This document shows positions 1 to 64,000 of a stretch of 64,000 nucleotides of DNA, in pieces. The notes under the pieces are model-generated. The model did not search any database, had not been told where the DNA came from, and saw only the letters and a list, made by a program, of their open reading frames with translations. The stretch lies in contig NZ_JAQGPN010000001.1 in NCBI RefSeq assembly GCF_028826155.1, positions 2,237,501 to 2,301,500 of the forward strand. The letters are read 5' to 3'. Position 1 is the stretch's first letter, and each line of letters opens with the position of its first letter. Source of the stretch: Mesorhizobium shangrilense. GTDB taxonomy: Bacteria > Pseudomonadota > Alphaproteobacteria > Rhizobiales > Rhizobiaceae. The position numbers were made by a program, and so were the translations under genes.

Positions 1-597
1 TCGTGGGGCGGCATGATCAACGGCCTGATGACGCTCTCGGGCGCCTGGGACAAGATCCGCACGGATCCGGTCGTGCGCATGATGGTCGCCGCGATCGCCT
101 TCTACGGCATGGCCACCTTCGAGGGGCCGATGATGTCCATCAAGGCGGTCAACTCGCTGTCGCACTACACCGACTGGACCATCGGCCACGTGCACTCGGG
201 TGCGCTCGGCTGGAACGGCCTGATCACCTTCAGCGCGCTCTACTACATGGTGCCGAAGCTGTGGAACCGCGAGCGGCTGTACTCGATCCGCATGGTCACC
301 TGGCATTTCTGGCTCGCCACGCTCGGCATCGTCGTCTACGCGGCCGTCATGTGGGTGTCGGGCATCATGCAGGGCCTGATGTGGCGCGAGTACGACGAGC
401 AGGGCTTCCTGGTCTACTCGTTCGCCGAGACGGTCCAGGCCATGCATCCCTACTACGTCATGCGGGCGCTGGGCGGACTGCTCTACCTCTCGGGCATCGT
501 CCTGATGGCCTACAACATCGCCATGACCATCCTTGGCCATCAGCGCGAAGAGGCGCCGATCGGCGGCCGTACGCCTGCGCTGCAGCCCGCGGAATAA
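1..597 (+). CDS. ccoN: cbb3-type cytochrome c oxidase subunit I, 3' part (CcoN)
   Basis: Catalytic haem-copper subunit of the high-affinity cbb3 terminal oxidase, an inner-membrane proton pump that reduces O2 to water. The window starts inside the gene: the reading frame is open from base 1 (S-W-G-G before the first Met) and ends at TAA 595-597, so only the last ~199 residues are visible. Several hydrophobic helices are seen. Histidines in [15 protein letters not shown] and in the TWHFW segment match the conserved C-terminal CcoN helices, which carry haem ligands. It is followed 11 bases later by ccoO, in the standard ccoNOQP order. No frameshift is visible in this part. Confidence 0.96.
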
Positions 598-608
598 GGA
601 GCCTCACA

Positions 609-1340
609 ATGGGCATTTTGAACAAGCACGGCACCATTGAACGCAACGCGACGCTGCTGCTGGTCGGTTCGTTCCTCGTCGTGACGGTGGGCGGCATCGT
701 CGAGATCACGCCGCTCTTCTACCTCGAGAACACCATCGAGAAGGTGGAGGGCATGCGGCCCTATTCGCCGCTGGAGCTGGCGGGCCGCAACGTCTACGTC
801 CGCGAAGGCTGCTACACCTGCCACAGCCAGATGATCCGCCCGTTCCGCGACGAGGTGGAGCGCTACGGCCACTACAGCCTGGCGGCGGAATCCATGTACG
901 ACCACGGGTTCCAGTGGGGGTCGAAGCGCACCGGGCCGGATCTCGCGCGCGTCGGCGACCGCTATTCGAACGAGTGGCACGTCCAGCACCTCATCGAGCC
1001 GCGCTCGGTGGTGCCGGAGTCGATCATGCCGCGCTACGGCTTCCTGAAGGACAAGCCGCTCGACACCAAGAACTTCTCCACGAACCTGGTGGCCAACGTC
1101 AGGGTCGGCGTGCCCTACACCGACGAGATGATCGCCAACGCCGAAGCCGACCTGAAGGCGCAGGCAGACCCCAACGCCGACACTTCCGGCGTCGAGGCGC
1201 GCTACCCCAAGGCAAAGCTGGGCGACTTCGACGGCAATCCGCAGGCCCTGACCGAGATGGATGCACTCGTCGCCTACCTGCAGATGCTGGGCACGCTGGT
1301 CGACTTCACGACCTACGACGAAGCAACCGGATATCGCTGA
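609..1340 (+). CDS. ccoO: cbb3-type cytochrome c oxidase subunit II (CcoO)
   Basis: Membrane-anchored monohaem cytochrome c subunit of cbb3 oxidase that passes electrons from CcoP to CcoN. It has 243 residues, the usual family length. An N-terminal membrane anchor at about residues 14-38 is followed by a periplasmic domain with one haem-c motif CYTCH at 68-72. The segment ending SQMIRPF directly after the motif is typical of CcoO/FixO. The ATG is preceded by AAGGAGCC at 597-604, which fixes this start against longer reading in the same frame. It lies between ccoN and ccoQ in one operon. Confidence 0.97.
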
Positions 1341-1348
1341 GGCCAGCC

Positions 1349-1501
1349 ATGGAAACCTATACCGCGCTGCGCCAGTTCGCCGACAGTTGGGCGCTGCTCG
1401 CCATGACGCTCTTCTTCATCGGCGTCGTCGTCTTCGCCTTTCGGCCAGGCAGCCGCGCAAATGCAGAAGAAGCGGCGCGCATTCCCCTCAAGGACGACTG
1501 A
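1349..1501 (+). CDS. ccoQ: cbb3-type oxidase small subunit CcoQ/FixQ
   Basis: Small single-span protein of 50 residues that stabilises the cbb3 complex, in particular the CcoP association. One transmembrane helix (about residues 13-32, WALLAMTLFFIGVVVFAF) is followed by a short charged tail ending in KDD. The size and the position between ccoO and ccoP are the normal arrangement. The stop codon at 1499-1501 is one base before the ccoP start, so translation is probably coupled. Confidence 0.93.
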   Translation: METYTALRQFADSWALLAMTLFFIGVVVFAFRPGSRANAEEAARIPLKDD

Positions 1502-1502
1502 C

Positions 1503-2366
1503 ATGAGCGACAAGCATATCGACGAAGTCTCCGGCGTTTCGACGACCGGCCACGAGTGGGACGGCATCAAGGAACTCGACAATCCCATGCCGCGCTGGTG
1601 GCTGTGGACGTTCTACGCCACCATCGTCTGGGCCCTGGCCTATACCGTCGCCTATCCGGCCTGGCCGCTGATCAATGGCGCGACGAGCGGTCTGCTCGGC
1701 CAGTCGAGCCGTGGCGACGTCAAGAACGAACTGGCTGCGGCGGAGGCTGCGAAGTCCGACTATGTCGCCGCCGTTGCCGACAAGAGCGTCGACGAGATCC
1801 TCGGCGACGAGAACCTGCGCACCTTCGCCACCGCGGCGGGCTCCGCGGCGTTCAAGGTCAACTGCGTGCAGTGCCACGGCTCGGGCGCCGAGGGTTCGGC
1901 CGGCTATCCGAACCTCAACGACGACGAGTGGCTGTGGGGCGGCTCGCCCGAGCAAATCCGGCAGACGATCGCCCATGGCGTCCGCTTTGCCGGCGACGAC
2001 GAGACGCGCGTCTCCGAAATGCCTGCGTTCGGCGACATGCTGGAGCCCAAGCAGATCTCGCAGGTGGCGACCTTCGTGACGTCGCTCTCGGGAGCCGAAG
2101 GCGATGCCGTCGACATCGATGCCGGCCGCCAGCTCTTCGCCGACAACTGCGCCGCCTGCCACGGCGACGACGGCAAGGGCAATCGCGAGCTTGGCGCACC
2201 CGACCTGACCGACGCGATCTGGTTCTACGGGTCATCCCACGCCGCGATCGCAGCGCAGATCAGGGCGCCGAAGCATGGCGTCATGCCAGCATGGTCGGCG
2301 CGCCTCGGCGACACCACCGTCAAGGAGCTGACGGTCTACGTCCATTCGCTGGGCGGCGGAGAATAG
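1503..2366 (+). CDS. ccoP: cbb3-type cytochrome c oxidase subunit III, dihaem (CcoP)
   Basis: Dihaem cytochrome c subunit that accepts electrons from soluble or membrane cytochromes and donates to CcoO. It has 287 residues from the ATG one base after ccoQ. One N-terminal membrane helix (about residues 32-56, with the WWLWTFYATI signature) precedes two cytochrome c domains: CVQCH at 121-125 and CAACH at 216-220. An in-frame upstream ATG at 1461 lies inside ccoQ and is unlikely to be used. It is the last gene of ccoNOQP; a hairpin follows at 2413-2447. Confidence 0.97.
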   Translation: MSDKHIDEVSGVSTTGHEWDGIKELDNPMPRWWLWTFYATIVWALAYTVAYPAWPLINGATSGLLGQSSRGDVKNELAAAEAAKSDYVAAVADKSVDEILGDENLRTFATAAGSAAFKVNCVQCHGSGAEGSAGYPNLNDDEWLWGGSPEQIRQTIAHGVRFAGDDETRVSEMPAFGDMLEPKQISQVATFVTSLSGAEGDAVDIDAGRQLFADNCAACHGDDGKGNRELGAPDLTDAIWFYGSSHAAIAAQIRAPKHGVMPAWSARLGDTTVKELTVYVHSLGGGE

Positions 2367-2412
2367 GGTCCTGCGGCAAAGCGTCGGCGGGGGCCGCCGC
2401 GCTGCTGGACAA

Positions 2413-2447
2413 GGGCGGAAATCCGGCCTTTGCCGTGGTTTCCGCCC
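2413..2447 (+). terminator. hairpin after ccoP, possible attenuator/terminator
   Basis: A perfect 9-bp inverted repeat, GGGCGGAAA at 2413-2421 and TTTCCGCCC at 2439-2447, encloses a 17-base loop. It lies 46 bases after the ccoP stop and upstream of the FNR-like site. There is no T-run after it, so it may reduce rather than stop read-through into ccoGHIS, or protect the ccoNOQP mRNA end. Confidence 0.4.
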
Positions 2448-2466
2448 ACTATGTCGCAGGCGTCAC

Positions 2467-2480
2467 TTGACCTGAATCAA
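2467..2480 (+). promoter_or_regulatory. FNR/FixK-type anaerobox upstream of ccoG
   Basis: TTGACCTGAATCAA matches the FNR/FixK consensus TTGAT-N4-ATCAA, with one change in the left arm; the core TTGA-N6-TCAA is exact. It lies 97 bases before the ccoG ATG in the ccoP-ccoG gap. In rhizobia fixGHIS is commonly under FixK/FnrN control, so low-oxygen induction of a separate ccoGHIS transcript is the natural reading. An exact TTGA-N6-TCAA is expected about once in 64 kb by chance, so the position is the main support. Confidence 0.72.
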
Positions 2481-2576
2481 AGTCTCGGCGCGGTCCCTCG
2501 GCGACGTTCGCGGGCATCAAGTACCGTCGCCCGACAGCCGAGACGAGGCTGCCGGGCGTCGCAGCCGGATGTGACC

Positions 2577-4133
2577 ATGCTGGATACCAAAGAAGTCGAG
2601 AGGCTCGACGCCGAGGCCGTGAACTCGGCGCACACGCGTCAGCCGCTCTACACCGCACGCAAAAAGATCTTTCCGAAGCGCGCGACCGGCCGCTTCCGCA
2701 ACTTCAAGTGGCTGGTCATGCTGGTCACGCTCGGCATCTACTACCTGACGCCGTGGCTTCGCTGGGACCGAGGCCCCTACGCGCCCGACCAGGCGGTTCT
2801 GGTCGATCTCGCCAACCGGCGCTTCTATTTCTTCTTCATCGAGATCTGGCCGCAGGAGTTCTACTTCGTGGCCGGCCTGCTGGTGATGGCCGGGTTCGGC
2901 CTTTTCCTCGTCACATCCGCCGCCGGCCGCGCGTGGTGCGGCTATACCTGTCCGCAGACCGTGTGGGTCGACCTGTTCCTCGTCGTCGAACGTGCGCTGG
3001 AGGGCGACCGCAACGCACGCATCAAGCTCGACAGCGGACCCTGGACGGCGCGCAAACTCGGCATACGGGTGGCCAAGCACGCGATCTGGATCGCCATCGC
3101 GGTGGCGACGGGCGGCGCCTGGGTATTCTACTTCGCCGACGCGCCGACGCTGCTCGTGGATGTGGTGACCGGCAACGCCGCCGTGGTGGCCTACGGGACC
3201 ATCGCGGTGCTCACCGCCACGACCTACGTCTTCGGCGGGCTGATGCGGGAGCAGGTCTGCACCTACATGTGCCCCTGGCCGCGCATCCAGGCGGCGATGC
3301 TCGACGAGAACTCGCTGACCGTTACCTATAACGACTGGCGCGGCGAACCGCGTTCGCGCCATACCAAGAAAGTGGCGGCCGCGGCGCCGGCGGGGGACTG
3401 CGTCGACTGCAACGCGTGCGTGGCCGTCTGCCCGATGGGCATCGACATCCGCGACGGCCAGCAGCTCGAATGCATCACATGCGCGCTCTGCATCGACGCG
3501 TGCGACAGCGTCATGGACAAGATCGGCAAGGAACGCGGCCTGATCTCCTATGCGACGCTGTCCGACTACAACGCGAACATGGCGCTGGCGACCGCAGGCG
3601 GGACAGAGGCGATCGACCCGACGCGCGTGCGCGGATCGGACGGCCGGCTTTCGGACAAGATTGCAAGCCTCGGCCTTGCCAAGGTCCTGAGGCCGCGGAC
3701 GTATGTCTATTTCGCGGCCTGGTCGCTGGTAGGACTGCTCCTGGTCTACGGCCTGCTCGTGCGCGACAGGCTGCAGGTCAACGTGCTGCACGACCGCAAC
3801 CCGCAGTTCGTCGTTCTGTCGGATGGTTCGATCCGCAACGGCTATACGGTGAAGCTGCTCAACATGATCCCCGAGCCGCGCACCATCATCGTGACCCTGC
3901 AGGGGCTGCCCGACGCCCGGATGAACGTCGTCGGCAGCAGCCAGCCGGACGACCGTTCCTTCGCCGTGCAGGTGGAGCCCGACAGGCTTAAGACACTGAA
4001 GGTCTACGTGACGCAGCCGGCCAACCTGGTGCAGCGTGGCGCGCAGGCCTTCAACTTCGTCATCGAGGACAAGTCGAGCTTCGAGACGGACAGCTACACC
4101 GCGAGCTTCGAGGCGCCGGAGGCAACCAGATGA
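2577..4133 (+). CDS. ccoG: cytochrome c oxidase accessory protein CcoG/FixG
   Basis: Polyferredoxin-like membrane protein needed for cbb3 oxidase maturation; family work describes a cupric reductase role in copper delivery. The start MLDTKEVERLD gives 518 residues; earlier in-frame ATGs precede or overlap the regulatory leader and lack family sequence. Membrane helices are interspersed with CGYTCPQTVW, CTYMCPWPRIQ, and two ferredoxin motifs, CVDCNACVAVCP and CITCALCIDAC. A C-terminal IgG-like periplasmic domain is typical of the family. The stop overlaps the ccoH start (ATGA at 4130). Confidence 0.95.
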   Translation: MLDTKEVERLDAEAVNSAHTRQPLYTARKKIFPKRATGRFRNFKWLVMLVTLGIYYLTPWLRWDRGPYAPDQAVLVDLANRRFYFFFIEIWPQEFYFVAGLLVMAGFGLFLVTSAAGRAWCGYTCPQTVWVDLFLVVERALEGDRNARIKLDSGPWTARKLGIRVAKHAIWIAIAVATGGAWVFYFADAPTLLVDVVTGNAAVVAYGTIAVLTATTYVFGGLMREQVCTYMCPWPRIQAAMLDENSLTVTYNDWRGEPRSRHTKKVAAAAPAGDCVDCNACVAVCPMGIDIRDGQQLECITCALCIDACDSVMDKIGKERGLISYATLSDYNANMALATAGGTEAIDPTRVRGSDGRLSDKIASLGLAKVLRPRTYVYFAAWSLVGLLLVYGLLVRDRLQVNVLHDRNPQFVVLSDGSIRNGYTVKLLNMIPEPRTIIVTLQGLPDARMNVVGSSQPDDRSFAVQVEPDRLKTLKVYVTQPANLVQRGAQAFNFVIEDKSSFETDSYTASFEAPEATR

Positions 4134-4627
4134 GCACAAGGCAATCCAAGCAGGGCGGGTTCACCGGAACCCACATGCTTTTCATCATGCTCACCTTCTT
4201 CGGGGTCATCATCGGCGTGAACCTGACGATGGCGGTCTTCGCAAATACGAGCTGGACGGGCCTCGTGGTGAAGAATTCCTATGTGGCGAGCCAGTTCTTC
4301 AACGAGAAGCTGGCGGAGGGACGCGAGCAGGCGGCCCTCGGCTTGACGCCCACGCTGACGATCAGCGACGGCGGGATCGGCTTCCGGATCGCCGATGCGG
4401 AGGGCCGGACGGTGCCGGCTTCGGGCGGCCAGATCGTGCTGCGTCGTCCGGCCTACGAGGCAGAGGACGCAACGGTGCCTCTGGCGGCGCTGCCGGACGG
4501 AACGCTTCACGCAGCTCACCGCGTCCGCGACGGGCTGTGGATCGTCGACGTCAGCGCCGAGATCGGGCGTGAGCGTCCCTATCGCGAGGGCCGCCGTATC
4601 GTCGTCAAGGACGGGAGGCTGCAATGA
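4130..4627 (+). CDS. ccoH: cbb3 oxidase assembly protein FixH/CcoH
   Basis: Single-span membrane protein required for assembly or stability of cbb3 oxidase. It has 165 residues. An N-terminal helix (FTGTHMLFIMLTFFGVIIGVN, about 12-32) is followed by the FixH-type segment with NSYVASQFFNEKL and a beta-rich periplasmic domain. It starts within the ccoG stop (ATGA) and its own stop overlaps the ccoI start in the same way (4624-4627), so ccoG, ccoH and ccoI are likely translationally coupled. Confidence 0.92.
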   Translation: MSTRQSKQGGFTGTHMLFIMLTFFGVIIGVNLTMAVFANTSWTGLVVKNSYVASQFFNEKLAEGREQAALGLTPTLTISDGGIGFRIADAEGRTVPASGGQIVLRRPAYEAEDATVPLAALPDGTLHAAHRVRDGLWIVDVSAEIGRERPYREGRRIVVKDGRLQ

Positions 4628-6870
4628 GCTGCTGCGCGCCCGGCGCGGAACTTGCCCTGGACGTCCAGTCGCTGCCCTCCGATGACGAGGTCGGGCTCGC
4701 CAGCCGCGCGCTCGGCGACGGTCGGCGTCAGGTGGAACTTGCCGTGCCGGCCGTGCATTGCGGCGCCTGCATCTCCGCCGTCGAGCAGACGCTTGCGCGC
4801 CTCGAGGGCGTCGAGGCGGCGCGCGTCAACCTTTCCACCAAGCGGGTCACGGTGCGCTGGCTGGGCGATGCCGTGCCGCCGCTGGTGTCGACGCTCGCGG
4901 GCATCGGCTATCCGCCCAACCTCTTCGATTCCGAAGCCGACACAAAGGATGGCACGCTGGGCGAGCTGATTCGCGCCGTTGCGGTCTCAGGCTTCGCCGC
5001 CGCCAACATCATGCTCTTGTCCGTCTCGGTGTGGTCGGGAGCGGAGGGAGCGACGCGCGACCTCTTCCACTGGGTATCGGCGATGATCGCGCTGCCGGCG
5101 CTCGCCTTCGCCGGCCGGATCTACTACCGGTCGGCCTGGTCCGCGCTCCGGCATGGCCGCATGAACATGGACGTGCCGATCGCCATCGGCGTGACGCTCG
5201 CCTATGCGCTGAGCCTCTACGAGACCGTCAACCACGGCGCGCATGCCTATTTCGACGCGTCTGTCACGCTGCTCTTCTTCCTGCTAATCGGCCGCACGCT
5301 CGACCATGTGATGCGCGACAGGGCGCGCGCGGCGGTGATCGGGCTGGTCCGGATGGCGCCGCGCGGCGCCATGGTGATCGAAGCCGACGGCGGCCGCAGC
5401 TACCGACCGGTGGACGAGATCGTTCCGGGGACACGGCTGCTGGTCGCCGCCGGCGACCGCGTGCCGGTCGATGCGCGCGTCGAGGAGGGCGTCTCGGACG
5501 TCGATTGCTCGATCATCACAGGCGAAAGCCGCCCCGTCGCCGTCGCCGCCGGCAGCGTGGTGCGCGCCGGCACGATGAACATGACGGGCGCACTGACGGT
5601 CGAGGCCGTCGCCAGCGCTTCGGACTCCTTCCTTGCCGACATGGTGCGCATGATGGAGGCGGCCGAAGGCGGCCGCGCTCGCTATCGCCGCATCGCGGAG
5701 CGCGTCTCCGCGGCCTATGCGCCGGTGGTTCACCTGACGGCGCTTGCCGCCTTCGTGGGCTGGATGTTCGTCAACGGCGACTGGCACAACGCCATGACCA
5801 TCGCGATCGCCGTGCTGATCATCACCTGTCCGTGCGCGCTTGGGCTTGCGGTTCCGATCGTCCAGGTCATGGCGGCGCGCCGGCTGTTCGAGAACGGGGT
5901 AATGGTCAAGGACGGCGCCGCGATGGAGCGGCTGGCCGAGGCCGACGCCGTGGTCGTCGACAAGACCGGAACGCTGACCCTCGGCCGCCCACGGCTTGCC
6001 AACGCGCCTGAGATCGACCCCGACATGCTGCAGGTCGCAGCCGAGCTGGGGGCACATTCGCGCCATCCCTATTCGCGCGCCGTCGCGATCCACCGCGCGC
6101 CAGCCGAGGCCGCGGTCAGGTTCGAAGGCATTCGCGAGCATCCCGGTCTGGGCATCGAAGGTCATTTCGACGGAAGCCTCTGGCGTCTGGGCCGGGCGGA
6201 GTGGGCCGCGGGCGAGGGGGGGGGCAACGCAACGACCCTGGCGCGCGACGGCAAGGCCGTCGCCGCTTTCACCTTCGAGGACATTCTGCGGCCCGGTTCG
6301 CGCCAGGCGCTCGAAGAACTGGCCGCGAAGGTCGGCCCGGTCGAGATGCTGTCCGGCGACAATGAGGCCGCTTGCCGCGCGACGGCCATGGCGCTCGGTA
6401 TCGACACCTATTCGCCGGGCCTGCTGCCCGCCGACAAGGTTGCGCGCATCGAGGCGCTTTCGGCGGAAGGCCGCAAGGTCGCGATGATCGGCGACGGACT
6501 GAACGATGCGCCTGCGCTCGGCGCGGCGCATATCTCGTTCGCGCCGTCGAGTGCGGCCGATGTCGGCCGCAATGCGTCGGACTTCGTGTTCCTGCGCGAC
6601 AGCCTGATGGCCGTTCCGCTGGCCGTCGACGTGGCGCGCCGTGCCGGCCGGCTGATCAGGCAGAATCTCGTCATGGCCATCGGCTACAACGTCATCGCCG
6701 TACCGCTGGCGATCTTCGGCTATGTCACGCCGCTGGTCGCGGCAATCGCCATGTCGGGCTCCTCGCTGCTGGTCATCGCCAATGCGCTCCGCCTAGCGGC
6801 GCCCAGCCTTGGCGCCGGCGAAGCGAAGCAGCCGGACGCACACGAAGGGAGAGCCCAATGGCAACATTGA
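4624..6870 (+). CDS. ccoI: copper-translocating P-type ATPase for cbb3 assembly (CcoI/FixI)
   Basis: P1B-type ATPase of the FixI group that exports Cu to the periplasm for the CcoN active site. It has 748 residues. Features in order: a Cys-rich N-terminus (MSCCAPG), a heavy-metal-associated domain with HCGACIS near residue 45, membrane helices, the TGES actuator motif, the CPC ion motif in ITCPCALGLAVP, the phosphorylation motif DKTGTLT, the HSRHP nucleotide-binding motif and GDGLNDAPAL. All catalytic motifs are intact. The stop lies 13 bases inside the following ccoS reading frame (6858-6870 overlap). Confidence 0.95.
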   Translation: MSCCAPGAELALDVQSLPSDDEVGLASRALGDGRRQVELAVPAVHCGACISAVEQTLARLEGVEAARVNLSTKRVTVRWLGDAVPPLVSTLAGIGYPPNLFDSEADTKDGTLGELIRAVAVSGFAAANIMLLSVSVWSGAEGATRDLFHWVSAMIALPALAFAGRIYYRSAWSALRHGRMNMDVPIAIGVTLAYALSLYETVNHGAHAYFDASVTLLFFLLIGRTLDHVMRDRARAAVIGLVRMAPRGAMVIEADGGRSYRPVDEIVPGTRLLVAAGDRVPVDARVEEGVSDVDCSIITGESRPVAVAAGSVVRAGTMNMTGALTVEAVASASDSFLADMVRMMEAAEGGRARYRRIAERVSAAYAPVVHLTALAAFVGWMFVNGDWHNAMTIAIAVLIITCPCALGLAVPIVQVMAARRLFENGVMVKDGAAMERLAEADAVVVDKTGTLTLGRPRLANAPEIDPDMLQVAAELGAHSRHPYSRAVAIHRAPAEAAVRFEGIREHPGLGIEGHFDGSLWRLGRAEWAAGEGGGNATTLARDGKAVAAFTFEDILRPGSRQALEELAAKVGPVEMLSGDNEAACRATAMALGIDTYSPGLLPADKVARIEALSAEGRKVAMIGDGLNDAPALGAAHISFAPSSAADVGRNASDFVFLRDSLMAVPLAVDVARRAGRLIRQNLVMAIGYNVIAVPLAIFGYVTPLVAAIAMSGSSLLVIANALRLAAPSLGAGEAKQPDAHEGRAQWQH

Positions 6871-7022
6871 TCTACCTCATGCCGGTCGCGCTGTTTCTTG
6901 GCGGCGCAAGCCTGGCCGCGTTCCTCTGGTCGCTGCGCAGCGGCCAGTACGAGGATCTCGATGGCGCAGCCGTCAGGGTGCTGGCTGACGATCCCCCGGC
7001 CACACCCAAGGACCGCGACTGA
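6858..7022 (+). CDS. ccoS: cbb3 oxidase maturation protein CcoS/FixS
   Basis: Small membrane protein of 54 residues required to insert the haem and Cu cofactors of CcoN. An N-terminal hydrophobic helix (ATLIYLMPVALFLGGASLAAFLW) is followed by the family signature SGQYEDLDGAAVRVL. A GGAGAG ribosome-binding site lies before ATG 6858, inside the end of ccoI. It is the last gene of ccoGHIS; a strong GC hairpin follows at 7049-7070. Confidence 0.92.
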   Translation: MATLIYLMPVALFLGGASLAAFLWSLRSGQYEDLDGAAVRVLADDPPATPKDRD

Positions 7023-7048
7023 CCGCGCAGACGAGCGAGGTCAGGCTC

Positions 7049-7070
7049 CGTCGCGCCGGCTGGCGCGACG
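7049..7070 (+). terminator. GC hairpin after ccoS
   Basis: A perfect 9-bp stem, CGTCGCGCC (7049-7057) and GGCGCGACG (7062-7070), has a GGCT tetraloop 27 bases after the ccoS stop. There is no T-run downstream, so it is a candidate terminator of the cco operon rather than a canonical one. The rest of the 170-base gap before mrpA shows no clear motif beyond GGAG at 7179-7182. Confidence 0.45.
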
Positions 7071-7192
7071 CGGCCGATCACGCAAGTTTAAGATACAAAC
7101 CGTCCCTGGAGGCGCATTGGCGATTGTCACCGCGATATTCGGTGGCTAGTGAAGGTTCATCGCCCAATTTCTGAGACGGAGACCCGCCCGGG

Positions 7193-10090
7193 ATGACAGA
7201 TCACGCCCTGCTGACGGTCATGGTTCTGCTGCCATTTGCAGGAAGCCTGGTGACCGCCACGCTGGCGTCTTCCAGCCGTGACGTCGCCGGGGCGTTGGCT
7301 GGCGTCGTCGCCCTCCTGTGCCATGTCATCACCTGGGTGCTCTATCCGACCGTTGCAGCGGAAGGCGCGGTGCGGGCGACATTCGCGTGGGTGCCCAGTC
7401 TCGGGCTGGAAATTGCGCTGCGGCTCGACGGTTTCGCCTGGCTGTTCGCCTTCCTGATCTCCGGCATCGGACTGCTCGTCGTCATCTACGCGCGCTACTA
7501 CATGTCCGCGGAAGATCCGGTGCCGCGGTTCTTCTCGTATTTCCAGGCCTTCATGGGCGCCATGCTCGGCGTCGTCGTGTCGGGAAACCTCATCCTGCTG
7601 GTCGTCTTCTGGGAGTTGACCAGCATCGTCTCCTTCCTGCTCATCGGCTATTGGCATCACAACCAGGCCGCGCGCGACGGCGCCCGCATGTCGCTGACCG
7701 TGACGGGAATCGGCGGGCTCGGTCTGCTGGCGGGCGTGCTGATCCTCGGCCATATCGTCGGCAGCTATGATCTCGACCGCGTACTGCAGTCCGGCGACCT
7801 GATCCGGGCGCACGACCTCTACGTGCCGGCGCTCCTGCTCATCCTGCTTGGCGCGCTGACGAAAAGCGCGCAGTTCCCGTTCCACTTCTGGCTGCCCAAC
7901 GCCATGGCCGCGCCCACGCCGGTTTCAGCCTATCTGCACTCCGCGACCATGGTGAAGGCCGGCGTCTTCCTCATGGCGCGGCTCTGGCCGGTGCTTTCAG
8001 GTACGCCCGAATGGTTCACCATCGTGGGGCTTGCCGGCATGGCGTCGCTGGTGCTCGGGGCCTACCTGGCGATGTTCCAGCAGGACCTGAAGGGCCTGCT
8101 TGCCTATTCGACGATCAGTCATCTCGGGCTGATCACGCTGCTGCTGAGCTTCGGCAGCCCGCTCGGCGCCGTGGCCGCCATCTTCCACATGATGAATCAC
8201 GCGACCTTCAAGGCGTCGCTGTTCATGGCCGCGGGCATCATCGACCACGAGACCGGCACACGCGACCTGAGACGTCTCAGCGGTCTGTTCCGGTACATGC
8301 CGATCACCGGCACGTTGGCCATGGTGGCGAGCGCCGCCATGGCGGGCGTACCGTTGCTCAATGGCTTCCTCTCCAAGGAGATGTTCTTCGCCCAGGCGGT
8401 CGAAACGCATGCGTATTCCTGGCTGGATACCGTCGCTCCCTACGCGGCGGTGCTCGCAAGCATGCTGGCCGTCACCTATTCGATGCGCCTGATCCATTCC
8501 ATCTTCCTGGGCGCTCCTCCTGAAAGCTTTCCGCGCGAGCCGCACGAGCCGCCGTTCTGGATGCGGTTTCCTGTCACATTCCTGGTGTTCGCCTGCCTCG
8601 TGGTCGGTATCGTCCCCGGCCTGACCATTGGGCCTTACCTGCACGTCGCCGTTGAATCTGTGCTCGGCGCGGAGACGCCGGAATACAGCCTCGCGGTCTG
8701 GCACGGCGTGACACTGCCGCTCGCCATGAGCGGCCTGGCGCTCGCCGGCGGCGGGCTGCTCTATCTCGCGATCGGCAACTATCTCGAGGCCTCGGAGCGG
8801 CCGCTGCTCCTGGGCCGCATCGAAGGACAGCGAATCTTCGAGCGGGTGATGGTCACCATTTCCTGGCGATGGGCGCGTTTCATCGAAAGCCATCTCGGCA
8901 CCCGCCGCCTGCAGCCGCAGTTGCGGCTGCTGGTGCTGGTCGCCTTCGCGGCCGCCTTCGTTCCGCTGTATCGCGGCGGCTTCGTCCTCGCCGCCCCGGA
9001 CGCGGCCGGGACCGATCTGGTCTTCGTCGGGCTGTGGACGATCGGCGTGGCCTGCGCCGTGGCCGCCGCCTACCAGGCAAAATTCCACCGGCTCGCGGCG
9101 CTGGTGCTGCTGGGCGGCACCGGACTCGTCACCTGCGTGACCTTCATCTGGCTGTCCGCGCCCGACCTTGCCGCGACCCAGCTCGTCGTGGAGATCGTGA
9201 CGACGGTGTTGATCCTGCTCGGTCTACGCTGGTTGCCGAAACGATCAAGGGATCTGATCGAGCCGAGCGGCGCGATGGTGCGGCTTCGCCGCTTCCGCGA
9301 CCTTGCCCTGGCGGTGGCGGCAGGCGTCGGCATGTCGGCGATAGCCTACACCGTGATGATGCGCCCCTCACCGGACACGATCGCCGACTTCTTCCTGGAG
9401 AAGGCGTACAGCGAGGGCGGCGGGCGCAACGTCGTCAACGTCATCCTCGTCGACTTCCGTGGCTTCGACACGCTGGGCGAGATCACGGTGCTCGGCATCG
9501 TGGCGTTGACGGTCTTCGCGCTGTTGCGCCGCTTCCGTCCTGCTCCCGACAGCATCGAGCGCCCCGAGCAGCAGCGCATCCAGCATGCCTATGACGAAGC
9601 GCATCCCAACCGCGCCCCGGACGCAACCGCGGTCGACTATCTGTTCGTGCCTGCGGTGATCATGCAGTGGATGTTCCCGGTGATCATCGTGCTGGCGGCC
9701 TATCTGCTGCTGCGCGGCCACGATGCCCCGGGAGGCGGCTTCGTCGCAGGGGTCGCCATGGCCGCTGGCTTCATCCTGCAGTACATGGCGGCGGGAACCA
9801 CATGGGTGGAAGACAGGCTGCGTATCCTGCCGGTGATGTGGATCGGCGGCGGCCTGCTGATCGCGCTGCTGACCGGCGCGGCTGCCTGGCTGTTCGGAGA
9901 GCCCTTCCTGACGTCGTATTTCCGGTACGCCGACCTGCCGTTCATCGGCAAGATTCCGCTGGCGTCGGCAGCTCTCTTCGACTTCGGCGTGTTCTCGCTC
10001 GTGGTCGGCGCCACGGTGCTGATGCTTATCGCACTTGCCCACCAGTCGATCCGCCGGCTCCGCGCGGCGCGAATCGAGGAGTCGACCTGA
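7193..10090 (+). CDS. mrpA: Mrp-type Na+/H+ antiporter subunit A fused to subunit B (MrpA/PhaAB)
   Basis: Large subunit of the multi-gene monovalent cation/proton antiporter, homologous to NuoL of complex I. It has 965 residues. About residues 1-500 form the multi-helix NuoL-like proton channel, with Lys/His-containing helices such as GALTKSAQFPFHFWLPNAM and LLAYSTISHLG. The middle carries the MrpA-specific helices. From about residue 800 it becomes an MnhB domain (PAVIMQWMFPVIIVLAAYLLLRG onward). This A-B fusion is the usual form in rhizobial Pha/Mrp systems, which explains the lack of a separate mrpB. The stop overlaps the mrpC start by one base. Confidence 0.95.
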   Translation: MTDHALLTVMVLLPFAGSLVTATLASSSRDVAGALAGVVALLCHVITWVLYPTVAAEGAVRATFAWVPSLGLEIALRLDGFAWLFAFLISGIGLLVVIYARYYMSAEDPVPRFFSYFQAFMGAMLGVVVSGNLILLVVFWELTSIVSFLLIGYWHHNQAARDGARMSLTVTGIGGLGLLAGVLILGHIVGSYDLDRVLQSGDLIRAHDLYVPALLLILLGALTKSAQFPFHFWLPNAMAAPTPVSAYLHSATMVKAGVFLMARLWPVLSGTPEWFTIVGLAGMASLVLGAYLAMFQQDLKGLLAYSTISHLGLITLLLSFGSPLGAVAAIFHMMNHATFKASLFMAAGIIDHETGTRDLRRLSGLFRYMPITGTLAMVASAAMAGVPLLNGFLSKEMFFAQAVETHAYSWLDTVAPYAAVLASMLAVTYSMRLIHSIFLGAPPESFPREPHEPPFWMRFPVTFLVFACLVVGIVPGLTIGPYLHVAVESVLGAETPEYSLAVWHGVTLPLAMSGLALAGGGLLYLAIGNYLEASERPLLLGRIEGQRIFERVMVTISWRWARFIESHLGTRRLQPQLRLLVLVAFAAAFVPLYRGGFVLAAPDAAGTDLVFVGLWTIGVACAVAAAYQAKFHRLAALVLLGGTGLVTCVTFIWLSAPDLAATQLVVEIVTTVLILLGLRWLPKRSRDLIEPSGAMVRLRRFRDLALAVAAGVGMSAIAYTVMMRPSPDTIADFFLEKAYSEGGGRNVVNVILVDFRGFDTLGEITVLGIVALTVFALLRRFRPAPDSIERPEQQRIQHAYDEAHPNRAPDATAVDYLFVPAVIMQWMFPVIIVLAAYLLLRGHDAPGGGFVAGVAMAAGFILQYMAAGTTWVEDRLRILPVMWIGGGLLIALLTGAAAWLFGEPFLTSYFRYADLPFIGKIPLASAALFDFGVFSLVVGATVLMLIALAHQSIRRLRAARIEEST

Positions 10091-10431
10091 TGGAACTGAC
10101 GCTTGCCATCGCCATCGGTGCACTCACCGGATCGGGCGTCTGGCTGATCCAGCGACCGCGCACCTATCAGGTCATCATCGGCCTTTCCTTGCTGTCCTAC
10201 GCCGTCAACCTGTTCATCTTTAGCATGGGCAGGCTGCGCATCGGCGCGGCACCGGTGCTCGGGCAGGGCGGGACGGTCAATCCGGCTGACTATGCGGATC
10301 CGGTTCCGCAGGCACTGGTGCTCACGGCGATCGTCATCGGTTTCGCGACCACGGCGCTGTTCCTCGTCGTGCTTCTCGCGTCACGCGGGCTGACGGGCAG
10401 CGACCACGTTGACGGGCGGGAGCCTCGCTGA
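10090..10431 (+). CDS. mrpC: Mrp antiporter subunit C (NuoK-like)
   Basis: Small NuoK-like membrane subunit of 113 residues with three predicted helices, including the conserved IIGLSLLSYAVNLFIFSMG segment and DPVPQALVLTAIVIGFATTA. ATG 10090 shares a base with the mrpA TGA, and its own TGA shares a base with the mrpD ATG (10431), so the three ORFs are tightly coupled. Homologues in Sinorhizobium are named phaC. No unusual features are visible. Confidence 0.93.
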   Translation: MELTLAIAIGALTGSGVWLIQRPRTYQVIIGLSLLSYAVNLFIFSMGRLRIGAAPVLGQGGTVNPADYADPVPQALVLTAIVIGFATTALFLVVLLASRGLTGSDHVDGREPR

Positions 10432-12074
10432 TGGGCTGGTCGCAGCACCTGCTGATCGCTCCGATCCTCCTTCCGCTGGCAACCGGGGCGACCCTGCTTC
10501 TGTTCGACGAGCGGCGGCACGTCCTGAAGGCAGGCCTCAACTTCGTGTCGACGCTGATGTTTCTGGCGCTGTCGATCGCGCTGCTGCGGCTCGCCGACGC
10601 GCCGCCGGCGGAAGCCGAGGCGCTGACGCGTTCCTATGCGCTGGGGAACTGGCCGGCTCCGTTCGGCATCGTGCTGGTGCTCGATCGACTGTCGGCTCTG
10701 ATGCTTCTGCTCTCGGCCGTGCTTGCGATCGCATCGCTGGTGTTCTCGCTGGCGCGCTGGCACAAGGCCGGACCACACTTCCACACGCTGTTCCAGTTCC
10801 TGCTGATGGGGCTGGGCGGAGCCTTCCTCACGGGCGACCTGTTCAACCTGTTCGTCTTCTTCGAAGTGCTGCTGGCCGCCTCCTACGGGCTCATGCTGCA
10901 TGGCTCGGGGGTGTTCCGTGTGCGCGCCGGGCTGCACTACATTGCCGTCAACCTTGCCGCTTCGCTGCTGTTCCTGATCGGGGTCAGTCTTGTCTACGGA
11001 GTCACCGGCACGCTGAACATGGCCGACCTTGCGGTGCGGCTGCCCGGCGTCGCGGACGAGGACCGGATGCTGCTGGAGGCGGGTGTCGCCATCCTGGGCG
11101 TCGCTTTCCTGGTGAAGGCCGGCATGTGGCCCCTCTGCTTCTGGCTGCCGGCGGCCTACATGGCGGCAGCCGCGCCGGTGGCGGCGCTGTTTGCGGTGCT
11201 GAGCAAGGTCGGCGTCTATGTGCTCCTGCGCCTCACACTGCTCCTCTTCGGCAGCGAAGCCGGCGCGCTGACCGGTTTCGGCGGTCCCGTTCTGCTGTTC
11301 GGAGGCATGGCGACGGTCGCCTTCGGCGCCTTCGGCGTGCTGGCCTCCCAGGCGATGGGGCGGCTCGCCGGGTACAGCCTGCTGGTCTCGTCGGGCACGT
11401 TGCTTGCAGCCGTCGGCATGGGAGACACGGCGGTCGTTTCGGGCGCACTCTTCTATATGGTGAGCTCCACGCTGACGATCAGCGCGCTGTTCCTGCTGAT
11501 CGAACTGGTCGAGCGTGCGCAGGAGCCGGGGGCGGACCTGCTGACCGTCACCATGGAAGCATATGGCGACGAGGTCGAAGCCGAGGAGGACGAGGAAGAG
11601 GAGGTCGGCGTCGTGATGCCGGGCGCGCTTGCCATCCTCGGCGTCTGCTTCGGTTGCATCGCCCTCCTGCTTGCCGGTCTGCCGCCTTTGTCGGGCTTCA
11701 TCGCCAAGTTCGCGTTGCTCACCGCCATGTTGAACCTGGACGGACTCGGCGCGCCCGCGGATATCCCTGCTCGGACCTGGGTGCTGGCGGCACTGCTCAT
11801 CCTGTCGGGCCTGGCCGCGCTGCTCTCGATGATGCGTACCGGCATCCGCACCTTCTGGGCGCCGCTGGAGGTCATCGTCCCCCGCGTCCTGGTCGTCGAA
11901 GTGGCGCCCATCATCATGCTGATCGGGCTCTGTTTCGCGCTGACCGTGCAGGGCGGGGCCCTGATGGGCTATACCGATGCGACGGCGCGGTCCCTGCATT
12001 CACCGGGCGGCTATATCAGCAGCGTACTGCCGAAGGCCGGCGTGGATGACGGGGCAGGGGAGGCCGCACAATGA
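10431..12074 (+). CDS. mrpD: Mrp antiporter subunit D (NuoN/NuoL-like)
   Basis: Second large proton-channel subunit, 547 residues, with about 14 hydrophobic helices. The conserved region GDLFNLFVFFEVLLAASYGL and the FLVKAGMWPLCFWLP motif, with its proton-path lysine, are present. Unusually, a run of acidic residues (VEAEEDEEEEVGVV, near residues 380-393) sits in a loop before a membrane helix. The gene overlaps mrpE by four bases (ATGA at 12071). Confidence 0.94.
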   Translation: MGWSQHLLIAPILLPLATGATLLLFDERRHVLKAGLNFVSTLMFLALSIALLRLADAPPAEAEALTRSYALGNWPAPFGIVLVLDRLSALMLLLSAVLAIASLVFSLARWHKAGPHFHTLFQFLLMGLGGAFLTGDLFNLFVFFEVLLAASYGLMLHGSGVFRVRAGLHYIAVNLAASLLFLIGVSLVYGVTGTLNMADLAVRLPGVADEDRMLLEAGVAILGVAFLVKAGMWPLCFWLPAAYMAAAAPVAALFAVLSKVGVYVLLRLTLLLFGSEAGALTGFGGPVLLFGGMATVAFGAFGVLASQAMGRLAGYSLLVSSGTLLAAVGMGDTAVVSGALFYMVSSTLTISALFLLIELVERAQEPGADLLTVTMEAYGDEVEAEEDEEEEVGVVMPGALAILGVCFGCIALLLAGLPPLSGFIAKFALLTAMLNLDGLGAPADIPARTWVLAALLILSGLAALLSMMRTGIRTFWAPLEVIVPRVLVVEVAPIIMLIGLCFALTVQGGALMGYTDATARSLHSPGGYISSVLPKAGVDDGAGEAAQ

Positions 12075-12556
12075 GCCGCGTGCTGCCCTATCCGCTGCTG
12101 ACGGCATCCCTGATCCTGATGTGGATGCTGCTCAACGCCTTCTCGCTGGGCCACTTCCTGCTCGGAACGGTCGTCGCGCTGATCGCGTCCCGCGCGATGG
12201 CGGCGCTGCATCCCTCCAAGCCCAGGCTGCGACGGTGGCGGCGGATTCCGCAGCTTCTGGGGATCGTGCTGCTCGACATCCTGCGCTCCAACATCGCCGT
12301 CGCCAGCGTGATCCTCCACGGCCTGCGGCGCCAGCGGGTTGCAGGCTTCGTCGCCATCCCGCTCGCATTGCGCGACCCGACGGGATTGGCGGTACTCGCC
12401 TGCATCGTGACCAGCACCCCCGGCACGGCGTGGGTGGAGTACGATTCCGATACCGGCATCCTGCTGATCCATGTGCTCGACCTGCTCGACGAGGAGGAAT
12501 GGATCGCCCTGATCAGAAATCGCTACGAGGCCCTGCTGCTGGAGATATTCGAATGA
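12071..12556 (+). CDS. mrpE: Mrp antiporter subunit E
   Basis: Membrane subunit of 161 residues. Two N-terminal hydrophobic segments precede the MnhE signature, here FVAIPLALRDPTGLAVLACIVTSTPGTAWVEYD and the LLIHVLDLLDEEEW segment. It is needed for assembly and activity of the Mrp complex. It starts in the mrpD stop (ATGA) and overlaps mrpF at 12553-12556. Confidence 0.93.
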   Translation: MSRVLPYPLLTASLILMWMLLNAFSLGHFLLGTVVALIASRAMAALHPSKPRLRRWRRIPQLLGIVLLDILRSNIAVASVILHGLRRQRVAGFVAIPLALRDPTGLAVLACIVTSTPGTAWVEYDSDTGILLIHVLDLLDEEEWIALIRNRYEALLLEIFE

Positions 12557-12834
12557 GCGCCGTCGTTCTCGTGTGGGCGGTGACGATTGCACAGTGCATG
12601 CTCGTCGTCGCCATGGGCTGCAATGTCTATCGGCTCGTGCGCGGCCCCCGCGCGCAGGACCGCGTGCTCTGCCTCGACGCGATGTACGCGAACGCCATGC
12701 TGCTGATACTAACGTTCGGTATCCGCACCGGCAGCACGTTCTATTTCGAAGCGGCGCTGGTGATCGGCGTCATCGGCTTCGTGTCGACGGTGGCGCTCGC
12801 CAAGTTCCTGATGCGGGGCGAGGTGATCGAATGA
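12553..12834 (+). CDS. mrpF: Mrp antiporter subunit F
   Basis: Small subunit of 93 residues with three helices. The conserved middle RLVRGPRAQDRVLCLDAMYANAMLL corresponds to the RGPt..DRv.alD motif of MnhF/PhaF. The ATG overlaps the mrpE stop, and the stop overlaps the mrpG start (ATGA at 12831), so this is a strict coupled operon. Confidence 0.93.
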   Translation: MSAVVLVWAVTIAQCMLVVAMGCNVYRLVRGPRAQDRVLCLDAMYANAMLLILTFGIRTGSTFYFEAALVIGVIGFVSTVALAKFLMRGEVIE

Positions 12835-13217
12835 CCCATGCGGAAGCCTTGCCGGCCTGGGCGGCGCTGCTGACGGCCTTCTTCGTGCTCCTGGGCGCGA
12901 GCCTTACGCTGATCGGCGCGATCGGCACGTTGCAGCTGCGTACCTTCTTCGAGCGGATCCATGCGCCGACGCTTGGCACGAGCTGGGGAACCGGCGCGAT
13001 CGTCATCGGCTCGATGATCTGCTTTTCCGTGCTCCAGACCCGCTTCGTCTTGCACGAAATCCTCATCGGCATCTTCGTCACGGTGACGACGCCGGTGACG
13101 CTGATGTTGCTCGCCCGCGCCGCGCTCTATCGCGACCGCACCGAGGGAAACGTCGAGGTTCCGCCCCACGAAGTGGTGGCGCAGAAGGATGGATCGGGCG
13201 AGCCGACCGGATCCTGA
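12831..13217 (+). CDS. mrpG: Mrp antiporter subunit G
   Basis: Last Mrp subunit, 128 residues, with three membrane helices. Family segments are present: LLGASLTLIGAIGTLQLRTFFERIHAPTLG and FVTVTTPVTLMLLARAALYRD. A hydrophilic tail of about 25 residues follows. It ends the six-gene mrpA(B)CDEFG operon. A GC-rich hairpin, GGGCGCG (13227-13233) with CGCGCCC (13246-13252), follows the stop but lacks a T-run. Confidence 0.92.
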   Translation: MTHAEALPAWAALLTAFFVLLGASLTLIGAIGTLQLRTFFERIHAPTLGTSWGTGAIVIGSMICFSVLQTRFVLHEILIGIFVTVTTPVTLMLLARAALYRDRTEGNVEVPPHEVVAQKDGSGEPTGS

Positions 13218-13283
13218 ACCGGAAAGGGCGCGCCCCTGCATGGACGCGCCCTCGACCGAAAAAAATGCGGCGGCAAATGGCGA

Positions 13284-13406
13284 CTATCGCCGCTTTGCAG
13301 GCGATCCCGCGCTTGCGCTGAGCTGCGAGATGGAGCCGGCCTCCACCTTCTTCTCCTTGTTCTGCTTGGGCTTGCGCGCTTCGCGATTGCCGCTTCTCTT
13401 TGCCAT
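13284..13406 (-). CDS. small basic protein, 40 residues
   Basis: Begins MAKRSGNREARKPKQ and ends in PAKRR: 40 residues, strongly basic, with no membrane segment. A good ribosome-binding site (GGAAAGG about 9 bases before the ATG, read on the minus strand) supports this start rather than a longer frame reaching 13538. I recall similar short MAK.SGNREA.KPKQ proteins in rhizobial genomes, always hypothetical. The function is unknown; nucleic-acid or ribosome binding would fit the charge but is not shown. It converges on mrpG. Confidence 0.6.
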   Translation of the reverse strand: MAKRSGNREARKPKQNKEKKVEAGSISQLSASAGSPAKRR

Positions 13407-13585
13407 CTCGGGCACCTTTCCAAAGTTCCATGACCGCCGGGCCGCGCGCAAAACTGCGTGCGGGTGCGGCAGATCCAAAAAATGTACGTTGTTCAGGAAG
13501 GTTTTCCCTGGTCCGGCATCGCGTCGGCGAAGTGCCAAACCAGGGCTAGCGGCCGATTTGGGGACGCTTCCGGAAAGGAAGCCCG

Positions 13586-13669
13586 ATGGAAGAAATCTTG
13601 CTCACGGCGCGTGATCATGGCCAGATCCCCGGGAAAGTCAAACCACTGAAGAAAAAAGAAAATCTTTAA
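13586..13669 (+). CDS. possible 27-residue peptide (weak)
   Basis: ATG 13586 to TAA 13669 encodes 27 residues beginning MEEILLTARDHGQ and ending in a lysine-rich tail. AAGGAAG about 6 bases upstream is a fair ribosome-binding site. There is no recognised domain. It could equally be chance; conservation in relatives would decide. Confidence 0.2.
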   Translation: MEEILLTARDHGQIPGKVKPLKKKENL

Positions 13670-13689
13670 CCGGTGACATCGCGTCGCCC

Positions 13690-13718
13690 TTGAAAGCGCC
13701 GTGCCGACAGCCTAGGTT
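13690..13718 (+). promoter_or_regulatory. sigma70-like promoter candidate before structured leader
   Basis: TTGAAA (13690-13695), a 17-base spacer and TAGGTT (13713-13718) fit a housekeeping promoter. Transcription would start near 13725 and run through the inverted-repeat leader into the zinc-ribbon ORF and the NUDIX gene. Confidence 0.35.
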
Positions 13719-13743
13719 GAAGCTATGTGCATGGAGACTTTCA

Positions 13744-13880
13744 TCAGGATTACGAGGCTTGCCGGAAAAGCACGGGGCTTTTCCCGGAGCGGGCTTCCTA
13801 ATCCTGAATTCCGCACGTAATTCTGCTCCGGGACAATTCAGACATGCGGTTCATTTCTTGCGGTGCTTTGCAGCGCCGCA
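13744..13880 (+). ncRNA. highly structured leader or small RNA with alternative stems
   Basis: Stem A: TCAGGATTA (13744-13752) pairs with TAATCCTGA (13799-13807) around an inner hairpin GGAAAAGC (13764-13771)/GCTTTTCC (13777-13784). Stem B: CTGAATT (13804-13810) pairs with AATTCAG (13835-13841) and uses bases of stem A, so A and B cannot fully coexist. Stem C: TGCGGTGC (13859-13866)/GCGCCGCA (13873-13880) lies directly before the GGAG of the next ORF. Mutually exclusive stems before a ribosome-binding site suggest a cis-acting switch; a separate sRNA is also possible. No Rfam family is recognised. Confidence 0.4.
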
Positions 13881-13895
13881 TTGATGGAGCGTATC

Positions 13896-14066
13896 ATGAG
13901 AATACTTCATCCGAAGCGCCTTTGTACTTCCTGTAACCGTTATCTCCCCCGGGCGGCCGCCCGATGCCCCTGGTGCATTGCGTCGATCGTCGTTTCGCCG
14001 ACGCGGCCAACTTTCGCCGCGACCGTCTCGACGGCCGATCTGGGCATGCGCGGAATCCAGCCTTGA
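13896..14066 (+). CDS. possible small zinc-ribbon protein, 56 residues
   Basis: Starts MRILHPKRL and contains C-T-S-C, ten residues, then C-P-W-C: a compact CxxC-x10-CxxC zinc-ribbon pattern. GGAG at 13886-13889 with a 6-base gap supports ATG 13896 over ATG 13884. The remainder is low-information. Its stop (14064-14066) is 5 bases before the NUDIX start, so the two may be translated together. No function is assigned; the four-cysteine pattern is the only evidence that it is real. Confidence 0.45.
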   Translation: MRILHPKRLCTSCNRYLPRAAARCPWCIASIVVSPTRPTFAATVSTADLGMRGIQP

Positions 14067-14071
14067 GCGTG

Positions 14072-14542
14072 ATGGAGATGCCCGTGCCGCAAGCCGCCAA
14101 GGCGAACGACAAGGCCGATCTCGCCCAGCAGTATGCCGCGCTGCCCTGGCGGGTCAGTCGCAAGGGCGTGCTTCAGGTGCTGCTCGTCACGTCGCGGCGT
14201 CGTGGGCGCTGGATCGTGCCGAAGGGGTGGCTGGCGAGGGAGCGATCGCCGGCGCAGTCGGCGGCGCGCGAGGCATTCGAGGAGGCGGGCGTGATCGGCC
14301 GGACGGGTGACGAGCCGATCGGCAGCTACCTGTACTCGAAAGTCCATGACGACGGCAGCATCGAGCCGCGGAACGTGACGCTGTTCGATCTGCACGTGAA
14401 GGGAACGCTGCTCAACTGGCCGGAAAAGGGCGAGCGCAAGCGTGGCTGGTGGCCGATCGACGAAGCGGCCGCGATGGTGGGCGAACCGGAACTGGGCGAG
14501 TTGCTCCGTTCGCTGGAGCTCACCTCGAAAAGGACCGCATGA
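14072..14542 (+). CDS. NUDIX hydrolase
   Basis: Nucleoside-diphosphate-linked hydrolase, 156 residues. The Nudix box runs from PKGW to REAFEEAGV at about residues 51-74, with the catalytic REAFEEAG intact. The first Glu of the G-x5-E pattern is an Arg, with a Glu one position earlier. The PKGW start and length resemble diphosphoinositol-polyphosphate or Ap4A-type Nudix enzymes, but the substrate cannot be read from sequence. ATG 14072 or 14078 may be used; in-frame starts further upstream lie in the leader. It follows the possible zinc-ribbon ORF by 5 bases. Confidence 0.85.
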   Translation: MEMPVPQAAKANDKADLAQQYAALPWRVSRKGVLQVLLVTSRRRGRWIVPKGWLARERSPAQSAAREAFEEAGVIGRTGDEPIGSYLYSKVHDDGSIEPRNVTLFDLHVKGTLLNWPEKGERKRGWWPIDEAAAMVGEPELGELLRSLELTSKRTA

Positions 14543-14842
14543 CGCCTTGCAGCCGGACGCCGGGAACACGGGACGTCCGGCCGCAGAGCGCGATTTCGGC
14601 GGGCGCTTGACTTCGCTTCGGCCATACCTACGTTCGGCGCATGTTGGCTGTCCCTGTCATTCATTCCCGAGGAGCCCGGCTCCTCAAAGCGGGATTTTAG
14701 CCCGGACGCGATCTGAAGCCCTGGCTTCGCGTCCGGGACCGCCAGGTTTCCACCCTTTCCAATGTTGGCGTCGCCGCTGAGCGATGCCGCCGGCGCGCGC
14801 CCGCAGAGGCGGACCACGCTTGCCGATGACGCGGAGGCGATC
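14543..14842. promoter_or_regulatory. 300-base gap with two stable hairpins before the PtsN-like gene
   Basis: Contains a promoter-like TTGACT (14607-14612), a 16-base spacer and TACGTT (14629-14634), then two hairpins: GAGGAGC/GCTCCTC (14669-14685, 3-base loop) and the 11-bp stem CCCGGACGCGA/TCGCGTCCGGG (14701-14737). They would lie in the 5' leader of the PtsN-like gene, whose GGAGG is at 14832-14836. No T-run follows either, so regulation or mRNA protection is as likely as termination of the NUDIX transcript. Confidence 0.4.
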
Positions 14843-15376
14843 ATGGACATCGGTAAGGTCCTGCGGGAGCAGGACATCATGCTCGGGATGCCGGCCAGGG
14901 GAAAGAGGTCGGCGTTAGCCAAAATCGCCGCCTCGCTCGCAAAACGGGCTGGTGCGAGCGACGGCGAAGTCCTGGCAGCGTTGCTTCGCCGTGAACGCCT
15001 CGGATCGACGGGCATCGGTCATGGCGTGGCCGTACCCCACGCGCGGCTGGACGGGATCGAAGCGCCTGCAGCGATGCTGGTGAGGCTGGAGAAGCCTGTC
15101 TGCTTCGACGCGCCCGACAGCGACCCGGTGGACCTGGTGCTGGCCCTGCTGTGGCCGAAGGCGGACATCGCACGCTTTCTGCCTGCGCTGTCGCGCATGT
15201 CCAGGCTGCTGCGGTCGGCGGATCTTCGAGAGCGCCTGCGTTCGGCGCAGACGGCAGCGGAAGCCTTCGCGTGGCTGAGACTGCATGAGCCGCCCTCGGC
15301 CGCGCGGCCGGCTGTCGGTCCGCGGCGGGCGGGTGGGCTCCGGCCCCTCGGTGTCGGCCTGGAGGCCAGGGCATGA
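14843..15376 (+). CDS. PtsN-like PTS IIA (nitrogen-type) domain protein
   Basis: PTS EIIA-like protein of 177 residues. The phospho-acceptor region STGIGHGVAVPHAR matches the PtsN/EIIA-Ntr active site, where the His of VPHAR is phosphorylated by NPr. The start at ATG 14843 (MDIGKVLREQD) has GGAGG 6 bases upstream; a longer frame begins at 14762 in the leader. After the roughly 150-residue domain there is a Pro/Arg-rich tail unlike standard PtsN. It is not next to rpoN or hpf, so it is probably a paralogue of the main PtsN. It overlaps the next gene by four bases. Confidence 0.8.
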   Translation: MDIGKVLREQDIMLGMPARGKRSALAKIAASLAKRAGASDGEVLAALLRRERLGSTGIGHGVAVPHARLDGIEAPAAMLVRLEKPVCFDAPDSDPVDLVLALLWPKADIARFLPALSRMSRLLRSADLRERLRSAQTAAEAFAWLRLHEPPSAARPAVGPRRAGGLRPLGVGLEARA

Positions 15377-16308
15377 GCGAAATTATGAATCATACGCGCG
15401 TTGCGGCTTGGCATACAGGCTGGCTGGACGATGCGGCGCTTGCAGCGGCCTTGCAATGCGAAGTGGACATCGTCCGCGCATTGCTCGGCGCTCCCGGATT
15501 CCGTGACGAATGCGGTTCCGGTCGAGATGCAGGCGTCCGCAGGCTGTCGCCACGCCTGAGGGTCGGCCTGGCGGTTGCACATGCGTTGCATCGCCAGGCC
15601 GGCCTGACTTCAGAGATCGCGGCAGAGATCGTCGCGCGCTCCTGGCGGGTCTGTGCCTCGGTCGTCGCCACGCTCGATTTCGTTCCGCCCCTGGACGAGG
15701 CGTCAGAGATCGACCTCGCCGCGCAGCCGGCCGGAAGGACGGAATGTGATCCGTTGATGCTGTTCGCCGCGCATGCCAGCGAGGAGATCCCGATCCCGGC
15801 GATCGATGAGTACCTCGACCTGATCGACGGCAGGCGCCTGATCTGGAGGAAACCCAAACACGACGCCTACCGTCTGGCCTGCGACCTGCACCGCCTCTCG
15901 GACCCGAAGGGGGCCGCCCCCACGCCGAACCGCCAGGAGGAGTTCCTCACCCTCCTGTCGCGGATGCGGGAGCGACCGGGGCATGTGGGGGAATGGATCG
16001 GCATCGTCGACCGGCGTGGATTTCGGCCGCGGCCGGACCGGTTTGCCGACAAGACGCCGTTCCTGCGCCACGGGGTCGACTTCAGCCGCGATCCACACGG
16101 TCTTGCCGAACCATACGGCAGCAAGGTGTCGGTCAACATCTCGCTTGCGGCGCGCTCGATGAAGCGCAGAGCGCTCGGTCTCGAGGTCGTCGGGGTGCTG
16201 GACCGGCCACCGCGGACCGCATATCCGGCGCGCCGGGTCACTTTTGACGGTTCCCTCATCGGGAGTTTGCCGTTAGGACCGGCCCCGGCACGACAGTCAG
16301 AGACCTGA
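15373..16308 (+). CDS. conserved-looking unknown protein coupled to the PtsN-like gene
   Basis: Not recognised; 311 residues, soluble, with no signal peptide. The N-terminal ~110 residues are helical with a possible helix-turn-helix (LDDAALAAALQCEVDIVRALLG) and a second helical bundle (RLRVGLAVAHALHRQ). The middle contains EEIPIPAIDEYLDLIDGRRLIW and the C-terminal half is basic. ATG 15373 overlaps the PtsN-like stop (ATGA) and has GGAGG nearby, so the two proteins are made together and may work together. Base composition is like the neighbours. Confidence 0.7.
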   Translation: MSEIMNHTRVAAWHTGWLDDAALAAALQCEVDIVRALLGAPGFRDECGSGRDAGVRRLSPRLRVGLAVAHALHRQAGLTSEIAAEIVARSWRVCASVVATLDFVPPLDEASEIDLAAQPAGRTECDPLMLFAAHASEEIPIPAIDEYLDLIDGRRLIWRKPKHDAYRLACDLHRLSDPKGAAPTPNRQEEFLTLLSRMRERPGHVGEWIGIVDRRGFRPRPDRFADKTPFLRHGVDFSRDPHGLAEPYGSKVSVNISLAARSMKRRALGLEVVGVLDRPPRTAYPARRVTFDGSLIGSLPLGPAPARQSET

Positions 16309-16324
16309 AGACTACCGGACGACC

Positions 16325-17422
16325 ATGATCCAGACACCATACTACCTGATCGACAAGAGCAAGCTTCTTCGCAACATGGAGAAGATCGCCCTCGTGCGCG
16401 AGCGCTCCGGCGCGAAGGCGCTGCTGGCGCTGAAGTGCTTTGCGACCTGGTCCGTGTTCGACTTCATGCGCGAATACATGGACGGAACCACGTCCTCATC
16501 TCTCTACGAGGTCAGACTGGGGCGCGAGAAGTTCGGCGGCGAAACGCACGCGTACAGCGTGGCTTATGCCGATCATGAGATCGAGGAGGTGGTGTCGCAC
16601 GCCGACAAGATCATTTTCAATTCGATCGGGCAGCTGGAGCGTTTCGCCGATAAGGCGGAAGGAATCCAGCGCGGCCTTCGTCTCAATCCGCAGGTGTCAT
16701 CGTCCACCTTCGACCTTGCCGATCCCGCACGCCCCTTCAGCCGTCTCGGCGAATGGGACGCGGCAAAGATCGAGAATGTCATGGACCGCATCAGCGGGTT
16801 CATGATCCACAACAACTGCGAGAACGCCGATTTCGACCTGTTTGACCGTATGCTCGGCCAGATCGAGGAGCGGTTCGGATCGCTCTTGTCGCGCGTCGAG
16901 TGGGTGAGCCTCGGCGGCGGCATCCATTTCACGGGCGAGGGCTATCCGATCGAGGCGTTCTGTGCGCGGCTGAAGGCATTCTCGGAGCGGTTCGGCGTGC
17001 AGGTCTATCTCGAGCCCGGCGAGGCCGCGATCACCAAAAGCACGACGCTCGAGGTCACCGTGCTCGATACGCTGTTCAACGGCAAGAACCTCGCGATCGT
17101 TGACAGCTCGATCGAGGCGCACATGCTCGACCTGCTGATCTATCGCGAGAAGGCCAAGATCGAGCCCAACGCCGGTCCGCACAGCTACATGGTCTGCGGA
17201 AAGTCGTGCCTGGCCGGCGACATTTTCGGCGAGTTCGACTTCCCGGCCGAGCTGAAGGTCGGCGACCGCATCTCGGTCGAGGACGCGGCCGGTTATACAA
17301 TGGTCAAAAAGAACTGGTTTAACGGCGTGAAGATGCCCGCGATCGCGATCCGCGAGCTCGACGGATCGGTCAGGACCGTCCGCGATTTCACCTTTACCGA
17401 CTACGAACAAAGCCTCTCCTGA
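16325..17422 (+). CDS. nspC: carboxynorspermidine/carboxyspermidine decarboxylase
   Basis: PLP enzyme of the alanine-racemase fold that decarboxylates carboxyspermidine or carboxynorspermidine, the last step of the alternative spermidine route. It has 365 residues. PLP-binding lysine in KALLALKCFATWSVF (near residue 38), a glycine-rich phosphate site WVSLGGGIHFTGEGYP (about 196-212), and the C-terminal catalytic-Cys segment MVCGKSCLAGDIFGEF are all present. The cognate dehydrogenase starts 41 bases downstream, confirming the pathway. Several alphaproteobacteria use this route instead of SpeE. Confidence 0.94.
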   Translation: MIQTPYYLIDKSKLLRNMEKIALVRERSGAKALLALKCFATWSVFDFMREYMDGTTSSSLYEVRLGREKFGGETHAYSVAYADHEIEEVVSHADKIIFNSIGQLERFADKAEGIQRGLRLNPQVSSSTFDLADPARPFSRLGEWDAAKIENVMDRISGFMIHNNCENADFDLFDRMLGQIEERFGSLLSRVEWVSLGGGIHFTGEGYPIEAFCARLKAFSERFGVQVYLEPGEAAITKSTTLEVTVLDTLFNGKNLAIVDSSIEAHMLDLLIYREKAKIEPNAGPHSYMVCGKSCLAGDIFGEFDFPAELKVGDRISVEDAAGYTMVKKNWFNGVKMPAIAIRELDGSVRTVRDFTFTDYEQSLS

Positions 17423-17463
17423 GGCCGATACATTTCACAAGCAGAAGGAAATCCTCCCCCGAA

Positions 17464-18705
17464 ATGAAGAAGAACGTCCTCATCATCGGCGCTGGCGGCG
17501 TGGCCCAGGTCGTGGCGCACAAGTGCGCCCAGAACAATGACGTGCTCGGCGATATCCATATCGCTTCACGCACTGTGGAGAAGTGCCGCCAGATCGTGGC
17601 TTCCGTCCGGGAGAAGAAGTCTCTCAAGACGGACGGCGTGATCGAGGCTCATGCGCTCGACGCGATGGATGTGGAAGCGACCAAGGCGCTGATCGAACGC
17701 ACCGGAAGCCGCATCGTCATCAATGTCGGCTCGGCTTTCCTCAACATGTCGGTGATGTCTGCCTGCATCGCCACCGGCGCGGCCTACATCGACACGGCGA
17801 TCCACGAAGACCCCAAGAAGGTCTGCGAGACGCCGCCGTGGTACGCCAACTACGAGTGGAAGCGCCGCGAGGAGTGCGAGAAGGCGGGCGTGACCGCCAT
17901 TCTCGGCGCCGGCTTCGATCCGGGTATGGTCAACGCCTACGCGAAGCTCGCCCATGACGAGTTGTTCGACCGCATCGATTCGATCGACATAATCGACATC
18001 AATGCCGGCAGCCACGGCCGCTACTTCGCCACCAACTTCGATCCGGAGATCAACTTCCGCGAGTTCACCGGTCAGGTGTGGTCGTGGCAGGACAGCAAGT
18101 GGACGTCGAACAAGATGTTCGAGGTCGGCAAGGACTGGGACCTTCCTGTCGTCGGCACCCAGCGTGCCTATCTGACCGGTCATGACGAGGTGCATTCGCT
18201 CTCGCACATCCTCGGCGTGCCGAACGTGCGGTTCTGGATGGGTTTTGGCGACCACTACATCAACGTCTTCACGGTCCTGAACAATCTCGGCCTCCTGTCG
18301 GAAAAGCCGGTCAAGACCGCGGAAGGGCTGGAGGTCGTGCCGCTCAAGGTGGTGAAGGCGGTGCTGCCCGATCCGGGCTCGCTGGCGCCTGACTACACCG
18401 GCAAGACCTGCATCGGCGACCTGGTGAAGGGCGTGAAGGACGGCAAGCCGCGCGAGGTCTTCATCTACAACGTGGCCGACCACAAGGAAGCCTTCGAGGA
18501 AGTCGGCTCGCAGGGCATTTCCTACACGGCCGGCGTGCCCGCCGTCGCCGCAGCGATGCTGATTGCCTCGGGCGACTGGGACGTGAAGAAGATGGCCAAC
18601 GTCGAGGAACTGCCGGCGCGGCCCTTCCTCGCGCTGCTCGACCGGATCGGCCTGCCGACGCGCATCCGCGAAGGCGCGGACGACCGCCCGGTCGCCGACG
18701 TCTGA
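17464..18705 (+). CDS. carboxynorspermidine synthase (saccharopine dehydrogenase family)
   Basis: NADPH-dependent reductive condensation of aspartate semialdehyde with putrescine or diaminopropane to carboxy(nor)spermidine. It has 413 residues with an N-terminal Rossmann motif IIGAGGVAQVVAHKCAQ at about 6-22 and the saccharopine dehydrogenase C-terminal domain (GAGFDPGMVNAYAKLA onward). AAGGAAAT lies before the ATG. Pairing with nspC distinguishes it from lysine-pathway saccharopine dehydrogenase. A strong bidirectional terminator follows. Confidence 0.92.
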   Translation: MKKNVLIIGAGGVAQVVAHKCAQNNDVLGDIHIASRTVEKCRQIVASVREKKSLKTDGVIEAHALDAMDVEATKALIERTGSRIVINVGSAFLNMSVMSACIATGAAYIDTAIHEDPKKVCETPPWYANYEWKRREECEKAGVTAILGAGFDPGMVNAYAKLAHDELFDRIDSIDIIDINAGSHGRYFATNFDPEINFREFTGQVWSWQDSKWTSNKMFEVGKDWDLPVVGTQRAYLTGHDEVHSLSHILGVPNVRFWMGFGDHYINVFTVLNNLGLLSEKPVKTAEGLEVVPLKVVKAVLPDPGSLAPDYTGKTCIGDLVKGVKDGKPREVFIYNVADHKEAFEEVGSQGISYTAGVPAVAAAMLIASGDWDVKKMANVEELPARPFLALLDRIGLPTRIREGADDRPVADV

Positions 18706-18760
18706 CGGGACAAGAGAAGAGGGCTGTCCCGGGAAAGTGAAGCCCGGAACGGCTCCCAAG

Positions 18761-18798
18761 AAAAAGGCCCTGCCGCAGCGATGCGGCAGGGCCTTTTT
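18761..18798. terminator. bidirectional rho-independent terminator
   Basis: A perfect 17-bp inverted repeat (18761-18777 with 18782-18798) has a 4-base loop, an A5 run on one side and a T5 run on the other. It sits between the convergent polyamine operon (+) and glutamate dehydrogenase gene (-) and can end both transcripts. Confidence 0.95.
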
Positions 18799-18823
18799 CA
18801 CATCAGCCGGATGGCCGTTTCGA

Positions 18824-20089
18824 TCAGCTCGTGAAGAAGCTCTGCGTGCCGTGCGCCTCAATGGCTTCGGCAAGCCGGCTCAGCGCGTGGACATAAGCCG
18901 CCGTGCGGACGGTCGTGCCCTTCTCGCGGGAGACGTCCCAGATGGCGCGTCCCTCGCGCTCCATGATGGTGCGCAGGCGGCTGTGGATGTCCTCGACGGT
19001 CCAGTAATAGCCCTGCTTGTTCTGCACCCACTCGAAGTAGGAGACGGTGACGCCGCCAGCATTGGCCAGGATGTCGGGCAGGATGACGGTTCCGTTGGCG
19101 GCGAGGATCTTGTCGGCTTCCGGGGTCACCGGGCCGTTGGCAAGCTCCAGCACCAGCTTGGCCTTGACCGAGGCTGCGTTGCGCTCATGGATCATGTTCT
19201 CCAGCGCAGCCGGCACCAGCAGGTCGCAGTCGACGCCGACGAGACGTTCGGACGAGATCACGTCATGGCCGCCCTGACCTGCGGTCGCAGTGACCGACTG
19301 GCCCTTGGCCTTGGCGTCAAGCAGCAGATCGACATGCAGGCCGGCCGGCGAATAGACGGCGCCTTCCGAGTCGGAGACGGCGACAATCTTGTGGCCGTCG
19401 GCTGCCAGCAGGCTGGCGATGTGCTGGCCAGCGTTGCCGAACCCCTGGATGGCGACGCGCATGGTCTTGCTCAGGCCAAGGTCTTCCGCGAGGTGGCAGA
19501 CGAGATAGTAGCCGCCACGTGCGGTGGCGTCGCCGCGTCCGAGCGAGCCGCCCAGCGCGATCGGCTTGCCGGTGATGACCGCAGGCTCGGCCCGGCCGAC
19601 GATTTGCGCATACTCGTCGGACATCCAGCCCATGATCATGGAGTTGGTGTAGACGTCGGGGGCCGGGATGTCGCGATCCGGGCCGATGATGCGTGCGAAA
19701 GCCTGGATGTAGGCGCGCGAGAGGCGCTCCAGCTCAGCCTTCGAGAGCTTGCGCGGATCGACCTGCACGGCGCCCTTGCCGCCGCCGTAGGGCAGGTTCA
19801 TCACGGCGCACTTGAAGGTCATCCAGAAAGCCAGCGTCTCGACCTCGTCGGCGGTCGATTCCGGATGGAAGCGGATGCCGCCCTTGGTCGGGCCGCGCGT
19901 GTCGTCATAGCGGCAGCGCCAGGCGAGGAACGACTTTCGCGAGCCGTCGTCCATGCGGATCATGAGACGGGCTTTGGTAGTCTCGCGCGCGAATTTCAGT
20001 TTCTCGATCACGTCCGGGTCAATGCTCAGATGGGCGGCTGCTTCGTCCAGGCGGACAAGCGCGTGATCAAGAAGGCTGTCTTCGGACAT
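18824..20089 (-). CDS. gdhA: Glu/Leu/Phe/Val family dehydrogenase (glutamate dehydrogenase)
   Basis: Oxidative deamination of glutamate, or its reverse, with NAD(P). It has 421 residues from MSEDSLLDHAL; GGAG about 6 bases upstream supports this start over a frame 18 residues longer. Motifs: PTKGGIRFHPE, catalytic-lysine region MNLPYGGGKGAV (near 105-115), the DIPAPDV substrate segment, and the Rossmann motif GFGNAG near 223. Length and sequence fit the ~420-residue GDH class widespread in rhizobia. A 15-bp palindrome lies 73 bases upstream of the ATG, suggesting regulated expression. Confidence 0.93.
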   Translation of the reverse strand: MSEDSLLDHALVRLDEAAAHLSIDPDVIEKLKFARETTKARLMIRMDDGSRKSFLAWRCRYDDTRGPTKGGIRFHPESTADEVETLAFWMTFKCAVMNLPYGGGKGAVQVDPRKLSKAELERLSRAYIQAFARIIGPDRDIPAPDVYTNSMIMGWMSDEYAQIVGRAEPAVITGKPIALGGSLGRGDATARGGYYLVCHLAEDLGLSKTMRVAIQGFGNAGQHIASLLAADGHKIVAVSDSEGAVYSPAGLHVDLLLDAKAKGQSVTATAGQGGHDVISSERLVGVDCDLLVPAALENMIHERNAASVKAKLVLELANGPVTPEADKILAANGTVILPDILANAGGVTVSYFEWVQNKQGYYWTVEDIHSRLRTIMEREGRAIWDVSREKGTTVRTAAYVHALSRLAEAIEAHGTQSFFTS

Positions 20090-20412
20090 CGTGACTCCTG
20101 AAGGGGTGGGTGGAAAAACTGCACTTGCATAAAAGGCGGGCACGCACTCCGCAATAAAGAAGTCAGCATTGCTGACCTATTTTTTCATTTGTTGCGCTCT
20201 AATGTGGCAAATTGCCGCGAAATTAGGCGGCGTTTCCGCCGCCGACAAAAAAGGTTTGGGTCGAAGGCCGTCCTGCAGCATTCGAAAGCGGTGACTGATC
20301 CGCCCCTTGACCGATAAGCGCGCACTCCCTGACGCCCACAGGCAGTCACCAGGGCTTTCAGTGGGCAAGGAACGGCCGCGTCGAAGCGCTTCCAAAGCGC
20401 CGCCCGCCTTGT
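20090..20412. other. 323-base gap between gdhA and the cyclase gene
   Basis: Holds the gdhA leader and palindrome (20162-20176) and a GGCGGC/GCCGCC hairpin at 20226-20243, followed on the minus strand by TAATTT, a weak terminator candidate for the upstream cyclase gene. No convincing ORF was found. Confidence 0.5.
20162..20176. promoter_or_regulatory. 15-bp palindromic operator candidate upstream of gdhA
   Basis: GTCAGCATTGCTGAC is a perfect 7+1+7 inverted repeat, 73 bases before the glutamate dehydrogenase ATG. An AT-rich stretch (TTTTTTC) lies next to it. The arrangement fits an Lrp/AsnC-type or other amino-acid-responsive dimer site; the regulator is not encoded nearby. Confidence 0.6.
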
Positions 20413-22179
20413 CTATCGCAGGCCGGCTTTCCTCAGGCCCTCGACAAAGATCTCGAGATCCTCGGGGTACTTGTTCGGTGGCACCTTGCGCCATTGCTCG
20501 ATCGTGAAGTTCGGGTGCACCTCCATGACGCCGCGGGCGTGCCTCTCCGCCTCGCGCTGGTTTCCGATGAGCGCATGGCTGGCGGCGAGCAGCCTGTGGC
20601 CTTCCGAGAGGTCGCGCATGCGCTGGAGAGTGTGGATGGTCTTTTCGTACTCGCCGAGCTGGAAATAGGCATCGCCAAGATACCAAAGATATGAATCGGG
20701 ATGATACGGGTTCAGCCGTATCGCCTGCTCCAGGAGTGTTACCGAGCGCTCGGCCTGTCGCACATAGACGAGGCAGTCGCCCATCTCCGCCAGAAGATCG
20801 GCGTCATTCGGGTTGAGCTGTAGCGCGCGTTCATAGGCCGCGATCGCCTCCTCATGCTCCTTCCTGTAGAGGTGCGCCAGCCCCATTTCGCCGAAGCCAC
20901 GGGCGTCGAGATCGTCATACTGGACGGCGAGCTGGGCCAGGTTCAGGGCCTCGTTCAGCGCCGCTTCCGGATCACTCGTCCAATTGTAGCGCCACTCGAC
21001 GTTGAAGGTCCGCGACATGGCCGAATAGCTGCGGCCATAATGCGGTTCGAGGGTTCGCGCCTGCGCATAGAGGCGCCGCGCATGCGCGTTGCTGTCCGGG
21101 CGGAAGCGGAAGCTGAGGTCCTGTCCTCGCAGAATGAGGCCGTAGGCATGAAGGTTTGGCCGGATATGCGTGGAAAGCCGGCGTCGCTCCGCCATGTCGA
21201 TGTGAACGGCCAGGCGCGCCGCCGTCGTGGCCGTGACGTCGTCCTGGAAGGCGAAGATGTCGCTGAGGGAGCCGTCATAGCGTTCCGACCAAAGGGTGTT
21301 CTCGGTCTGCGCTTCGATCAGGTCGACGGCGATGCGCAGCCGGTTGCCGGCGCGGCGAAAGCTCCCGGACAACAGGTATCGCACGCCGAGATGATTGCTG
21401 ATCTCGCGCAGCGACTTCGAATGCGCCGAAACCAGGAAGCTGGAATGCCGCGCAATGACGAGCAGGTTGCGGAAACGGCACAGGTTCGAGATGAGATCGG
21501 CGACGATGCCTTGGCACAGGTGGATGTCGGCCGGGTCGCCCGACACGTTCTCGAGCGGCAGGACGGCGAGGGAGCCCTCGGGCGCCGTCGAACGCGCCAC
21601 CGGGGTGGGAAGCGGAGCGGCGGGAACTCCATCGGTTTCCCTTTCCGCGAAGTCGACGGCGAACACCTCGACCGCCTCGTCGAAATTCTTCAGCGTCTGG
21701 CGGCCCATCGAACGGAAGTGGAATTCGGGATCGCCGTTGACCAGCTTGTAGACGGTTTCGGCGACACAGACGCCGCCTGGAACGGCTAGTGTCTGGATCC
21801 GCGCCGCCATGTTGATGGTCTGACCATAGATTCCGGTCTCGCCGGCGATGGTGTCGCCCACCGTGATGCCGATGCGGTAGAGGATCGGTTCCTGGTCGCC
21901 GCACCACACTGCTTCGTTGGACAACTCGCGCTGCATCTCGCCGGCGAAGTGCAACGCCTGGCGGGCGCTGGGGAAAAGCGCCACCAGGCCATCGCCCGCC
22001 ACGCTCACGACGGCGCCGCCGTAGTCTTCCACCAGGTTGCGGATCAGCGTCAGGGAGCGCGTCAGCCGAACGACAGTTCCCTCCTCGTCCCGGCCCATCA
22101 AACGGCTGTAGCCGTGGATGTCGGCAAAGAGGATGGCCGAAAGCTTACGAATGAGCACGTCCGGTCGCGTGACCGCCAT
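20413..22179 (-). CDS. class III adenylate/guanylate cyclase with TolB-like and TPR domains
   Basis: Predicted cAMP-forming signalling enzyme, 588 residues. An N-terminal cyclase domain (about 10-180) has the metal-binding LFADIHGYSRLMG, AGDGLVALFPS, GITVGDTI and the transition-state motif INMAARIQ. Then a TolB/FlgO-like region (SLAVLPLENVSGDPAD to GSLSDIFAFQDDV, about 210-330) and TPR repeats to the C-terminus (e.g. AYERALQLNPNDADLLAEMG, LLEQAIRLNPYHPDSY). No membrane helix is clear. Rhizobia have many such cyclases; the input signal is unknown. It is the last gene on the minus strand before gdhA. Confidence 0.9.
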   Translation of the reverse strand: MAVTRPDVLIRKLSAILFADIHGYSRLMGRDEEGTVVRLTRSLTLIRNLVEDYGGAVVSVAGDGLVALFPSARQALHFAGEMQRELSNEAVWCGDQEPILYRIGITVGDTIAGETGIYGQTINMAARIQTLAVPGGVCVAETVYKLVNGDPEFHFRSMGRQTLKNFDEAVEVFAVDFAERETDGVPAAPLPTPVARSTAPEGSLAVLPLENVSGDPADIHLCQGIVADLISNLCRFRNLLVIARHSSFLVSAHSKSLREISNHLGVRYLLSGSFRRAGNRLRIAVDLIEAQTENTLWSERYDGSLSDIFAFQDDVTATTAARLAVHIDMAERRRLSTHIRPNLHAYGLILRGQDLSFRFRPDSNAHARRLYAQARTLEPHYGRSYSAMSRTFNVEWRYNWTSDPEAALNEALNLAQLAVQYDDLDARGFGEMGLAHLYRKEHEEAIAAYERALQLNPNDADLLAEMGDCLVYVRQAERSVTLLEQAIRLNPYHPDSYLWYLGDAYFQLGEYEKTIHTLQRMRDLSEGHRLLAASHALIGNQREAERHARGVMEVHPNFTIEQWRKVPPNKYPEDLEIFVEGLRKAGLR

Positions 22180-22370
22180 TCTGCGCCAAGCCTCGGTTGG
22201 GACTCGCGAACTGACCGCGAGGCAAGAAAGTGTAACACGCGCGCAAACGTTTCGGCATCCCGAGAAATCGTGCTAAAACAAATGCGTTCGGAAGTTGCCT
22301 ATCCGCAAAGTCGTCAATCTTGAATTGTGGCGCGCGACGCCGTGCCGAGGGCGCCAGCGCCGTACGACGC

Positions 22371-23279
22371 TCAATCTCCGTTGCCGCCGCGGGCATTCAT
22401 GCCTCTCGCGTTCATGCCGCGAGCGTTCATGCCGCGAGCGTTCATGCCGCGGGCATTCATGCCGCGCGCGTTCATGCCACGCGCATTCATGCCGCTCGAA
22501 TCCCCCGGTCCGCCCAGCATGGCGGCAAGGAGGACGTCCTCGAACATGCCGGTCTCGACATCCATGCGGATAGTGTAGTCGGCCTTGTCGTAGGACCAGA
22601 CCATGATGTCGTCGGCGAACTGGAAGTCGGCCTGACCCAGCCCGGTCTGCGACGGATCGCCGGGGGCGCGGGCGGCCCTCACCGTACCGAACATGCCGGT
22701 CCTTGCCTCGCTCACCGGATATCCTTCGCCATGAACAAGGAAGACGACCGGCCACGGCAGATCGTAGTAGAACCCCTCGAAACTGAACCCGTATATTCGC
22801 GCGAAGGTTGGATCTTCATCGAGCAGCAGTTGCTGCTCGAGTTCGCTCGCCAACCCGGTTCGTGGTCTGGCGAATGGCCCGTGCCGATCGTCGGGAATCT
22901 TGCCCGACTTCGTGATCACACCGGCTGCGTCGATATGAAAGACCTCACCCTTGTTTCCACCACCTTTCGATCCACGCCTGACATACACGTCGAGAGGGAG
23001 ACCGCCCGGTGGAGTATAAGGAACAGGCTTCTTGTTTACGATCTCGTATATTCCATTCTGTGCTGCAGTGGCCTGATCCTTCAGCAGTACATACTTGCCC
23101 GATTTCAGGTTTACAGTGTCCAGACTAGGCAGGGGGTTCGCCACGTTGACGTTGGCGGTGGACGCGGCAATGACCTTGAACGCCCCCGGCGGAATGACAA
23201 GAGGTTCGGTGATCGTGAGGTCATCCATGACGCGCCCGAACAACAGCACGTTAGACGGACTTAAGAGTGTTTCGGCCAT
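22371..23279 (-). CDS. unknown protein with seven C-terminal GMNAR repeats; candidate YcaO-TfuA substrate
   Basis: 302 residues. Residues ~35-130 resemble a domain common in phage fibre/receptor proteins (STANVNVANPL, SGKYVLLKDQATAAQNGIYEI). The middle (~150-245) is unrecognised and aromatic-rich (FSFEGFYYDLPWPVVF). The end reads MLGG-PGDSS, seven exact GMNAR pentapeptides, then GGNGD. There is no membrane span or signal peptide. The start has GGAG 8 bases upstream. It is the last gene of the run ycaO-tfuA-peptidase, 88 bases after the peptidase. I infer that the repeats are the modified region and the rest a leader or carrier; modification is not shown. Composition looks less GC-rich than neighbouring genes. 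Confidence 0.8.
   Translation of the reverse strand: MAETLLSPSNVLLFGRVMDDLTITEPLVIPPGAFKVIAASTANVNVANPLPSLDTVNLKSGKYVLLKDQATAAQNGIYEIVNKKPVPYTPPGGLPLDVYVRRGSKGGGNKGEVFHIDAAGVITKSGKIPDDRHGPFARPRTGLASELEQQLLLDEDPTFARIYGFSFEGFYYDLPWPVVFLVHGEGYPVSEARTGMFGTVRAARAPGDPSQTGLGQADFQFADDIMVWSYDKADYTIRMDVETGMFEDVLLAAMLGGPGDSSGMNARGMNARGMNARGMNARGMNARGMNARGMNARGGNGD
22389..22493 (-). repeat. seven tandem 15-bp units encoding GMNAR
   Basis: Each 15-base unit encodes Gly-Met-Asn-Ala-Arg. Asn uses AAT or AAC, Ala uses GCG, GCC or GCT, and Arg uses CGT, CGC or AGA, but no unit changes an amino acid. This is not the pattern of very recent slippage; it suggests selection on the peptide. Confidence 0.97.
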
Positions 23280-23367
23280 CGACTTTCTCCATCTTGAAAA
23301 CCTGTTTTCGCGTCAGGACGCCGGAAGTCTGCACCTGGCCTCCAAACCCGGAGCGTGAGCTTCTCCT

Positions 23368-24738
23368 TCAGGGGAGCGCCAACACGCTCTGATACTTCTC
23401 TCGAAATGACGGCCGCCGCCGTCCGCAGCACTGCGCATGGTTCCCCGGCACGAACACCCGGGCCAGATCGAAATGGCTGTCGCCGGCAGGCGGTGCGATG
23501 CGCGGACCGGGCCTTGCGAAGCCGATGGCGCGGCGGCGCAGGTTCACGTCGATGATCCTGCGCCAGCGTCCGCCCGACATCATGCGGTCGACGGCGCGCA
23601 ACGTGTCGCCCACTTGCGAATAGCGAAGGTCGCGAGGCGATAGACGACGCCAGGTTTCGGCGAGCATCATCCCCATCTCGTCCCGCGTCGCGACGAGCGC
23701 CTCGCGAAAGGCGTGCGGAGCGGCCGCGTAGGCTTCATCAAAAATCGGCTGGATCACACGAAAATACTCGGGATCGTCCTCGAGCTGGTCGGACAGATCC
23801 TCCTGGCTCGCGCTGATGAGTTCGCGCGCCACGAGCTCCTCGTGGAACAGGTCGACGAACATGTCGAAGACCGCGCCGGTCAGCGGCTGCGCCAGATCGT
23901 GCTCGTCGGTCCAGCCGCGGACGAAATCGAGCAGCGTGAGCGGATTAGCGGCGAGCCGGATCTGCTCGTTGTCGGTGAGCTCGGCGAAGCGGTTGGCGAG
24001 GTTGCGCGTGTAGAGGTTGCCCCGGCTGCTGGCGAGCAGCTCGTCGATGACCCTGTCGAAATGCAACGCGGCGATCAGGGCGGTCAGATCCGCCGCCGAT
24101 TCATGGAAGCCGTAGTATTCGGGCGAGTCGGTTCCGGGATCGGGAGTTCCGATCATGGCGTAGACGATGCAATGGCCGATCTCGTGGGCGATCACGTCGA
24201 AGTTGAGGCTGAAGGGCTCGATGCGCCGATCCGCGGTCTGGTGTACGCCCACCTCCAAAAAGCCGTATCCCATGAAGGCGTTCTCGAGCAAATTGCGCTC
24301 GATCACCAGTTCCAGGCGGTCGAGATCGGGGGCGAAATGCCACTCGATCGGATGACCGAAGTACTTTTCCCAGACGTCCAGCGTGAAGCGCGCGACTCCG
24401 AACAGGTGCGCCGCTTCGAATTCTGGACTGCCGGGAGCGATATGGTCGAAATGGCCGTCGGCATCGGGCAGGGCGGGCGGGAAGACGGCGCCGGTCCACG
24501 GAGGCATCAGATACGCAAAGCTGCCGCGCAGGTCTTCGGCCGCGCCGTAGGCGAAGGGTTTGCCGATCGGGTCGACCACATACATGCGATCGTCAGCCGG
24601 GCCCGGACCGACCGAACCGGCGGGTGACGAGACGATCACCGTCTCAGGCTCGTGAAACGGCTCCAGGAAGGGCGCCTGGGCATACAGCCTGAAGCGCGTC
24701 CCCGCTGTCGATGTCGGAACGTTCCCTCCAACTGCCAC
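23368..24738 (-). CDS. HEIGH zinc metallopeptidase (gluzincin-like) of the YcaO-TfuA locus
   Basis: 456 residues. FDVIAHEIGHCIVYAMIG (about 178-195) holds the HExxH zinc motif; FHESAADLTALIAAL about 25 residues later supplies a candidate third ligand Glu, as in thermolysin-type gluzincins. There is no signal peptide, so it is probably cytoplasmic. The start is GTG 24738 with GGGGAA upstream. Its position between tfuA and the repeat protein suggests it cleaves that protein, for example releasing or separating repeats; this is inference. The Pro/Arg-rich C-terminal tail has no known domain. Confidence 0.8.
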   Translation of the reverse strand: MAVGGNVPTSTAGTRFRLYAQAPFLEPFHEPETVIVSSPAGSVGPGPADDRMYVVDPIGKPFAYGAAEDLRGSFAYLMPPWTGAVFPPALPDADGHFDHIAPGSPEFEAAHLFGVARFTLDVWEKYFGHPIEWHFAPDLDRLELVIERNLLENAFMGYGFLEVGVHQTADRRIEPFSLNFDVIAHEIGHCIVYAMIGTPDPGTDSPEYYGFHESAADLTALIAALHFDRVIDELLASSRGNLYTRNLANRFAELTDNEQIRLAANPLTLLDFVRGWTDEHDLAQPLTGAVFDMFVDLFHEELVARELISASQEDLSDQLEDDPEYFRVIQPIFDEAYAAAPHAFREALVATRDEMGMMLAETWRRLSPRDLRYSQVGDTLRAVDRMMSGGRWRRIIDVNLRRRAIGFARPGPRIAPPAGDSHFDLARVFVPGNHAQCCGRRRPSFREKYQSVLALP

Positions 24739-24809
24739 GCTCGTTCCCCGAGATACGGAGCGGAAGCATGCAATTCACATCGGCGGCCGCTGCGAAAACT
24801 GCCGCTGCG

Positions 24810-26156
24810 TCAGACTATCGGCGTTTTTGCCTTTGCACCAGTGACATTCCACACAGTTTCTGCCGCGACGAAAGCATATTCGGCCGCCAGCAAGTCATAA
24901 AAGTGGTCCACGTCGTCAATGCCCAGGGCAGAGACGTAGTCAGCCAAGTTATCCGGAACCGGAATGCCCATCCGCTTGTCGAAATACCACGACAGGAGGA
25001 CAGGATGAGGAACTCTAGTGAGGGATGTGCTGGCCGTTTCCTGTTTGGCCCAGGCGCGATTGCGCAGTTTTGCGAAGGCATCGATTTCCCGCGCACGGTC
25101 GAGGATCTCCCTGCGCAGTTCGATGTCGCGCATACTGGCAAGCCGTTCGACAGCAGCCCTGTCGGCCATCATGCGCTCGAACCCAGCCGCACTCATGCCA
25201 TTTCCCTCGCACCAGCCGATGAGATCGTTCTGGCGGAACAGACCGCGCTGCATACGGAACGAATTGGTCTCCCGAGCGATCGCGCGCCGTTCCGGTTCGG
25301 TGTCTTGCGCGGCAAGCGCTTCGCGGGCCAGCAGCCGCAGCAGCGCGTCGCGCCGCAGCCGCCCGTAGCTGCCCTCCAGGCGGATCTCGTCGAGAATGGC
25401 CTCGTCGGCCTTGGACGATTCCTCGCCACCGCTCTGCGCCGCAGTCCGCCAGGGCGCGTTGTTCCAGCTTTCCGTCCATTCGAACGCAAAGCCCGGCGGT
25501 TCGTAAAGCGACGGGTGTCGGCAGAATGCCTGAATGGCTTCGAGCATCGACAGGGCGTCGGCGCGCTTCTGGTCAACCTTGCCGGTCGTCAGCCAGGTTT
25601 CGAAGGGTTCGCGCGCCGGGTCGCCCGGATCGAACTGTTCGAGCACGTCGGCCCAGCTGCGATCCTGATAGAAGCGCGCTTTGGCACCCGCCATGAGGCG
25701 ATCGGCGGTCGGTTGGTCGACCGAACCTTCGCGAACCGCGCGCTGCAGGGTTGCGCGGATGTTGACCATCGGCTCGCTGAGCTTCAGGTAGCTCGTCTCC
25801 GCCGGGCCATGAATCAGCGCCACCTCGTCGTCATCCGTCAGGACACCGTCGCGATACGCCTCGAAGATCCAGCCGACGCCGCGCATTCCGAACGTGTGCA
25901 GCTCCGCCGCACGCAGCGCGCCCATGCTGGATGCGCCGAAAACCGCAATGCCCTTGCTGAGCGCCCACAGGATTTCCTTGTGCCAAACGGCGGGATGCCC
26001 GTCGAAATAGCCGTCGACGATGCCGATGACGCTCGGGTTCTCGCGGGTCGCTGCAAACACGTCGCCCTGCTGCACGGGCGGGCGGAATTCGAATTCGGGG
26101 AACCGCTGGCAGTCGGCCGGCGCCAGGGTGGGGCCGTTGAAGACGATGACGCTCAT
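24810..26156 (-). CDS. TfuA-like protein (YcaO partner)
   Basis: 448 residues. The first ~220 residues are a TfuA domain: VIVFNGPTLAP start, VIGIVDGYFDGHPAVWHKEILWAL, AVFGASSMGALRAAELHTFGM, and SEPMVNIRATL. The last ~225 are an all-helical extension without known family. Known TfuA proteins work with YcaO in peptide thioamide formation, probably in sulfur delivery (trifolitoxin, thioviridamide-like and McrA systems). ATG 26156 overlaps the ycaO stop by four bases, so the pair is co-translated. The peptidase follows after 71 bases. Confidence 0.9.
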   Translation of the reverse strand: MSVIVFNGPTLAPADCQRFPEFEFRPPVQQGDVFAATRENPSVIGIVDGYFDGHPAVWHKEILWALSKGIAVFGASSMGALRAAELHTFGMRGVGWIFEAYRDGVLTDDDEVALIHGPAETSYLKLSEPMVNIRATLQRAVREGSVDQPTADRLMAGAKARFYQDRSWADVLEQFDPGDPAREPFETWLTTGKVDQKRADALSMLEAIQAFCRHPSLYEPPGFAFEWTESWNNAPWRTAAQSGGEESSKADEAILDEIRLEGSYGRLRRDALLRLLAREALAAQDTEPERRAIARETNSFRMQRGLFRQNDLIGWCEGNGMSAAGFERMMADRAAVERLASMRDIELRREILDRAREIDAFAKLRNRAWAKQETASTSLTRVPHPVLLSWYFDKRMGIPVPDNLADYVSALGIDDVDHFYDLLAAEYAFVAAETVWNVTGAKAKTPIV

Positions 26157-27415
26157 CCCTGCGCCCCCAGCAGGTTTCGCGCCCTTGCGCCGGGCACGTA
26201 GGCGTCATGGTCGTCCGGCGCCTCGAGCCCAGGAATGACGACGCGCATCACCGGGATACGGAAGTTCTCCTTGCTCAGATCGACGGCGACGACCTCATCG
26301 ATGCCGACGGCGCGCAGACGTTCGATCAGCCGCGCGAGATCCGAGGAAAAGTCGGCCAGGGACCGGTCGGCGACAGCGGCAAAATCCCTGATTGGCGAAT
26401 GCTCGGACATCAGCCGGGCGGCGCCCTGCCGCCGCGCGGCGCGCTGCCGTTCGCCGAATTCCACTGGCAGAAGGTCGTCGCGCGTGCCGGAGATGTAGGT
26501 CGTGCGCACCTGGACCGCTTCGGTGAGAGCCCGCAGCAAAGCGATGTTCGGGGCCAGATGCGAGCCGGCGCCGATGCCATGATGACTGGCCGGATCGCGG
26601 CGATCCGTGATCATGCAAAAGAAGGCGGGCACCCCGACGTCGGACGTCGTCTCCCAGGCGGCGATCTCGAACTCCGCGCAACGCAGGCGAGCCAGCACCT
26701 CGCGGCAATTCCCGTCGCCGACGCTCCCGAGGTCGAGCCCGGTGGCGGCGCGCGTCCTCGCCGGCATGCGGTTCCAGAGCGTCGTGGCGTCGCGCTCGAT
26801 CACCTCGCAGATTGCGTGGCAAAGCGCTTCCTCGTGCGTGTTGCCGGAGGCCAGGCCGTTGCTGCTGAAGTCGAAGCAGCCGCTGCCCGTCGGAAAGGGC
26901 AGGGTGAAGTTCGTATGGACGCACTCGTAGGGCAGCCAGCGCGGCTCGTCTGAAACCAGATCGCGCCCCTCGATCCACAGCATCTCGAGATTGGGGGCAA
27001 AACGGTTGCCGGCGACGCGGGCCAGTCGGGAGACATCCGCAAGATCCAGCGATCGTTCCAGCTGCGCCAAGCTTCCCAGTCGCAGCGGCAGTTCGATGTG
27101 CTCGGCATGATGGAGCTCGATCGCCTCCATGAGGCCGGAGGCGCGCGCCGCGTCGAGATCGACGCCTTTGCCCTGCGAAACCGCGAGCGAGCGGGCATTG
27201 GGCCGGCACACCATCACCACCGGCACGCCGATGCGGTCCAGCCCGGTCACGTCGGCCACGCGGGTGATGCCCATCTCCGCGCAGAGCGGCAGAAGGCGCA
27301 TCACAGTTTCGGAGGGATGCGCTGCCCGGTGGGTGCCGGACAGATGCCGCTTCAGATCCGGCCGGTCGACCAGCCGGTCAGGCGGAGACTGCTCAGGGCG
27401 ATGCCGCCAATCCAA
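26153..27415 (-). CDS. YcaO-family ATP-dependent peptide-modifying enzyme (thioamidation type)
   Basis: 420 residues. YcaO proteins phosphorylate a backbone amide so that a nucleophile can attack; those paired with TfuA form thioamides. Seen here: GITRVADVTGLDRIGVPV, SQGKGVDLDAARASGLMEAIELHHAE (Mg/ATP glutamates, about 78-103), CEVIERDATTLW, and RALTEAVQVRTTYISGTRDD. The C-terminus lacks the PxPxP tail typical of azole cyclodehydratases, which favours the TfuA class. The start is TTG with GAGGG 6 bases upstream; the frame is closed just above it. It is the first gene of the ycaO-tfuA-peptidase-repeat protein run. Confidence 0.92.
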   Translation of the reverse strand: MDWRHRPEQSPPDRLVDRPDLKRHLSGTHRAAHPSETVMRLLPLCAEMGITRVADVTGLDRIGVPVVMVCRPNARSLAVSQGKGVDLDAARASGLMEAIELHHAEHIELPLRLGSLAQLERSLDLADVSRLARVAGNRFAPNLEMLWIEGRDLVSDEPRWLPYECVHTNFTLPFPTGSGCFDFSSNGLASGNTHEEALCHAICEVIERDATTLWNRMPARTRAATGLDLGSVGDGNCREVLARLRCAEFEIAAWETTSDVGVPAFFCMITDRRDPASHHGIGAGSHLAPNIALLRALTEAVQVRTTYISGTRDDLLPVEFGERQRAARRQGAARLMSEHSPIRDFAAVADRSLADFSSDLARLIERLRAVGIDEVVAVDLSKENFRIPVMRVVIPGLEAPDDHDAYVPGARARNLLGAQG

Positions 27416-27529
27416 GGATGTCCCTCATATCTCAACGACAGCGCCAGCCTAGCCGGTTTCGAGAGCCTCCGAAACTGGGCCCTGCGCGCATCTGGCCCGC
27501 GCTCGTGCGTCGCCGCCGCGCCACCAACG

Positions 27530-28201
27530 CTATCGCCAATGGCTGTCGTCGTCCTCCGGCCAGCCTTGCTCGCCCAGCAGCGGAACGAAGAGCACGCCCC
27601 CTAGGTCCACCATGTCGAAGGTGGCATCGCCGGTGCGCGTTATCTTGACCAGGCGCTGAACGCGCGGTGCGTCGCCGACAGGGATCACCAGCCTGCCGCC
27701 GATGGCAAGCTGGTCCTTCAGGGCCTGCGGGGCGAAGGGCGCGCCTGCGGCCACGAGGATGGCGTCGAAGGGGGCGGCCTCCCGCCAGCCTTTGGTGCCG
27801 TCGCCGATCCTCAGCTCGATGTTGGCGTAGCCGAGTTCATCGAGGCGCTTGCTGGCAGTCTCGCCCAGCTCAGCGATCCTCTCAATCGTGTAGACCTGCT
27901 CAGCGATGCGGCTCGCCACCGCTGCGGCATAGCCGGAGCCGGCCCCGATCTCGAGCACGCGGTCGCCCGGCTCGATCACGGCGGCCTCGATCATCAGGGC
28001 GACGATGTAGGGCTGCGAGATGGTCTGGCCGGCGCCGATGGGCAGCGGCCCGTCCTCATAGGCGAACTCTTCGAACGCAGGCTCTACGAACTTTTCGCGC
28101 GGCACGTCGCGCATTGCATCGAGCACCCGCGGATCGCGTATTCCGCGCCCGGCGAGCTGGGTTTCGACCATCCGGTTCCTTGCCTGCGGCAAGTCGAGCA
28201 T
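27530..28201 (-). CDS. pcm: protein-L-isoaspartate O-methyltransferase family protein
   Basis: SAM-dependent methyltransferase of 223 residues that methylates isoaspartyl (and in RiPP relatives, aspartyl) carboxylates. Motifs: the PCMT N-terminal region MVETQLAGRGIRDPRVLDAM, GQTISQPYIVALM, and SAM motif VLEIGAGSGYAAAV near residue 83. ATG 28201 with GAGGG upstream is preferred over an upstream frame 38 residues longer. It ends 114 bases before the ycaO TTG on the same strand with no clear terminator between, so read-through into the YcaO operon is possible. It may simply be housekeeping protein repair. Confidence 0.9.
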   Translation of the reverse strand: MLDLPQARNRMVETQLAGRGIRDPRVLDAMRDVPREKFVEPAFEEFAYEDGPLPIGAGQTISQPYIVALMIEAAVIEPGDRVLEIGAGSGYAAAVASRIAEQVYTIERIAELGETASKRLDELGYANIELRIGDGTKGWREAAPFDAILVAAGAPFAPQALKDQLAIGGRLVIPVGDAPRVQRLVKITRTGDATFDMVDLGGVLFVPLLGEQGWPEDDDSHWR

Positions 28202-28365
28202 GACTGCCCTCGGCCGGCGTTGCCGGCAAGTCTGAGCGCGCCTTTCACACCGGCGAATGGGCAGGCGGGGCCGCGCTACGCTCCCGACCCGCCCCATATG
28301 GGCGCGCCGCATCATACACGCCTGCCGACATTCGTCCGCAAATTTCGAGGCCTGAGAGCGGGGCG

Positions 28366-29166
28366 TCAGGCTCGCTCGATCTTATCCATGAAGGCAGCAA
28401 GCTCGGTCGGTTCCATGCGGACGATGTGCTTTTCTTCGGGATAGGCCTTGCTGTTGACGTCGGCCACGAACTCCGAGAACGCCGCCACGCGCTCCTGTTG
28501 AAGCCGATCGTATTCGGCGGCGAAGTTGCGGTAGACCTTGGAATGGCGCGGCATGTGGCCCCGGTTGGTTCCCAGCACATCCTCCGCGAACAGGTATTGC
28601 GCGTCGCAGCCCGTGCCTGCGCCCATCGACAGCAGGATCAGCGAGGTTCGCTGCGAGATCGCCTCGGCGACCTCGACGGGCACCACCTCGATCTCCGCCC
28701 CGAAGGCGCCCAGCTTCTCATAGGTCTTCACGGCTTCGAAGATCTGCATGGCAGTGTCGGCCGTCTTGCCGACGGCCTTGAAGCCGCCGGTCCAGGTGGC
28801 CCGAGACGGGATCAGGCCGACATGGCCGATGATCGGGATGTTGTCCTCGCAGAGGCGTTTCACGGTCGGGAAGCCCGCTGCGCAGTAGATCGCATCGGCG
28901 CCTGCCTTGTAGAGCTTGAAGGCGAAGCGCACGAAGTCGTCGGTCGAGCCGAACTCGAAGAAGTTGTCGCCGGGCATGGAGAAGAGGCTGGGCGCGGCGT
29001 CGCGGTACTGCGGGTTGAGCAGCAGTTCCGGCGGGATCGAGACGATGTCGACCCCCGCCTTTTCCGCGGCCTCCGCTTCCTCCAGCGTCATCACGCGCAG
29101 CATGGTGAGCTGCCGCTTTCCCTTCATGGCGCGAATGTCTGCAACTGTCGGACGCTTGCGGCTCAT
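28366..29166 (-). CDS. divergent PanB-like ketopantoate hydroxymethyltransferase family protein
   Basis: 266 residues with the PanB TIM-barrel pattern: GHVGLIP, a catalytic-Glu-like region EIEVVPVEVAEAIS, and GAGTGCDAQYLFAEDVLG. The N-terminal canonical segment (TAYD...VGDSLGM, with the metal-binding Asp) is replaced by TMLRVMTLEEAEAAEKAGVDIVSIPPELLL, so the usual first metal ligand is missing. No panC is adjacent; it sits beside a MocE/MocD-like pair. It may be a paralogue with a different one-carbon or lyase reaction. Database labels of panB would be weakly founded. Confidence 0.75.
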   Translation of the reverse strand: MSRKRPTVADIRAMKGKRQLTMLRVMTLEEAEAAEKAGVDIVSIPPELLLNPQYRDAAPSLFSMPGDNFFEFGSTDDFVRFAFKLYKAGADAIYCAAGFPTVKRLCEDNIPIIGHVGLIPSRATWTGGFKAVGKTADTAMQIFEAVKTYEKLGAFGAEIEVVPVEVAEAISQRTSLILLSMGAGTGCDAQYLFAEDVLGTNRGHMPRHSKVYRNFAAEYDRLQQERVAAFSEFVADVNSKAYPEEKHIVRMEPTELAAFMDKIERA

Positions 29167-29238
29167 GAGACTTCTCCCTGCGTTCCAAATGTCCGGTTCG
29201 GCGAAACGGCCATGCGCTTCAAGGCGCTGCCGGCGCGT

Positions 29239-29553
29239 TCAGCCGATGTCGATGAGGACGGTGCCTCCCTCGACCTTGACCGGATAGGTCTTGAGGTTGA
29301 CGCAGACGGGCGCGCGCAGCGCCTGGCCAGTCTTGTAGTTGAAGCGGCCGTTGTGCTTCGGGCACTCGATCACGTCATCCATCACCAGCCCACCGGACAA
29401 ATGCACTTTCTCATGCGTGCACAGGCCCTCGGTGGCGAAGAATTCGTCGTCCGGCGAGCGATAGATCGCAAACGTTCGCCCGCCATGGTCGAAGCGGATC
29501 ACGTCCTCCTCGTCCACGTCGTCCACGGCACAGGCTTCAACCCATTCTGACAT
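29239..29553 (-). CDS. Rieske-type [2Fe-2S] ferredoxin (MocE-like)
   Basis: Electron carrier of 104 residues. The Rieske cluster ligands are C-T-H in EGLCTHEKVHL (near 44-46) and C-P-K-H in IECPKHNGRFNY (near 64-67), a standard CxH...CxxH pair. It lies immediately downstream of a desaturase-fold oxygenase, the same pairing as rhizopine mocD-mocE, and would feed electrons to that enzyme from a flavoprotein reductase. No reductase gene lies in this cluster; one candidate is at 54866-56101. Confidence 0.9.
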   Translation of the reverse strand: MSEWVEACAVDDVDEEDVIRFDHGGRTFAIYRSPDDEFFATEGLCTHEKVHLSGGLVMDDVIECPKHNGRFNYKTGQALRAPVCVNLKTYPVKVEGGTVLIDIG

Positions 29554-29634
29554 TTCCGTATTCCATAGTTGTTGGTTCAGGTGTTCGGGGCCGGGGCAGG
29601 CGGCCCAGACCTGCGGGACGTGCCCGCATCGTTC

Positions 29635-30732
29635 CTACTCGGCCGCTGACGGCATCGCGAGGTTGTGGAACTCCTCGCGGTAGGGCCGCGCGGTCGGGGG
29701 CAGCTCCCGCCGCAGATAGTAGTCCTCGTAGCGGAGCTGCCTCAACACGACGGGCCAGACCTCCTTGTAGGCGTGCCACATCGATGGGTTGGCGTCAGGC
29801 AGGTCGTGCTTGATCAACTCATGCAGCCTGGGCAGCGCGTGATACGGAATCATCGGGAACATGTGGTGTTCGACATGGTAGTTCATGTTCCAGTAGATCC
29901 AGCGACTGATCGGGTTCATGTGCACCGTGCGCGAGTTGAGCCGGTGGTCGATGACGTTGTCAGCCAGGCCGATGTGCTGAAGCAGCCCCGTGAGCACCAT
30001 GTGCCACATGCCGTAGACGCGCGGTCCGCCGATCAGCATGAGCGGGAGGAACGACCAGGTGTAGATCGCGACCGCCACCGTCGCGACATAGATCGCCACA
30101 TGCCAGCGCGCCGCCACGATGGCCTTGGGCCGTTCGCTCTCCGGGATGTAGCTCTTCTCATCCTCGCTCAGCCGGCCAAACGCTTGTCGGAACAGGGCGG
30201 GCAGCGCGTAGCGGAAATCCATGACGCCGACGAAGGTCAGCGCCGCCTTGAGGAGATCCGGCGGGCGCATCACTGCGATCTCGGCATCGCGGCCGACGAT
30301 GATGGTGTCGGTGTGGTGGCGGGCATGGCTCCAGCGCCAGACGACCGGGTTGCGCATCAGCATGAAGCTCGCGATCTGGTACACGACGTCGTTCATCCAG
30401 TCGGTCTTGAACGCCGTGCCGTGGCCGCATTCGTGCCAGCGTGAATCGCTGGAGGAACCGTAAAGGACGCCGTAGACGAGGAAGAAGGGCACGCACCACC
30501 AGGTGCCCCAGAAATAGATCCCGCCGGCCGCGGAGCCGAGGATCAAGGCGATCCAGATGACGGTGTCGCGGATGGCGGGGCCATCGGAGCGCTTCATCAG
30601 CTCCTTCATCGTCTTGCGGGGCACATCGGTATGATACCATTCGGCCGAGGCGAGGCCGGTCTCGATCGCACGTCTCGTGCTTTCCCCGACGAGGCTGTAA
30701 TCCCGCTTCTTCGCTATGGTCGTCTCAGCCAT
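29635..30732 (-). CDS. fatty-acid-desaturase-fold oxygenase (MocD-like)
   Basis: Membrane di-iron oxygenase, 365 residues from MAETTIAKKRD (GGAG upstream; the longer frame to 30798 is not favoured). Three His boxes are visible: HECGHG, HARHH and HVEHHMF, with several hydrophobic segments between. MocD in rhizopine use belongs to this fold and, with MocE and MocF, removes the O-methyl group of 3-O-methyl-scyllo-inosamine. The paired Rieske gene and the polyol-type transport and dehydrogenase genes support such a demethylase role here, with the exact substrate unknown. Confidence 0.85.
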   Translation of the reverse strand: MAETTIAKKRDYSLVGESTRRAIETGLASAEWYHTDVPRKTMKELMKRSDGPAIRDTVIWIALILGSAAGGIYFWGTWWCVPFFLVYGVLYGSSSDSRWHECGHGTAFKTDWMNDVVYQIASFMLMRNPVVWRWSHARHHTDTIIVGRDAEIAVMRPPDLLKAALTFVGVMDFRYALPALFRQAFGRLSEDEKSYIPESERPKAIVAARWHVAIYVATVAVAIYTWSFLPLMLIGGPRVYGMWHMVLTGLLQHIGLADNVIDHRLNSRTVHMNPISRWIYWNMNYHVEHHMFPMIPYHALPRLHELIKHDLPDANPSMWHAYKEVWPVVLRQLRYEDYYLRRELPPTARPYREEFHNLAMPSAAE

Positions 30733-30823
30733 TGCTGTTCTCCACTTCCATTGCCCGGGCGGAGGAGGCGTTGCAGCACCCTGGTCCGCCCGAAGCATGC
30801 TTCGCCGCGCGTTTCCTGCGGCC

Positions 30824-31600
<777 letters not shown>

Positions 31601-31604
31601 CGGC

Positions 31605-32630
31605 TCAGTTCCCCGAATGGTTTCGACGTTCGAGGCCCGAATGCAGGGCCATCATGCCCAGGATGATCGCGCCGATGAAGATGTTGTAGGCGAGGCCGGG
31701 CACGCCGATCATGACGATGCCGTTGCGCATGACGCGCAGGATGAAGATGCCGATCACCGTGCCGATGATGGTGCCGCGGCCGCCGGTCAGCGCCGTGCCG
31801 CCGATGACCACCATGGCGATCACCTCCAGCTCGTAGCCGGTGCCGCTGTTGGGGTTGGCGGCCGAGGTGCGGATCGAGCTGATGATGCCGGCGAAGGCCG
31901 CGAGCGTGGACGAAAGGATGAAGAGCGCGACCTTGGTGCGGTCGACATTGACGCCGCGGGCGCGCGCCGCATTCGGATTGCCGCCCGACGCCTGGATCCA
32001 GTTGCCGTACTTGGTCTGCGTCAGCGTGTAGCCGAGCACGCAGGCCACGAGGATGAACCAGAACAGCGACATGTAGATGCGGAAGGGGCCGACATAGAAG
32101 TCTCCGACGAGAAGCTGCGCCAGCCAGTGCTCGCCCGAGTTCCAGGTGCGCTGCGGGAAGCCGTCGGTGATGAAGAGGGCCGTGCCGCGGGCGACCAGCA
32201 GCATGCCGAGCGTCACCAGGAAGGACGGGATCTTCAGGCGCGTGACGAACAGGCCGTTCACCCAGCCGATGAAGGCGGCGACCAGCAGGGCCACCACGAA
32301 CGACACTTCGAGCGGCAGCGAGCCGGCGTTGAACAGCGTCCACATGATGACCGGCGACAGGCCGAAGAGGGAGCCGACCGACAGGTCGAACTCGCCCGAC
32401 GTCATCAGCAAGGTCATGGCCAGCGCCACAAGGCCGAGCTCGACGGAGAAGGCGAGCGTGTTGCTGATGTTCAGCGCCGAGAGGAACTGCGGATTGATGG
32501 CCGTGAAGACGAGAAGCTCGGCGAGCAGCAGAACGAGCGGGCCGAATTCCGGCTTGGCGAACAGGCGCTGGATCAGGGTTGGCTCTCCGGCGCGTGCGGG
32601 AGAAGACTGAGCCACGTCGGCGGGTTGCAT
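31605..32630 (-). CDS. ribose-type sugar ABC transporter permease
   Basis: RbsC-family permease of 341 residues with about 8-10 membrane helices. Family segments: MTSGEFDLSVGSLFGLSPVIM, and VIGGTALTGGRGTIIGTVIGIFIL near the C-terminus. A cytoplasmic N-terminus of about 40 residues is hydrophilic. It lies between the binding protein (66 bases upstream) and the ATPase (4 bases downstream). Confidence 0.94.
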   Translation of the reverse strand: MQPADVAQSSPARAGEPTLIQRLFAKPEFGPLVLLLAELLVFTAINPQFLSALNISNTLAFSVELGLVALAMTLLMTSGEFDLSVGSLFGLSPVIMWTLFNAGSLPLEVSFVVALLVAAFIGWVNGLFVTRLKIPSFLVTLGMLLVARGTALFITDGFPQRTWNSGEHWLAQLLVGDFYVGPFRIYMSLFWFILVACVLGYTLTQTKYGNWIQASGGNPNAARARGVNVDRTKVALFILSSTLAAFAGIISSIRTSAANPNSGTGYELEVIAMVVIGGTALTGGRGTIIGTVIGIFILRVMRNGIVMIGVPGLAYNIFIGAIILGMMALHSGLERRNHSGN

Positions 32631-32696
32631 GCGGCGGTTTCCTTGTTCGGAACGTCCGCGGCGACCGGAGCCGCCGCGGACATCGACTGACTCGCG

Positions 32697-33629
32697 TTAC
32701 TTGCCCGACATCACGTCGGCGTAGACCTGCGCGGTGTCCTTCTCGTAGAGCGCGCCGGTGATGATGTTGAAGGCCGGCGGAACGCCGTCGGTCGCCATCA
32801 GCGCCAGGGTCAGGGCGAGGTAGCTGGTCGCCTGCGGGTCCTGCCACTGCGCGGCGTTGACGTAGCCTTCCATGACCTCCGCCGTGGTGTCGAGCGAGTT
32901 GCCCCAGCCGACGACCGGGATCTCGCCGGGCTTCACGCCGACCTGGTCGAAGACGCGCTTGATCGAGCCGGTCGCCAGATCGCCGAGCCCGATGATCGCC
33001 TTGATCTTGGCGCGGTTGGCGTTGAGGTAGTCGCTCATGCGGGTGATGACTTCGGCCTGGTCAAGCGTCGTCTCGGTGACTTCCCAGGTGATGCCGAGCG
33101 GTTCGAACACCGACTTGATGCCCTTTTCCTCCTCGACGCCGTAGCTGGCGCCGGGAACCTCGACCGGCATCCAGACGAAATCGCCCTGCTTCACGAAACC
33201 CTTGTCGACGAGATACTGCGCCCAGCCTCGCCCCACGACGATGAGGTCGGTGCCGACATAGGCCTGGAAGTTCGCCGACGGGTCAGGCGTGTTGAAGTTG
33301 ATCAGCGGGATGTTGGCCGCCTTTGCCTCCTTCACGATCTCGACAAGGCTGCCCGGATCGGGGCTCGTCGTCACGATCGCATCCGCCTTGGCGGCGATCG
33401 CGGCGCGGATCGCTTCCTGCTGGGACGGAACGTCGCCATTGTGGAACGAGGTGTTGACGGTCTGTCCCGTCGACTTCGCCCACATCTCCGCGCCCTGCAG
33501 GAAGTAGGTCCAGACCGGATCGGCCGGGCCGCCATGCGAGATCCAGTAGAGCGTCTTGGCCTGCGCGGCGACCGGCAGGGCCAGCGCCATCATCAGGCCG
33601 CAGATAAGTAATCCCAGTTTCTTCAGCAT
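32697..33629 (-). CDS. periplasmic sugar-binding protein (RbsB/MocB-like)
   Basis: Type I periplasmic binding protein of 310 residues. A clear Sec signal peptide (MLKKLGLLICGLMMALALPVAAQA, about 1-24) precedes the mature domain beginning KTLYWISHGG. GGAGGAAGG just before ATG 33629 fixes the start; the longer frame to 33767 is ruled out by this. The family binds pentoses, inositols and related polyols, and rhizopine-binding MocB belongs here. It would supply the permease and ATPase encoded directly downstream. Confidence 0.93.
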   Translation of the reverse strand: MLKKLGLLICGLMMALALPVAAQAKTLYWISHGGPADPVWTYFLQGAEMWAKSTGQTVNTSFHNGDVPSQQEAIRAAIAAKADAIVTTSPDPGSLVEIVKEAKAANIPLINFNTPDPSANFQAYVGTDLIVVGRGWAQYLVDKGFVKQGDFVWMPVEVPGASYGVEEEKGIKSVFEPLGITWEVTETTLDQAEVITRMSDYLNANRAKIKAIIGLGDLATGSIKRVFDQVGVKPGEIPVVGWGNSLDTTAEVMEGYVNAAQWQDPQATSYLALTLALMATDGVPPAFNIITGALYEKDTAQVYADVMSGK

Positions 33630-33791
33630 TGCCTTCCTCCCATTTGAACGAACTCCAGCTGCAGCCGGCGCGCGACCCGCCTCCGTTCGGATCGCGACGG
33701 CATCTGAAACATCGACCGCGAGCAAACGCCCGGTGCGGACGTTGGTCGAAATTGGTCGGACCAGCATTGAGAGGCCATTGGCAGCCCCATG

Positions 33792-35000
33792 TCAAACGCC
33801 GCCCTTGCCGGTATCGCCGCCACCACGCCCGGCAAGCGGGACGTGGTTGTTGGACGGTTCCGGAAAGCCTTCCGACGGCTGCCTGGCGATGCCGGTGATG
33901 CGCGTCTCGGCGGCGGCGATCTCGTCTGCGCCGGCCAGGATGCGGAAGGTGACGTCGTAGCGGCGCTCCTCGCCGTGCTCCAGCCAGATGATCTCGCCGC
34001 GCTCGCGCGCCGCCTCATGCCCGAGCACATGGTTGGTGGAGGGCTCGAGGCCCAGCACGTACAGGCCGGCCTGCATGTTCTGCCATTGCAGCATGCACGG
34101 GAACTGGTCCTTGCGGCTGACCACCTCGAAGCCGATGCCGAGCCGGTCGTTGACGATGGCCACGGGCTGCTCGCCTGCGGCGTTCGTCCCGAGCTCGTGC
34201 TGCCAGACCTGCTCGCGGAAATTCTGCTGGGGGGCGGGCATGGTGTGGTAGGGCACGTTCTGCTTGCGGTAGTTTTCTCCCGCATGCGCGGCCCACACCA
34301 CGTCGGTGATCGGCGCGAGGTAGCGCGAGCCCTCGGCCACGACCGGGTGGCCGACATTGACGTGGTACATGTACATATGCGGCGTGCGGTAGAAGCCCCG
34401 GTTGACCACGCTGTCGTGCAGGCGGATCTCGTTCGTCCCCACCTTCACCTCGATGCGCCGCGTCAGATGCAGGTCCTCGCCGAACACGGTCGCCTGGCTG
34501 ACCACGCCTTCGCACCACAGCGTGCATTCGTCGCCGTCCCAGCGCTCGCCATAGCCCGACAGGCGGGCAGGGGTGTTGGCGACGCGCCCATGGATGCCGT
34601 GCGGGACGCTGTCGCGCCCGCGATACTGGTAATGGTCCGCCGGCTCCTCATACTTGAACAGGATGTGGTCCAGCCCACAGGTGGCGAGCAGGCCGGAGAA
34701 GCTGCGCAGCCAGCCGAGGCCGTTCTCTCCCTCGTAGTCCAGATAGGCGGGGTGCTTGAAGCCGGCCGGCGAGTGCCAGCCGATCGCCATGCCGCGGTAC
34801 TCGCACTCCGCGACGTCGAAGCCGCGGTCGACCATCACCGTGAAGCGCAAACCCGTGCCGGTGCGGAACTCCAGCATCCTGACGCCGCGCTCCGTACCGT
34901 CGCCCAGTGTCATCAGCCGGACGCCGGCGAACTGCGAGAGCGAACCCGCGCTGGCGTCGATGTCACGCCGCGTGCGCTGTTCTCCGTAGAGTTCCACCAT
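33792..35000 (-). CDS. aldose-1-epimerase-like DUF4432 protein
   Basis: 402 residues, soluble, galactose-mutarotase-like beta fold. Visible segments typical of DUF4432: FTVMVDRGFDVAECEYRGMAIGWHSPAG, SFSGLLATCGLDH, HGIHGRVANTPA and PHMYMYHVNVGHP. Such proteins sit in sugar and inositol catabolic operons and probably interconvert anomers or ring forms. It lies 11 bases after the isomerase gene. The last ~25 residues are Gly/Pro-rich and probably disordered. Confidence 0.85.
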   Translation of the reverse strand: MVELYGEQRTRRDIDASAGSLSQFAGVRLMTLGDGTERGVRMLEFRTGTGLRFTVMVDRGFDVAECEYRGMAIGWHSPAGFKHPAYLDYEGENGLGWLRSFSGLLATCGLDHILFKYEEPADHYQYRGRDSVPHGIHGRVANTPARLSGYGERWDGDECTLWCEGVVSQATVFGEDLHLTRRIEVKVGTNEIRLHDSVVNRGFYRTPHMYMYHVNVGHPVVAEGSRYLAPITDVVWAAHAGENYRKQNVPYHTMPAPQQNFREQVWQHELGTNAAGEQPVAIVNDRLGIGFEVVSRKDQFPCMLQWQNMQAGLYVLGLEPSTNHVLGHEAARERGEIIWLEHGEERRYDVTFRILAGADEIAAAETRITGIARQPSEGFPEPSNNHVPLAGRGGGDTGKGGV

Positions 35001-35011
35001 GGCCGCCTCCG

Positions 35012-35926
35012 TCAGAGACCGTTCGCCCGGAGCTTGCCATCGAGGAATTTTTTGGCCCGCGGCACGTCGTCCTCGGCCAAGTGCTCGATGATGATCGGAA
35101 TGTTCGAGTGTTTCTCGGCCAGCCGCCTGAGGTACAGATCGTAGTTCAGCGAGCCGAGGCCGGGCGCCGGCAGCTCGATCTCGCCGACGCCGCGGAAGGT
35201 GTGGCTTTCCATCGCGTCGGCATCGCCGATGTCGTCGTGCTTCTCGCCCTTGTCATCGCCCGAGCGTTTTACATCTTTCGCGTGGGCGATCTTGATCTTG
35301 TCGGAAAGCGTGTCGAACACCTGGTTCAGGATCTGGTCCATCCTGTCGATGTTGTGCGCCTCGAAATAGTTGGTCGGGTCCATCAGCAGGCCAAGGCCCG
35401 GATGGTCGACCTGCGCGAACATCCTCACGGTCTCCTCGACGGAGCCGACGACGTTGTTGACGTAGGTTTCCAGGCAGAAGATCGCGCCGTGGTCGTAGGC
35501 GGTCTGGGCGAGGTCGGCGATGACCTTGCGGCATTCCTCAAAACCTTCCTCGGTCTTGTTCTTCGGGTGATGCACCCAGTCGGATTCGGTGTTGTAGGTG
35601 CCCGTCTCGGAGATGACGTAAGGGCTGCCGAGATCGCGCGCATTGCGGATGATCTCCTTCAGGTAGCCGACGCGCTTGTCGCGCTCGGCCCTGTCCGGAT
35701 GCACGATGTTCGTGTAGCCCGACACGCAACAGATCGGCAGGTTGTGGTCGCGAAAGGTGTCGCGGACCTTCCGCGCCTTGTCCTTCGTGATCTGGCCGGC
35801 CGAGAGGTCGATGTCCTTGAAGTGGAGGTCGAGCTGGACGGTGTTGAAGTCGAGCGCGCGGATCTTTTTCGCCGTCTCTTCCAGGCCGTACGGGAAGTAA
35901 CCCGTGAAAATGCCGGTCTGCATCAT
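35012..35926 (-). CDS. sugar-phosphate isomerase/epimerase family protein (MocC/IolE-like)
   Basis: TIM-barrel xylose-isomerase-like enzyme, 304 residues from the first of two adjacent Met codons, with GGAGGAG 9 bases upstream. Metal-site segments are visible: CLETYVNNV (Glu), LLMDPTNYFEAH (Asp/His), IAHAKDVK and a late IIIEHL Glu. Relatives include inosose dehydratase and MocC of rhizopine use. It follows the Gfo/Idh dehydrogenase by 26 bases, suggesting it acts on the keto product. Confidence 0.88.
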   Translation of the reverse strand: MMQTGIFTGYFPYGLEETAKKIRALDFNTVQLDLHFKDIDLSAGQITKDKARKVRDTFRDHNLPICCVSGYTNIVHPDRAERDKRVGYLKEIIRNARDLGSPYVISETGTYNTESDWVHHPKNKTEEGFEECRKVIADLAQTAYDHGAIFCLETYVNNVVGSVEETVRMFAQVDHPGLGLLMDPTNYFEAHNIDRMDQILNQVFDTLSDKIKIAHAKDVKRSGDDKGEKHDDIGDADAMESHTFRGVGEIELPAPGLGSLNYDLYLRRLAEKHSNIPIIIEHLAEDDVPRAKKFLDGKLRANGL

Positions 35927-35952
35927 GATCGAAAACTCCTCCCTGTGCGCAT

Positions 35953-37041
35953 TCAACCAATCGAGATTTCGGACAGCTTCACGGTTCGACCCTTGTCGAT
36001 GGATCGATAGCCTGCCTCGACGAGCTGCATTGTCCTCACATTGTCCGCGATGCTGAGCGCCGGAGGCTCGCCGGACTTCACGGCGTGCTGAAGCTGCTCC
36101 ATGACGCCGATGAAGGCATGCGGAAACCACATGGTGTCCCACTGGGGCGTCACCCACTTGCCCTTGGTCGACTTCGTCGATGCATAGGTGAGGGTGGAGG
36201 CCACGCCCGTCGGCCAGCCGATCGTGCCCTTGGCGACGCCTCCCGTGCCGTCGACCCGCCAGCTGATGTGCTGGTCGTCCTCGTAGCCCTTCTCGCGCGG
36301 CCCCGACCATACGTCTTCCAGCGACACCGCCATGACCCCGGACGGGAACCTCAGCGTCGACACCGTGATGCCGTCGGAGTGATCGAATGTCGTGCGGGGA
36401 TCCTTGCGGGTCAGCGTGGTGATCTCGTCGGGATCGCCGAACAGAAAGCGCAGCACGTCCAGGTGGTGGACCGCCATGTTGGAGAGCGTCAGGCGATCGT
36501 AGTCCACCAGAAAGGTCTGCCAGTGGGGGATGGCGTGCATGTCGATCTGGGCGAAGACGATGTCGCCAAGCGCGCCAGAATCCATGATCTGCTTGAGCAC
36601 GCGCATGGACTGGTCGTAGCGCATGTTCTGGTTGACGGAGATGATCTTGCCGGCCTTCTCGGCCTCGTTGCGCAGCTTGATCGCCTCCTTCAGCGAGAGG
36701 GCCAGCGGCTTCTGCGCCAGGATCGCCTTGACGTGCTTCTGCTTCAGCGCGTGCCGGATGAGCGCGGGCTGCTGGTCCGGCGGAAAGGCGAGGTCGATGA
36801 TCTCGACATTCGGGTCCTCGATCAGCGCTTCCGGCGTCTCATGGACCTTCGGAATGCCCCAGCGTTTCGCGACCTTGGCGGCATTGGCCTTTGTGCGCGA
36901 GGCGATGGCGACGACCGGAAAGCCGGCCTCCTTGTAGGCGGCGAGATGGCACTCCGCCATGATCATGCCGGCGCCGATGCAGCCGATCCTGTACTTCCGT
37001 GTCCGGACCTTTACGTCCGGCGCGAACTTTTGGCCTGCCAT
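35953..37041 (-). CDS. Gfo/Idh/MocA family oxidoreductase
   Basis: NAD(P)-dependent dehydrogenase of 362 residues. N-terminal Rossmann motif IGCIGAGMIMAECHLAAY at about 18-35; the family EKP motif appears as QKP in ILAQKPLALS; the second domain has DHSDGITVSTLRFPSG. The family oxidises hydroxyls of sugars and inositols, including MocA and IolG. It is the first gene of the minus-strand catabolic run and has a near-consensus promoter 33 bases before its ATG, next to the divergent LacI gene. Confidence 0.92.
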   Translation of the reverse strand: MAGQKFAPDVKVRTRKYRIGCIGAGMIMAECHLAAYKEAGFPVVAIASRTKANAAKVAKRWGIPKVHETPEALIEDPNVEIIDLAFPPDQQPALIRHALKQKHVKAILAQKPLALSLKEAIKLRNEAEKAGKIISVNQNMRYDQSMRVLKQIMDSGALGDIVFAQIDMHAIPHWQTFLVDYDRLTLSNMAVHHLDVLRFLFGDPDEITTLTRKDPRTTFDHSDGITVSTLRFPSGVMAVSLEDVWSGPREKGYEDDQHISWRVDGTGGVAKGTIGWPTGVASTLTYASTKSTKGKWVTPQWDTMWFPHAFIGVMEQLQHAVKSGEPPALSIADNVRTMQLVEAGYRSIDKGRTVKLSEISIG

Positions 37042-37073
37042 GTTCCTCCCTCAGACCTCACGGTCTATGAGGA

Positions 37074-37102
37074 ATATTGACGGTCGCTCGGAAGGCTGTC
37101 AA
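37074..37102 (-). promoter_or_regulatory. strong sigma70-type promoter of the catabolic operon
   Basis: Read on the minus strand: TTGACA (37102-37097), a 17-base spacer, and CAATAT (37079-37074). The -35 is perfect and the spacing ideal. It drives the Gfo/Idh dehydrogenase gene. TTGAC/GTCAA half-sites frame the spacer on both strands, a possible place for the adjacent LacI repressor; no clear LacI-type palindrome was found. Confidence 0.7.
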
Positions 37103-37262
37103 CGTCATAACACATCAAAATACAGCATGATCACTCATCACCTGCTTCCAAAGAGACCGAATGCCTCACCAAGAACGCACATGTCAGGTCAGGGCGGATA
37201 CATCATTTCACATCAGAAACGGCTATGCGCCGTGCTGAGATCGAGATGAAGGGTACGTAGAC

Positions 37263-38294
37263 TTGCGGTCCACACTGAACGACGTCGCGCGCGAGGCCGG
37301 AGTTTCACCCGCCACGGTGGATCGCGTGCTGAACAACCGGACCGGGGTGAGGACACGGACGCGCGAGATCGTCGTCGAGACAGCCCGGCGGCTGGGCTAT
37401 ATCTCCCCGGCCCCTGATGATGCGGGCCGCCAGCCGAGCGTCCCCGACGAGGTCGTGAAGCTCAACTTCGCGCTCCCGGCCGGCACCAACACTTTCATCA
37501 AAATGCTGCACCGTGAAATCGAGGCGCAGGCCCTCTTGCGGCCAAACCTCGACGTCCATGTCGAAGCCATCGAGGGATTCGATCCCGACGGGCTGGCGCG
37601 CGCGCTGCTTGACCTGCGCGGCAAGACGCAGGGCGTGGGCGTCATCGCGCTCGACCACCCCACCGTGCGCGAGGCGATCCGTTCGCTCGCCGCCGATGGC
37701 GTGAAGGTGGTCACCATCGCCTCGGACATCCTGCACGTTCCGCGCGTCGCCTATGTGGGCATCGACAACCGCGCTGCAGGGCGGCTCGCCGGATATCTGG
37801 TCGGCCGCTTCATGCGGGGGGATGCATCGGGCAAGGCGGCGGTCTTCGCCGGCTCACGGTCCTATCGGGGGCACGAGGAGCGGGAGATGGGTTTTCGCCA
37901 CATCCTGTCCGAGGCGTTTCCCCGGATCGAGGTGGTCGAACTGCGCGAGATGCTCGACGACCGTGAGAAGGCGTATTCCGAGGCGTCCGCGCTTCTCGAC
38001 CGGCATCCCGACCTGGCCGCGATCTACAATATAGGGGCGGGGAACCCCGGCATTGCGCGCGCGCTCAAGGAACGGGGCAGGGAGCATTCGGTGGTTTTCG
38101 TCGGCCATGAGGCGACGGAAGGCACGCGGCAACTGCTGCTGGACGGCACGCTGGACGCGGTGATCGACCAGAACCCGCGGGTTGAGGCGCGCGAGGCGCT
38201 CAACATCCTGAGCCAGTCGGTGCGCGGGCTCCCCTTCGATCCTCACCCGCCCCGGCTGGCGGCAATTTTTCGCGAGAACATCCCGGAAGCCTGA
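37263..38294 (+). CDS. LacI-family transcriptional regulator
   Basis: 343 residues. N-terminal HTH STLNDVAREAGVSPATVDRVLNNRTGVRTRTRE (about 3-35) is classical LacI; the rest is a periplasmic-binding-like sensor domain. The start is TTG 37263, the only start after an in-frame stop at 37236, with AAGGG upstream. It is divergent from the dehydrogenase-led catabolic operon and is the likely ligand-responsive repressor of it. The sensor resembles ribose/inositol-type regulators by fold only. Confidence 0.93.
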   Translation: MRSTLNDVAREAGVSPATVDRVLNNRTGVRTRTREIVVETARRLGYISPAPDDAGRQPSVPDEVVKLNFALPAGTNTFIKMLHREIEAQALLRPNLDVHVEAIEGFDPDGLARALLDLRGKTQGVGVIALDHPTVREAIRSLAADGVKVVTIASDILHVPRVAYVGIDNRAAGRLAGYLVGRFMRGDASGKAAVFAGSRSYRGHEEREMGFRHILSEAFPRIEVVELREMLDDREKAYSEASALLDRHPDLAAIYNIGAGNPGIARALKERGREHSVVFVGHEATEGTRQLLLDGTLDAVIDQNPRVEAREALNILSQSVRGLPFDPHPPRLAAIFRENIPEA

Positions 38295-38302
38295 CAGGAG
38301 GA

Positions 38303-38334
38303 GCGGCGCGTCGGAAGCGCCGCGTCCTCGTTTT
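38303..38334. terminator. terminator between LacI and RND genes
   Basis: GCGGCGC (38303-38309) pairs with GCGCCGC (38317-38323) around a 7-base loop, with TTTT at 38331-38334, 8 bases after the LacI stop. It can end the + transcript; the convergent RND gene stops at 38337. Confidence 0.6.
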
Positions 38335-38336
38335 CG

Positions 38337-41300
38337 TCAGTGTTCCAGCGCGGGCTCGGCGGCCGCGACCGGCTCTTCATGCGCCGCGTGGTCGCGACGC
38401 GCGATGTAGGTGTAGAACATCGGAACCACGAAGAGCGTGAACGTCGTGCCGATCAGGATGCCGGCGAAGATCACGAGGCCCATCGAATAGCGCGCGGCGG
38501 CGCCGGCGCCCTGGGTGGTGATCAGGGGCACGACGCCGAGCGCCATGGCGGCCGTCGTCATCAGGATCGGACGCAGGCGCGTCTTGGCCGATGCGATGAT
38601 GGCCTCTTGGATCGACAGGCCGTGCTCTTCCCGCTGCTGGTTTGCGAACTCCACCAGCAGGATGCCGTGCTTCGTGATCAGCCCTATCAGCGTGATCAGG
38701 CCGACCTGCGTATAGATGTTCAGCGTGCCGAGCCCCAGGTTGAGCGGCAGGATCGCGCCGAAGATCGACAGCGGCACCGACATCATGATGATGAGCGGAT
38801 CCCGGAAACTTTCGAACTGCGCGGCGAGCACCAGGTAGATGACGACCACGGCGAGCGCGAAGGCGATGGCGATGGTCGAACCCTGCTCCTTCTCCAGGCG
38901 CGACTGGCCCGAATAATCGAGGAAGAAGCCCGACGGCAGCAGCGGCCGGGCGATGTCCTCGATCGTCTTGAGGCCGTCGCCAGTGGTGACGCCCGGCAAC
39001 GGAAGAGCCGAGATCGTCGCCGAGTTCAGCTGGTTGAATTGCTCGATCGAGGCGGGCGACGCGTTGGTCTCGATCGAGACCACTGCGGAGAGCGGCACCA
39101 TCTCGCCGCTGGCGCTGCGGATGAAGAAGTCGCCGAGGCGCTCGGGATTCTGCCGATACCTGTCCGGGACTTGCAGGATGATATCGTAGCTGTTGGAGTC
39201 GCGGTCGAACTGCGCAACTGAGCCGCCGCCCACCAGCAAGCCGAGCGTCGTGCCTATGTCGCTGATCGGCAGGCCCAGGGCGGCAGCGCGGTCCCGGTCG
39301 ATCGAGACGGTCACCTGCGGAGCGTCGAAGGAGAGCGAGTTCTGGACGACGATGAAGCGCCCGGAGGCCTGAGCCTTCTGCTTGATCTGTTCGGCAACCT
39401 CGAACACCTGGCTGGGATCGCCGGTCGACTGCACGACCATGGAGATCGGCAAGCCGCCGCCGGTGCCGGGCAGCGTCGGTGGCGCGAAGACCAGCGCCTC
39501 GACGCCAGCGACACTCTTGAGGCGCGCCTGAATGTCGGCCTGGAGTTCCTTCTGGGAACGCTTGCGCTCCGACCAGTCCTTGAACGACCAGATCGAGAAG
39601 CCGGTATTCGTCTCGCCGCCCATGCCGACGATCGAGAAGCTCACCTTGAGTTCTTCGAGATCCTTCGTCAGTTCGCGGATTTCGGTCGTGTAGAGCGCCG
39701 TGTATTCGCTGGTCGCATAGCGCGGCGCCTGCACCAGAGCGAACAGGGCGCCCTGATCCTCTTCCGGCGCCAGCTCGCCGGAGGTCTTGGTGAACATGTA
39801 GCCGGTCACCGACACCAGGGTGAGGACGACCAGAAGCGTGACCGGCCGGTACTTCAGCGAGCCAGAGACGAGCCGCTCATAGCGGTTGGCGATGCGGTCG
39901 AAGGTGCGGTCGACGAACGACTGGAACCGGCTGTGGCCGCCTGCCTTCAGCATGCGCGCCGACATCGTCGGCGTGATGGTCAGCGCGACGATGCCTGAAA
40001 TGACCACCGCGCCCGCCAGCGTCAACGCGAACTCGCGGAACAGCGACCCGGTCAGCCCGCCGGTGAAGGCGAGCGGCGCAAACACGGCGGCCAGTGTGAT
40101 CGTCATGGCGACCACCGGGCCGGTGATCTCCGACATTCCCTTGAAGGCCGCCTGCATCGGCGTCATGCCTTCCTCTATGTGGCGGTGGATGTTCTCGACC
40201 ACCACGATCGCGTCGTCGACCACCAGACCGATGGCAAGCACCATGGCCAGCAGCGACAAGAGATTGATCGAGTAGCCCAGCACGAAGAGGAGGAAGCAGG
40301 CGCCGATCAGCGACAGCGGGATGGTGATGATCGGCATCAGGACCGAACGGAAGGACCCGAGGAACAGGATGATCACCATGACGACGATGGCCACCGCCTC
40401 GGCAATGGTCTTGAAAACCTCGCTGATCGAGGCGCTGATGGTCTCGGTGGAATCGTAGACCAGCGTGATCTTCATCCCGTCGGGCAGGCTTTCCTGGATG
40501 GCCGGAAGCTCGTCGATGACGGCGGCGGCCGTGTCGAGCGGGTTGGCCGCCGGGGTCGGGAACACGCCGATGAAGGTGCCCTGTTCGCCGCCGAAGTCGA
40601 CGATGGTGTCCGTGCTCTCTGCGGCCAGTTCCACATGCGCGATGTCGCGCAGGCGCACCACGCCCGTCTCGTCGGACTTGAGCGGGATCGCGGCAAAGGC
40701 CTCGGGCGTCTTGAGCGTCGACTGCAGCGTGATCGAATAGGCGACGTACTCGTCCTTGGTCTTGCCGGGCGCCGAAAGGAAGTTGGCGCGGTTGATGGCG
40801 GCAAGCACTTCCGTGGCCGTCATGTTGCGGGAGGCGAGCTTGATGGGGTCGACCCAGACCCGCATCGAGTATTCCGCCGCGCCGAGCACCTGGACTTCGG
40901 CGACGCCCTCGATGGTCGACATGCGGGGCCGGATGACGCGCTCGATATACTCGGTCAGCTGCTCGGCCGTCATGTTCGGGTTCTGCATCGCCAGATACAT
41001 CAACGCGAACTGCTGGCCGGTGCCCTTGACGATGACCGGATCCTCGGCGGCGATCGGCAGCTCGCCGCGCACGCCCTGCACCTTCGACATCACCTCGGTC
41101 AACGCCACGTCCGGGTCGGAACCGAGCTGCATCTGGACCGTCACGACGCTCGCCGAAGGCCGGCTCTGCGAGGTGACGTAGTCGATGTTCTCCGTCGTGG
41201 CGACGGCGCGGGCGATCGGCGAGGTGATGAAGCCCTGGATCAGCTCGGGACTGGCGCCGGCATAGGTCGTGGTGATCGTGATGACAGTTTCCTCGACCTC

Positions 41301-41414
41301 GGGATACTGGCGCACGGACAGATTGAACATGCCCTGGAAGCCCAGGAGCAGGATCATGGCAGCGACGACGGTCGTGAGGACCGGCCGCCGGATGAAGATG
41401 TCGGAGAAGCTCAT
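38337..41414 (-). CDS. RND multidrug efflux transporter, HAE1 type
   Basis: Inner-membrane proton-driven pump of 1025 residues, full family length. Start MSFSDIFIRRPVLTTVVAAMILLLG is typical; the conserved helix-4 region LLAMVLAIGLVVDDAIVVVENIHRH has the proton-relay Asp pair, and GVVPLITTQGAGAAARYSMGLVIFAG is the usual C-terminal signature. It forms a tripartite pump with the adaptor encoded just upstream (4-base overlap at 41411-41414). No outer-membrane channel gene is in the window. Probably controlled by the TetR protein at 42732. Confidence 0.95.
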   Translation of the reverse strand: MSFSDIFIRRPVLTTVVAAMILLLGFQGMFNLSVRQYPEVEETVITITTTYAGASPELIQGFITSPIARAVATTENIDYVTSQSRPSASVVTVQMQLGSDPDVALTEVMSKVQGVRGELPIAAEDPVIVKGTGQQFALMYLAMQNPNMTAEQLTEYIERVIRPRMSTIEGVAEVQVLGAAEYSMRVWVDPIKLASRNMTATEVLAAINRANFLSAPGKTKDEYVAYSITLQSTLKTPEAFAAIPLKSDETGVVRLRDIAHVELAAESTDTIVDFGGEQGTFIGVFPTPAANPLDTAAAVIDELPAIQESLPDGMKITLVYDSTETISASISEVFKTIAEAVAIVVMVIILFLGSFRSVLMPIITIPLSLIGACFLLFVLGYSINLLSLLAMVLAIGLVVDDAIVVVENIHRHIEEGMTPMQAAFKGMSEITGPVVAMTITLAAVFAPLAFTGGLTGSLFREFALTLAGAVVISGIVALTITPTMSARMLKAGGHSRFQSFVDRTFDRIANRYERLVSGSLKYRPVTLLVVLTLVSVTGYMFTKTSGELAPEEDQGALFALVQAPRYATSEYTALYTTEIRELTKDLEELKVSFSIVGMGGETNTGFSIWSFKDWSERKRSQKELQADIQARLKSVAGVEALVFAPPTLPGTGGGLPISMVVQSTGDPSQVFEVAEQIKQKAQASGRFIVVQNSLSFDAPQVTVSIDRDRAAALGLPISDIGTTLGLLVGGGSVAQFDRDSNSYDIILQVPDRYRQNPERLGDFFIRSASGEMVPLSAVVSIETNASPASIEQFNQLNSATISALPLPGVTTGDGLKTIEDIARPLLPSGFFLDYSGQSRLEKEQGSTIAIAFALAVVVIYLVLAAQFESFRDPLIIMMSVPLSIFGAILPLNLGLGTLNIYTQVGLITLIGLITKHGILLVEFANQQREEHGLSIQEAIIASAKTRLRPILMTTAAMALGVVPLITTQGAGAAARYSMGLVIFAGILIGTTFTLFVVPMFYTYIARRDHAAHEEPVAAAEPALEH

Positions 41415-42643
41415 CGAGCGGCAGCCTCTGCGCCGGAGTTCGTCGGCGTCACCGAATTGTTGATCACGACCGGCGAGTTGTTGGACAGGCGATTTTGGCC
41501 GGCAGTGACGACCTCATCGCCGGGGGAAACGCCCTCGGTGATCTCGATCTTGCCATTGCTGCGCCTGCCGATCTTGACGAAGACCTGCGATACGGTGAGG
41601 GCCGGTTCCTCTGTCTTGGCGGCGGCGCTCTCGGACGGGTTCTGCTGGGCCGTAGCCGCGTCTGCTGCCGGCTGCTGCTTGGCTGCCGCGGACTTCACGA
41701 CGAAGATGAAATCGCCATAGAGGCTGGTGACCACGGCCGTCTCGGGAACCGCGAGTACGTCGTTCTCCTCGGGCAGCTCGACGCGCACCTGGACGAACTG
41801 GCCGGGGCTCAGCTTGCCTTCGGGATTGGAGATCTCTGCGCGGATGGCAACCAGCCGGCTGGACGGATCGACCTTGGGTTCGATGCCCTTGATCGAACCC
41901 TTGAAGGGCATGTTGTCCGCGTTGACGCCGAAGATGACCGGCTGACCGATCTGCAGCAGCGACAGTTGCTGCTCCGGAACGGAAAAGTCGGCGCGCATGG
42001 TGTCGAGATCCTGCAGCGTCGCGACCACGGTGCCCGGCTGGACGAACTGGCCGAGCTCGATGCGCGGAATGCCCATCGTCCCCTTGTAGGGCGCGCGCAG
42101 CTGCTTCTGGTCGAGGACGGCCTGCAGCTTCTGGACCTGGGAGGCCGACGTCTCTGCGGCGGCGCGGGCGGCGTCCAGCGTCGCCGTCGAACCGACGCCG
42201 CGCTGCTGCAGTTCGATGGCGCGGGTCAGCGCCAGCTGGTCGAGGCTGGACTGGGTGCGCGCCACCTCGAGATCGGCGCGCTGCACGCTGTCGTCGAGCT
42301 GCACGAGTATCTCGTCCTCGGCAACGCGCTGATTGGAATCGAAGAAGATCTCCTTGACCACGCCAAGGGTCTCGACGGTCAGGTCGACGCCGCGCGAGGC
42401 GGCGACCGTGCCGATCGCCTCGATGCCCGGGTTCCATGTCGACGGCTCGACTTTCACGGTGGACACCGTGACGGAGGGAACCGGCATGGATGCGAAATAC
42501 TGCTGGATGGCGCGATCGCGGAAGGTGTTGAAGCCGACGATGCCGCCGACGACGACGGCGAGGAGGATCGCGGCGATGATGAGGCGCTTGATCAAAGGAA
42601 TTTTCCCAAAGGGTGTTGCAGGACCACTTGGGGAAGGGACCAC
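41411..42643 (-). CDS. RND efflux periplasmic adaptor (membrane fusion protein)
   Basis: 410 residues as given from a GTG start. One N-terminal membrane anchor (RLIIAAILLAVVVGGIVGFNTF), then barrel-sandwich halves (EAIGTVAASRGVDLTVETLGVVKEI and LRAPYKGTMGIPRIELGQFVQPGTVVATL) around a short helical hairpin. An Ala/Gln-rich insert (about 320-350) interrupts the last domain. The start is uncertain: GTG 42643 has no clear ribosome-binding site, and TTG 42595, 16 codons in, directly before the anchor, is a good alternative. The stop overlaps the pump start. Confidence 0.92.
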   Translation of the reverse strand: MVPSPSGPATPFGKIPLIKRLIIAAILLAVVVGGIVGFNTFRDRAIQQYFASMPVPSVTVSTVKVEPSTWNPGIEAIGTVAASRGVDLTVETLGVVKEIFFDSNQRVAEDEILVQLDDSVQRADLEVARTQSSLDQLALTRAIELQQRGVGSTATLDAARAAAETSASQVQKLQAVLDQKQLRAPYKGTMGIPRIELGQFVQPGTVVATLQDLDTMRADFSVPEQQLSLLQIGQPVIFGVNADNMPFKGSIKGIEPKVDPSSRLVAIRAEISNPEGKLSPGQFVQVRVELPEENDVLAVPETAVVTSLYGDFIFVVKSAAAKQQPAADAATAQQNPSESAAAKTEEPALTVSQVFVKIGRRSNGKIEITEGVSPGDEVVTAGQNRLSNNSPVVINNSVTPTNSGAEAAAR

Positions 42644-42673
42644 GCAACGTCAACGATTTTGGGAGAGCTACTG

Positions 42674-42689
42674 TACCGTCTGGACGGTA
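42674..42689. promoter_or_regulatory. TetR-type operator palindrome
   Basis: TACCGTCTGGACGGTA is a 7+2+7 inverted repeat in the gap between the divergent efflux operon and the TetR gene. Length and position fit a TetR dimer site that would repress both directions. Confidence 0.85.
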
Positions 42690-42731
42690 ATGTCAATTGG
42701 ACATATGCTGCCAGCAAGCTTGGAGGGACAC

Positions 42732-43274
42732 GTGTCGCAACCGAAGGGAAGCTCAAGAGACAGGATCCTGGCCGCCGCCGCCGAGGTAGCGCGCGAGGCC
42801 GGCGCCGGGAAACTGTCCCTTGACGCCATCGCCGCGCGCGCAGGCGTGTCCAAGGGCGGACTGCTCTACAATTTTCCGACGAAAGCGGCGCTCATGCGGG
42901 CGCTCGTCGATACATTTCTCGCGGAGTTCGAGGCCGAACTGAACGCGGCGACTGAGGATCCCCAAGCCAATGTCGATGTGCTGACGGCCTATGTCAGGCT
43001 ATCCGCCATCGAGTGCGAGGAGACAAAGCCGGGCGGGGCCGGCGTGCTTGCCGCGATCGCCGAGGATCCGGATTTCCTGAAGCCGATAGCGGCGTTCAAG
43101 CGGCGGCTTCTCGATCGCCTGAAGGCAAACGCCGCGGACGTCGAATCCGTGCTGGTGATCTATCTGGCGCTCGAAGGCATGCGCAGCATGAAGCTGTTCG
43201 AGATCGACGTGCTGACCGCTGACGAGCGCGAGCTCGCCGTGGCGGCCATGCTCAATCGCTTCGCGCGCGGCTAG
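42732..43274 (+). CDS. TetR/AcrR-family regulator of the RND pump
   Basis: 180 residues from GTG 42732 (GGAGGG 5 bases upstream); the longer frame starting upstream runs through the operator. The HTH spans about residues 8-52: RDRILAAAAEVAREAG, LSLDAIAARAGVSKGGLLYNFPTKAALM. The C-terminal ligand domain contains ETKPGGAGVLAAIAEDP, as in the TetR_C_37-like group. It is divergent from the RND operon with a palindromic site between, so autoregulation and repression of the pump are expected. Confidence 0.93.
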   Translation: MSQPKGSSRDRILAAAAEVAREAGAGKLSLDAIAARAGVSKGGLLYNFPTKAALMRALVDTFLAEFEAELNAATEDPQANVDVLTAYVRLSAIECEETKPGGAGVLAAIAEDPDFLKPIAAFKRRLLDRLKANAADVESVLVIYLALEGMRSMKLFEIDVLTADERELAVAAMLNRFARG

Positions 43275-43365
43275 CTGCCTCGGTTTCCACACATTTCTCG
43301 CCTCCCGCTTTGACGCGCTCGACAACGCTGAATAGGTTGGCCGGCCATCGAGGGGAAAGACAGCT

Positions 43366-44796
43366 TTGACGTTTCGGAACATAACACAGCACATCGCCCT
43401 CACATTCGGCCTGGCGATGGCGCTGGCCGGACTACCGCTGCCGGCGCTGGCCGCGGAGTTGCAGGGCGAAACCATGTCCCTCGCTTGGGCCCTGCCTTTT
43501 GCGGGCATTCTGCTGTGCATCGCCACGGGACCGTTGCTCTACCATCACTTCTGGGAGCATCACTACGGCAAGATCGCCCTGTTCTGGGCGCTGACGGTTG
43601 TGATCCCGATGGCCGTGGCGTTCGGTTTTTCCGCCATGCTGACGGCGGTGCTGCACACCATCCTGCTTGAATATCTGTCCTTCATCATCCTGCTCTTCGG
43701 GCTCTTCACTATTGCCGGCGGAATTCTGGTCGCAGGCAACATTCACGGCACGCCCGGGACGAATGCGCTGATCCTGGTGATCGGCGCGGTGCTCGCCTCG
43801 GTTGTCGGGACGACCGGCGCGTCGATGATCCTCATCCGGCCGATCATCCGCGCCAACGACAACCGGCCGTTCAACGCGCATGTGATCGTGTTCTTCATCT
43901 TCCTGGTGTCGAACATCGGCGGCTCGCTGACGCCGCTCGGCGATCCGCCGCTCTTCGTCGGTTTCCTGCGCGGCGTCGATTTCTTCTGGACGACATCGCA
44001 TCTGTGGCCCGACACGCTCTTCGTAGGGGCGATCGTGCTCGCGGCGTTCCTGGTCATCGACTACATCCTGCACCGCCGCGAGGAAGGCATGCCGAAGATG
44101 AAGGATCCGACGCCGGATTCGAAGGTGCGGATCCGCGGGGTCGGGAACATCCCGCTGCTTTTCGGCGTCATCGCCGCTATCCTGATGTCGGCCGCCTGGG
44201 ATCCCGGCGTCAGTTTCATGGTCCACGGTGTCGAGGTTGAGCTGCAGAACATTCTGCGCGACCTCATCATCCTCGTCCTGGCCGGCGTCTCGCTGGTCAT
44301 CACCAAGAAGGAATACCGGCGCGCCAACGGCTTCAACTGGGGCCCGATCCTCGAAGTCGCAAAACTGTTCGCAGCGATCTTCATCTGCATCATCCCCGTG
44401 ATCGCGATCCTCAAGGCCGGCATGAGCGGGGCTCTTGCGCCGCTCGTCGCGATGGTCACCGGGCCGGACGGTGCGCCGAACGATCTCGCCTATTTCTGGA
44501 TGACCGGCATCCTGTCGTCGTTCCTCGACAACGCGCCGACTTATCTCGTCTTCTTCGAGCTGGCGGGCGGCGATCCGCAGCAACTGATGACGACGTACGC
44601 CACGACGCTCGCCGCCATCTCGGCCGGTGCGGTCTTCATGGGCGCCAACACCTATATCGGCAACGCGCCGAACTTCATGGTCTATGCGATCGCACGCGAG
44701 CGCGGCGTCAGGATGCCAAGTTTCTTCGGCTACATGCTGTGGTCGGGTGCGATCCTCATTCCGACCTTCGTCATCTCGGGGTTCCTGTTCTTCTGA
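43366..44796 (+). CDS. NhaD-like Na+/H+ antiporter (citrate-transporter/UIT superfamily)
   Basis: 476 residues with about 12 membrane helices. The first ~30 residues resemble a signal-like hydrophobic segment ending ALAAEL. Conserved motifs of the ion-transporter superfamily: VVGTTGASMILIRPIIRAND, FLVSNIGGSLTPLGDPPLFVGFL and SSFLDNAPTYLVFFELA. The substrate (Na+/H+ versus organic anion) is inferred from the family. The start is TTG 43366 with AGGGGAAAG upstream; ATG 43414 is an alternative. It stands alone after the TetR gene and is convergent with a LysR gene. Confidence 0.88.
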   Translation: MTFRNITQHIALTFGLAMALAGLPLPALAAELQGETMSLAWALPFAGILLCIATGPLLYHHFWEHHYGKIALFWALTVVIPMAVAFGFSAMLTAVLHTILLEYLSFIILLFGLFTIAGGILVAGNIHGTPGTNALILVIGAVLASVVGTTGASMILIRPIIRANDNRPFNAHVIVFFIFLVSNIGGSLTPLGDPPLFVGFLRGVDFFWTTSHLWPDTLFVGAIVLAAFLVIDYILHRREEGMPKMKDPTPDSKVRIRGVGNIPLLFGVIAAILMSAAWDPGVSFMVHGVEVELQNILRDLIILVLAGVSLVITKKEYRRANGFNWGPILEVAKLFAAIFICIIPVIAILKAGMSGALAPLVAMVTGPDGAPNDLAYFWMTGILSSFLDNAPTYLVFFELAGGDPQQLMTTYATTLAAISAGAVFMGANTYIGNAPNFMVYAIARERGVRMPSFFGYMLWSGAILIPTFVISGFLFF

Positions 44797-44833
44797 CCCT
44801 GTCCGCCGGCGAATGCAGAGTCGTTTCCGCCGC

Positions 44834-45760
44834 TTATCGCTCGTCCCTGAGAAATGCCTCGAGCTTCTCCGGGGCGAGAGCCGCTTCCTTGGCGATGCGA
44901 CGGGCGAGCTCTGCCGCCGCCGGGCGCGGGCGTCCGACAGGACGGTCGATCCAGTAGGCGACCGGATTGAGCACGGTGCGGGCGTCGACCGGCACCAGCC
45001 GCCCGGACGCGAGCTGCGCTGTGGTCAGCGGCGGGCGCGCAAGCGCCACCCCGAGGCCGTGGGCGGCCGCATCGAGCACCAGGTTGTAGTCCTCGAACCG
45101 TCGATCATGGGCGCGCGGGTGGTAGTCCATGCCGAAGTCGCCGAGCCACGCGCGCCATCCAGAGGCGTCGGAATCGTGGATCAGCGGATAGTTCAGGATC
45201 GCGTCGGGGCCGCCCGACCCGATCGCTTCCGCGATCGCCGGCGAGGCGATCGGAAAGCAATGCTCCTCGAAGAGTTTTGCCGATACCCGGCCCGCGATGG
45301 GGCCGCGCCCGCAGCGCATCGACAGGTCGACGCCTTCCTCGTCGAGGTCGACCTGCCGGATGTCCACCTCCAGCACGATGCGCAGCGGCGTTTCGCCCAA
45401 TTCCAGCTTCTTGAGGCGCGGGATGAGCCACAGCCCGCAGAGCGAGGGGATGGTCGCCAGCCGAACGACGGCGCCGCCGCGCGGCTCCGTCCAGCGATCC
45501 GTGTTGTCGGCGATCAGCGCAAAGGCTTCCGCCGTGCGTATGTACAGGCGATTGCCTTCAATGGTCAGCGCCACGCCGCGCGCGCCGCGGTCGAACACCT
45601 TGAAGCCCAGCCAATCCTCCAGCTTGGCGATCTGGCGGCTGATAGCGCCGTGGGTGAGGTTGAGCCCTTCCGCGGCGGCCGAGAAACTGCCGGTGCGGGC
45701 TGCCGCCTCGAACGCCCGCAGCGTCTCGAGAGGCGGTATGGGGCGCGAGCTGTGATCCAT
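44834..45760 (-). CDS. LysR-family transcriptional regulator (GcvA-like)
   Basis: 308 residues from MDHSSRPIPPLETLRAFEAAARTGSFSAAAEGLNLTHGAISRQIAKLED, a classical winged HTH at about 10-65. The effector domain has the GcvA-type segments RLATIPSLCGLWLIPRLKKL and DLSMRCGRGP. ATG 45760 is chosen because the frame up to 45829 has no family sequence. It is divergent from the EamA exporter; a TTGA-N12-TCAA repeat (45776-45795) in the 84-base gap is a possible binding site. Confidence 0.92.
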   Translation of the reverse strand: MDHSSRPIPPLETLRAFEAAARTGSFSAAAEGLNLTHGAISRQIAKLEDWLGFKVFDRGARGVALTIEGNRLYIRTAEAFALIADNTDRWTEPRGGAVVRLATIPSLCGLWLIPRLKKLELGETPLRIVLEVDIRQVDLDEEGVDLSMRCGRGPIAGRVSAKLFEEHCFPIASPAIAEAIGSGGPDAILNYPLIHDSDASGWRAWLGDFGMDYHPRAHDRRFEDYNLVLDAAAHGLGVALARPPLTTAQLASGRLVPVDARTVLNPVAYWIDRPVGRPRPAAAELARRIAKEAALAPEKLEAFLRDER

Positions 45761-45844
45761 GCTCACAGCAGATGCTTGAATTCGTCGTTTGTCAATCAGC
45801 TCAGCCCGGGATGAGATGGGTGCAATCAAGCCGGAGAAGAGGTC

Positions 45845-46741
45845 ATGAGCGCCGTGCAGTCAGTTTCGCCTGTTTCTGAGCGGTCGGTCGATCTGGTCGC
45901 GATGGCCGCGGTCGGCGTCACCATTTTCGGCTGGGCGTCAGCCTTTCCGGCCATTCGCGTGGGGCTTGGCCAGTTCGGACCAGCCGAGCTTGGAGCGCTG
46001 CGCTTCCTCGTCGCGGCGCTTCCGGCGGCGCTGTTCCTGGCCATTCTGAGGCCGGGCCTGCCGAAGCTCGCGGAAACCTGGCGCTTCATGTTCGGCGGCA
46101 TCGTCTTCGTCGCGCTCTATACCATTCTGCTCAATTTCGGCGAGCTGACGGTATCGGCCGGCGCGGCGAGCTTCATCATCAATGTCAGCCCGATCCTGAC
46201 CGCCATCCTTGCCGTGTTCGTGCTTGGCGAGCGCTTCCGGATGATGGCCTGGGCGGGCACGCTGATCTCGTTCGCGGGCATCGGCCTGATCGCGCTGGGC
46301 GAGGGGGAAGGACTCGCGCTCAACCAGGGCGCGCTGCTGATCCTCGGCGCGGCCGTCTGCACGGCAACCGCCACCATCGTCCAGAAGCCCCTGTTCAGGA
46401 CGCACAAGCCGCTGGTGGTGTCGGCCTGGAACATGATCATCGGGACCGTGTTCATGACGCCCTTGCTGCCCGGCGCCCTCGACCAGCTGTCCGCGGCGGA
46501 CGCGCAAGGCATCTTCGCGATGCTCTTCCTCGGCCTGGTTTCGAGCCTCGTCGCTTATGGCGCATGGGCGATCGCGCTGTCGCGCCTGCCTGCCGCCCGC
46601 GCCAGCAACTATCTCTACTGCATCCCGCCTGTCGCCACGCTGATCGGCTTCCTGTGGCTAGGCGAGGTTCCGGGAACCCTCGGCCTGATCGGCGGCGCGC
46701 TGGCGCTCGGCGGGGTGATCGTCGTCAGCCGGGCGAAGTGA
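45845..46741 (+). CDS. EamA/DMT-family exporter
   Basis: Ten-helix drug/metabolite transporter of 298 residues with two EamA repeats: FGWASAFPAIRVGLGQFGPAELGALRFLVAALPA and FLGLVSSLVAYGAWAIALSRLPAARASNYLYCIPP. GGAGAAGAGG precedes ATG 45845. The divergent LysR gene suggests regulated export of a metabolite or amino acid; the substrate is not readable. Confidence 0.92.
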   Translation: MSAVQSVSPVSERSVDLVAMAAVGVTIFGWASAFPAIRVGLGQFGPAELGALRFLVAALPAALFLAILRPGLPKLAETWRFMFGGIVFVALYTILLNFGELTVSAGAASFIINVSPILTAILAVFVLGERFRMMAWAGTLISFAGIGLIALGEGEGLALNQGALLILGAAVCTATATIVQKPLFRTHKPLVVSAWNMIIGTVFMTPLLPGALDQLSAADAQGIFAMLFLGLVSSLVAYGAWAIALSRLPAARASNYLYCIPPVATLIGFLWLGEVPGTLGLIGGALALGGVIVVSRAK

Positions 46742-46821
46742 GGCCGCCGTTCGAGGGCAGATGAAGTCTGTGGGAGATGGCGATCAGCTACGCGGCTGTG
46801 CTGCTTCCAGACTGAGGCACC

Positions 46822-47567
<746 letters not shown>

Positions 47568-47571
<4 letters not shown>

Positions 47572-48398
47572 GCAGCCCATTCCGGCTTGCGATCGAGGAC
47601 CGGCAGCGGGTGTCGCTGCGCGCCGATATTCGGCATGCAGTCGAGAAGGCCGCGCGTGTAGGGATGCTCCGCGTTCGGCAGGTCGCTCGCCGCCAGCTGC
47701 TCGACGATCCTGCCGGCATACATGACGATGACACGGTCGCAGAAGGAGGAGATCAGCCTGAGATCGTGCGAGATGAAGATCAGACCCATGCCGCGCTCGG
47801 ACACCAGACGGTCGAGGATTGCGAGGACGTCGAGCTGCACGGTGACGTCGAGCGCCGATGTCGGCTCGTCGGCGATCAGCAGGTCCGGGTCGGCGATCAG
47901 CATCATGGCGATCATGGCGCGCTGGCCCATGCCGCCCGACACTTCGTGCGGATATAGGTCATAGACGCGCTTCGGGTCGCGTATCTGCACGGCCTCCAGC
48001 ATGGCCAGCGCCCGGTCGCGCGCCTCGGCCTTGCCGATCTTCTCATGGGTACGGAGGGTCTCGACGATCTGGCGGCCGATCGTCATCACCGGGTCGAGCG
48101 AGTATTTCGGGTCCTGGAGGATCATCGAGATGCGGTTGCCGCGCAGGTCGCGGCGCACGGCCGGTGACGCCGACAAAAGGTCGATGCCGTCGAACTCGAG
48201 CCTGTCTGCTGCGACCGTCGCATGCGGCGGCGTGAGGCCCATGATGGCGCGGCCGGTCTGCGATTTTCCGGAACCGGACTCCCCCACAATGCCCAGCCGC
48301 TCCTTGCCAAGCTGGAAGGAGATGCCGCGCACGGCGTCGATCACGCCGGTGCGGGTGGGGAAGGAGACGCGCAGATTTTCGACGTCGAGCAGGGTCAT
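47568..48398 (-). CDS. dipeptide/oligopeptide ABC transporter ATP-binding protein (OppD/DppD-like)
   Basis: 276 residues. Walker A GESGSGKSQTGRAIMG, MILQDPKYSLDPVMTIG, signature VSGGMGQRAMIAMML (a variant of LSGGQRQ) and Walker B LLIADEPTSALDVT are present. It pairs with the following ATPase as the NBD heterodimer energising the two permeases upstream. The start has only a weak ribosome-binding site; it lies 52 bases after the permease stop. Confidence 0.93.
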
Positions 48399-48450
48399 GC
48401 GAGTCCCCGCCGATGGAGGCGGGCGAGGTTTTCCATCGCAGTCGAGGCCG

Positions 48451-49368
48451 TCATTGCGTCGAATCCCGCGGGTCGAGGGCGTCGCGCAGGCCGTCGCCGA
48501 GGAGATTGAAGCCGAGGCTGACGATCAGGATGGCGATGCCGGGCATGCCGGCCACCCACCACTGGTCGAGGATGAAGCGGCGGCCAGACGCGATCATGGC
48601 GCCCCATTCGGGCAGCGGCGGCTGGGCGCCGAGACCGAGGAAGCCGAGGCCCGCGGCCGTGAGGATGATGCCGGCCATGTCGAGCGTCACCCGCACGATC
48701 AGCGACGATACGCAGAGCGGCATGATGTGGCGCATCACAATGCGCGTCGGCGAGGCGCCCATCAGGCGCACGGCGGCGATGAAATCGGAGTTGCGCACCG
48801 TCAGCGTCTCGGCCCGCGCGATGCGGGCGTAGGGGGGCCAGGAGGTGATCGCGATGGCGATCACGGCGTTCTCGATGCCCGGCCCCAGTGCGGCGACAAA
48901 GGCGAGCGCAAGGATCAGCTTGGGGAAGGCGAGGAAGATGTCGGTGATCCGCATCAGCACCGCATCGACCCAGCCGCCGGCGTATCCGGCGACGGTGCCG
49001 ACCAGCAGGCCGATCGGCGCTGCGATGACGGCGACAAGGATGACGATGAACAGCGTGAGGCGCGAACCGTAGACGATGCGCGAGAAGATATCCCGGCCGA
49101 GGTCGTCGGTGCCGAACCAGTGCGTGGAACTGGGGGGCAGCAGGCGCGCGTTCTTCAGGTCGCCTATCGTCGGCGAATAGGGGGCGATCACATCTGCGAA
49201 GATGGCGACGAGGATCAGCGCGACGATAATGCCGAGACCCACCAGCGCCAGCCGGTTGCCCGAAAAGCGCCGCCATGTGACGTAGGCGCGGCCAAGCCTC
49301 GCCTGCGTGCGAGACTGCGGCCGCTCGCTGAGCAGCCATTCGCGACGGGATAGTTCTGCTGCGCTCAT
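48451..49368 (-). CDS. peptide ABC transporter permease (OppC/DppC-like)
   Basis: 305 residues from MSAAELSRREWLL; start fixed by the ATGA overlap with the upstream permease. N-terminal helix (NRLALVGLGIIVALILVAIFADVIAPY) followed by the DppC-type HWFGTDDLGRDIFSRIVYGSRLTLFI and the EAA loop ARAETLTVRNSDFIAAVRLMGAS. Five to six membrane helices in total. The same frame extends openly to 50370 antisense to nothing real; this extension is not coding. Confidence 0.94.
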   Translation of the reverse strand: MSAAELSRREWLLSERPQSRTQARLGRAYVTWRRFSGNRLALVGLGIIVALILVAIFADVIAPYSPTIGDLKNARLLPPSSTHWFGTDDLGRDIFSRIVYGSRLTLFIVILVAVIAAPIGLLVGTVAGYAGGWVDAVLMRITDIFLAFPKLILALAFVAALGPGIENAVIAIAITSWPPYARIARAETLTVRNSDFIAAVRLMGASPTRIVMRHIMPLCVSSLIVRVTLDMAGIILTAAGLGFLGLGAQPPLPEWGAMIASGRRFILDQWWVAGMPGIAILIVSLGFNLLGDGLRDALDPRDSTQ

Positions 49369-50429
49369 CGCTCGCGCGTCCTCGGATCGAGCAGCCGGTA
49401 GAGCAGGTCGGACAACAGGTTGATGCCGATGAAGACCGAGCCGATGATGATGGTGCCGCCAAGCACCGCGTTCATGTCGGCGTTCTGCAGCGAGTTGGTG
49501 ATGTAGAGGCCGAGCCCGGGCCAGGCGAAGACGGTCTCGGTCAGCACCGAGCCTTCGAGCAATCCCGCGTAGGAGAGGGCGATGACGGTGACCAGCGGCA
49601 CCGCGGCGTTGCGCAGCGCGTGGCCCCAGATGACGCGGCTTTCGGACAGGCCCTTGGCGCGGGCCGCGACGACATACTCCTGCGCCAGCTCGTTCAGCAT
49701 GAAGGAGCGTGTCATGCGGCTGATATAGGCGAGCGAGAAGTAGCCCAGCAGCGAGGCCGGCAGGATGATATGCGCAAAGATATCGCGGAACGCCCCCCAA
49801 TCCCGCTGGATCACCGCGTCCAAGAGGTAGAAGCCCGTGATCGGGGTGAACGTGAACTCGTAGGCAACGCCGATGCGGCCCGGCCCTTCCGTCCAACCGA
49901 GGCGCGCATAGAACACCAGCAGGGCGATGAGGCCCAGCCAGAAGATCGGGACGGAATAGCCGACAAGGCCGATCACCCTGACGACCTGGTCGGCGATGCT
50001 GCCCCGCTTGACGGCGGCCAGCACGCCGAGGGGCACGCCGAGCACTGCGCCGATGATCGTGCCGAGCGTGGCCAGTTCGATCGTCGCCGGAAACACGCGG
50101 GCAATGTCGGTCATGACCGGGTTGGTCGAGAGCACCGAACGGCCGAAGTTGCCTGTGAGCGCATTCTGCACGTAGAGGATGAACTGCTGGTAGATCGGCA
50201 GGTCGAGCCCGTATTCCTTGCGCGCCTGCGCGACCACGCTGGCGGGAGCGCGGTCGCCGACGATGGCCAGCACCGGGTCGATCGGGATTACCCGTCCGAT
50301 GAAGAACGTGACCGCCAGCAGGCCGAAATAGGTGACGACGACAATTCCGGCGAAGCGCAGCAGCGACCACGCAAGCCTGGAAGCACGGCGCGGACGCCGC
50401 GCTTCCAGTCGCGTTTCAGTGATGGTCAA
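49365..50429 (-). CDS. peptide ABC transporter permease (OppB/DppB-like)
   Basis: 354 residues. First helix RFAGIVVVTYFGLLAVTFFIGRVIP, the periplasmic loop with YGLDLPIYQQFILYVQNALTGNFGRS typical of DppB, and the EAA loop EYVVAARAKGLSESRVIWGHALRNA. Six membrane helices expected. It starts 35 bases after the binding-protein stop and overlaps the second permease by four bases. Confidence 0.94.
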   Translation of the reverse strand: MTITETRLEARRPRRASRLAWSLLRFAGIVVVTYFGLLAVTFFIGRVIPIDPVLAIVGDRAPASVVAQARKEYGLDLPIYQQFILYVQNALTGNFGRSVLSTNPVMTDIARVFPATIELATLGTIIGAVLGVPLGVLAAVKRGSIADQVVRVIGLVGYSVPIFWLGLIALLVFYARLGWTEGPGRIGVAYEFTFTPITGFYLLDAVIQRDWGAFRDIFAHIILPASLLGYFSLAYISRMTRSFMLNELAQEYVVAARAKGLSESRVIWGHALRNAAVPLVTVIALSYAGLLEGSVLTETVFAWPGLGLYITNSLQNADMNAVLGGTIIIGSVFIGINLLSDLLYRLLDPRTRER

Positions 50430-50464
50430 CGGTTCCTGCCTCCGAACCCGTGGTCAGCCAAGCG

Positions 50465-52105
50465 TCAGTTCTTGCTGACGGTGCCGACGAAGTTCGTGTC
50501 GAAGCTCAGTCCCAGCTTGTAGTTCTGCACGTTCTTCCGGTAGCCGGCGACTTCCGTCTGCTGCCAGATGATGACGAACGGGCTTTCGGCCAGAACCGTT
50601 TTCTGCAGCTCCTGGTACATCGCCGCACGCTTGTCGTTGTCGCGTTCGAGCAGGGCGGCCTTGGTCTTTTCGGTCAGCTCCGGCACGTCCCAGGCGTTGC
50701 GCCAGGCAAGCGTCTTGTTCGGCGAGTCGTCGGCGTTGTTCGGATTGGACGTGAACGTCTCCGCATTGGAATTCGGATCGAAATAATCCTGGCCCCACTG
50801 GCCGATATAGATGTCGTGATTGCGGGCGCGGTACTTGGTGAGAGTCTGCTTGCCGTCGCCCGGGATGATCTCGACCTTGATGCCTGCCTGGCCCGCGGTC
50901 TGCTGGATGGATTCGGCCACGCCGGTGACCGGCTGCGTCGAGCGCACGTCCATGGTGACGTTGAAGCCGTCCTTCAGGCCGGCCTTTTCCAGCAGTTCCT
51001 TCGCCTTCGCGACGTCGAGCTTGTAGGGGTTCTCGTCCAGCGCGCCGAGCACGCCATCGGGCAGGAAGGTCTGGTGGATCTCGCCGACGCCCTTGATCAG
51101 GGTCGCGCCGATGGCGTCATAGTCGACGAGCCACTTGAAGGCCTCACGCACCTCGGGCTTGGCCAGCGTCTCGTTCTTCTGGTTAAGGCTGATGTAATAG
51201 ACCGTGCCCTTGGCGGCGCTGGTGGTCGCCAGATCGGCATTCTGCGAGACGGCTTCCAGATCGCCGGGCTCGAGGTTGCGGGCGACGTCGACGTCTCCCT
51301 TCTCCAACATCAGGCGCTGCGTGGCGCTTTCCTTGACGTGGCGGTAGATGACGCGGGCAAGCGGCGCCTTCTCGCCATGGTAATTGTCGTTGCGCTCCAT
51401 GACCACGACCTCGTTGGCGCGCCATTCGCGCAGCTTGAAGGCGCCGGAGCCGGCAAAGTTGGTCTTCAGCCAATCGTTGCCGAAGTCGTTGTCGAACTTG
51501 TAGTCATCGCTCGGCGTCACCGCAGCGACGTGTTCCTTGACCAGCTTGCTGTCGACCACCGAAGCGACCGTCGCGGTCAGGCAGTTGAGCACGAAGCTCG
51601 GCGCATAGGCCCTGTCGACGGTGAACACGAAGGTCGTGTCGTCGGCCGCCTTGGCCTTCTCGGCCACGTTGTCGCCGGTCAGGCCGAACTGCTGGATGAT
51701 GAAGGCCGGACTCTTGTTGAGTTTTACGGCGCGCTCGAACGACCAGGCGACGTCAGCCGCGGTGAGAGGGTTGCCCGAGGCGAATTTCAGGCCGGGCTTC
51801 AGCTTGAAGGTATAGGTGAGGCCGTCGTCGGAGACGGTCCAGCTCTCGGCCAGGTCGCCTTTGACCTTCGACGTGTCGTTGAGGTCCAGCCTCACGAGCA
51901 GATCATAGGTGTTGCTGGTGACCTCGGCCGTCGACAGCTCGAAAGCCTCGCCGGGGTCCATGGTGATGATGTCGTCGATCGCAAAGGCTTCGATCAGCGT
52001 GTCGGCCGGCGTTTCAGCCAGGGCAGGCGCGGCGACAAGCAGTGCAGAGAATGCGGCGCCGGCAAGCCAGACGCGCGAACGGGACGTGATCTTCTCCATC
52101 AGCAT
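50465..52105 (-). CDS. peptide ABC transporter substrate-binding protein (SBP family 5)
   Basis: 546 residues with a signal peptide (RVWLAGAAFSALLVAAPALAETP, cleavage near residue 31). Mature start ADTLIEAFAIDDIITMDPGEAFE and LAESWTVSDDGLTYTFKLKPGLKFASGNPLTAADVAWSFERA are classical family 5 sequence. ATG 52105 and ATG 52099 are both possible. The binding cleft would accept di- or oligopeptides; M19 and M24 peptidase genes next to it support peptide use. Confidence 0.94.
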   Translation of the reverse strand: MLMEKITSRSRVWLAGAAFSALLVAAPALAETPADTLIEAFAIDDIITMDPGEAFELSTAEVTSNTYDLLVRLDLNDTSKVKGDLAESWTVSDDGLTYTFKLKPGLKFASGNPLTAADVAWSFERAVKLNKSPAFIIQQFGLTGDNVAEKAKAADDTTFVFTVDRAYAPSFVLNCLTATVASVVDSKLVKEHVAAVTPSDDYKFDNDFGNDWLKTNFAGSGAFKLREWRANEVVVMERNDNYHGEKAPLARVIYRHVKESATQRLMLEKGDVDVARNLEPGDLEAVSQNADLATTSAAKGTVYYISLNQKNETLAKPEVREAFKWLVDYDAIGATLIKGVGEIHQTFLPDGVLGALDENPYKLDVAKAKELLEKAGLKDGFNVTMDVRSTQPVTGVAESIQQTAGQAGIKVEIIPGDGKQTLTKYRARNHDIYIGQWGQDYFDPNSNAETFTSNPNNADDSPNKTLAWRNAWDVPELTEKTKAALLERDNDKRAAMYQELQKTVLAESPFVIIWQQTEVAGYRKNVQNYKLGLSFDTNFVGTVSKN

Positions 52106-52152
52106 TTCACTCGTTCCCTATTGTAAATGTTGTGGTTTTTTTCTTGGCGGAT

Positions 52153-53208
52153 CTATTTTTCGCCCCACGCTTCCCCCAGGACGCGGAGCCAATTCTCCCG
52201 GCAGATCTTCGCCAGTTCTTGGTCACCATATCCGGCGTTTTTCAGGGCGGCAACGAGGTTTTGGAGGCCCGAGGCGTTGCCGATTTCCTTCGGCACCATG
52301 GCGCCGTCGAAGTCCGAGCCGATCGCGACGCAATCAATCCCGGCGCGCTTCACCAGGTGGTCGATATGGCGCACCATGTCGTCGAGTGGCGTCTCGCCGA
52401 CTTCGCGGCCGTCGGAGCGGAGCATGGTGACAGCGAAGTTCAGCCCGACGAGGCCCTTGCGTTCGCCGATGGCGTCGAGCTGCTTGTCGGTCAGGTTCCG
52501 TGCGACGGGCGTCAGGGCGTGCGCGTTGGAATGGCTGGCGATCGGCGGGTGCTCGCTCAGCTTCACGACGTCCCAAAAACCCTTCTCGGTGATATGAGAC
52601 AGGTCGATGAGGATGCCGAGGCGGTTGCATTCCTTCACCAGCGCCTTGCCCGCCTCCGTCAGGCCCGGTCCCGTGTCCGGTCCCGACGGATAGGCGAAAG
52701 GCACGCCGTGCCCAAAAATGTTGTTGCGGCTCCACACGGGCCCGAGGCTGCGCAGGCCGGCTCCGTAGAACAGTTCCAGCGCCGCCAGATCCGCGCCGAT
52801 CGGCTCGCAGCCTTCCATGTGGAGCACTGCCGCGAACACGCCCTTGTCCATCGCCTCGCGGATGTCGGCCGTGGTGCGGCAGAGTTTCCAGACTCCCGCA
52901 CGATCCAGCTTCAGCGCGATCGCTGCCTTGGCGACCGCGATGTCGAGGGACGGTTGACGTTCGAGCGGGGGTGACAGCGGGTTGGCGTACTGGCCCCGGG
53001 TGTTGGGCGGATTGAGCGTGAGAGGCTTCGAATTGGGAATGTAGATGGCGCAGAGACCGCCGGCCAGGCCGCCGGCCTTGGCGCGGGGAAGGTCGATGTG
53101 TCCGGACGTCGTGCCGTTGACCATCTCGGCGATCGGATCGCCGCCCGCCTGGACATTGCGCCACAGTCGCAGCAGGACATCGTTGTGGCCGTCAAAGATT
53201 GCTTGCAT
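52153..53208 (-). CDS. M19-family membrane-type dipeptidase
   Basis: Zinc dipeptidase of 351 residues. The HND metal motif in FDGHNDVLLRLWRN (residues 6-10), the bridging Glu in VLHMEGCEPIG, histidines in IDLSHITEKGFWDV and SHSNAHALTP, and IGSDFDGA are all intact. No signal peptide, so it is likely cytoplasmic and would split imported dipeptides (possibly including D-amino-acid dipeptides, as some members do). It lies 47 bases upstream of the binding-protein gene on the same strand. Confidence 0.93.
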   Translation of the reverse strand: MQAIFDGHNDVLLRLWRNVQAGGDPIAEMVNGTTSGHIDLPRAKAGGLAGGLCAIYIPNSKPLTLNPPNTRGQYANPLSPPLERQPSLDIAVAKAAIALKLDRAGVWKLCRTTADIREAMDKGVFAAVLHMEGCEPIGADLAALELFYGAGLRSLGPVWSRNNIFGHGVPFAYPSGPDTGPGLTEAGKALVKECNRLGILIDLSHITEKGFWDVVKLSEHPPIASHSNAHALTPVARNLTDKQLDAIGERKGLVGLNFAVTMLRSDGREVGETPLDDMVRHIDHLVKRAGIDCVAIGSDFDGAMVPKEIGNASGLQNLVAALKNAGYGDQELAKICRENWLRVLGEAWGEK

Positions 53209-53398
53209 GCGTTGCTCCGAGTTTGGTCCCGATCATCTGTATGGCCGAAGACATGGCAAGGGAAATGTTCTGTCCAGCCGCGCGAAAAAGCCCTGCTGGC
53301 CCATTGCGTCGGCAGGCCAGTAGCAATCACGCTGTACGCATCAGATGCGATTTGGTAGGACCAGATTGCATCTTTGAGCCAGTGACGTGGAGGAGCGC

Positions 53399-54595
53399 GT
53401 GCACACCCAGGCCAGCGCCGGCAAGACAGCCGGCATTCCGTTCGACCAGCATCGCGTCGACCGCATCATGGAGGAGCATGGGCTAGACGTGCTCGTGGCG
53501 ACATCGAAGCACAACGTCCAGTACATGCTGGGCGGCTACAAGTTCATCTTCTTCTCGGCTATGGATGCGATCGGCCACAGCCGCTACCTGCCGGTGGTCA
53601 TCTACCGGAAGGGCAAGCCGGAGCAGGCGGCTTACGTCGCCAACAAGATGGAGGGCGCCGAGAACGCGGTGCACCCGTTCTGGACACCCACCTTGCACGC
53701 CAATTGCTGGGGCAGCGTGGACGCGGCCGAGCAGGCGGCGAAGCACCTGAAGAGCCTCAATCTCGGAAACGCGCGGATCGGCATCGAGCCCGCCTTCCTG
53801 CCGTCCGACGCGCATGCGGTGCTGGCGGCGTCGCTGGGCTATACGCATCTTGTCGACGCCACCGGTGCGTTCGAGCGCATCCGCGCGATCAAGACGCCGG
53901 AGGAACTGAACGTCATGCGCCAGGCCTCCGAGCGCATCACGGACTCGATGCTGGCCGTCTTCGCGGCATCCGAGGAGGGCTCGACCAAGGAGGACATCGT
54001 CGAGGCGCTTCGCCGCGAGGAAACCAACCGTGGCCTGCAGTTCGAGTACTGCCTGATTACGCTGGGCTCCAACTTCAACAGGGCAGTGTCTGCGCAGGCA
54101 TGGAAGAAGGGCGAGGTGATGTCGCTCGACTCGGGCGGCAACTACAAGGGCTACATCGGCGATCTCTGCCGCATGGGCATCCTGGGCGAGCCGGACGCCG
54201 AACTCGAAGACCTGATGGCCGACATCCTCGAGGTGCAGGAGGCGGCGATATCGCGGGCGAAAGCCGGAAACCTGGGCGGCGATGTCGTCGCCGGCGGCGA
54301 GGACGCGCTGCGCAAGAAGACGCACATCGCCCCGTTCACCGACTTCTTCACCCACGGCATGGGCCTGATCACCCACGAGGCGCCCTTCCTGATGACCAAC
54401 CATCCGGTTGCCTATGAAGGCGTGGATGCGGCGCGCCGCCTCGAGGCCGGCATGGTCATTTCGGTCGAGACCACGATGCTCCATCCGTCGCGCGGCTTCA
54501 TCAAGATCGAGGATACCGTGGCGATCCACGAGGGCAGGGCCGAACTCGTCGGCGACCGCGGCCGCGGCTGGAACCGGGGCGGAACCACGAGGTAG
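53399..54595 (+). CDS. M24-family metallopeptidase (Xaa-Pro aminopeptidase-like)
   Basis: 398 residues from GTG 53399, which has GGAGGAG directly upstream; GTG 53387 in the same frame has none. A creatinase-type N-domain (about 20-150) precedes the pita-bread domain: MSLDSGGNYKGYIGDLCRMG (two metal Asp), FFTHGMGLITHEAP (His) and VISVETTMLHPSRGFIKIEDTVAI (two Glu). It is divergent from the dipeptidase and peptide ABC operon, so it probably serves proline-containing imported peptides. Confidence 0.9.
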   Translation: MHTQASAGKTAGIPFDQHRVDRIMEEHGLDVLVATSKHNVQYMLGGYKFIFFSAMDAIGHSRYLPVVIYRKGKPEQAAYVANKMEGAENAVHPFWTPTLHANCWGSVDAAEQAAKHLKSLNLGNARIGIEPAFLPSDAHAVLAASLGYTHLVDATGAFERIRAIKTPEELNVMRQASERITDSMLAVFAASEEGSTKEDIVEALRREETNRGLQFEYCLITLGSNFNRAVSAQAWKKGEVMSLDSGGNYKGYIGDLCRMGILGEPDAELEDLMADILEVQEAAISRAKAGNLGGDVVAGGEDALRKKTHIAPFTDFFTHGMGLITHEAPFLMTNHPVAYEGVDAARRLEAGMVISVETTMLHPSRGFIKIEDTVAIHEGRAELVGDRGRGWNRGGTTR

Positions 54596-54865
54596 CGGCG
54601 CGGCGAGACGCACTCCTGTTTGAAGGTGTGGGGGCAAGCGGCGAAAGCCGCGCGGCCCCGAGCCGCGTAGCGGGCCGGGGGCAAGAGGCCATATGCGATT
54701 GCCCCTGCGCCTCCCCGCGTGTTCCCTTGAAGTAAACCCGCGCCTGCGGGATACCTTCCGGACGCGGCAGCGAACGCTTGTTCCACATGCGTGCCGGTCC
54801 GCATCGGTCTCTCGCTTCCACAGGGCGTTCCTGCCGGAAGTCAGCCATTCGGATTGGGAGTGCGC

Positions 54866-56101
54866 ATGGGTGCGGGAATGGTCATCGTCGGGGCGGGAGA
54901 GTGCGGCGCCCGTGCAGCACTTGCCTTGCGCGAGCACGGCTATGTGGGGCCGGTCACTCTGCTCGGGGCGGAAAGCCATGCGCCCTATGAGCGCCCGCCG
55001 CTCTCCAAGGACGCCATCACCGACGAGGACGAGCCGCAGCCGAAGCATGTGGCGCTTGCCGAACGTTTTGCGGAGCAGCGCATCGACCTTCTGACCGCTC
55101 GCCATGCCATCGCCATCGACCGCGAGGCGCAGGTGCTGCGCCTTTCCGACGGCTCGGCAATCGCCTACGACAAGCTGCTGCTGGCAACCGGGGCCATGGC
55201 GCGCCGCCTGCCCATGGCCGAGGCGGCCGGAGAGCGCTGTCTCACGCTGCGCACCTTTGATGACGCGGTCCGCATCCGCGGCCTGCTCGGTCCTGGCGTA
55301 CGCGTCGCCATCGTCGGCGGCGGCTTCATCGGTTTGGAACTTGCCGCAAGCGCCCGCGCCCGCGGGGCGGAGGCCGTGATCATCGAGGCGCAGCCGCGCG
55401 TCCTGATGCGCGGCGTGCCGGAAGCTCTCGCGGCCGTCATCGTCGACCGGCATGGCGAGGCCGGCGCGGAGCTGATCTGCGGGCAGGGCATCTCCTCCAT
55501 TGCGGAAGAGACGGCAGGCGTCGTCATCGAGCTGGAAGGCGGCCGTCGCATCGAGGCCGATTTCGCCGTCATCGGCATCGGCGCGCAGCCGGCAACGCAA
55601 CTGGCCGCCGAGGCCGGGCTCGAGATCGACAACGGCATCGCCGTCGACGGCCTGCTGCGCACCAGCGACGAGAACATTTTTGCGGCCGGGGACTGCTGCT
55701 CGTTCCCGCTGGAGATATACGGCGGACGCCGGGTCAGGCTGGAATCCTGGCGCAACGCGCAGGATCAGGGCGAGCACGCCGCGCGCAGCATGCTCGGCGG
55801 CACCGAGCCTTTCGGCGTGGTGCCCTGGTTTTGGTCGGATCAATACGATCTCACCCTGCAGATCGCGGGCCTCGCCGAGGGAGCCACCGAGGTTGTCCGG
55901 CGCGATCTCGGTGACGGTGCATTCATCCTCTTCCACCTTGCCGACGACGGCCGGCTGATCGCTGCCAGCGGCATCGGACGCGGCAATGCGGTTGCGCGCG
56001 ACATCCGGCTGGCGGAGATGCTGATCGCCAGGGGCGTGAAGCCTGACCCTGCCGACCTCGCCTCGGCCAACGTGAAGCTCAAGGGCCTGCTGAAGGCGTA
56101 G
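54866..56101 (+). CDS. FAD-dependent ferredoxin reductase-type oxidoreductase
   Basis: 411 residues from MGAGMVIVGAGECGARAA; GGGAG lies about 5 bases upstream, and an in-frame ATG at 54791 has no family sequence. FAD Rossmann motif near residue 8, NAD motif VAIVGGGFIGLELAA near 150, and IFAAGDCCSFP near 270. The C-terminal reductase domain matches rhodocoxin/putidaredoxin reductase-type partners of Rieske and 2Fe-2S ferredoxins. No oxygenase is adjacent; the only ferredoxin in the window is the MocE-like protein at 29239. It is about 270 bases after the M24 gene. Confidence 0.88.
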   Translation: MGAGMVIVGAGECGARAALALREHGYVGPVTLLGAESHAPYERPPLSKDAITDEDEPQPKHVALAERFAEQRIDLLTARHAIAIDREAQVLRLSDGSAIAYDKLLLATGAMARRLPMAEAAGERCLTLRTFDDAVRIRGLLGPGVRVAIVGGGFIGLELAASARARGAEAVIIEAQPRVLMRGVPEALAAVIVDRHGEAGAELICGQGISSIAEETAGVVIELEGGRRIEADFAVIGIGAQPATQLAAEAGLEIDNGIAVDGLLRTSDENIFAAGDCCSFPLEIYGGRRVRLESWRNAQDQGEHAARSMLGGTEPFGVVPWFWSDQYDLTLQIAGLAEGATEVVRRDLGDGAFILFHLADDGRLIAASGIGRGNAVARDIRLAEMLIARGVKPDPADLASANVKLKGLLKA

Positions 56102-56323
56102 GAACTGGGCCGTGGGCACATGGACCTGGCGGTGTTGCGATGCATACGCAAAATGAACGTCGTCGGGATCAGCTAGATCACCGCCATATGCGATCTGAGA
56201 GCGACTTCCCGACCTCAGATTTCTTGAGGGTGTTCTTGTGCTTCGGGCAAACTGGACTGATAAACAAGGCCCGACTAGTATGTCGCGCCAGGCTCGCATC
56301 GCTGCTGCACTGCGGAGACCGCG

Positions 56324-58540
56324 ATGGAACGCCGCCTTGCCGCCGTGATGATCGCCGACGTTGCCGGCTACAGCCGGTTGAGCAGGGCCGACGAGGAAGG
56401 TACCCGCGCGCGCTTCCTTTCGGATCTGAACGAAGTCTTTGAGCCTCTGATCTCTCAATTCCATGGGCGATTGGTAAAGACGATGGGCGACGGGCTGCTC
56501 GTCGAGTTTCCAAGCGTCGTTGATGCGCTTCGCTGCGCGGTAGAGGTGCAACGGGCAAAAGCCGAACGCGATAGACATGCTCCTCCAGAACAGCGGCTAA
56601 ACTTTCGCATTGGCGTGAACATCGGCGACGTGATTGTCGAGGGTAACGATATTCACGGCGATGGTGTGAACATTGCCGACCGCATCCAGACACTAGCCGA
56701 ACCCGGCGGGACGGCGATCTCGGGTACGGCCTACGATCACGTCAAGGACAAGGTTCCGTTCGCACTTTCGGCGCTCGGAGAACAGAAGGTAAAGAACATT
56801 CCCGAACCCGTCAGAGTGTATCATGTGGCGGATCGGACGACGGCGAACCGGAGCGTCGCTTCGACGAGAAACGGTCGGCGGAGATACACATGGCTTGCCC
56901 TGGCCGCGGTTGCCATGGTGGGGATCGTATTGACGGCACTGACCTGGCGCCAGTGGCACTTAATTCCGTCTTCCTATGAACAGGCGGGGGCGACACAACC
57001 TTCTCTGGCGGTTCTGCCCTTTGACACGATGGGCGACAGCCAACAACAAGCATACCTCGCCGACGGCTTTTCCGAAGACCTGACAACGGCGCTAGCCCGC
57101 ATCCCCGGCGTGTTTGTCGTCTCCCGCAACGCAGCATTCGCCTACAAGGACCGAACGGTACAACCCACCGAAATCAGCAAAAAGCTTGGCGTACGCTACC
57201 TGCTCGAAGGATCAATTCGGCGCCTTGGAGACGATATTCGGATCAACGCGCAACTTATCGATGGCGAGTCCGCCGGCCATCTGTGGGCCGAGCGTTTCGA
57301 CGGTCAATGGTCGGATGTGTTCACCCTGCAAGATACGGTGGTCGACAGAATTGCGGGTGCGCTCAAGCTGCGGCTTGTGTCCAGCCAAGGCAAAACCGGC
57401 ACTGCCGGCGGCACGAACGACCCGATTGCATACGAAGCCTATCTGCGCGGCTCTGAGCTCGAGGGTAGAGGCACACCCGATGCAATCGTCGACGCGGAAG
57501 CGTTGTATAAGCAGGCACTGACGCTGGACCCTGCCTTTGGGGCGGCTGCCGCGGCCCTGGCTTCCCTCTATTGGAACGCCGACGACGCACGTTCAAAAGC
57601 CCTCGGCTTGAGCTGGAAAGAAATCGTTGAGAAGCGCGGGGAAGCGTTGCGCATGGCGGCAAGATACCCTTCTCCAACCTATTACCAGGTCTCTGCAGAC
57701 CTGCTTGTCAGGGAACGCAAGTCAGACGAAGCGATCAAGCTCTTGCAGCGGGCGATTCCGTTGAACCCGAGCGACGACTGGACCTATGTGGTGCTCAGCG
57801 ACGCTCTCAACTTCAACGGTCGCCCGAGAGAAGCTCGAGCCTACCTCGATGCAGCCATGCGGGTCGACCCTGGCTGGACCGACTGGCGTCACTACCAAGC
57901 CGGCCTTGCCGAATTCGGGCAGGGGCGTTTCAAGGAGGCGATTGACGCGCTTGAAAGGATCAATCCGGACTCGCCCAGTCCGTGGCCAAGGTTTTTCGGC
58001 CAGCATCTGCTCCTGTCCGCCTATGGGCATCTCGGGCATCCCGACAAAGCACGTTCTGTCAAGAGGACGTTGGAGGCCCTGGTCGAGGCCACGGATGGCG
58101 GCGAACTCTGTCAGTTGGTCGCACAACAATATTTTGTCTACATGGATGAGGCAGACATGCTTCGCCTACTCGACGGCCTAACCAAAGCTGGCGTCAGCGC
58201 GCTCCCCTCCAGCGCCGTTCCGAAGCTCGGTGATCGGCTATCAGGTCCGGAGGTTCGGTCGCTCGTTACCGGCCACACGCTTGCCGGCCGCGAAATTGCA
58301 CCGACGGTAAGCGACTTCGGGCTGACCATTTGGCCAAACGGCAAGTTCAACGCATTCTTCGGCCCCGACGGTGTCAGCGGAACGGTCTGGGTGCAGGGTG
58401 ATTTCCTGTGCACGGCAACGGCCGAACGGCTGACGAATTGCGCTGCGGTGTTCCGCAATCCGGTCGGATCGGCGGCTCAACGAAACGAATATCGAGCCGT
58501 CTTCCGCTGGAGCCAGTTGGAGTTCTCGGTCATCAATTGA
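56324..58540 (+). CDS. class III adenylate/guanylate cyclase with membrane span, TolB-like and TPR regions
   Basis: 738 residues. N-terminal cyclase domain (5-170): VMIADVAGYSRLSRADEEGT, TMGDGLLVEFPS, RIGVNIGDVI, GVNIADRIQTLAEPGG. A membrane helix follows (TWLALAAVAMVGIVLTALTW, about 188-208), then SLAVLPFDTMGDSQQQAYLADGFSEDLTTALAR and the GSIRRLGDDIRINAQLID region, then TPR-like repeats to about 600. The last 80 residues (FGLTIWPNGKFNAFFGPDGVSGTVW) are unrecognised. Same architecture class as the 20413-22179 protein but membrane-bound. Looks less GC-rich than its neighbours. Single-gene unit. Confidence 0.9.
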   Translation: MERRLAAVMIADVAGYSRLSRADEEGTRARFLSDLNEVFEPLISQFHGRLVKTMGDGLLVEFPSVVDALRCAVEVQRAKAERDRHAPPEQRLNFRIGVNIGDVIVEGNDIHGDGVNIADRIQTLAEPGGTAISGTAYDHVKDKVPFALSALGEQKVKNIPEPVRVYHVADRTTANRSVASTRNGRRRYTWLALAAVAMVGIVLTALTWRQWHLIPSSYEQAGATQPSLAVLPFDTMGDSQQQAYLADGFSEDLTTALARIPGVFVVSRNAAFAYKDRTVQPTEISKKLGVRYLLEGSIRRLGDDIRINAQLIDGESAGHLWAERFDGQWSDVFTLQDTVVDRIAGALKLRLVSSQGKTGTAGGTNDPIAYEAYLRGSELEGRGTPDAIVDAEALYKQALTLDPAFGAAAAALASLYWNADDARSKALGLSWKEIVEKRGEALRMAARYPSPTYYQVSADLLVRERKSDEAIKLLQRAIPLNPSDDWTYVVLSDALNFNGRPREARAYLDAAMRVDPGWTDWRHYQAGLAEFGQGRFKEAIDALERINPDSPSPWPRFFGQHLLLSAYGHLGHPDKARSVKRTLEALVEATDGGELCQLVAQQYFVYMDEADMLRLLDGLTKAGVSALPSSAVPKLGDRLSGPEVRSLVTGHTLAGREIAPTVSDFGLTIWPNGKFNAFFGPDGVSGTVWVQGDFLCTATAERLTNCAAVFRNPVGSAAQRNEYRAVFRWSQLEFSVIN

Positions 58541-58704
58541 TCGAGCCCATCTTGGCGACCGAAGTCGAGCGAGGCACTTGTTCGATGAATGCCTACGACA
58601 AAGCCGTTTGAACTCCTGCCGGGATGAATTCTGCACCGCGCCACTGCCTGGATCCTGCTCATGATCCTCTCCTGTGGGGGGTAAATGGGCGAAGGCGGAC
58701 CGTC

Positions 58705-60792
58705 TCACTCCACGAACACCTTGACGCTGGCGGCGCGGCCTGCCGCGTCGATCACGGTCAGCGTCGAGAAGCCGGTCGTATCGGGTTGCCAGGTCGCCTG
58801 GCGCCGGCGGATCGGATCAGCGAGCGGCTTGCCGTTCGCCAGCCATCGGAAGGGCGCGCGGCCGCCCTGCAGCTTCAGCACGAGCGGCTGGGCGCCTGAC
58901 ACAAGATCATCGAGTGCGACACGCGCCCCGTCCGGGGGGAACACGATGCGCGGCGCGGGTTCGGTCGCCTTCGAAACCACCAGCCCCGCCTCGTCGGTCG
59001 CAAAGCGCGCCAGCGTCACCGGCAGTTCTCCCTGCTTCTGCTTCACAAGGCCGGGGGGCGGAGAGGGAAGGGCAACCGCCGCCAGTCCCGACCGCTCGAA
59101 GCCCTCGAAAAGAATGGGGGCGGCCGAGACGTAGCCCGAGAGGCCGGGAACCGGCCCGCCGTCGGCCCGGCCGACCCAGACGCCAAGCACGTAGCGGCCG
59201 TCATAGCCGACCGACCAGGCGTCGCGGTAGCCGTAGCTGGTGCCGGTCTTGTAGGCGATCCCGCGCGGCCGCGCGCCCTCCGGCGGCTTTACTCCGGCCA
59301 GCATGTCGGCCACCTGCCACGTGGCATTGGTGTCGAGGATGGCGCCAACGCCGGTCGGGGCGATCTTTTCCGTGCCGTCCCGCAGCACGTTCACCTTGCC
59401 GCCATTGGCGAGGCCGGCGTAGAGCTGCACGAGGTCGCGCAGCGATATGCCCGCGCCGCCGAGGCCGATTGCGAGGCCGGGCGCCTGTTTGTCGGGCAGG
59501 TCGAGGGTGACGCCGGCCTGCCTGAAGCGGGCGATCAGCCGGGTCGGACCGACCGCGTCGAGGAGCCGGATCGCCGGCACGTTGAGCGACAGCTGCAGCG
59601 CCTCCCGTATCGTCACGTCGCCCTGGTAGCTCATGTCGAAATTACGCGGGCGGTAGCCGCCGAAATCGGCCGGCCGGTCCTCGATCATGGTCTCCTGCGC
59701 AATGAGGCCCTGCTCGAAGGCCAGCCCGTAGATGAACGGCTTTAGCGTCGATCCCGGCGAACGCAGCACCCTCGTCATGTCGATCCAGCCGGAGCGGGCG
59801 GAATCGAAGAAGTTGGCGGAGCCGACCTCGCCGAGGATCTCGCCGGTGCGCGCATCCGCCAGCACCATGGCGACCGACAGTTTCGGGCCGAGTTTTTGTG
59901 CCGCGCTGCGGGCGACCGCCTCCAGCCCCTCCTGCACGCTCTTTCGGATGGTGAGACGGTGGCTGAATGCCGACGGATCCTTGCGGAGCGCGGCGTCGGA
60001 CAGGTGGGCCGCAAGTGCGGGGAGGGCAAGGCGCGCCGAGGGTATGGGCTCGACCGCTGCACGTTGCGCCTCGCGTTGCGAAAGGACGCCTGCGCCCACC
60101 ATGCGGTCGAGCACTCTTTCGCGCGCCGCCTGTGCGTTTTCCGGGTTGCGGTCCGGCCGCCGCCGCTCGGGCAACTGGGGCAGGGCGACCAGCATGGCGG
60201 CCTCGGAGACGGAGAGCCGCCTGGGCTCCTTGCCGAAATAGGAGAGCGAGGCGGCGCGCACGCCCTCCAGATTGCCGCCATAAGGCGCCAAGGTCAGGTA
60301 GCGCTGCAGGATTTCGGGCTTCGTCAGCCGCCGCTCGATCTGGAGGGCGCGCAACATCTGCCGCAGCTTCGAGCCGAGACTGCGGTTTTCGCGAGGCTCG
60401 ATCAGCCGCGCCACCTGCATGGAGAGCGTCGAGCCGCCCGACACGATGCGCCCGTTGCCGACGAACTGCATCACGGCGCGGCCGAGCGCCAGCACGTCGA
60501 TGCCGGGATGGTCGAAGAAGCGCTTGTCCTCATAGGCGACCAGCATCCTGACGAAGTCCCGGTCGACCTGATCGACCTCTGTCTTCAATCGCCAGCGGCC
60601 GTCGACAGTGGCGAAGGCGCGCAGCAGCTGTCCGTCGCGATCCAGGACCTCGGTGGAGACGGTCAGCTCCGCCGGCAGCGGCGGCGGATAGACGCGATCG
60701 AGCCGGTCCAGCGCGAAGTATGCGCCGCCGGCCAGAACCACGAGCGAGGCGGTGGCGATAGCGCTGCGGCGGAGCCACTTGCGACCGGTCAT
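58705..60792 (-). CDS. pbpC: penicillin-binding protein 1C
   Basis: Bifunctional peptidoglycan glycosyltransferase/transpeptidase-like protein, 695 residues. N-terminal anchor (ATASLVVLAGGAYFALDRL), transglycosylase motif LVAYEDKRFFDHPGIDVLALGRAV, transpeptidase SPGSTLKPFIYG (SxxK), LSLNVPAIR (SxN) and AYKTGTSYGYRDAW (KTG), then the C-terminal PBP1C beta domain. All catalytic motifs are present. It is directly downstream of the alpha-2-macroglobulin gene, the known pairing in which the A2M protein is thought to guard the periplasm. A palindromic repeat lies between them. Confidence 0.95.
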   Translation of the reverse strand: MTGRKWLRRSAIATASLVVLAGGAYFALDRLDRVYPPPLPAELTVSTEVLDRDGQLLRAFATVDGRWRLKTEVDQVDRDFVRMLVAYEDKRFFDHPGIDVLALGRAVMQFVGNGRIVSGGSTLSMQVARLIEPRENRSLGSKLRQMLRALQIERRLTKPEILQRYLTLAPYGGNLEGVRAASLSYFGKEPRRLSVSEAAMLVALPQLPERRRPDRNPENAQAARERVLDRMVGAGVLSQREAQRAAVEPIPSARLALPALAAHLSDAALRKDPSAFSHRLTIRKSVQEGLEAVARSAAQKLGPKLSVAMVLADARTGEILGEVGSANFFDSARSGWIDMTRVLRSPGSTLKPFIYGLAFEQGLIAQETMIEDRPADFGGYRPRNFDMSYQGDVTIREALQLSLNVPAIRLLDAVGPTRLIARFRQAGVTLDLPDKQAPGLAIGLGGAGISLRDLVQLYAGLANGGKVNVLRDGTEKIAPTGVGAILDTNATWQVADMLAGVKPPEGARPRGIAYKTGTSYGYRDAWSVGYDGRYVLGVWVGRADGGPVPGLSGYVSAAPILFEGFERSGLAAVALPSPPPGLVKQKQGELPVTLARFATDEAGLVVSKATEPAPRIVFPPDGARVALDDLVSGAQPLVLKLQGGRAPFRWLANGKPLADPIRRRQATWQPDTTGFSTLTVIDAAGRAASVKVFVE

Positions 60793-60830
60793 GACGCTCT
60801 CCGCCGCATCGCCGGGATCGCTTGAGCCGG

Positions 60831-60992
60831 GTCACCCCCCTCTGTTCTGCCGGACATCTCCCCCACAAGGGGGGAGATCCGCTTGCAACACGACTTTCGC
60901 CAACCGCCAACGTTGCCGAATGCTCGAGACGGCTTGAGCTGCCGATCTCCCCCCTTGAGGGGGAGATGTCCGGCAGGACAGAGGGGGGTAAC
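60831..60992. repeat. rhizobial-type intergenic palindromic element, two inverted 48-bp copies
   Basis: Bases 60831-60878 and the reverse complement of 60945-60992 agree at 45 of 48 positions. Each copy also contains its own short CTCCCCC...GGGGGAG palindrome. The ~66 bases between the arms are unrelated. I recognise the ACCCCCCTCTG...CTGCCGGACATCTCCCCC sequence as a widely dispersed intergenic repeat in Mesorhizobium-type genomes (RIME-like). It fills most of the 270-base gap between pbpC and the A2M gene and may act as an mRNA stem or mark past mobility. Confidence 0.85.
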
Positions 60993-61062
60993 GTAGAGCA
61001 CCGGCCCAGCCTTGCTTTCAGGTTCGAGGCGATAGGGCATTGCAGATCCTACGCAGGCCCTC

Positions 61063-64000
61063 CTACTGCGCCTTCACCTCCATCATACCCGTCGCGGTGC
61101 GGGCCGAGAACTGCGGGCGGTACATGTCCTCGATGTAGGCGGCAGGGTGGACGAAGACGCCGGGCGTCACCGCGCGCACGACATAGGCCAGCGTCATCTC
61201 GCTGCCGGCCTGGTCTGGATTGAAGGCGGCGACGAAGCGGTCGTCGCGGAACTCCAGGTGCGCGGCATCGGTCTTCGCCAGCCAGGAGAAGTTCGACAGG
61301 TCGGCGCTGGAGACCAGCCCCGGATTGTCGATCTCGAACCCTGCCGGAAGCAGGTCCTGGATCAGCACGCGGGCGCCCCAGCTGTTCTGGTTGGTCGCCT
61401 TGAGCACCACGACGTAGCGCTCGTTCTGCCTCGCTTCGGTGACGTTCGCCTCCTCGCCGTCCAGCGTGTAATAGGTGCGCTGGATGCTAAAACCGTCGCC
61501 GCCGGCCGGCAGGGGCTCCTTCGGCGCGGCAACAGTGGTCACCACCGCCTGGATCGGGTCCTTGCCCTTGTTGGCGACGACGATCGGGTTGACGACGAGT
61601 TCGTCGCCTGAGACTGTGCGGGAGAGGGCGCCGGTATGCGGCTGGCCGTCGACATCGAGCGTGATGCCGCCGGTGTTGCTGACCAGCCCCCGTGCGGCAA
61701 GCACCATCCAGGCCTGGTCCTGGGTGCTCGTCCAGCGGGCACGCGCCCGCTCCGCCGAGACCAGTCTCACCAGTTCCTGCGTGGCCGAAGGCATCGGCTT
61801 CGTCTCCGCGGCCAGCGCAAGCATGGCGGCGCCGTCGCGCAGCGGCGAGCCGTAGTCGGTGCGGTACCAGTCGTGCTCGGGCTGAGACCTGGCGAGTTGG
61901 AGGGCCGCGTCGAACATCTGCTCCGAACGCTGCGTGTCGCCGTAAAGCGCGAGGCTCGCCGCGAGCTGGGCCACCGCCAGCGGGCTCGAGAAGCCTTCGA
62001 GCTGCGTGTCGGCATAGTAGCGCAGGTCGCCGACCGACGCCTTCTTGTTGCGCGCCAGCACATAGAGCGCATAGGCGATCTCGCTGCCGCGGTCCTGTAC
62101 GTCGATGTCGTAGGAGATCGAGTTCTGCAGGTTGCTCAGCGCCTGCAGCATGGCGTTCGAGGGAACGTCGTAGTTTTGCTCGCGCGCCCGGCTCAGGAAG
62201 TCGGTGACATAGGCATCCAGCCAGAGGTCCCCGGAGCCTGGCGACCACAGGCCGAAGCTGCCCGACGACGACTGGTAGTTGAGCACGCGGTAGATCGCCT
62301 CCTGCACGCGGCCCTTCAACTCCGGGTCGTCCGGCATGCCGAACGGCTTGGCGAGTTCGCTGACATAGAGCAGCGGCAGCGCGCGGCTGGTCGTCTGCTC
62401 GGCGCAGCCATAGGGATAGCGGTCGAGCGTCATCAGGGTCGAGGCCACGTCGAACGCCGCTGCCGGGGACACGGTGAGGCTCACCGACGCGCCTTCCAGC
62501 ACGCTCGCCGACAGCAACTCGCCGTCGACGCGCAGGCTGCGGCCGTTCGGACCGAGATCGACCACCATCCGGTTGGTGACGGGGAGCGCCCCCGGCCGGA
62601 TCGGCAGATAGAGCTGCTGCTCGACCGATACGCCCGCGGCGTTGGCAAGCCGGATGGTCACGCCCGCGTCCCCGGGCGCGACGGCGGTGAGCGGGATCGT
62701 CATCGTCTGCCGCTTGCCGCCGACGAGATTGACCGTCGCGGGATACTCGCCGTGGCCGACCAGAAGGTCGCCTGCCGGTTCGATGGAGAGCGCGTATTCG
62801 CCGTCCGGGGCGTCGGTGTTGGAGATGTCGAGCCGCATCGTGGCGGAATCGCCCGGCGCCAGGAAACGCGGCAGCCCGGCGGTCAGCACGATCGGGTCGC
62901 GTACGATCACGTCGGCCGTCGCCTTGCCCACGGCCTCCTTCGTCCAGGCCACCGCCATGACGCGCACAGTGCCGTTGAACTGCGGGAGATCGAAGTCGAC
63001 GGTCGCCTTGCCGTCGGCGTCGAGCTTCACCACGCCCGAGAAGAAGGCGACAAGCTTCTCCTTGGGAGGGCTGCCCTGCGCGGTCATGTTGGCGCCGTCG
63101 CCGCCGGTGCGAAGGCGTCCCGCCGCACCCAGCGAACCGTCGATCAGGCGGCCGTAGACGTCGCGGATCTCCAGCCCGAGCATGCGCTGGCCGAAGAACC
63201 AGTCGACCGGGTCGGGCGCCCGGTAGTTGGTGAGGTTGAGGATGCCGACATCGACTGCAGCGACCATGGCATAGGCGTTGTCGCCTGCAGTAGCACCCTT
63301 CACCTCGACGGGTACCGAGAGGGTCTGCCGCGGCACGGTCTTTTCCGGCGGGCTCAGCGTCACGGAGAGCTCGCGTGCGCCGGGATCGACCTGCAGCCAT
63401 TTGAGCCCGATGGCGCGGGCCGGCATGCGCGTCTCTTCGGCCTCGCCGGGACGGAAGAGCGTCGCCGTCACATACGCGCCGGCGCCCCAGTCCGATCCGA
63501 CCGGAATGTCGATGGTCGTGCCTTCGGCAGGCACCGTCGCTGTGATCGTCTTCAGCAGCCGCTCTGCGCCGATCGTCACCAGCATCTCGCCGGCAAAGCG
63601 CGGCGAGACCTTCAGCCTGGCGACTTCGCCCGGCGCATAGGCGTTCTTGTCGAGCGCGACTTCGAGGCCGTCCGGCGTTTCGGTGGAGGTTGCGGAGACA
63701 TACCAGCCGGCGTCGAACTCGTAGCTGGTGGCCGGTCCTTCGGGATCGGAGCTCTCGATCTCGAGGCGGTAGCGGCCCCAGTCGACCGGAACCGAGATCG
63801 CAGCTTCCCTGTCGGTTGCAGCGTCGATGGATCCGTTGGCGACCGCCTCAGTGAGGGTAATCGGCTCGTAGTTCCAGGAACTGCCGCTGCGATACCACTG
63901 GTACTGCCGCTCGACCTTGACCAGCGTCCAGAGCAGGCTGGATTCCGCCTTGCGCTGGCCCGCGCTGTCGACTGCGATCACGCTGAACTTTGCGGTGCCG
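61063..64000 (-). CDS. bacterial alpha-2-macroglobulin family protein, 3' part
   Basis: Periplasmic protease-trapping protein, large, partial: the frame is still open at base 64000, so the N-terminal part, including any lipoprotein signal, lies outside. About 979 residues are visible. MG-type beta domains come first; the thioester motif YPYGCAEQTTS (Cys-x-Glu-Gln) lies near codons 520-530 of the visible part, followed by the helical thioester domain and the terminal receptor-type domains ending GMMEVKAQ. The intact CxEQ indicates a functional covalent trap. It precedes pbpC on the same strand, 270 bases apart. Confidence 0.94.
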   Translation of the reverse strand, partial: GTAKFSVIAVDSAGQRKAESSLLWTLVKVERQYQWYRSGSSWNYEPITLTEAVANGSIDAATDREAAISVPVDWGRYRLEIESSDPEGPATSYEFDAGWYVSATSTETPDGLEVALDKNAYAPGEVARLKVSPRFAGEMLVTIGAERLLKTITATVPAEGTTIDIPVGSDWGAGAYVTATLFRPGEAEETRMPARAIGLKWLQVDPGARELSVTLSPPEKTVPRQTLSVPVEVKGATAGDNAYAMVAAVDVGILNLTNYRAPDPVDWFFGQRMLGLEIRDVYGRLIDGSLGAAGRLRTGGDGANMTAQGSPPKEKLVAFFSGVVKLDADGKATVDFDLPQFNGTVRVMAVAWTKEAVGKATADVIVRDPIVLTAGLPRFLAPGDSATMRLDISNTDAPDGEYALSIEPAGDLLVGHGEYPATVNLVGGKRQTMTIPLTAVAPGDAGVTIRLANAAGVSVEQQLYLPIRPGALPVTNRMVVDLGPNGRSLRVDGELLSASVLEGASVSLTVSPAAAFDVASTLMTLDRYPYGCAEQTTSRALPLLYVSELAKPFGMPDDPELKGRVQEAIYRVLNYQSSSGSFGLWSPGSGDLWLDAYVTDFLSRAREQNYDVPSNAMLQALSNLQNSISYDIDVQDRGSEIAYALYVLARNKKASVGDLRYYADTQLEGFSSPLAVAQLAASLALYGDTQRSEQMFDAALQLARSQPEHDWYRTDYGSPLRDGAAMLALAAETKPMPSATQELVRLVSAERARARWTSTQDQAWMVLAARGLVSNTGGITLDVDGQPHTGALSRTVSGDELVVNPIVVANKGKDPIQAVVTTVAAPKEPLPAGGDGFSIQRTYYTLDGEEANVTEARQNERYVVVLKATNQNSWGARVLIQDLLPAGFEIDNPGLVSSADLSNFSWLAKTDAAHLEFRDDRFVAAFNPDQAGSEMTLAYVVRAVTPGVFVHPAAYIEDMYRPQFSARTATGMMEVKAQ

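Follow-up and report, generated by a model that had tools for sequence, protein, structure and literature searches.

The window, a 64,000-nucleotide stretch of the Mesorhizobium shangrilense genome, encodes a YcaO-TfuA pair, a peptidase, a protein with a repeat tail that we call the carrier, and a cyclase (Table 1). The sequence-only reading had described a ycaO and a tfuA that overlap by 4 bases, a downstream HExxH peptidase on the same strand, and a protein with seven identical pentapeptides. The ORF coordinates bear out the overlap, the peptidase contains HEIGH, and the carrier has seven exact GMNAR units. The intergenic gaps at the locus are only 71, 88 and 191 bp. Therefore, there is scant space for another precursor. 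That reading did not mention the cyclase-TPR gene adjoining the carrier gene downstream, nor the phage tail-fibre-like domain of the carrier.

Table 1. Features of the ycaO-tfuA-carrier locus (window positions)
Feature	Position	Strand	Size or residues	Match or motif
ycaO	26153..27415	-	420 aa	PF02624, 263.7 bits
tfuA	24810..26156	-		PF07812, 165.2 bits, 6.2e-49
M36/M4-like zinc metallopeptidase	23368..24738	-	456 aa	HEIGH at residues 185-189
Repeat-tailed carrier (putative precursor/substrate)	22371..23279	-	302 aa	501 homologues at E <= 0.001
Conserved carrier N-terminus	23220..23279	-		METLLSPSNVLLFGRxxxDL
Optional phage tail-fibre/head-decoration-like carrier domain	22890..23192	-	about residues 30-130	PHROG 2647, 2e-9
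Conserved carrier domain, putative recognition part	22512..22862	-	about residues 140-256
Seven GMNAR units, putative core peptides	22389..22493	-	carrier residues 263-297
Class III adenylate/guanylate cyclase with TPR region	20413..22179	-	588 aa	PF00211 (1.7e-12) and TPR

The window ycaO is the sole YcaO match in a search of the genome. Its product has an intact YcaO motif (SNGLASGN...EA..HAI.EVIERDA) and aligns with MJ1094 (6pe3; 3.7e-30), with NGLASGN...IERDA common to both. A strict form of the motif pattern fits 12 of the 60 YcaOs from carrier loci. The other 48 have NGLASG (44), NGLGSG or NGLSSG (3), or are represented by a 45-aa fragment (1), and the YcaO of locus L014 diverges downstream of its NGLASG-type motif. 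The TfuA domain occupies the N-terminal residues 3 to 210 and matches the solved TfuA domain 6xp8 over that same region (1.1e-35). The C-terminal extension of about 240 aa matched no family above cut-off; residues 276 to 344 weakly resemble TIGR04500 (E 0.035). A YcaO domain with its ATP-binding motif and a TfuA domain encoded next to it are the features by which thioamidating YcaO-TfuA systems are recognized, and the locus has both.

The peptidase belongs to no Pfam family at cut-off (the only match was Reprolysin_4, E 0.35), and a sequence search of the PDB gave no match at E <= 1. Comparison of its predicted fold supports the peptidase claim and places it with the M36/M4-type metallopeptidases: the fold, the HExxH motif and a Glu as third zinc ligand are all found. 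HEIGH and E213xxxD217 are invariant across a 26-row alignment, and HExxH...E is present in 59 of 60 peptidases from the loci, the exception being a 163-aa fragment. However, the window protein is only about 13% identical to M36 fungalysin and M4 thermolysin, and inspection by eye revealed no secretion signal or propeptide.

The carrier is a modular protein of roughly 150 to 430 residues across the family. The window carrier gave no match at E <= 1 in Pfam, including the pentapeptide repeat family PF00805, or in NCBIfam; PF00805 was present in 9 among the 120 matches listed of the 501 homologues. The conserved domain follows the pattern ARIYGFS.EG.YYDLP...LFLVHG ... VWSYDKADYTIRMDVETGMFE.VLL. 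The phage-like domain has 49 fold matches in BFVD at E <= 0.001. The spacing between the conserved motifs falls into classes of 52, 107 and 5 among the 164 of 188 proteins in which both motifs were located, which suggests zero, one or two copies of this domain. None of 13 candidate stretches was confirmed as a carrier in a viral contig. The predicted model of the whole carrier has 89 matches to PDB folds at E <= 10 and none at E <= 0.001; because its pTM is just 0.51, this absence is no evidence for a new fold. Disorder is predicted over the tail (pLDDT about 40), in a longer run than anywhere else in the protein. Kinship with the peptides of about 90 aa at Rhizobium-type YcaO-TfuA loci was also considered and rejected (hhalign probability 0.5%).

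We then consider the tail itself. Tandem Repeats Finder reports a 15-bp period with 7.3 copies and 85% match. The units are identical as protein and unlike as DNA: 39 of 105 codon pairs differ, and every difference is synonymous, although 35 of the 45 possible single-base changes in one GMNAR unit would be nonsynonymous. Therefore, judging from the codons, selection acting on the peptide maintains the array in the window, which did not arise by recent duplication. Across 64 arrays, codon-pair differences were 3160 synonymous and 340 nonsynonymous. Tandem tails were found in 183 of 195 carriers, with identical sequences counted once, near-copies kept, and three open-ended or frame-broken loci (L065, L067, L070) left out. 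Among the 12 carriers without a detected tandem tail, five (L079 to L082, L096) terminate in one conserved, non-repeated segment, two (L090, L094) have an Arg-rich end and one (L055) has a short end without repeats; L056, L063, P0103 and P0111 end in degenerate repeats. Gly occurs in 179 of the 183 consensus units, the four without it being one group of loci (L057, L058, L059, L066), and Arg or Lys in 175, being absent from eight. Exactly one R, K or H is present in 173 units. The residue before 176 basic positions is Ala in 149, Val in 14, Gly in 10 and another residue in three. Cys is absent from every array, and Ser, Thr and Cys are all missing from 68 of the 183 units, as they are from GMNAR. 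Azolines, which TOMM enzymes form from such core residues, are thus excluded as the common product.

Homologues of the carrier are not found mostly without ycaO and tfuA, an outcome that would have counted against the sequence-only reading. Within 8 kb of the carrier at 52 well-flanked loci, ycaO and tfuA were each present in 50, the peptidase in 47, a cyclase in 49 and a GNAT gene in 36; the cyclase count is of matches to the window cyclase and also accepts cyclase domains of other architecture. In the order sample, TfuA was found within 2.5 kb in 17 of 18 carrier genomes, compared with 62 of 397 genomes overall (Fisher p 4e-14); the one miss, G166, is an ordinary pentapeptide-repeat protein that we retained in the count. 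A second sample gave 6 of 6 and 21 of 385 (p 1e-8, within 2.5 kb). The genome of the window is in both samples, which leaves 22 distinct genomes, and relatives among them are not independent. The pair was absent near the carrier at 8 of 68 loci. In two of these, both from Leisingera (L017 and L019), a reversed ycaO-tfuA-peptidase set that lacks its own carrier sits some 20 kb along the same contig. One (L050) has ycaO-tfuA on a different contig of the same genome, and four (L026, L035, L037, L066) begin less than 0.8 kb from a contig end. The last, L048 in a gammaproteobacterial MAG, has the peptidase, carrier, cyclase and GNAT genes; the ORF upstream, of 1075 aa, is unrelated. TfuA was not found in the available sequence of that MAG, which may be incomplete or a true exception. 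In a YcaO tree, YcaO-TfuA pairs without a carrier occupy more than one position, which we count against the explanation proposed below.

The cyclase gene usually neighbors the system. The window cyclase scores 19 bits and the SAM-cyclase of L056 scores 430.1 bits against the TOMM kinase/cyclase model TIGR03903, both under its cut-off of 705.75 bits. A GNAT gene lies within 8 kb of the carrier at 44 of 68 loci by tblastn (E <= 1e-5) and, by the stricter protein clustering, at 30 plus 9 of 68; the window matches neither of the two GNAT groups. Mesorhizobium albiziae (L003), a soil and nodule bacterium, does have a GNAT gene. No transporter is spread across the loci as widely as the core genes are; of 40 listed families, an ABC-ATPase-like one occurs at 12 of 68 loci, in scattered positions and on either strand.

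From gene content, conservation, co-occurrence, selection on the units and the predicted peptidase fold, we infer a series of chemical steps. YcaO, with sulfur supplied via TfuA, would bind the conserved C-terminal domain of the carrier and alter every unit of the disordered tail. The tail is very probably the substrate of the pair, and the modification is likely to be a thioamide. The M36/M4-type endopeptidase would then cleave the tail or release the units; that it acts on carriers of the window type is somewhat likely. At loci with a GNAT, the new N terminus may be acetylated, a tentative suggestion by analogy with thiovarsolins. The adjacent class III cyclase would probably act through a cyclic nucleotide, and we hold its regulatory role to be evenly balanced. 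Taken as a whole, the production of multi-copy, short, backbone-modified peptides from one carrier is our best explanation, and a provisional one.

Known systems point to two sites within the unit. According to the available text, thiovarsolins are N-acetylated A-P-R peptides whose thioamide links Pro to Arg (PMC6511847), and the product of StdA from the Streptomyces thermodiastaticus std cluster carries it between Asn and Lys (PMC13174530). Both short-core products thus place the thioamide directly before Arg or Lys, which points to the Ala-Arg bond in GMNAR. The McrA product is described as thioglycine in the sources available in part, which points to Gly instead. Because Gly is about as frequent as Arg/Lys in the units, composition does not pick the modified residue, and we favor the residue before the basic one only hesitantly, Gly being the other candidate. 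The thiovarsolin pathway (varA/varY/varT, Streptomyces varsoviensis) resembles the carrier loci in its YcaO-TfuA pair and its repeated small-small-Arg core, of which GMNAR x7 is an instance, and its N-acetylated product has a parallel in the GNAT gene at many loci. In contrast, the putative precursor at these loci is a carrier that has conserved domains and runs to roughly 150 to 430 residues, and genes for a protease, a cyclase and frequently a GNAT lie close by; the authors noticed no specific protease in the thiovarsolin cluster, in the part of that paper available (PMC6511847). In the std cluster (StdA/StdGH), as far as that text goes, YcaO-TfuA likewise acts directly before a basic residue and a protease domain trims the product, but the protease is S8/S53 fused to a carbamoyltransferase, there is one core motif, and an MNIO enzyme takes part (PMC13174530). 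The best NCBIfam matches of the window YcaO and TfuA are the McrA-glycine models TIGR03266 and NF033432. However, neither equivalog cut-off is reached (220.5 versus 365 and 213.3 versus 235.2 bits), and the apparent substrate in the window is the repeat tail, not McrA.

The tail could instead be modified and retained. The end product would then be a protein bearing the modification, comparable to McrA or ribosomal uL16, and the peptidase would serve to mature or degrade the carrier by cutting at a different site. The long conserved domain and the optional phage-like domain exceed the needs of a throw-away leader, no transporter accompanies the core genes as widely, and the peptidase has no match in three Paracoccus genomes. 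We nevertheless regard this reading as rather unlikely, given that the peptidase lies near the carrier at nearly all well-flanked loci and that the near-identical units resemble cut-out cores such as those described for VarA in the available text (PMC6511847). A basic or structural role for the tail, as a pentapeptide-repeat coil or a polyanion binder, is improbable; YcaO-TfuA would then have its target in another part of the carrier or in a different substrate. Units of the GANVR type do look like pentapeptide repeats, as the PF00805 matches among the listed homologues reflect, most units carry a single basic residue, and the L090 and L094 carriers have an Arg-rich end in place of repeats, but the window carrier has no Pfam match, its tail is predicted to be disordered, the units GMNAR, GMNV and RADMTA were judged unfit for any single repeat fold, and the carrier co-occurs with YcaO-TfuA. 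Another backbone change on the tail, an amidine or azoline, is least probable of all: some YcaO enzymes are described as making such changes (amidines, for example) and many units contain Ser (GARVS, GAKVS, GMSAR), but the many units without Ser, Thr or Cys, the lack of Cys in any array and the TfuA partner, which the literature available in part ties to thioamides, all argue against it.

In the parts available, Proteobacteria are reported as the richest in TfuA-YcaO clusters (PMC8120280), and a May 2026 preprint limits the characterized YcaO-TfuA RiPPs to thioviridamide-like compounds, thiovarsolins, thioamidated thiopeptides, chimeric lanthipeptides and the std product (PMC13174530). Our literature search, which covered portions of main texts and few subscription papers, turned up no account of this carrier, of its tails or of such a peptidase together with YcaO-TfuA. 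A carrier of this size would probably escape short-precursor search tools. In this system, ycaO-tfuA has the gene for its probable substrate and a protease gene as neighbors, and at many loci a GNAT gene too. Its natural array of identical sites means that one mass spectrometry experiment could gauge the processivity and site preference of YcaO-TfuA. More speculatively, and we consider this doubtful in its full form, the family may represent a new and widely distributed class of poly-thioamidated proteins, with a modular carrier of zero to two phage tail-fibre-like domains and every unit, typically six or seven, thioamidated. In this scenario, the tail would act in place or be freed as identical oligopeptides under cyclic nucleotide control, in relatives of Mesorhizobium and Ruegeria, other alphaproteobacteria and some gammaproteobacteria.

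The repeat-tailed protein, or carrier, belongs with the YcaO-TfuA pair of which it is the putative substrate. In the window, the ORFs for ycaO, tfuA, the peptidase, and the 302-residue carrier all lie where the sequence-only reading had placed them. The described order was also borne out, with ycaO and tfuA sharing 4 bases at their ends and being followed on the same strand by the peptidase and the carrier, and the protein does contain seven identical pentapeptides.

Window coordinates of the YcaO-TfuA gene set
Feature	Position	Strand	Remark
ycaO	26153-27415	minus	
tfuA	24810-26156	minus	
M36/M4-type peptidase	23368-24738	minus	after tfuA, same strand
Carrier, 302 aa	22371-23279	minus	same strand as ycaO-tfuA
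Seven GMNAR units	22389-22493	minus	exact repeats at protein level
Class III cyclase with TPR repeats	20413-22179	minus	next gene on strand after carrier

Elsewhere in the window (28366 to 31600, minus strand), consecutive ORFs appear to encode PanB-like, Rieske ferredoxin, fatty-acid-desaturase-like, and sugar ABC ATPase proteins, a row that we take to resemble rhizopine-type mocD/mocE genes.

A protein search with the window carrier returned 501 homologues (E ≤ 1e-3); the top 120 entered the analysis, and a scan of GTDB genomes yielded 68 carrier loci. These came from Mesorhizobium, Ruegeria, Leisingera, Roseovarius, Paracoccus, Pelagibius, Skermanella, Alsobacter, and other genera; a few were from genomes labeled gammaproteobacterial. 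We pooled the 120 proteins (the window's included) with the carriers of 65 of these 68 loci and of 12 that whole-genome searches had turned up, which gave 195 distinct sequences, and 183 of them have tandem units at the C-terminal end. The period is 5 in 169 tails, 6 in 10, 7 in 3, and 4 in 1 (GMNV, the shortest unit found; L097, 5120 to 5569), and 130 tails have 6 or 7 copies. The commonest units are GMNAR (50), GAKVS (32), GARVS (30), and GMSAR (23). In four weak matches from the order sample (L079 to L082), the carrier gene closes a row that starts with a cyclase-like gene and continues with ycaO, tfuA, and the peptidase gene; the covered part of the L079 cyclase-like gene has AAA and TPR and lacks a cyclase domain. 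In these distant carriers and that of L096, one conserved nonrepeated C-terminal segment (SPTMYASRMMMGHRGGRLG-like) replaces the repeats and is possibly an ancestral single core.

Most of the 68 carrier loci are accompanied by the enzyme pair. Within 8 kb at the 52 of these that are well flanked (5.5 kb or more of sequence upstream and 3.5 kb or more downstream), we found ycaO in 50, tfuA in 50, peptidase in 47, cyclase in 49, and GNAT in 36. The two lacking ycaO-tfuA are from Leisingera (L017 and L019), each genome having a single carrier; there, ycaO, tfuA, and the peptidase gene form a block on the carrier's contig at a distance of about 20 kb. The blocks (L105 and L106) and the carrier-cyclase-GNAT groups have opposite orientations, as after an inversion. 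The only well-flanked loci lacking just the peptidase are three from Paracoccus, with no peptidase match near the carrier or genome-wide. Outside the 52, L048 alone has upstream space for tfuA and no tfuA seen. Among 397 genomes of the order sample, the carrier profile matched 18 and TfuA 62, with both in 17 of the 18; among 385 of the class sample, for which the profile included carriers from the order sample, the numbers were 6, 21, and 6 of 6. All pairs were at most 2.5 kb apart (Fisher test, 4e-14 and 1e-8, uncorrected for relatedness). The exception, G166, is an ordinary pentapeptide-repeat protein that the profile matched weakly (E, 7e-4); it stays in the count as the single miss. At least one paralogue of the cyclase lies elsewhere in the window, an AC-TPR-like gene (56330 to 58066, plus strand) about 30% identical to the system's cyclase; therefore, adjacency of the cyclase, not its presence, counts as evidence.

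In a tree of 54 YcaO sequences, those without a carrier occur in more than one place, although these rows include a 4.6-kb contig (L104) too short to judge. At loci that we call Rhizobium-type, a conserved peptide of about 86 residues lies directly upstream of ycaO (L086, 6906 to 7163; L087, 3896 to 4153; L092, 3581 to 3838). It ends in SGRLSAYSGRF or a near variant and is likely a short precursor; the L092 peptide had no match in Pfam or NCBIfam. The literature searches returned no description of the carrier. A published survey reports more than 1,000 proteobacterial TfuA clusters (PMC8120280), and its tables may include these loci.

Codons differ in 39 of 105 compared pairs of the window array, and every difference is synonymous, whereas 35 of the 45 single-base changes in one GMNAR unit would be nonsynonymous. 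This argues that each unit is kept by selection on the peptide. Across 64 arrays (loci and window), there are 3,160 synonymous and 340 nonsynonymous codon-pair differences, pairs inside one array not being independent.

The thiovarsolin authors assumed that the host supplies proteases and an N-acetyltransferase (PMC6511847). Here, an M36/M4-type peptidase gene usually adjoins the carrier. Many carrier loci also have a GNAT gene (39 of 68 by clustering, 44 by a looser search), with no match within the window.

In the two characterized short-core YcaO-TfuA products that we compared, the residue bearing the thioamide directly precedes a basic residue: the pair is Pro-Arg in thiovarsolins (PMC6511847) and Asn-Lys in StdA (PMC13174530). 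By this analogy we favor the Ala-Arg bond, at a little under even odds, over the Gly proposed in the sequence-only reading. Arg or Lys occurs in 175 of 183 units, and the residue before the 176 basic positions is Ala in 149, Val in 14, Gly in 10, and another in 3. Gly is absent from four units, all of one group (L057, L058, L059, and L066), and Arg/Lys from eight, and every unit has one or the other, so that composition does not decide between the sites. Azolines are ruled out as the common product, because 68 of the 183 units contain none of Ser, Thr, and Cys, and Cys is absent from every array. Since the units contain Gly as often as Arg/Lys, the odds are lowered both for the Ala-Arg site, from a little over even, and for the whole explanation, from even. 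In the latter, which we hold tentatively and at somewhat less than an even chance, YcaO-TfuA would modify each tail unit, most likely to a thioamide, and the peptidase would then cut the tail or free the units.
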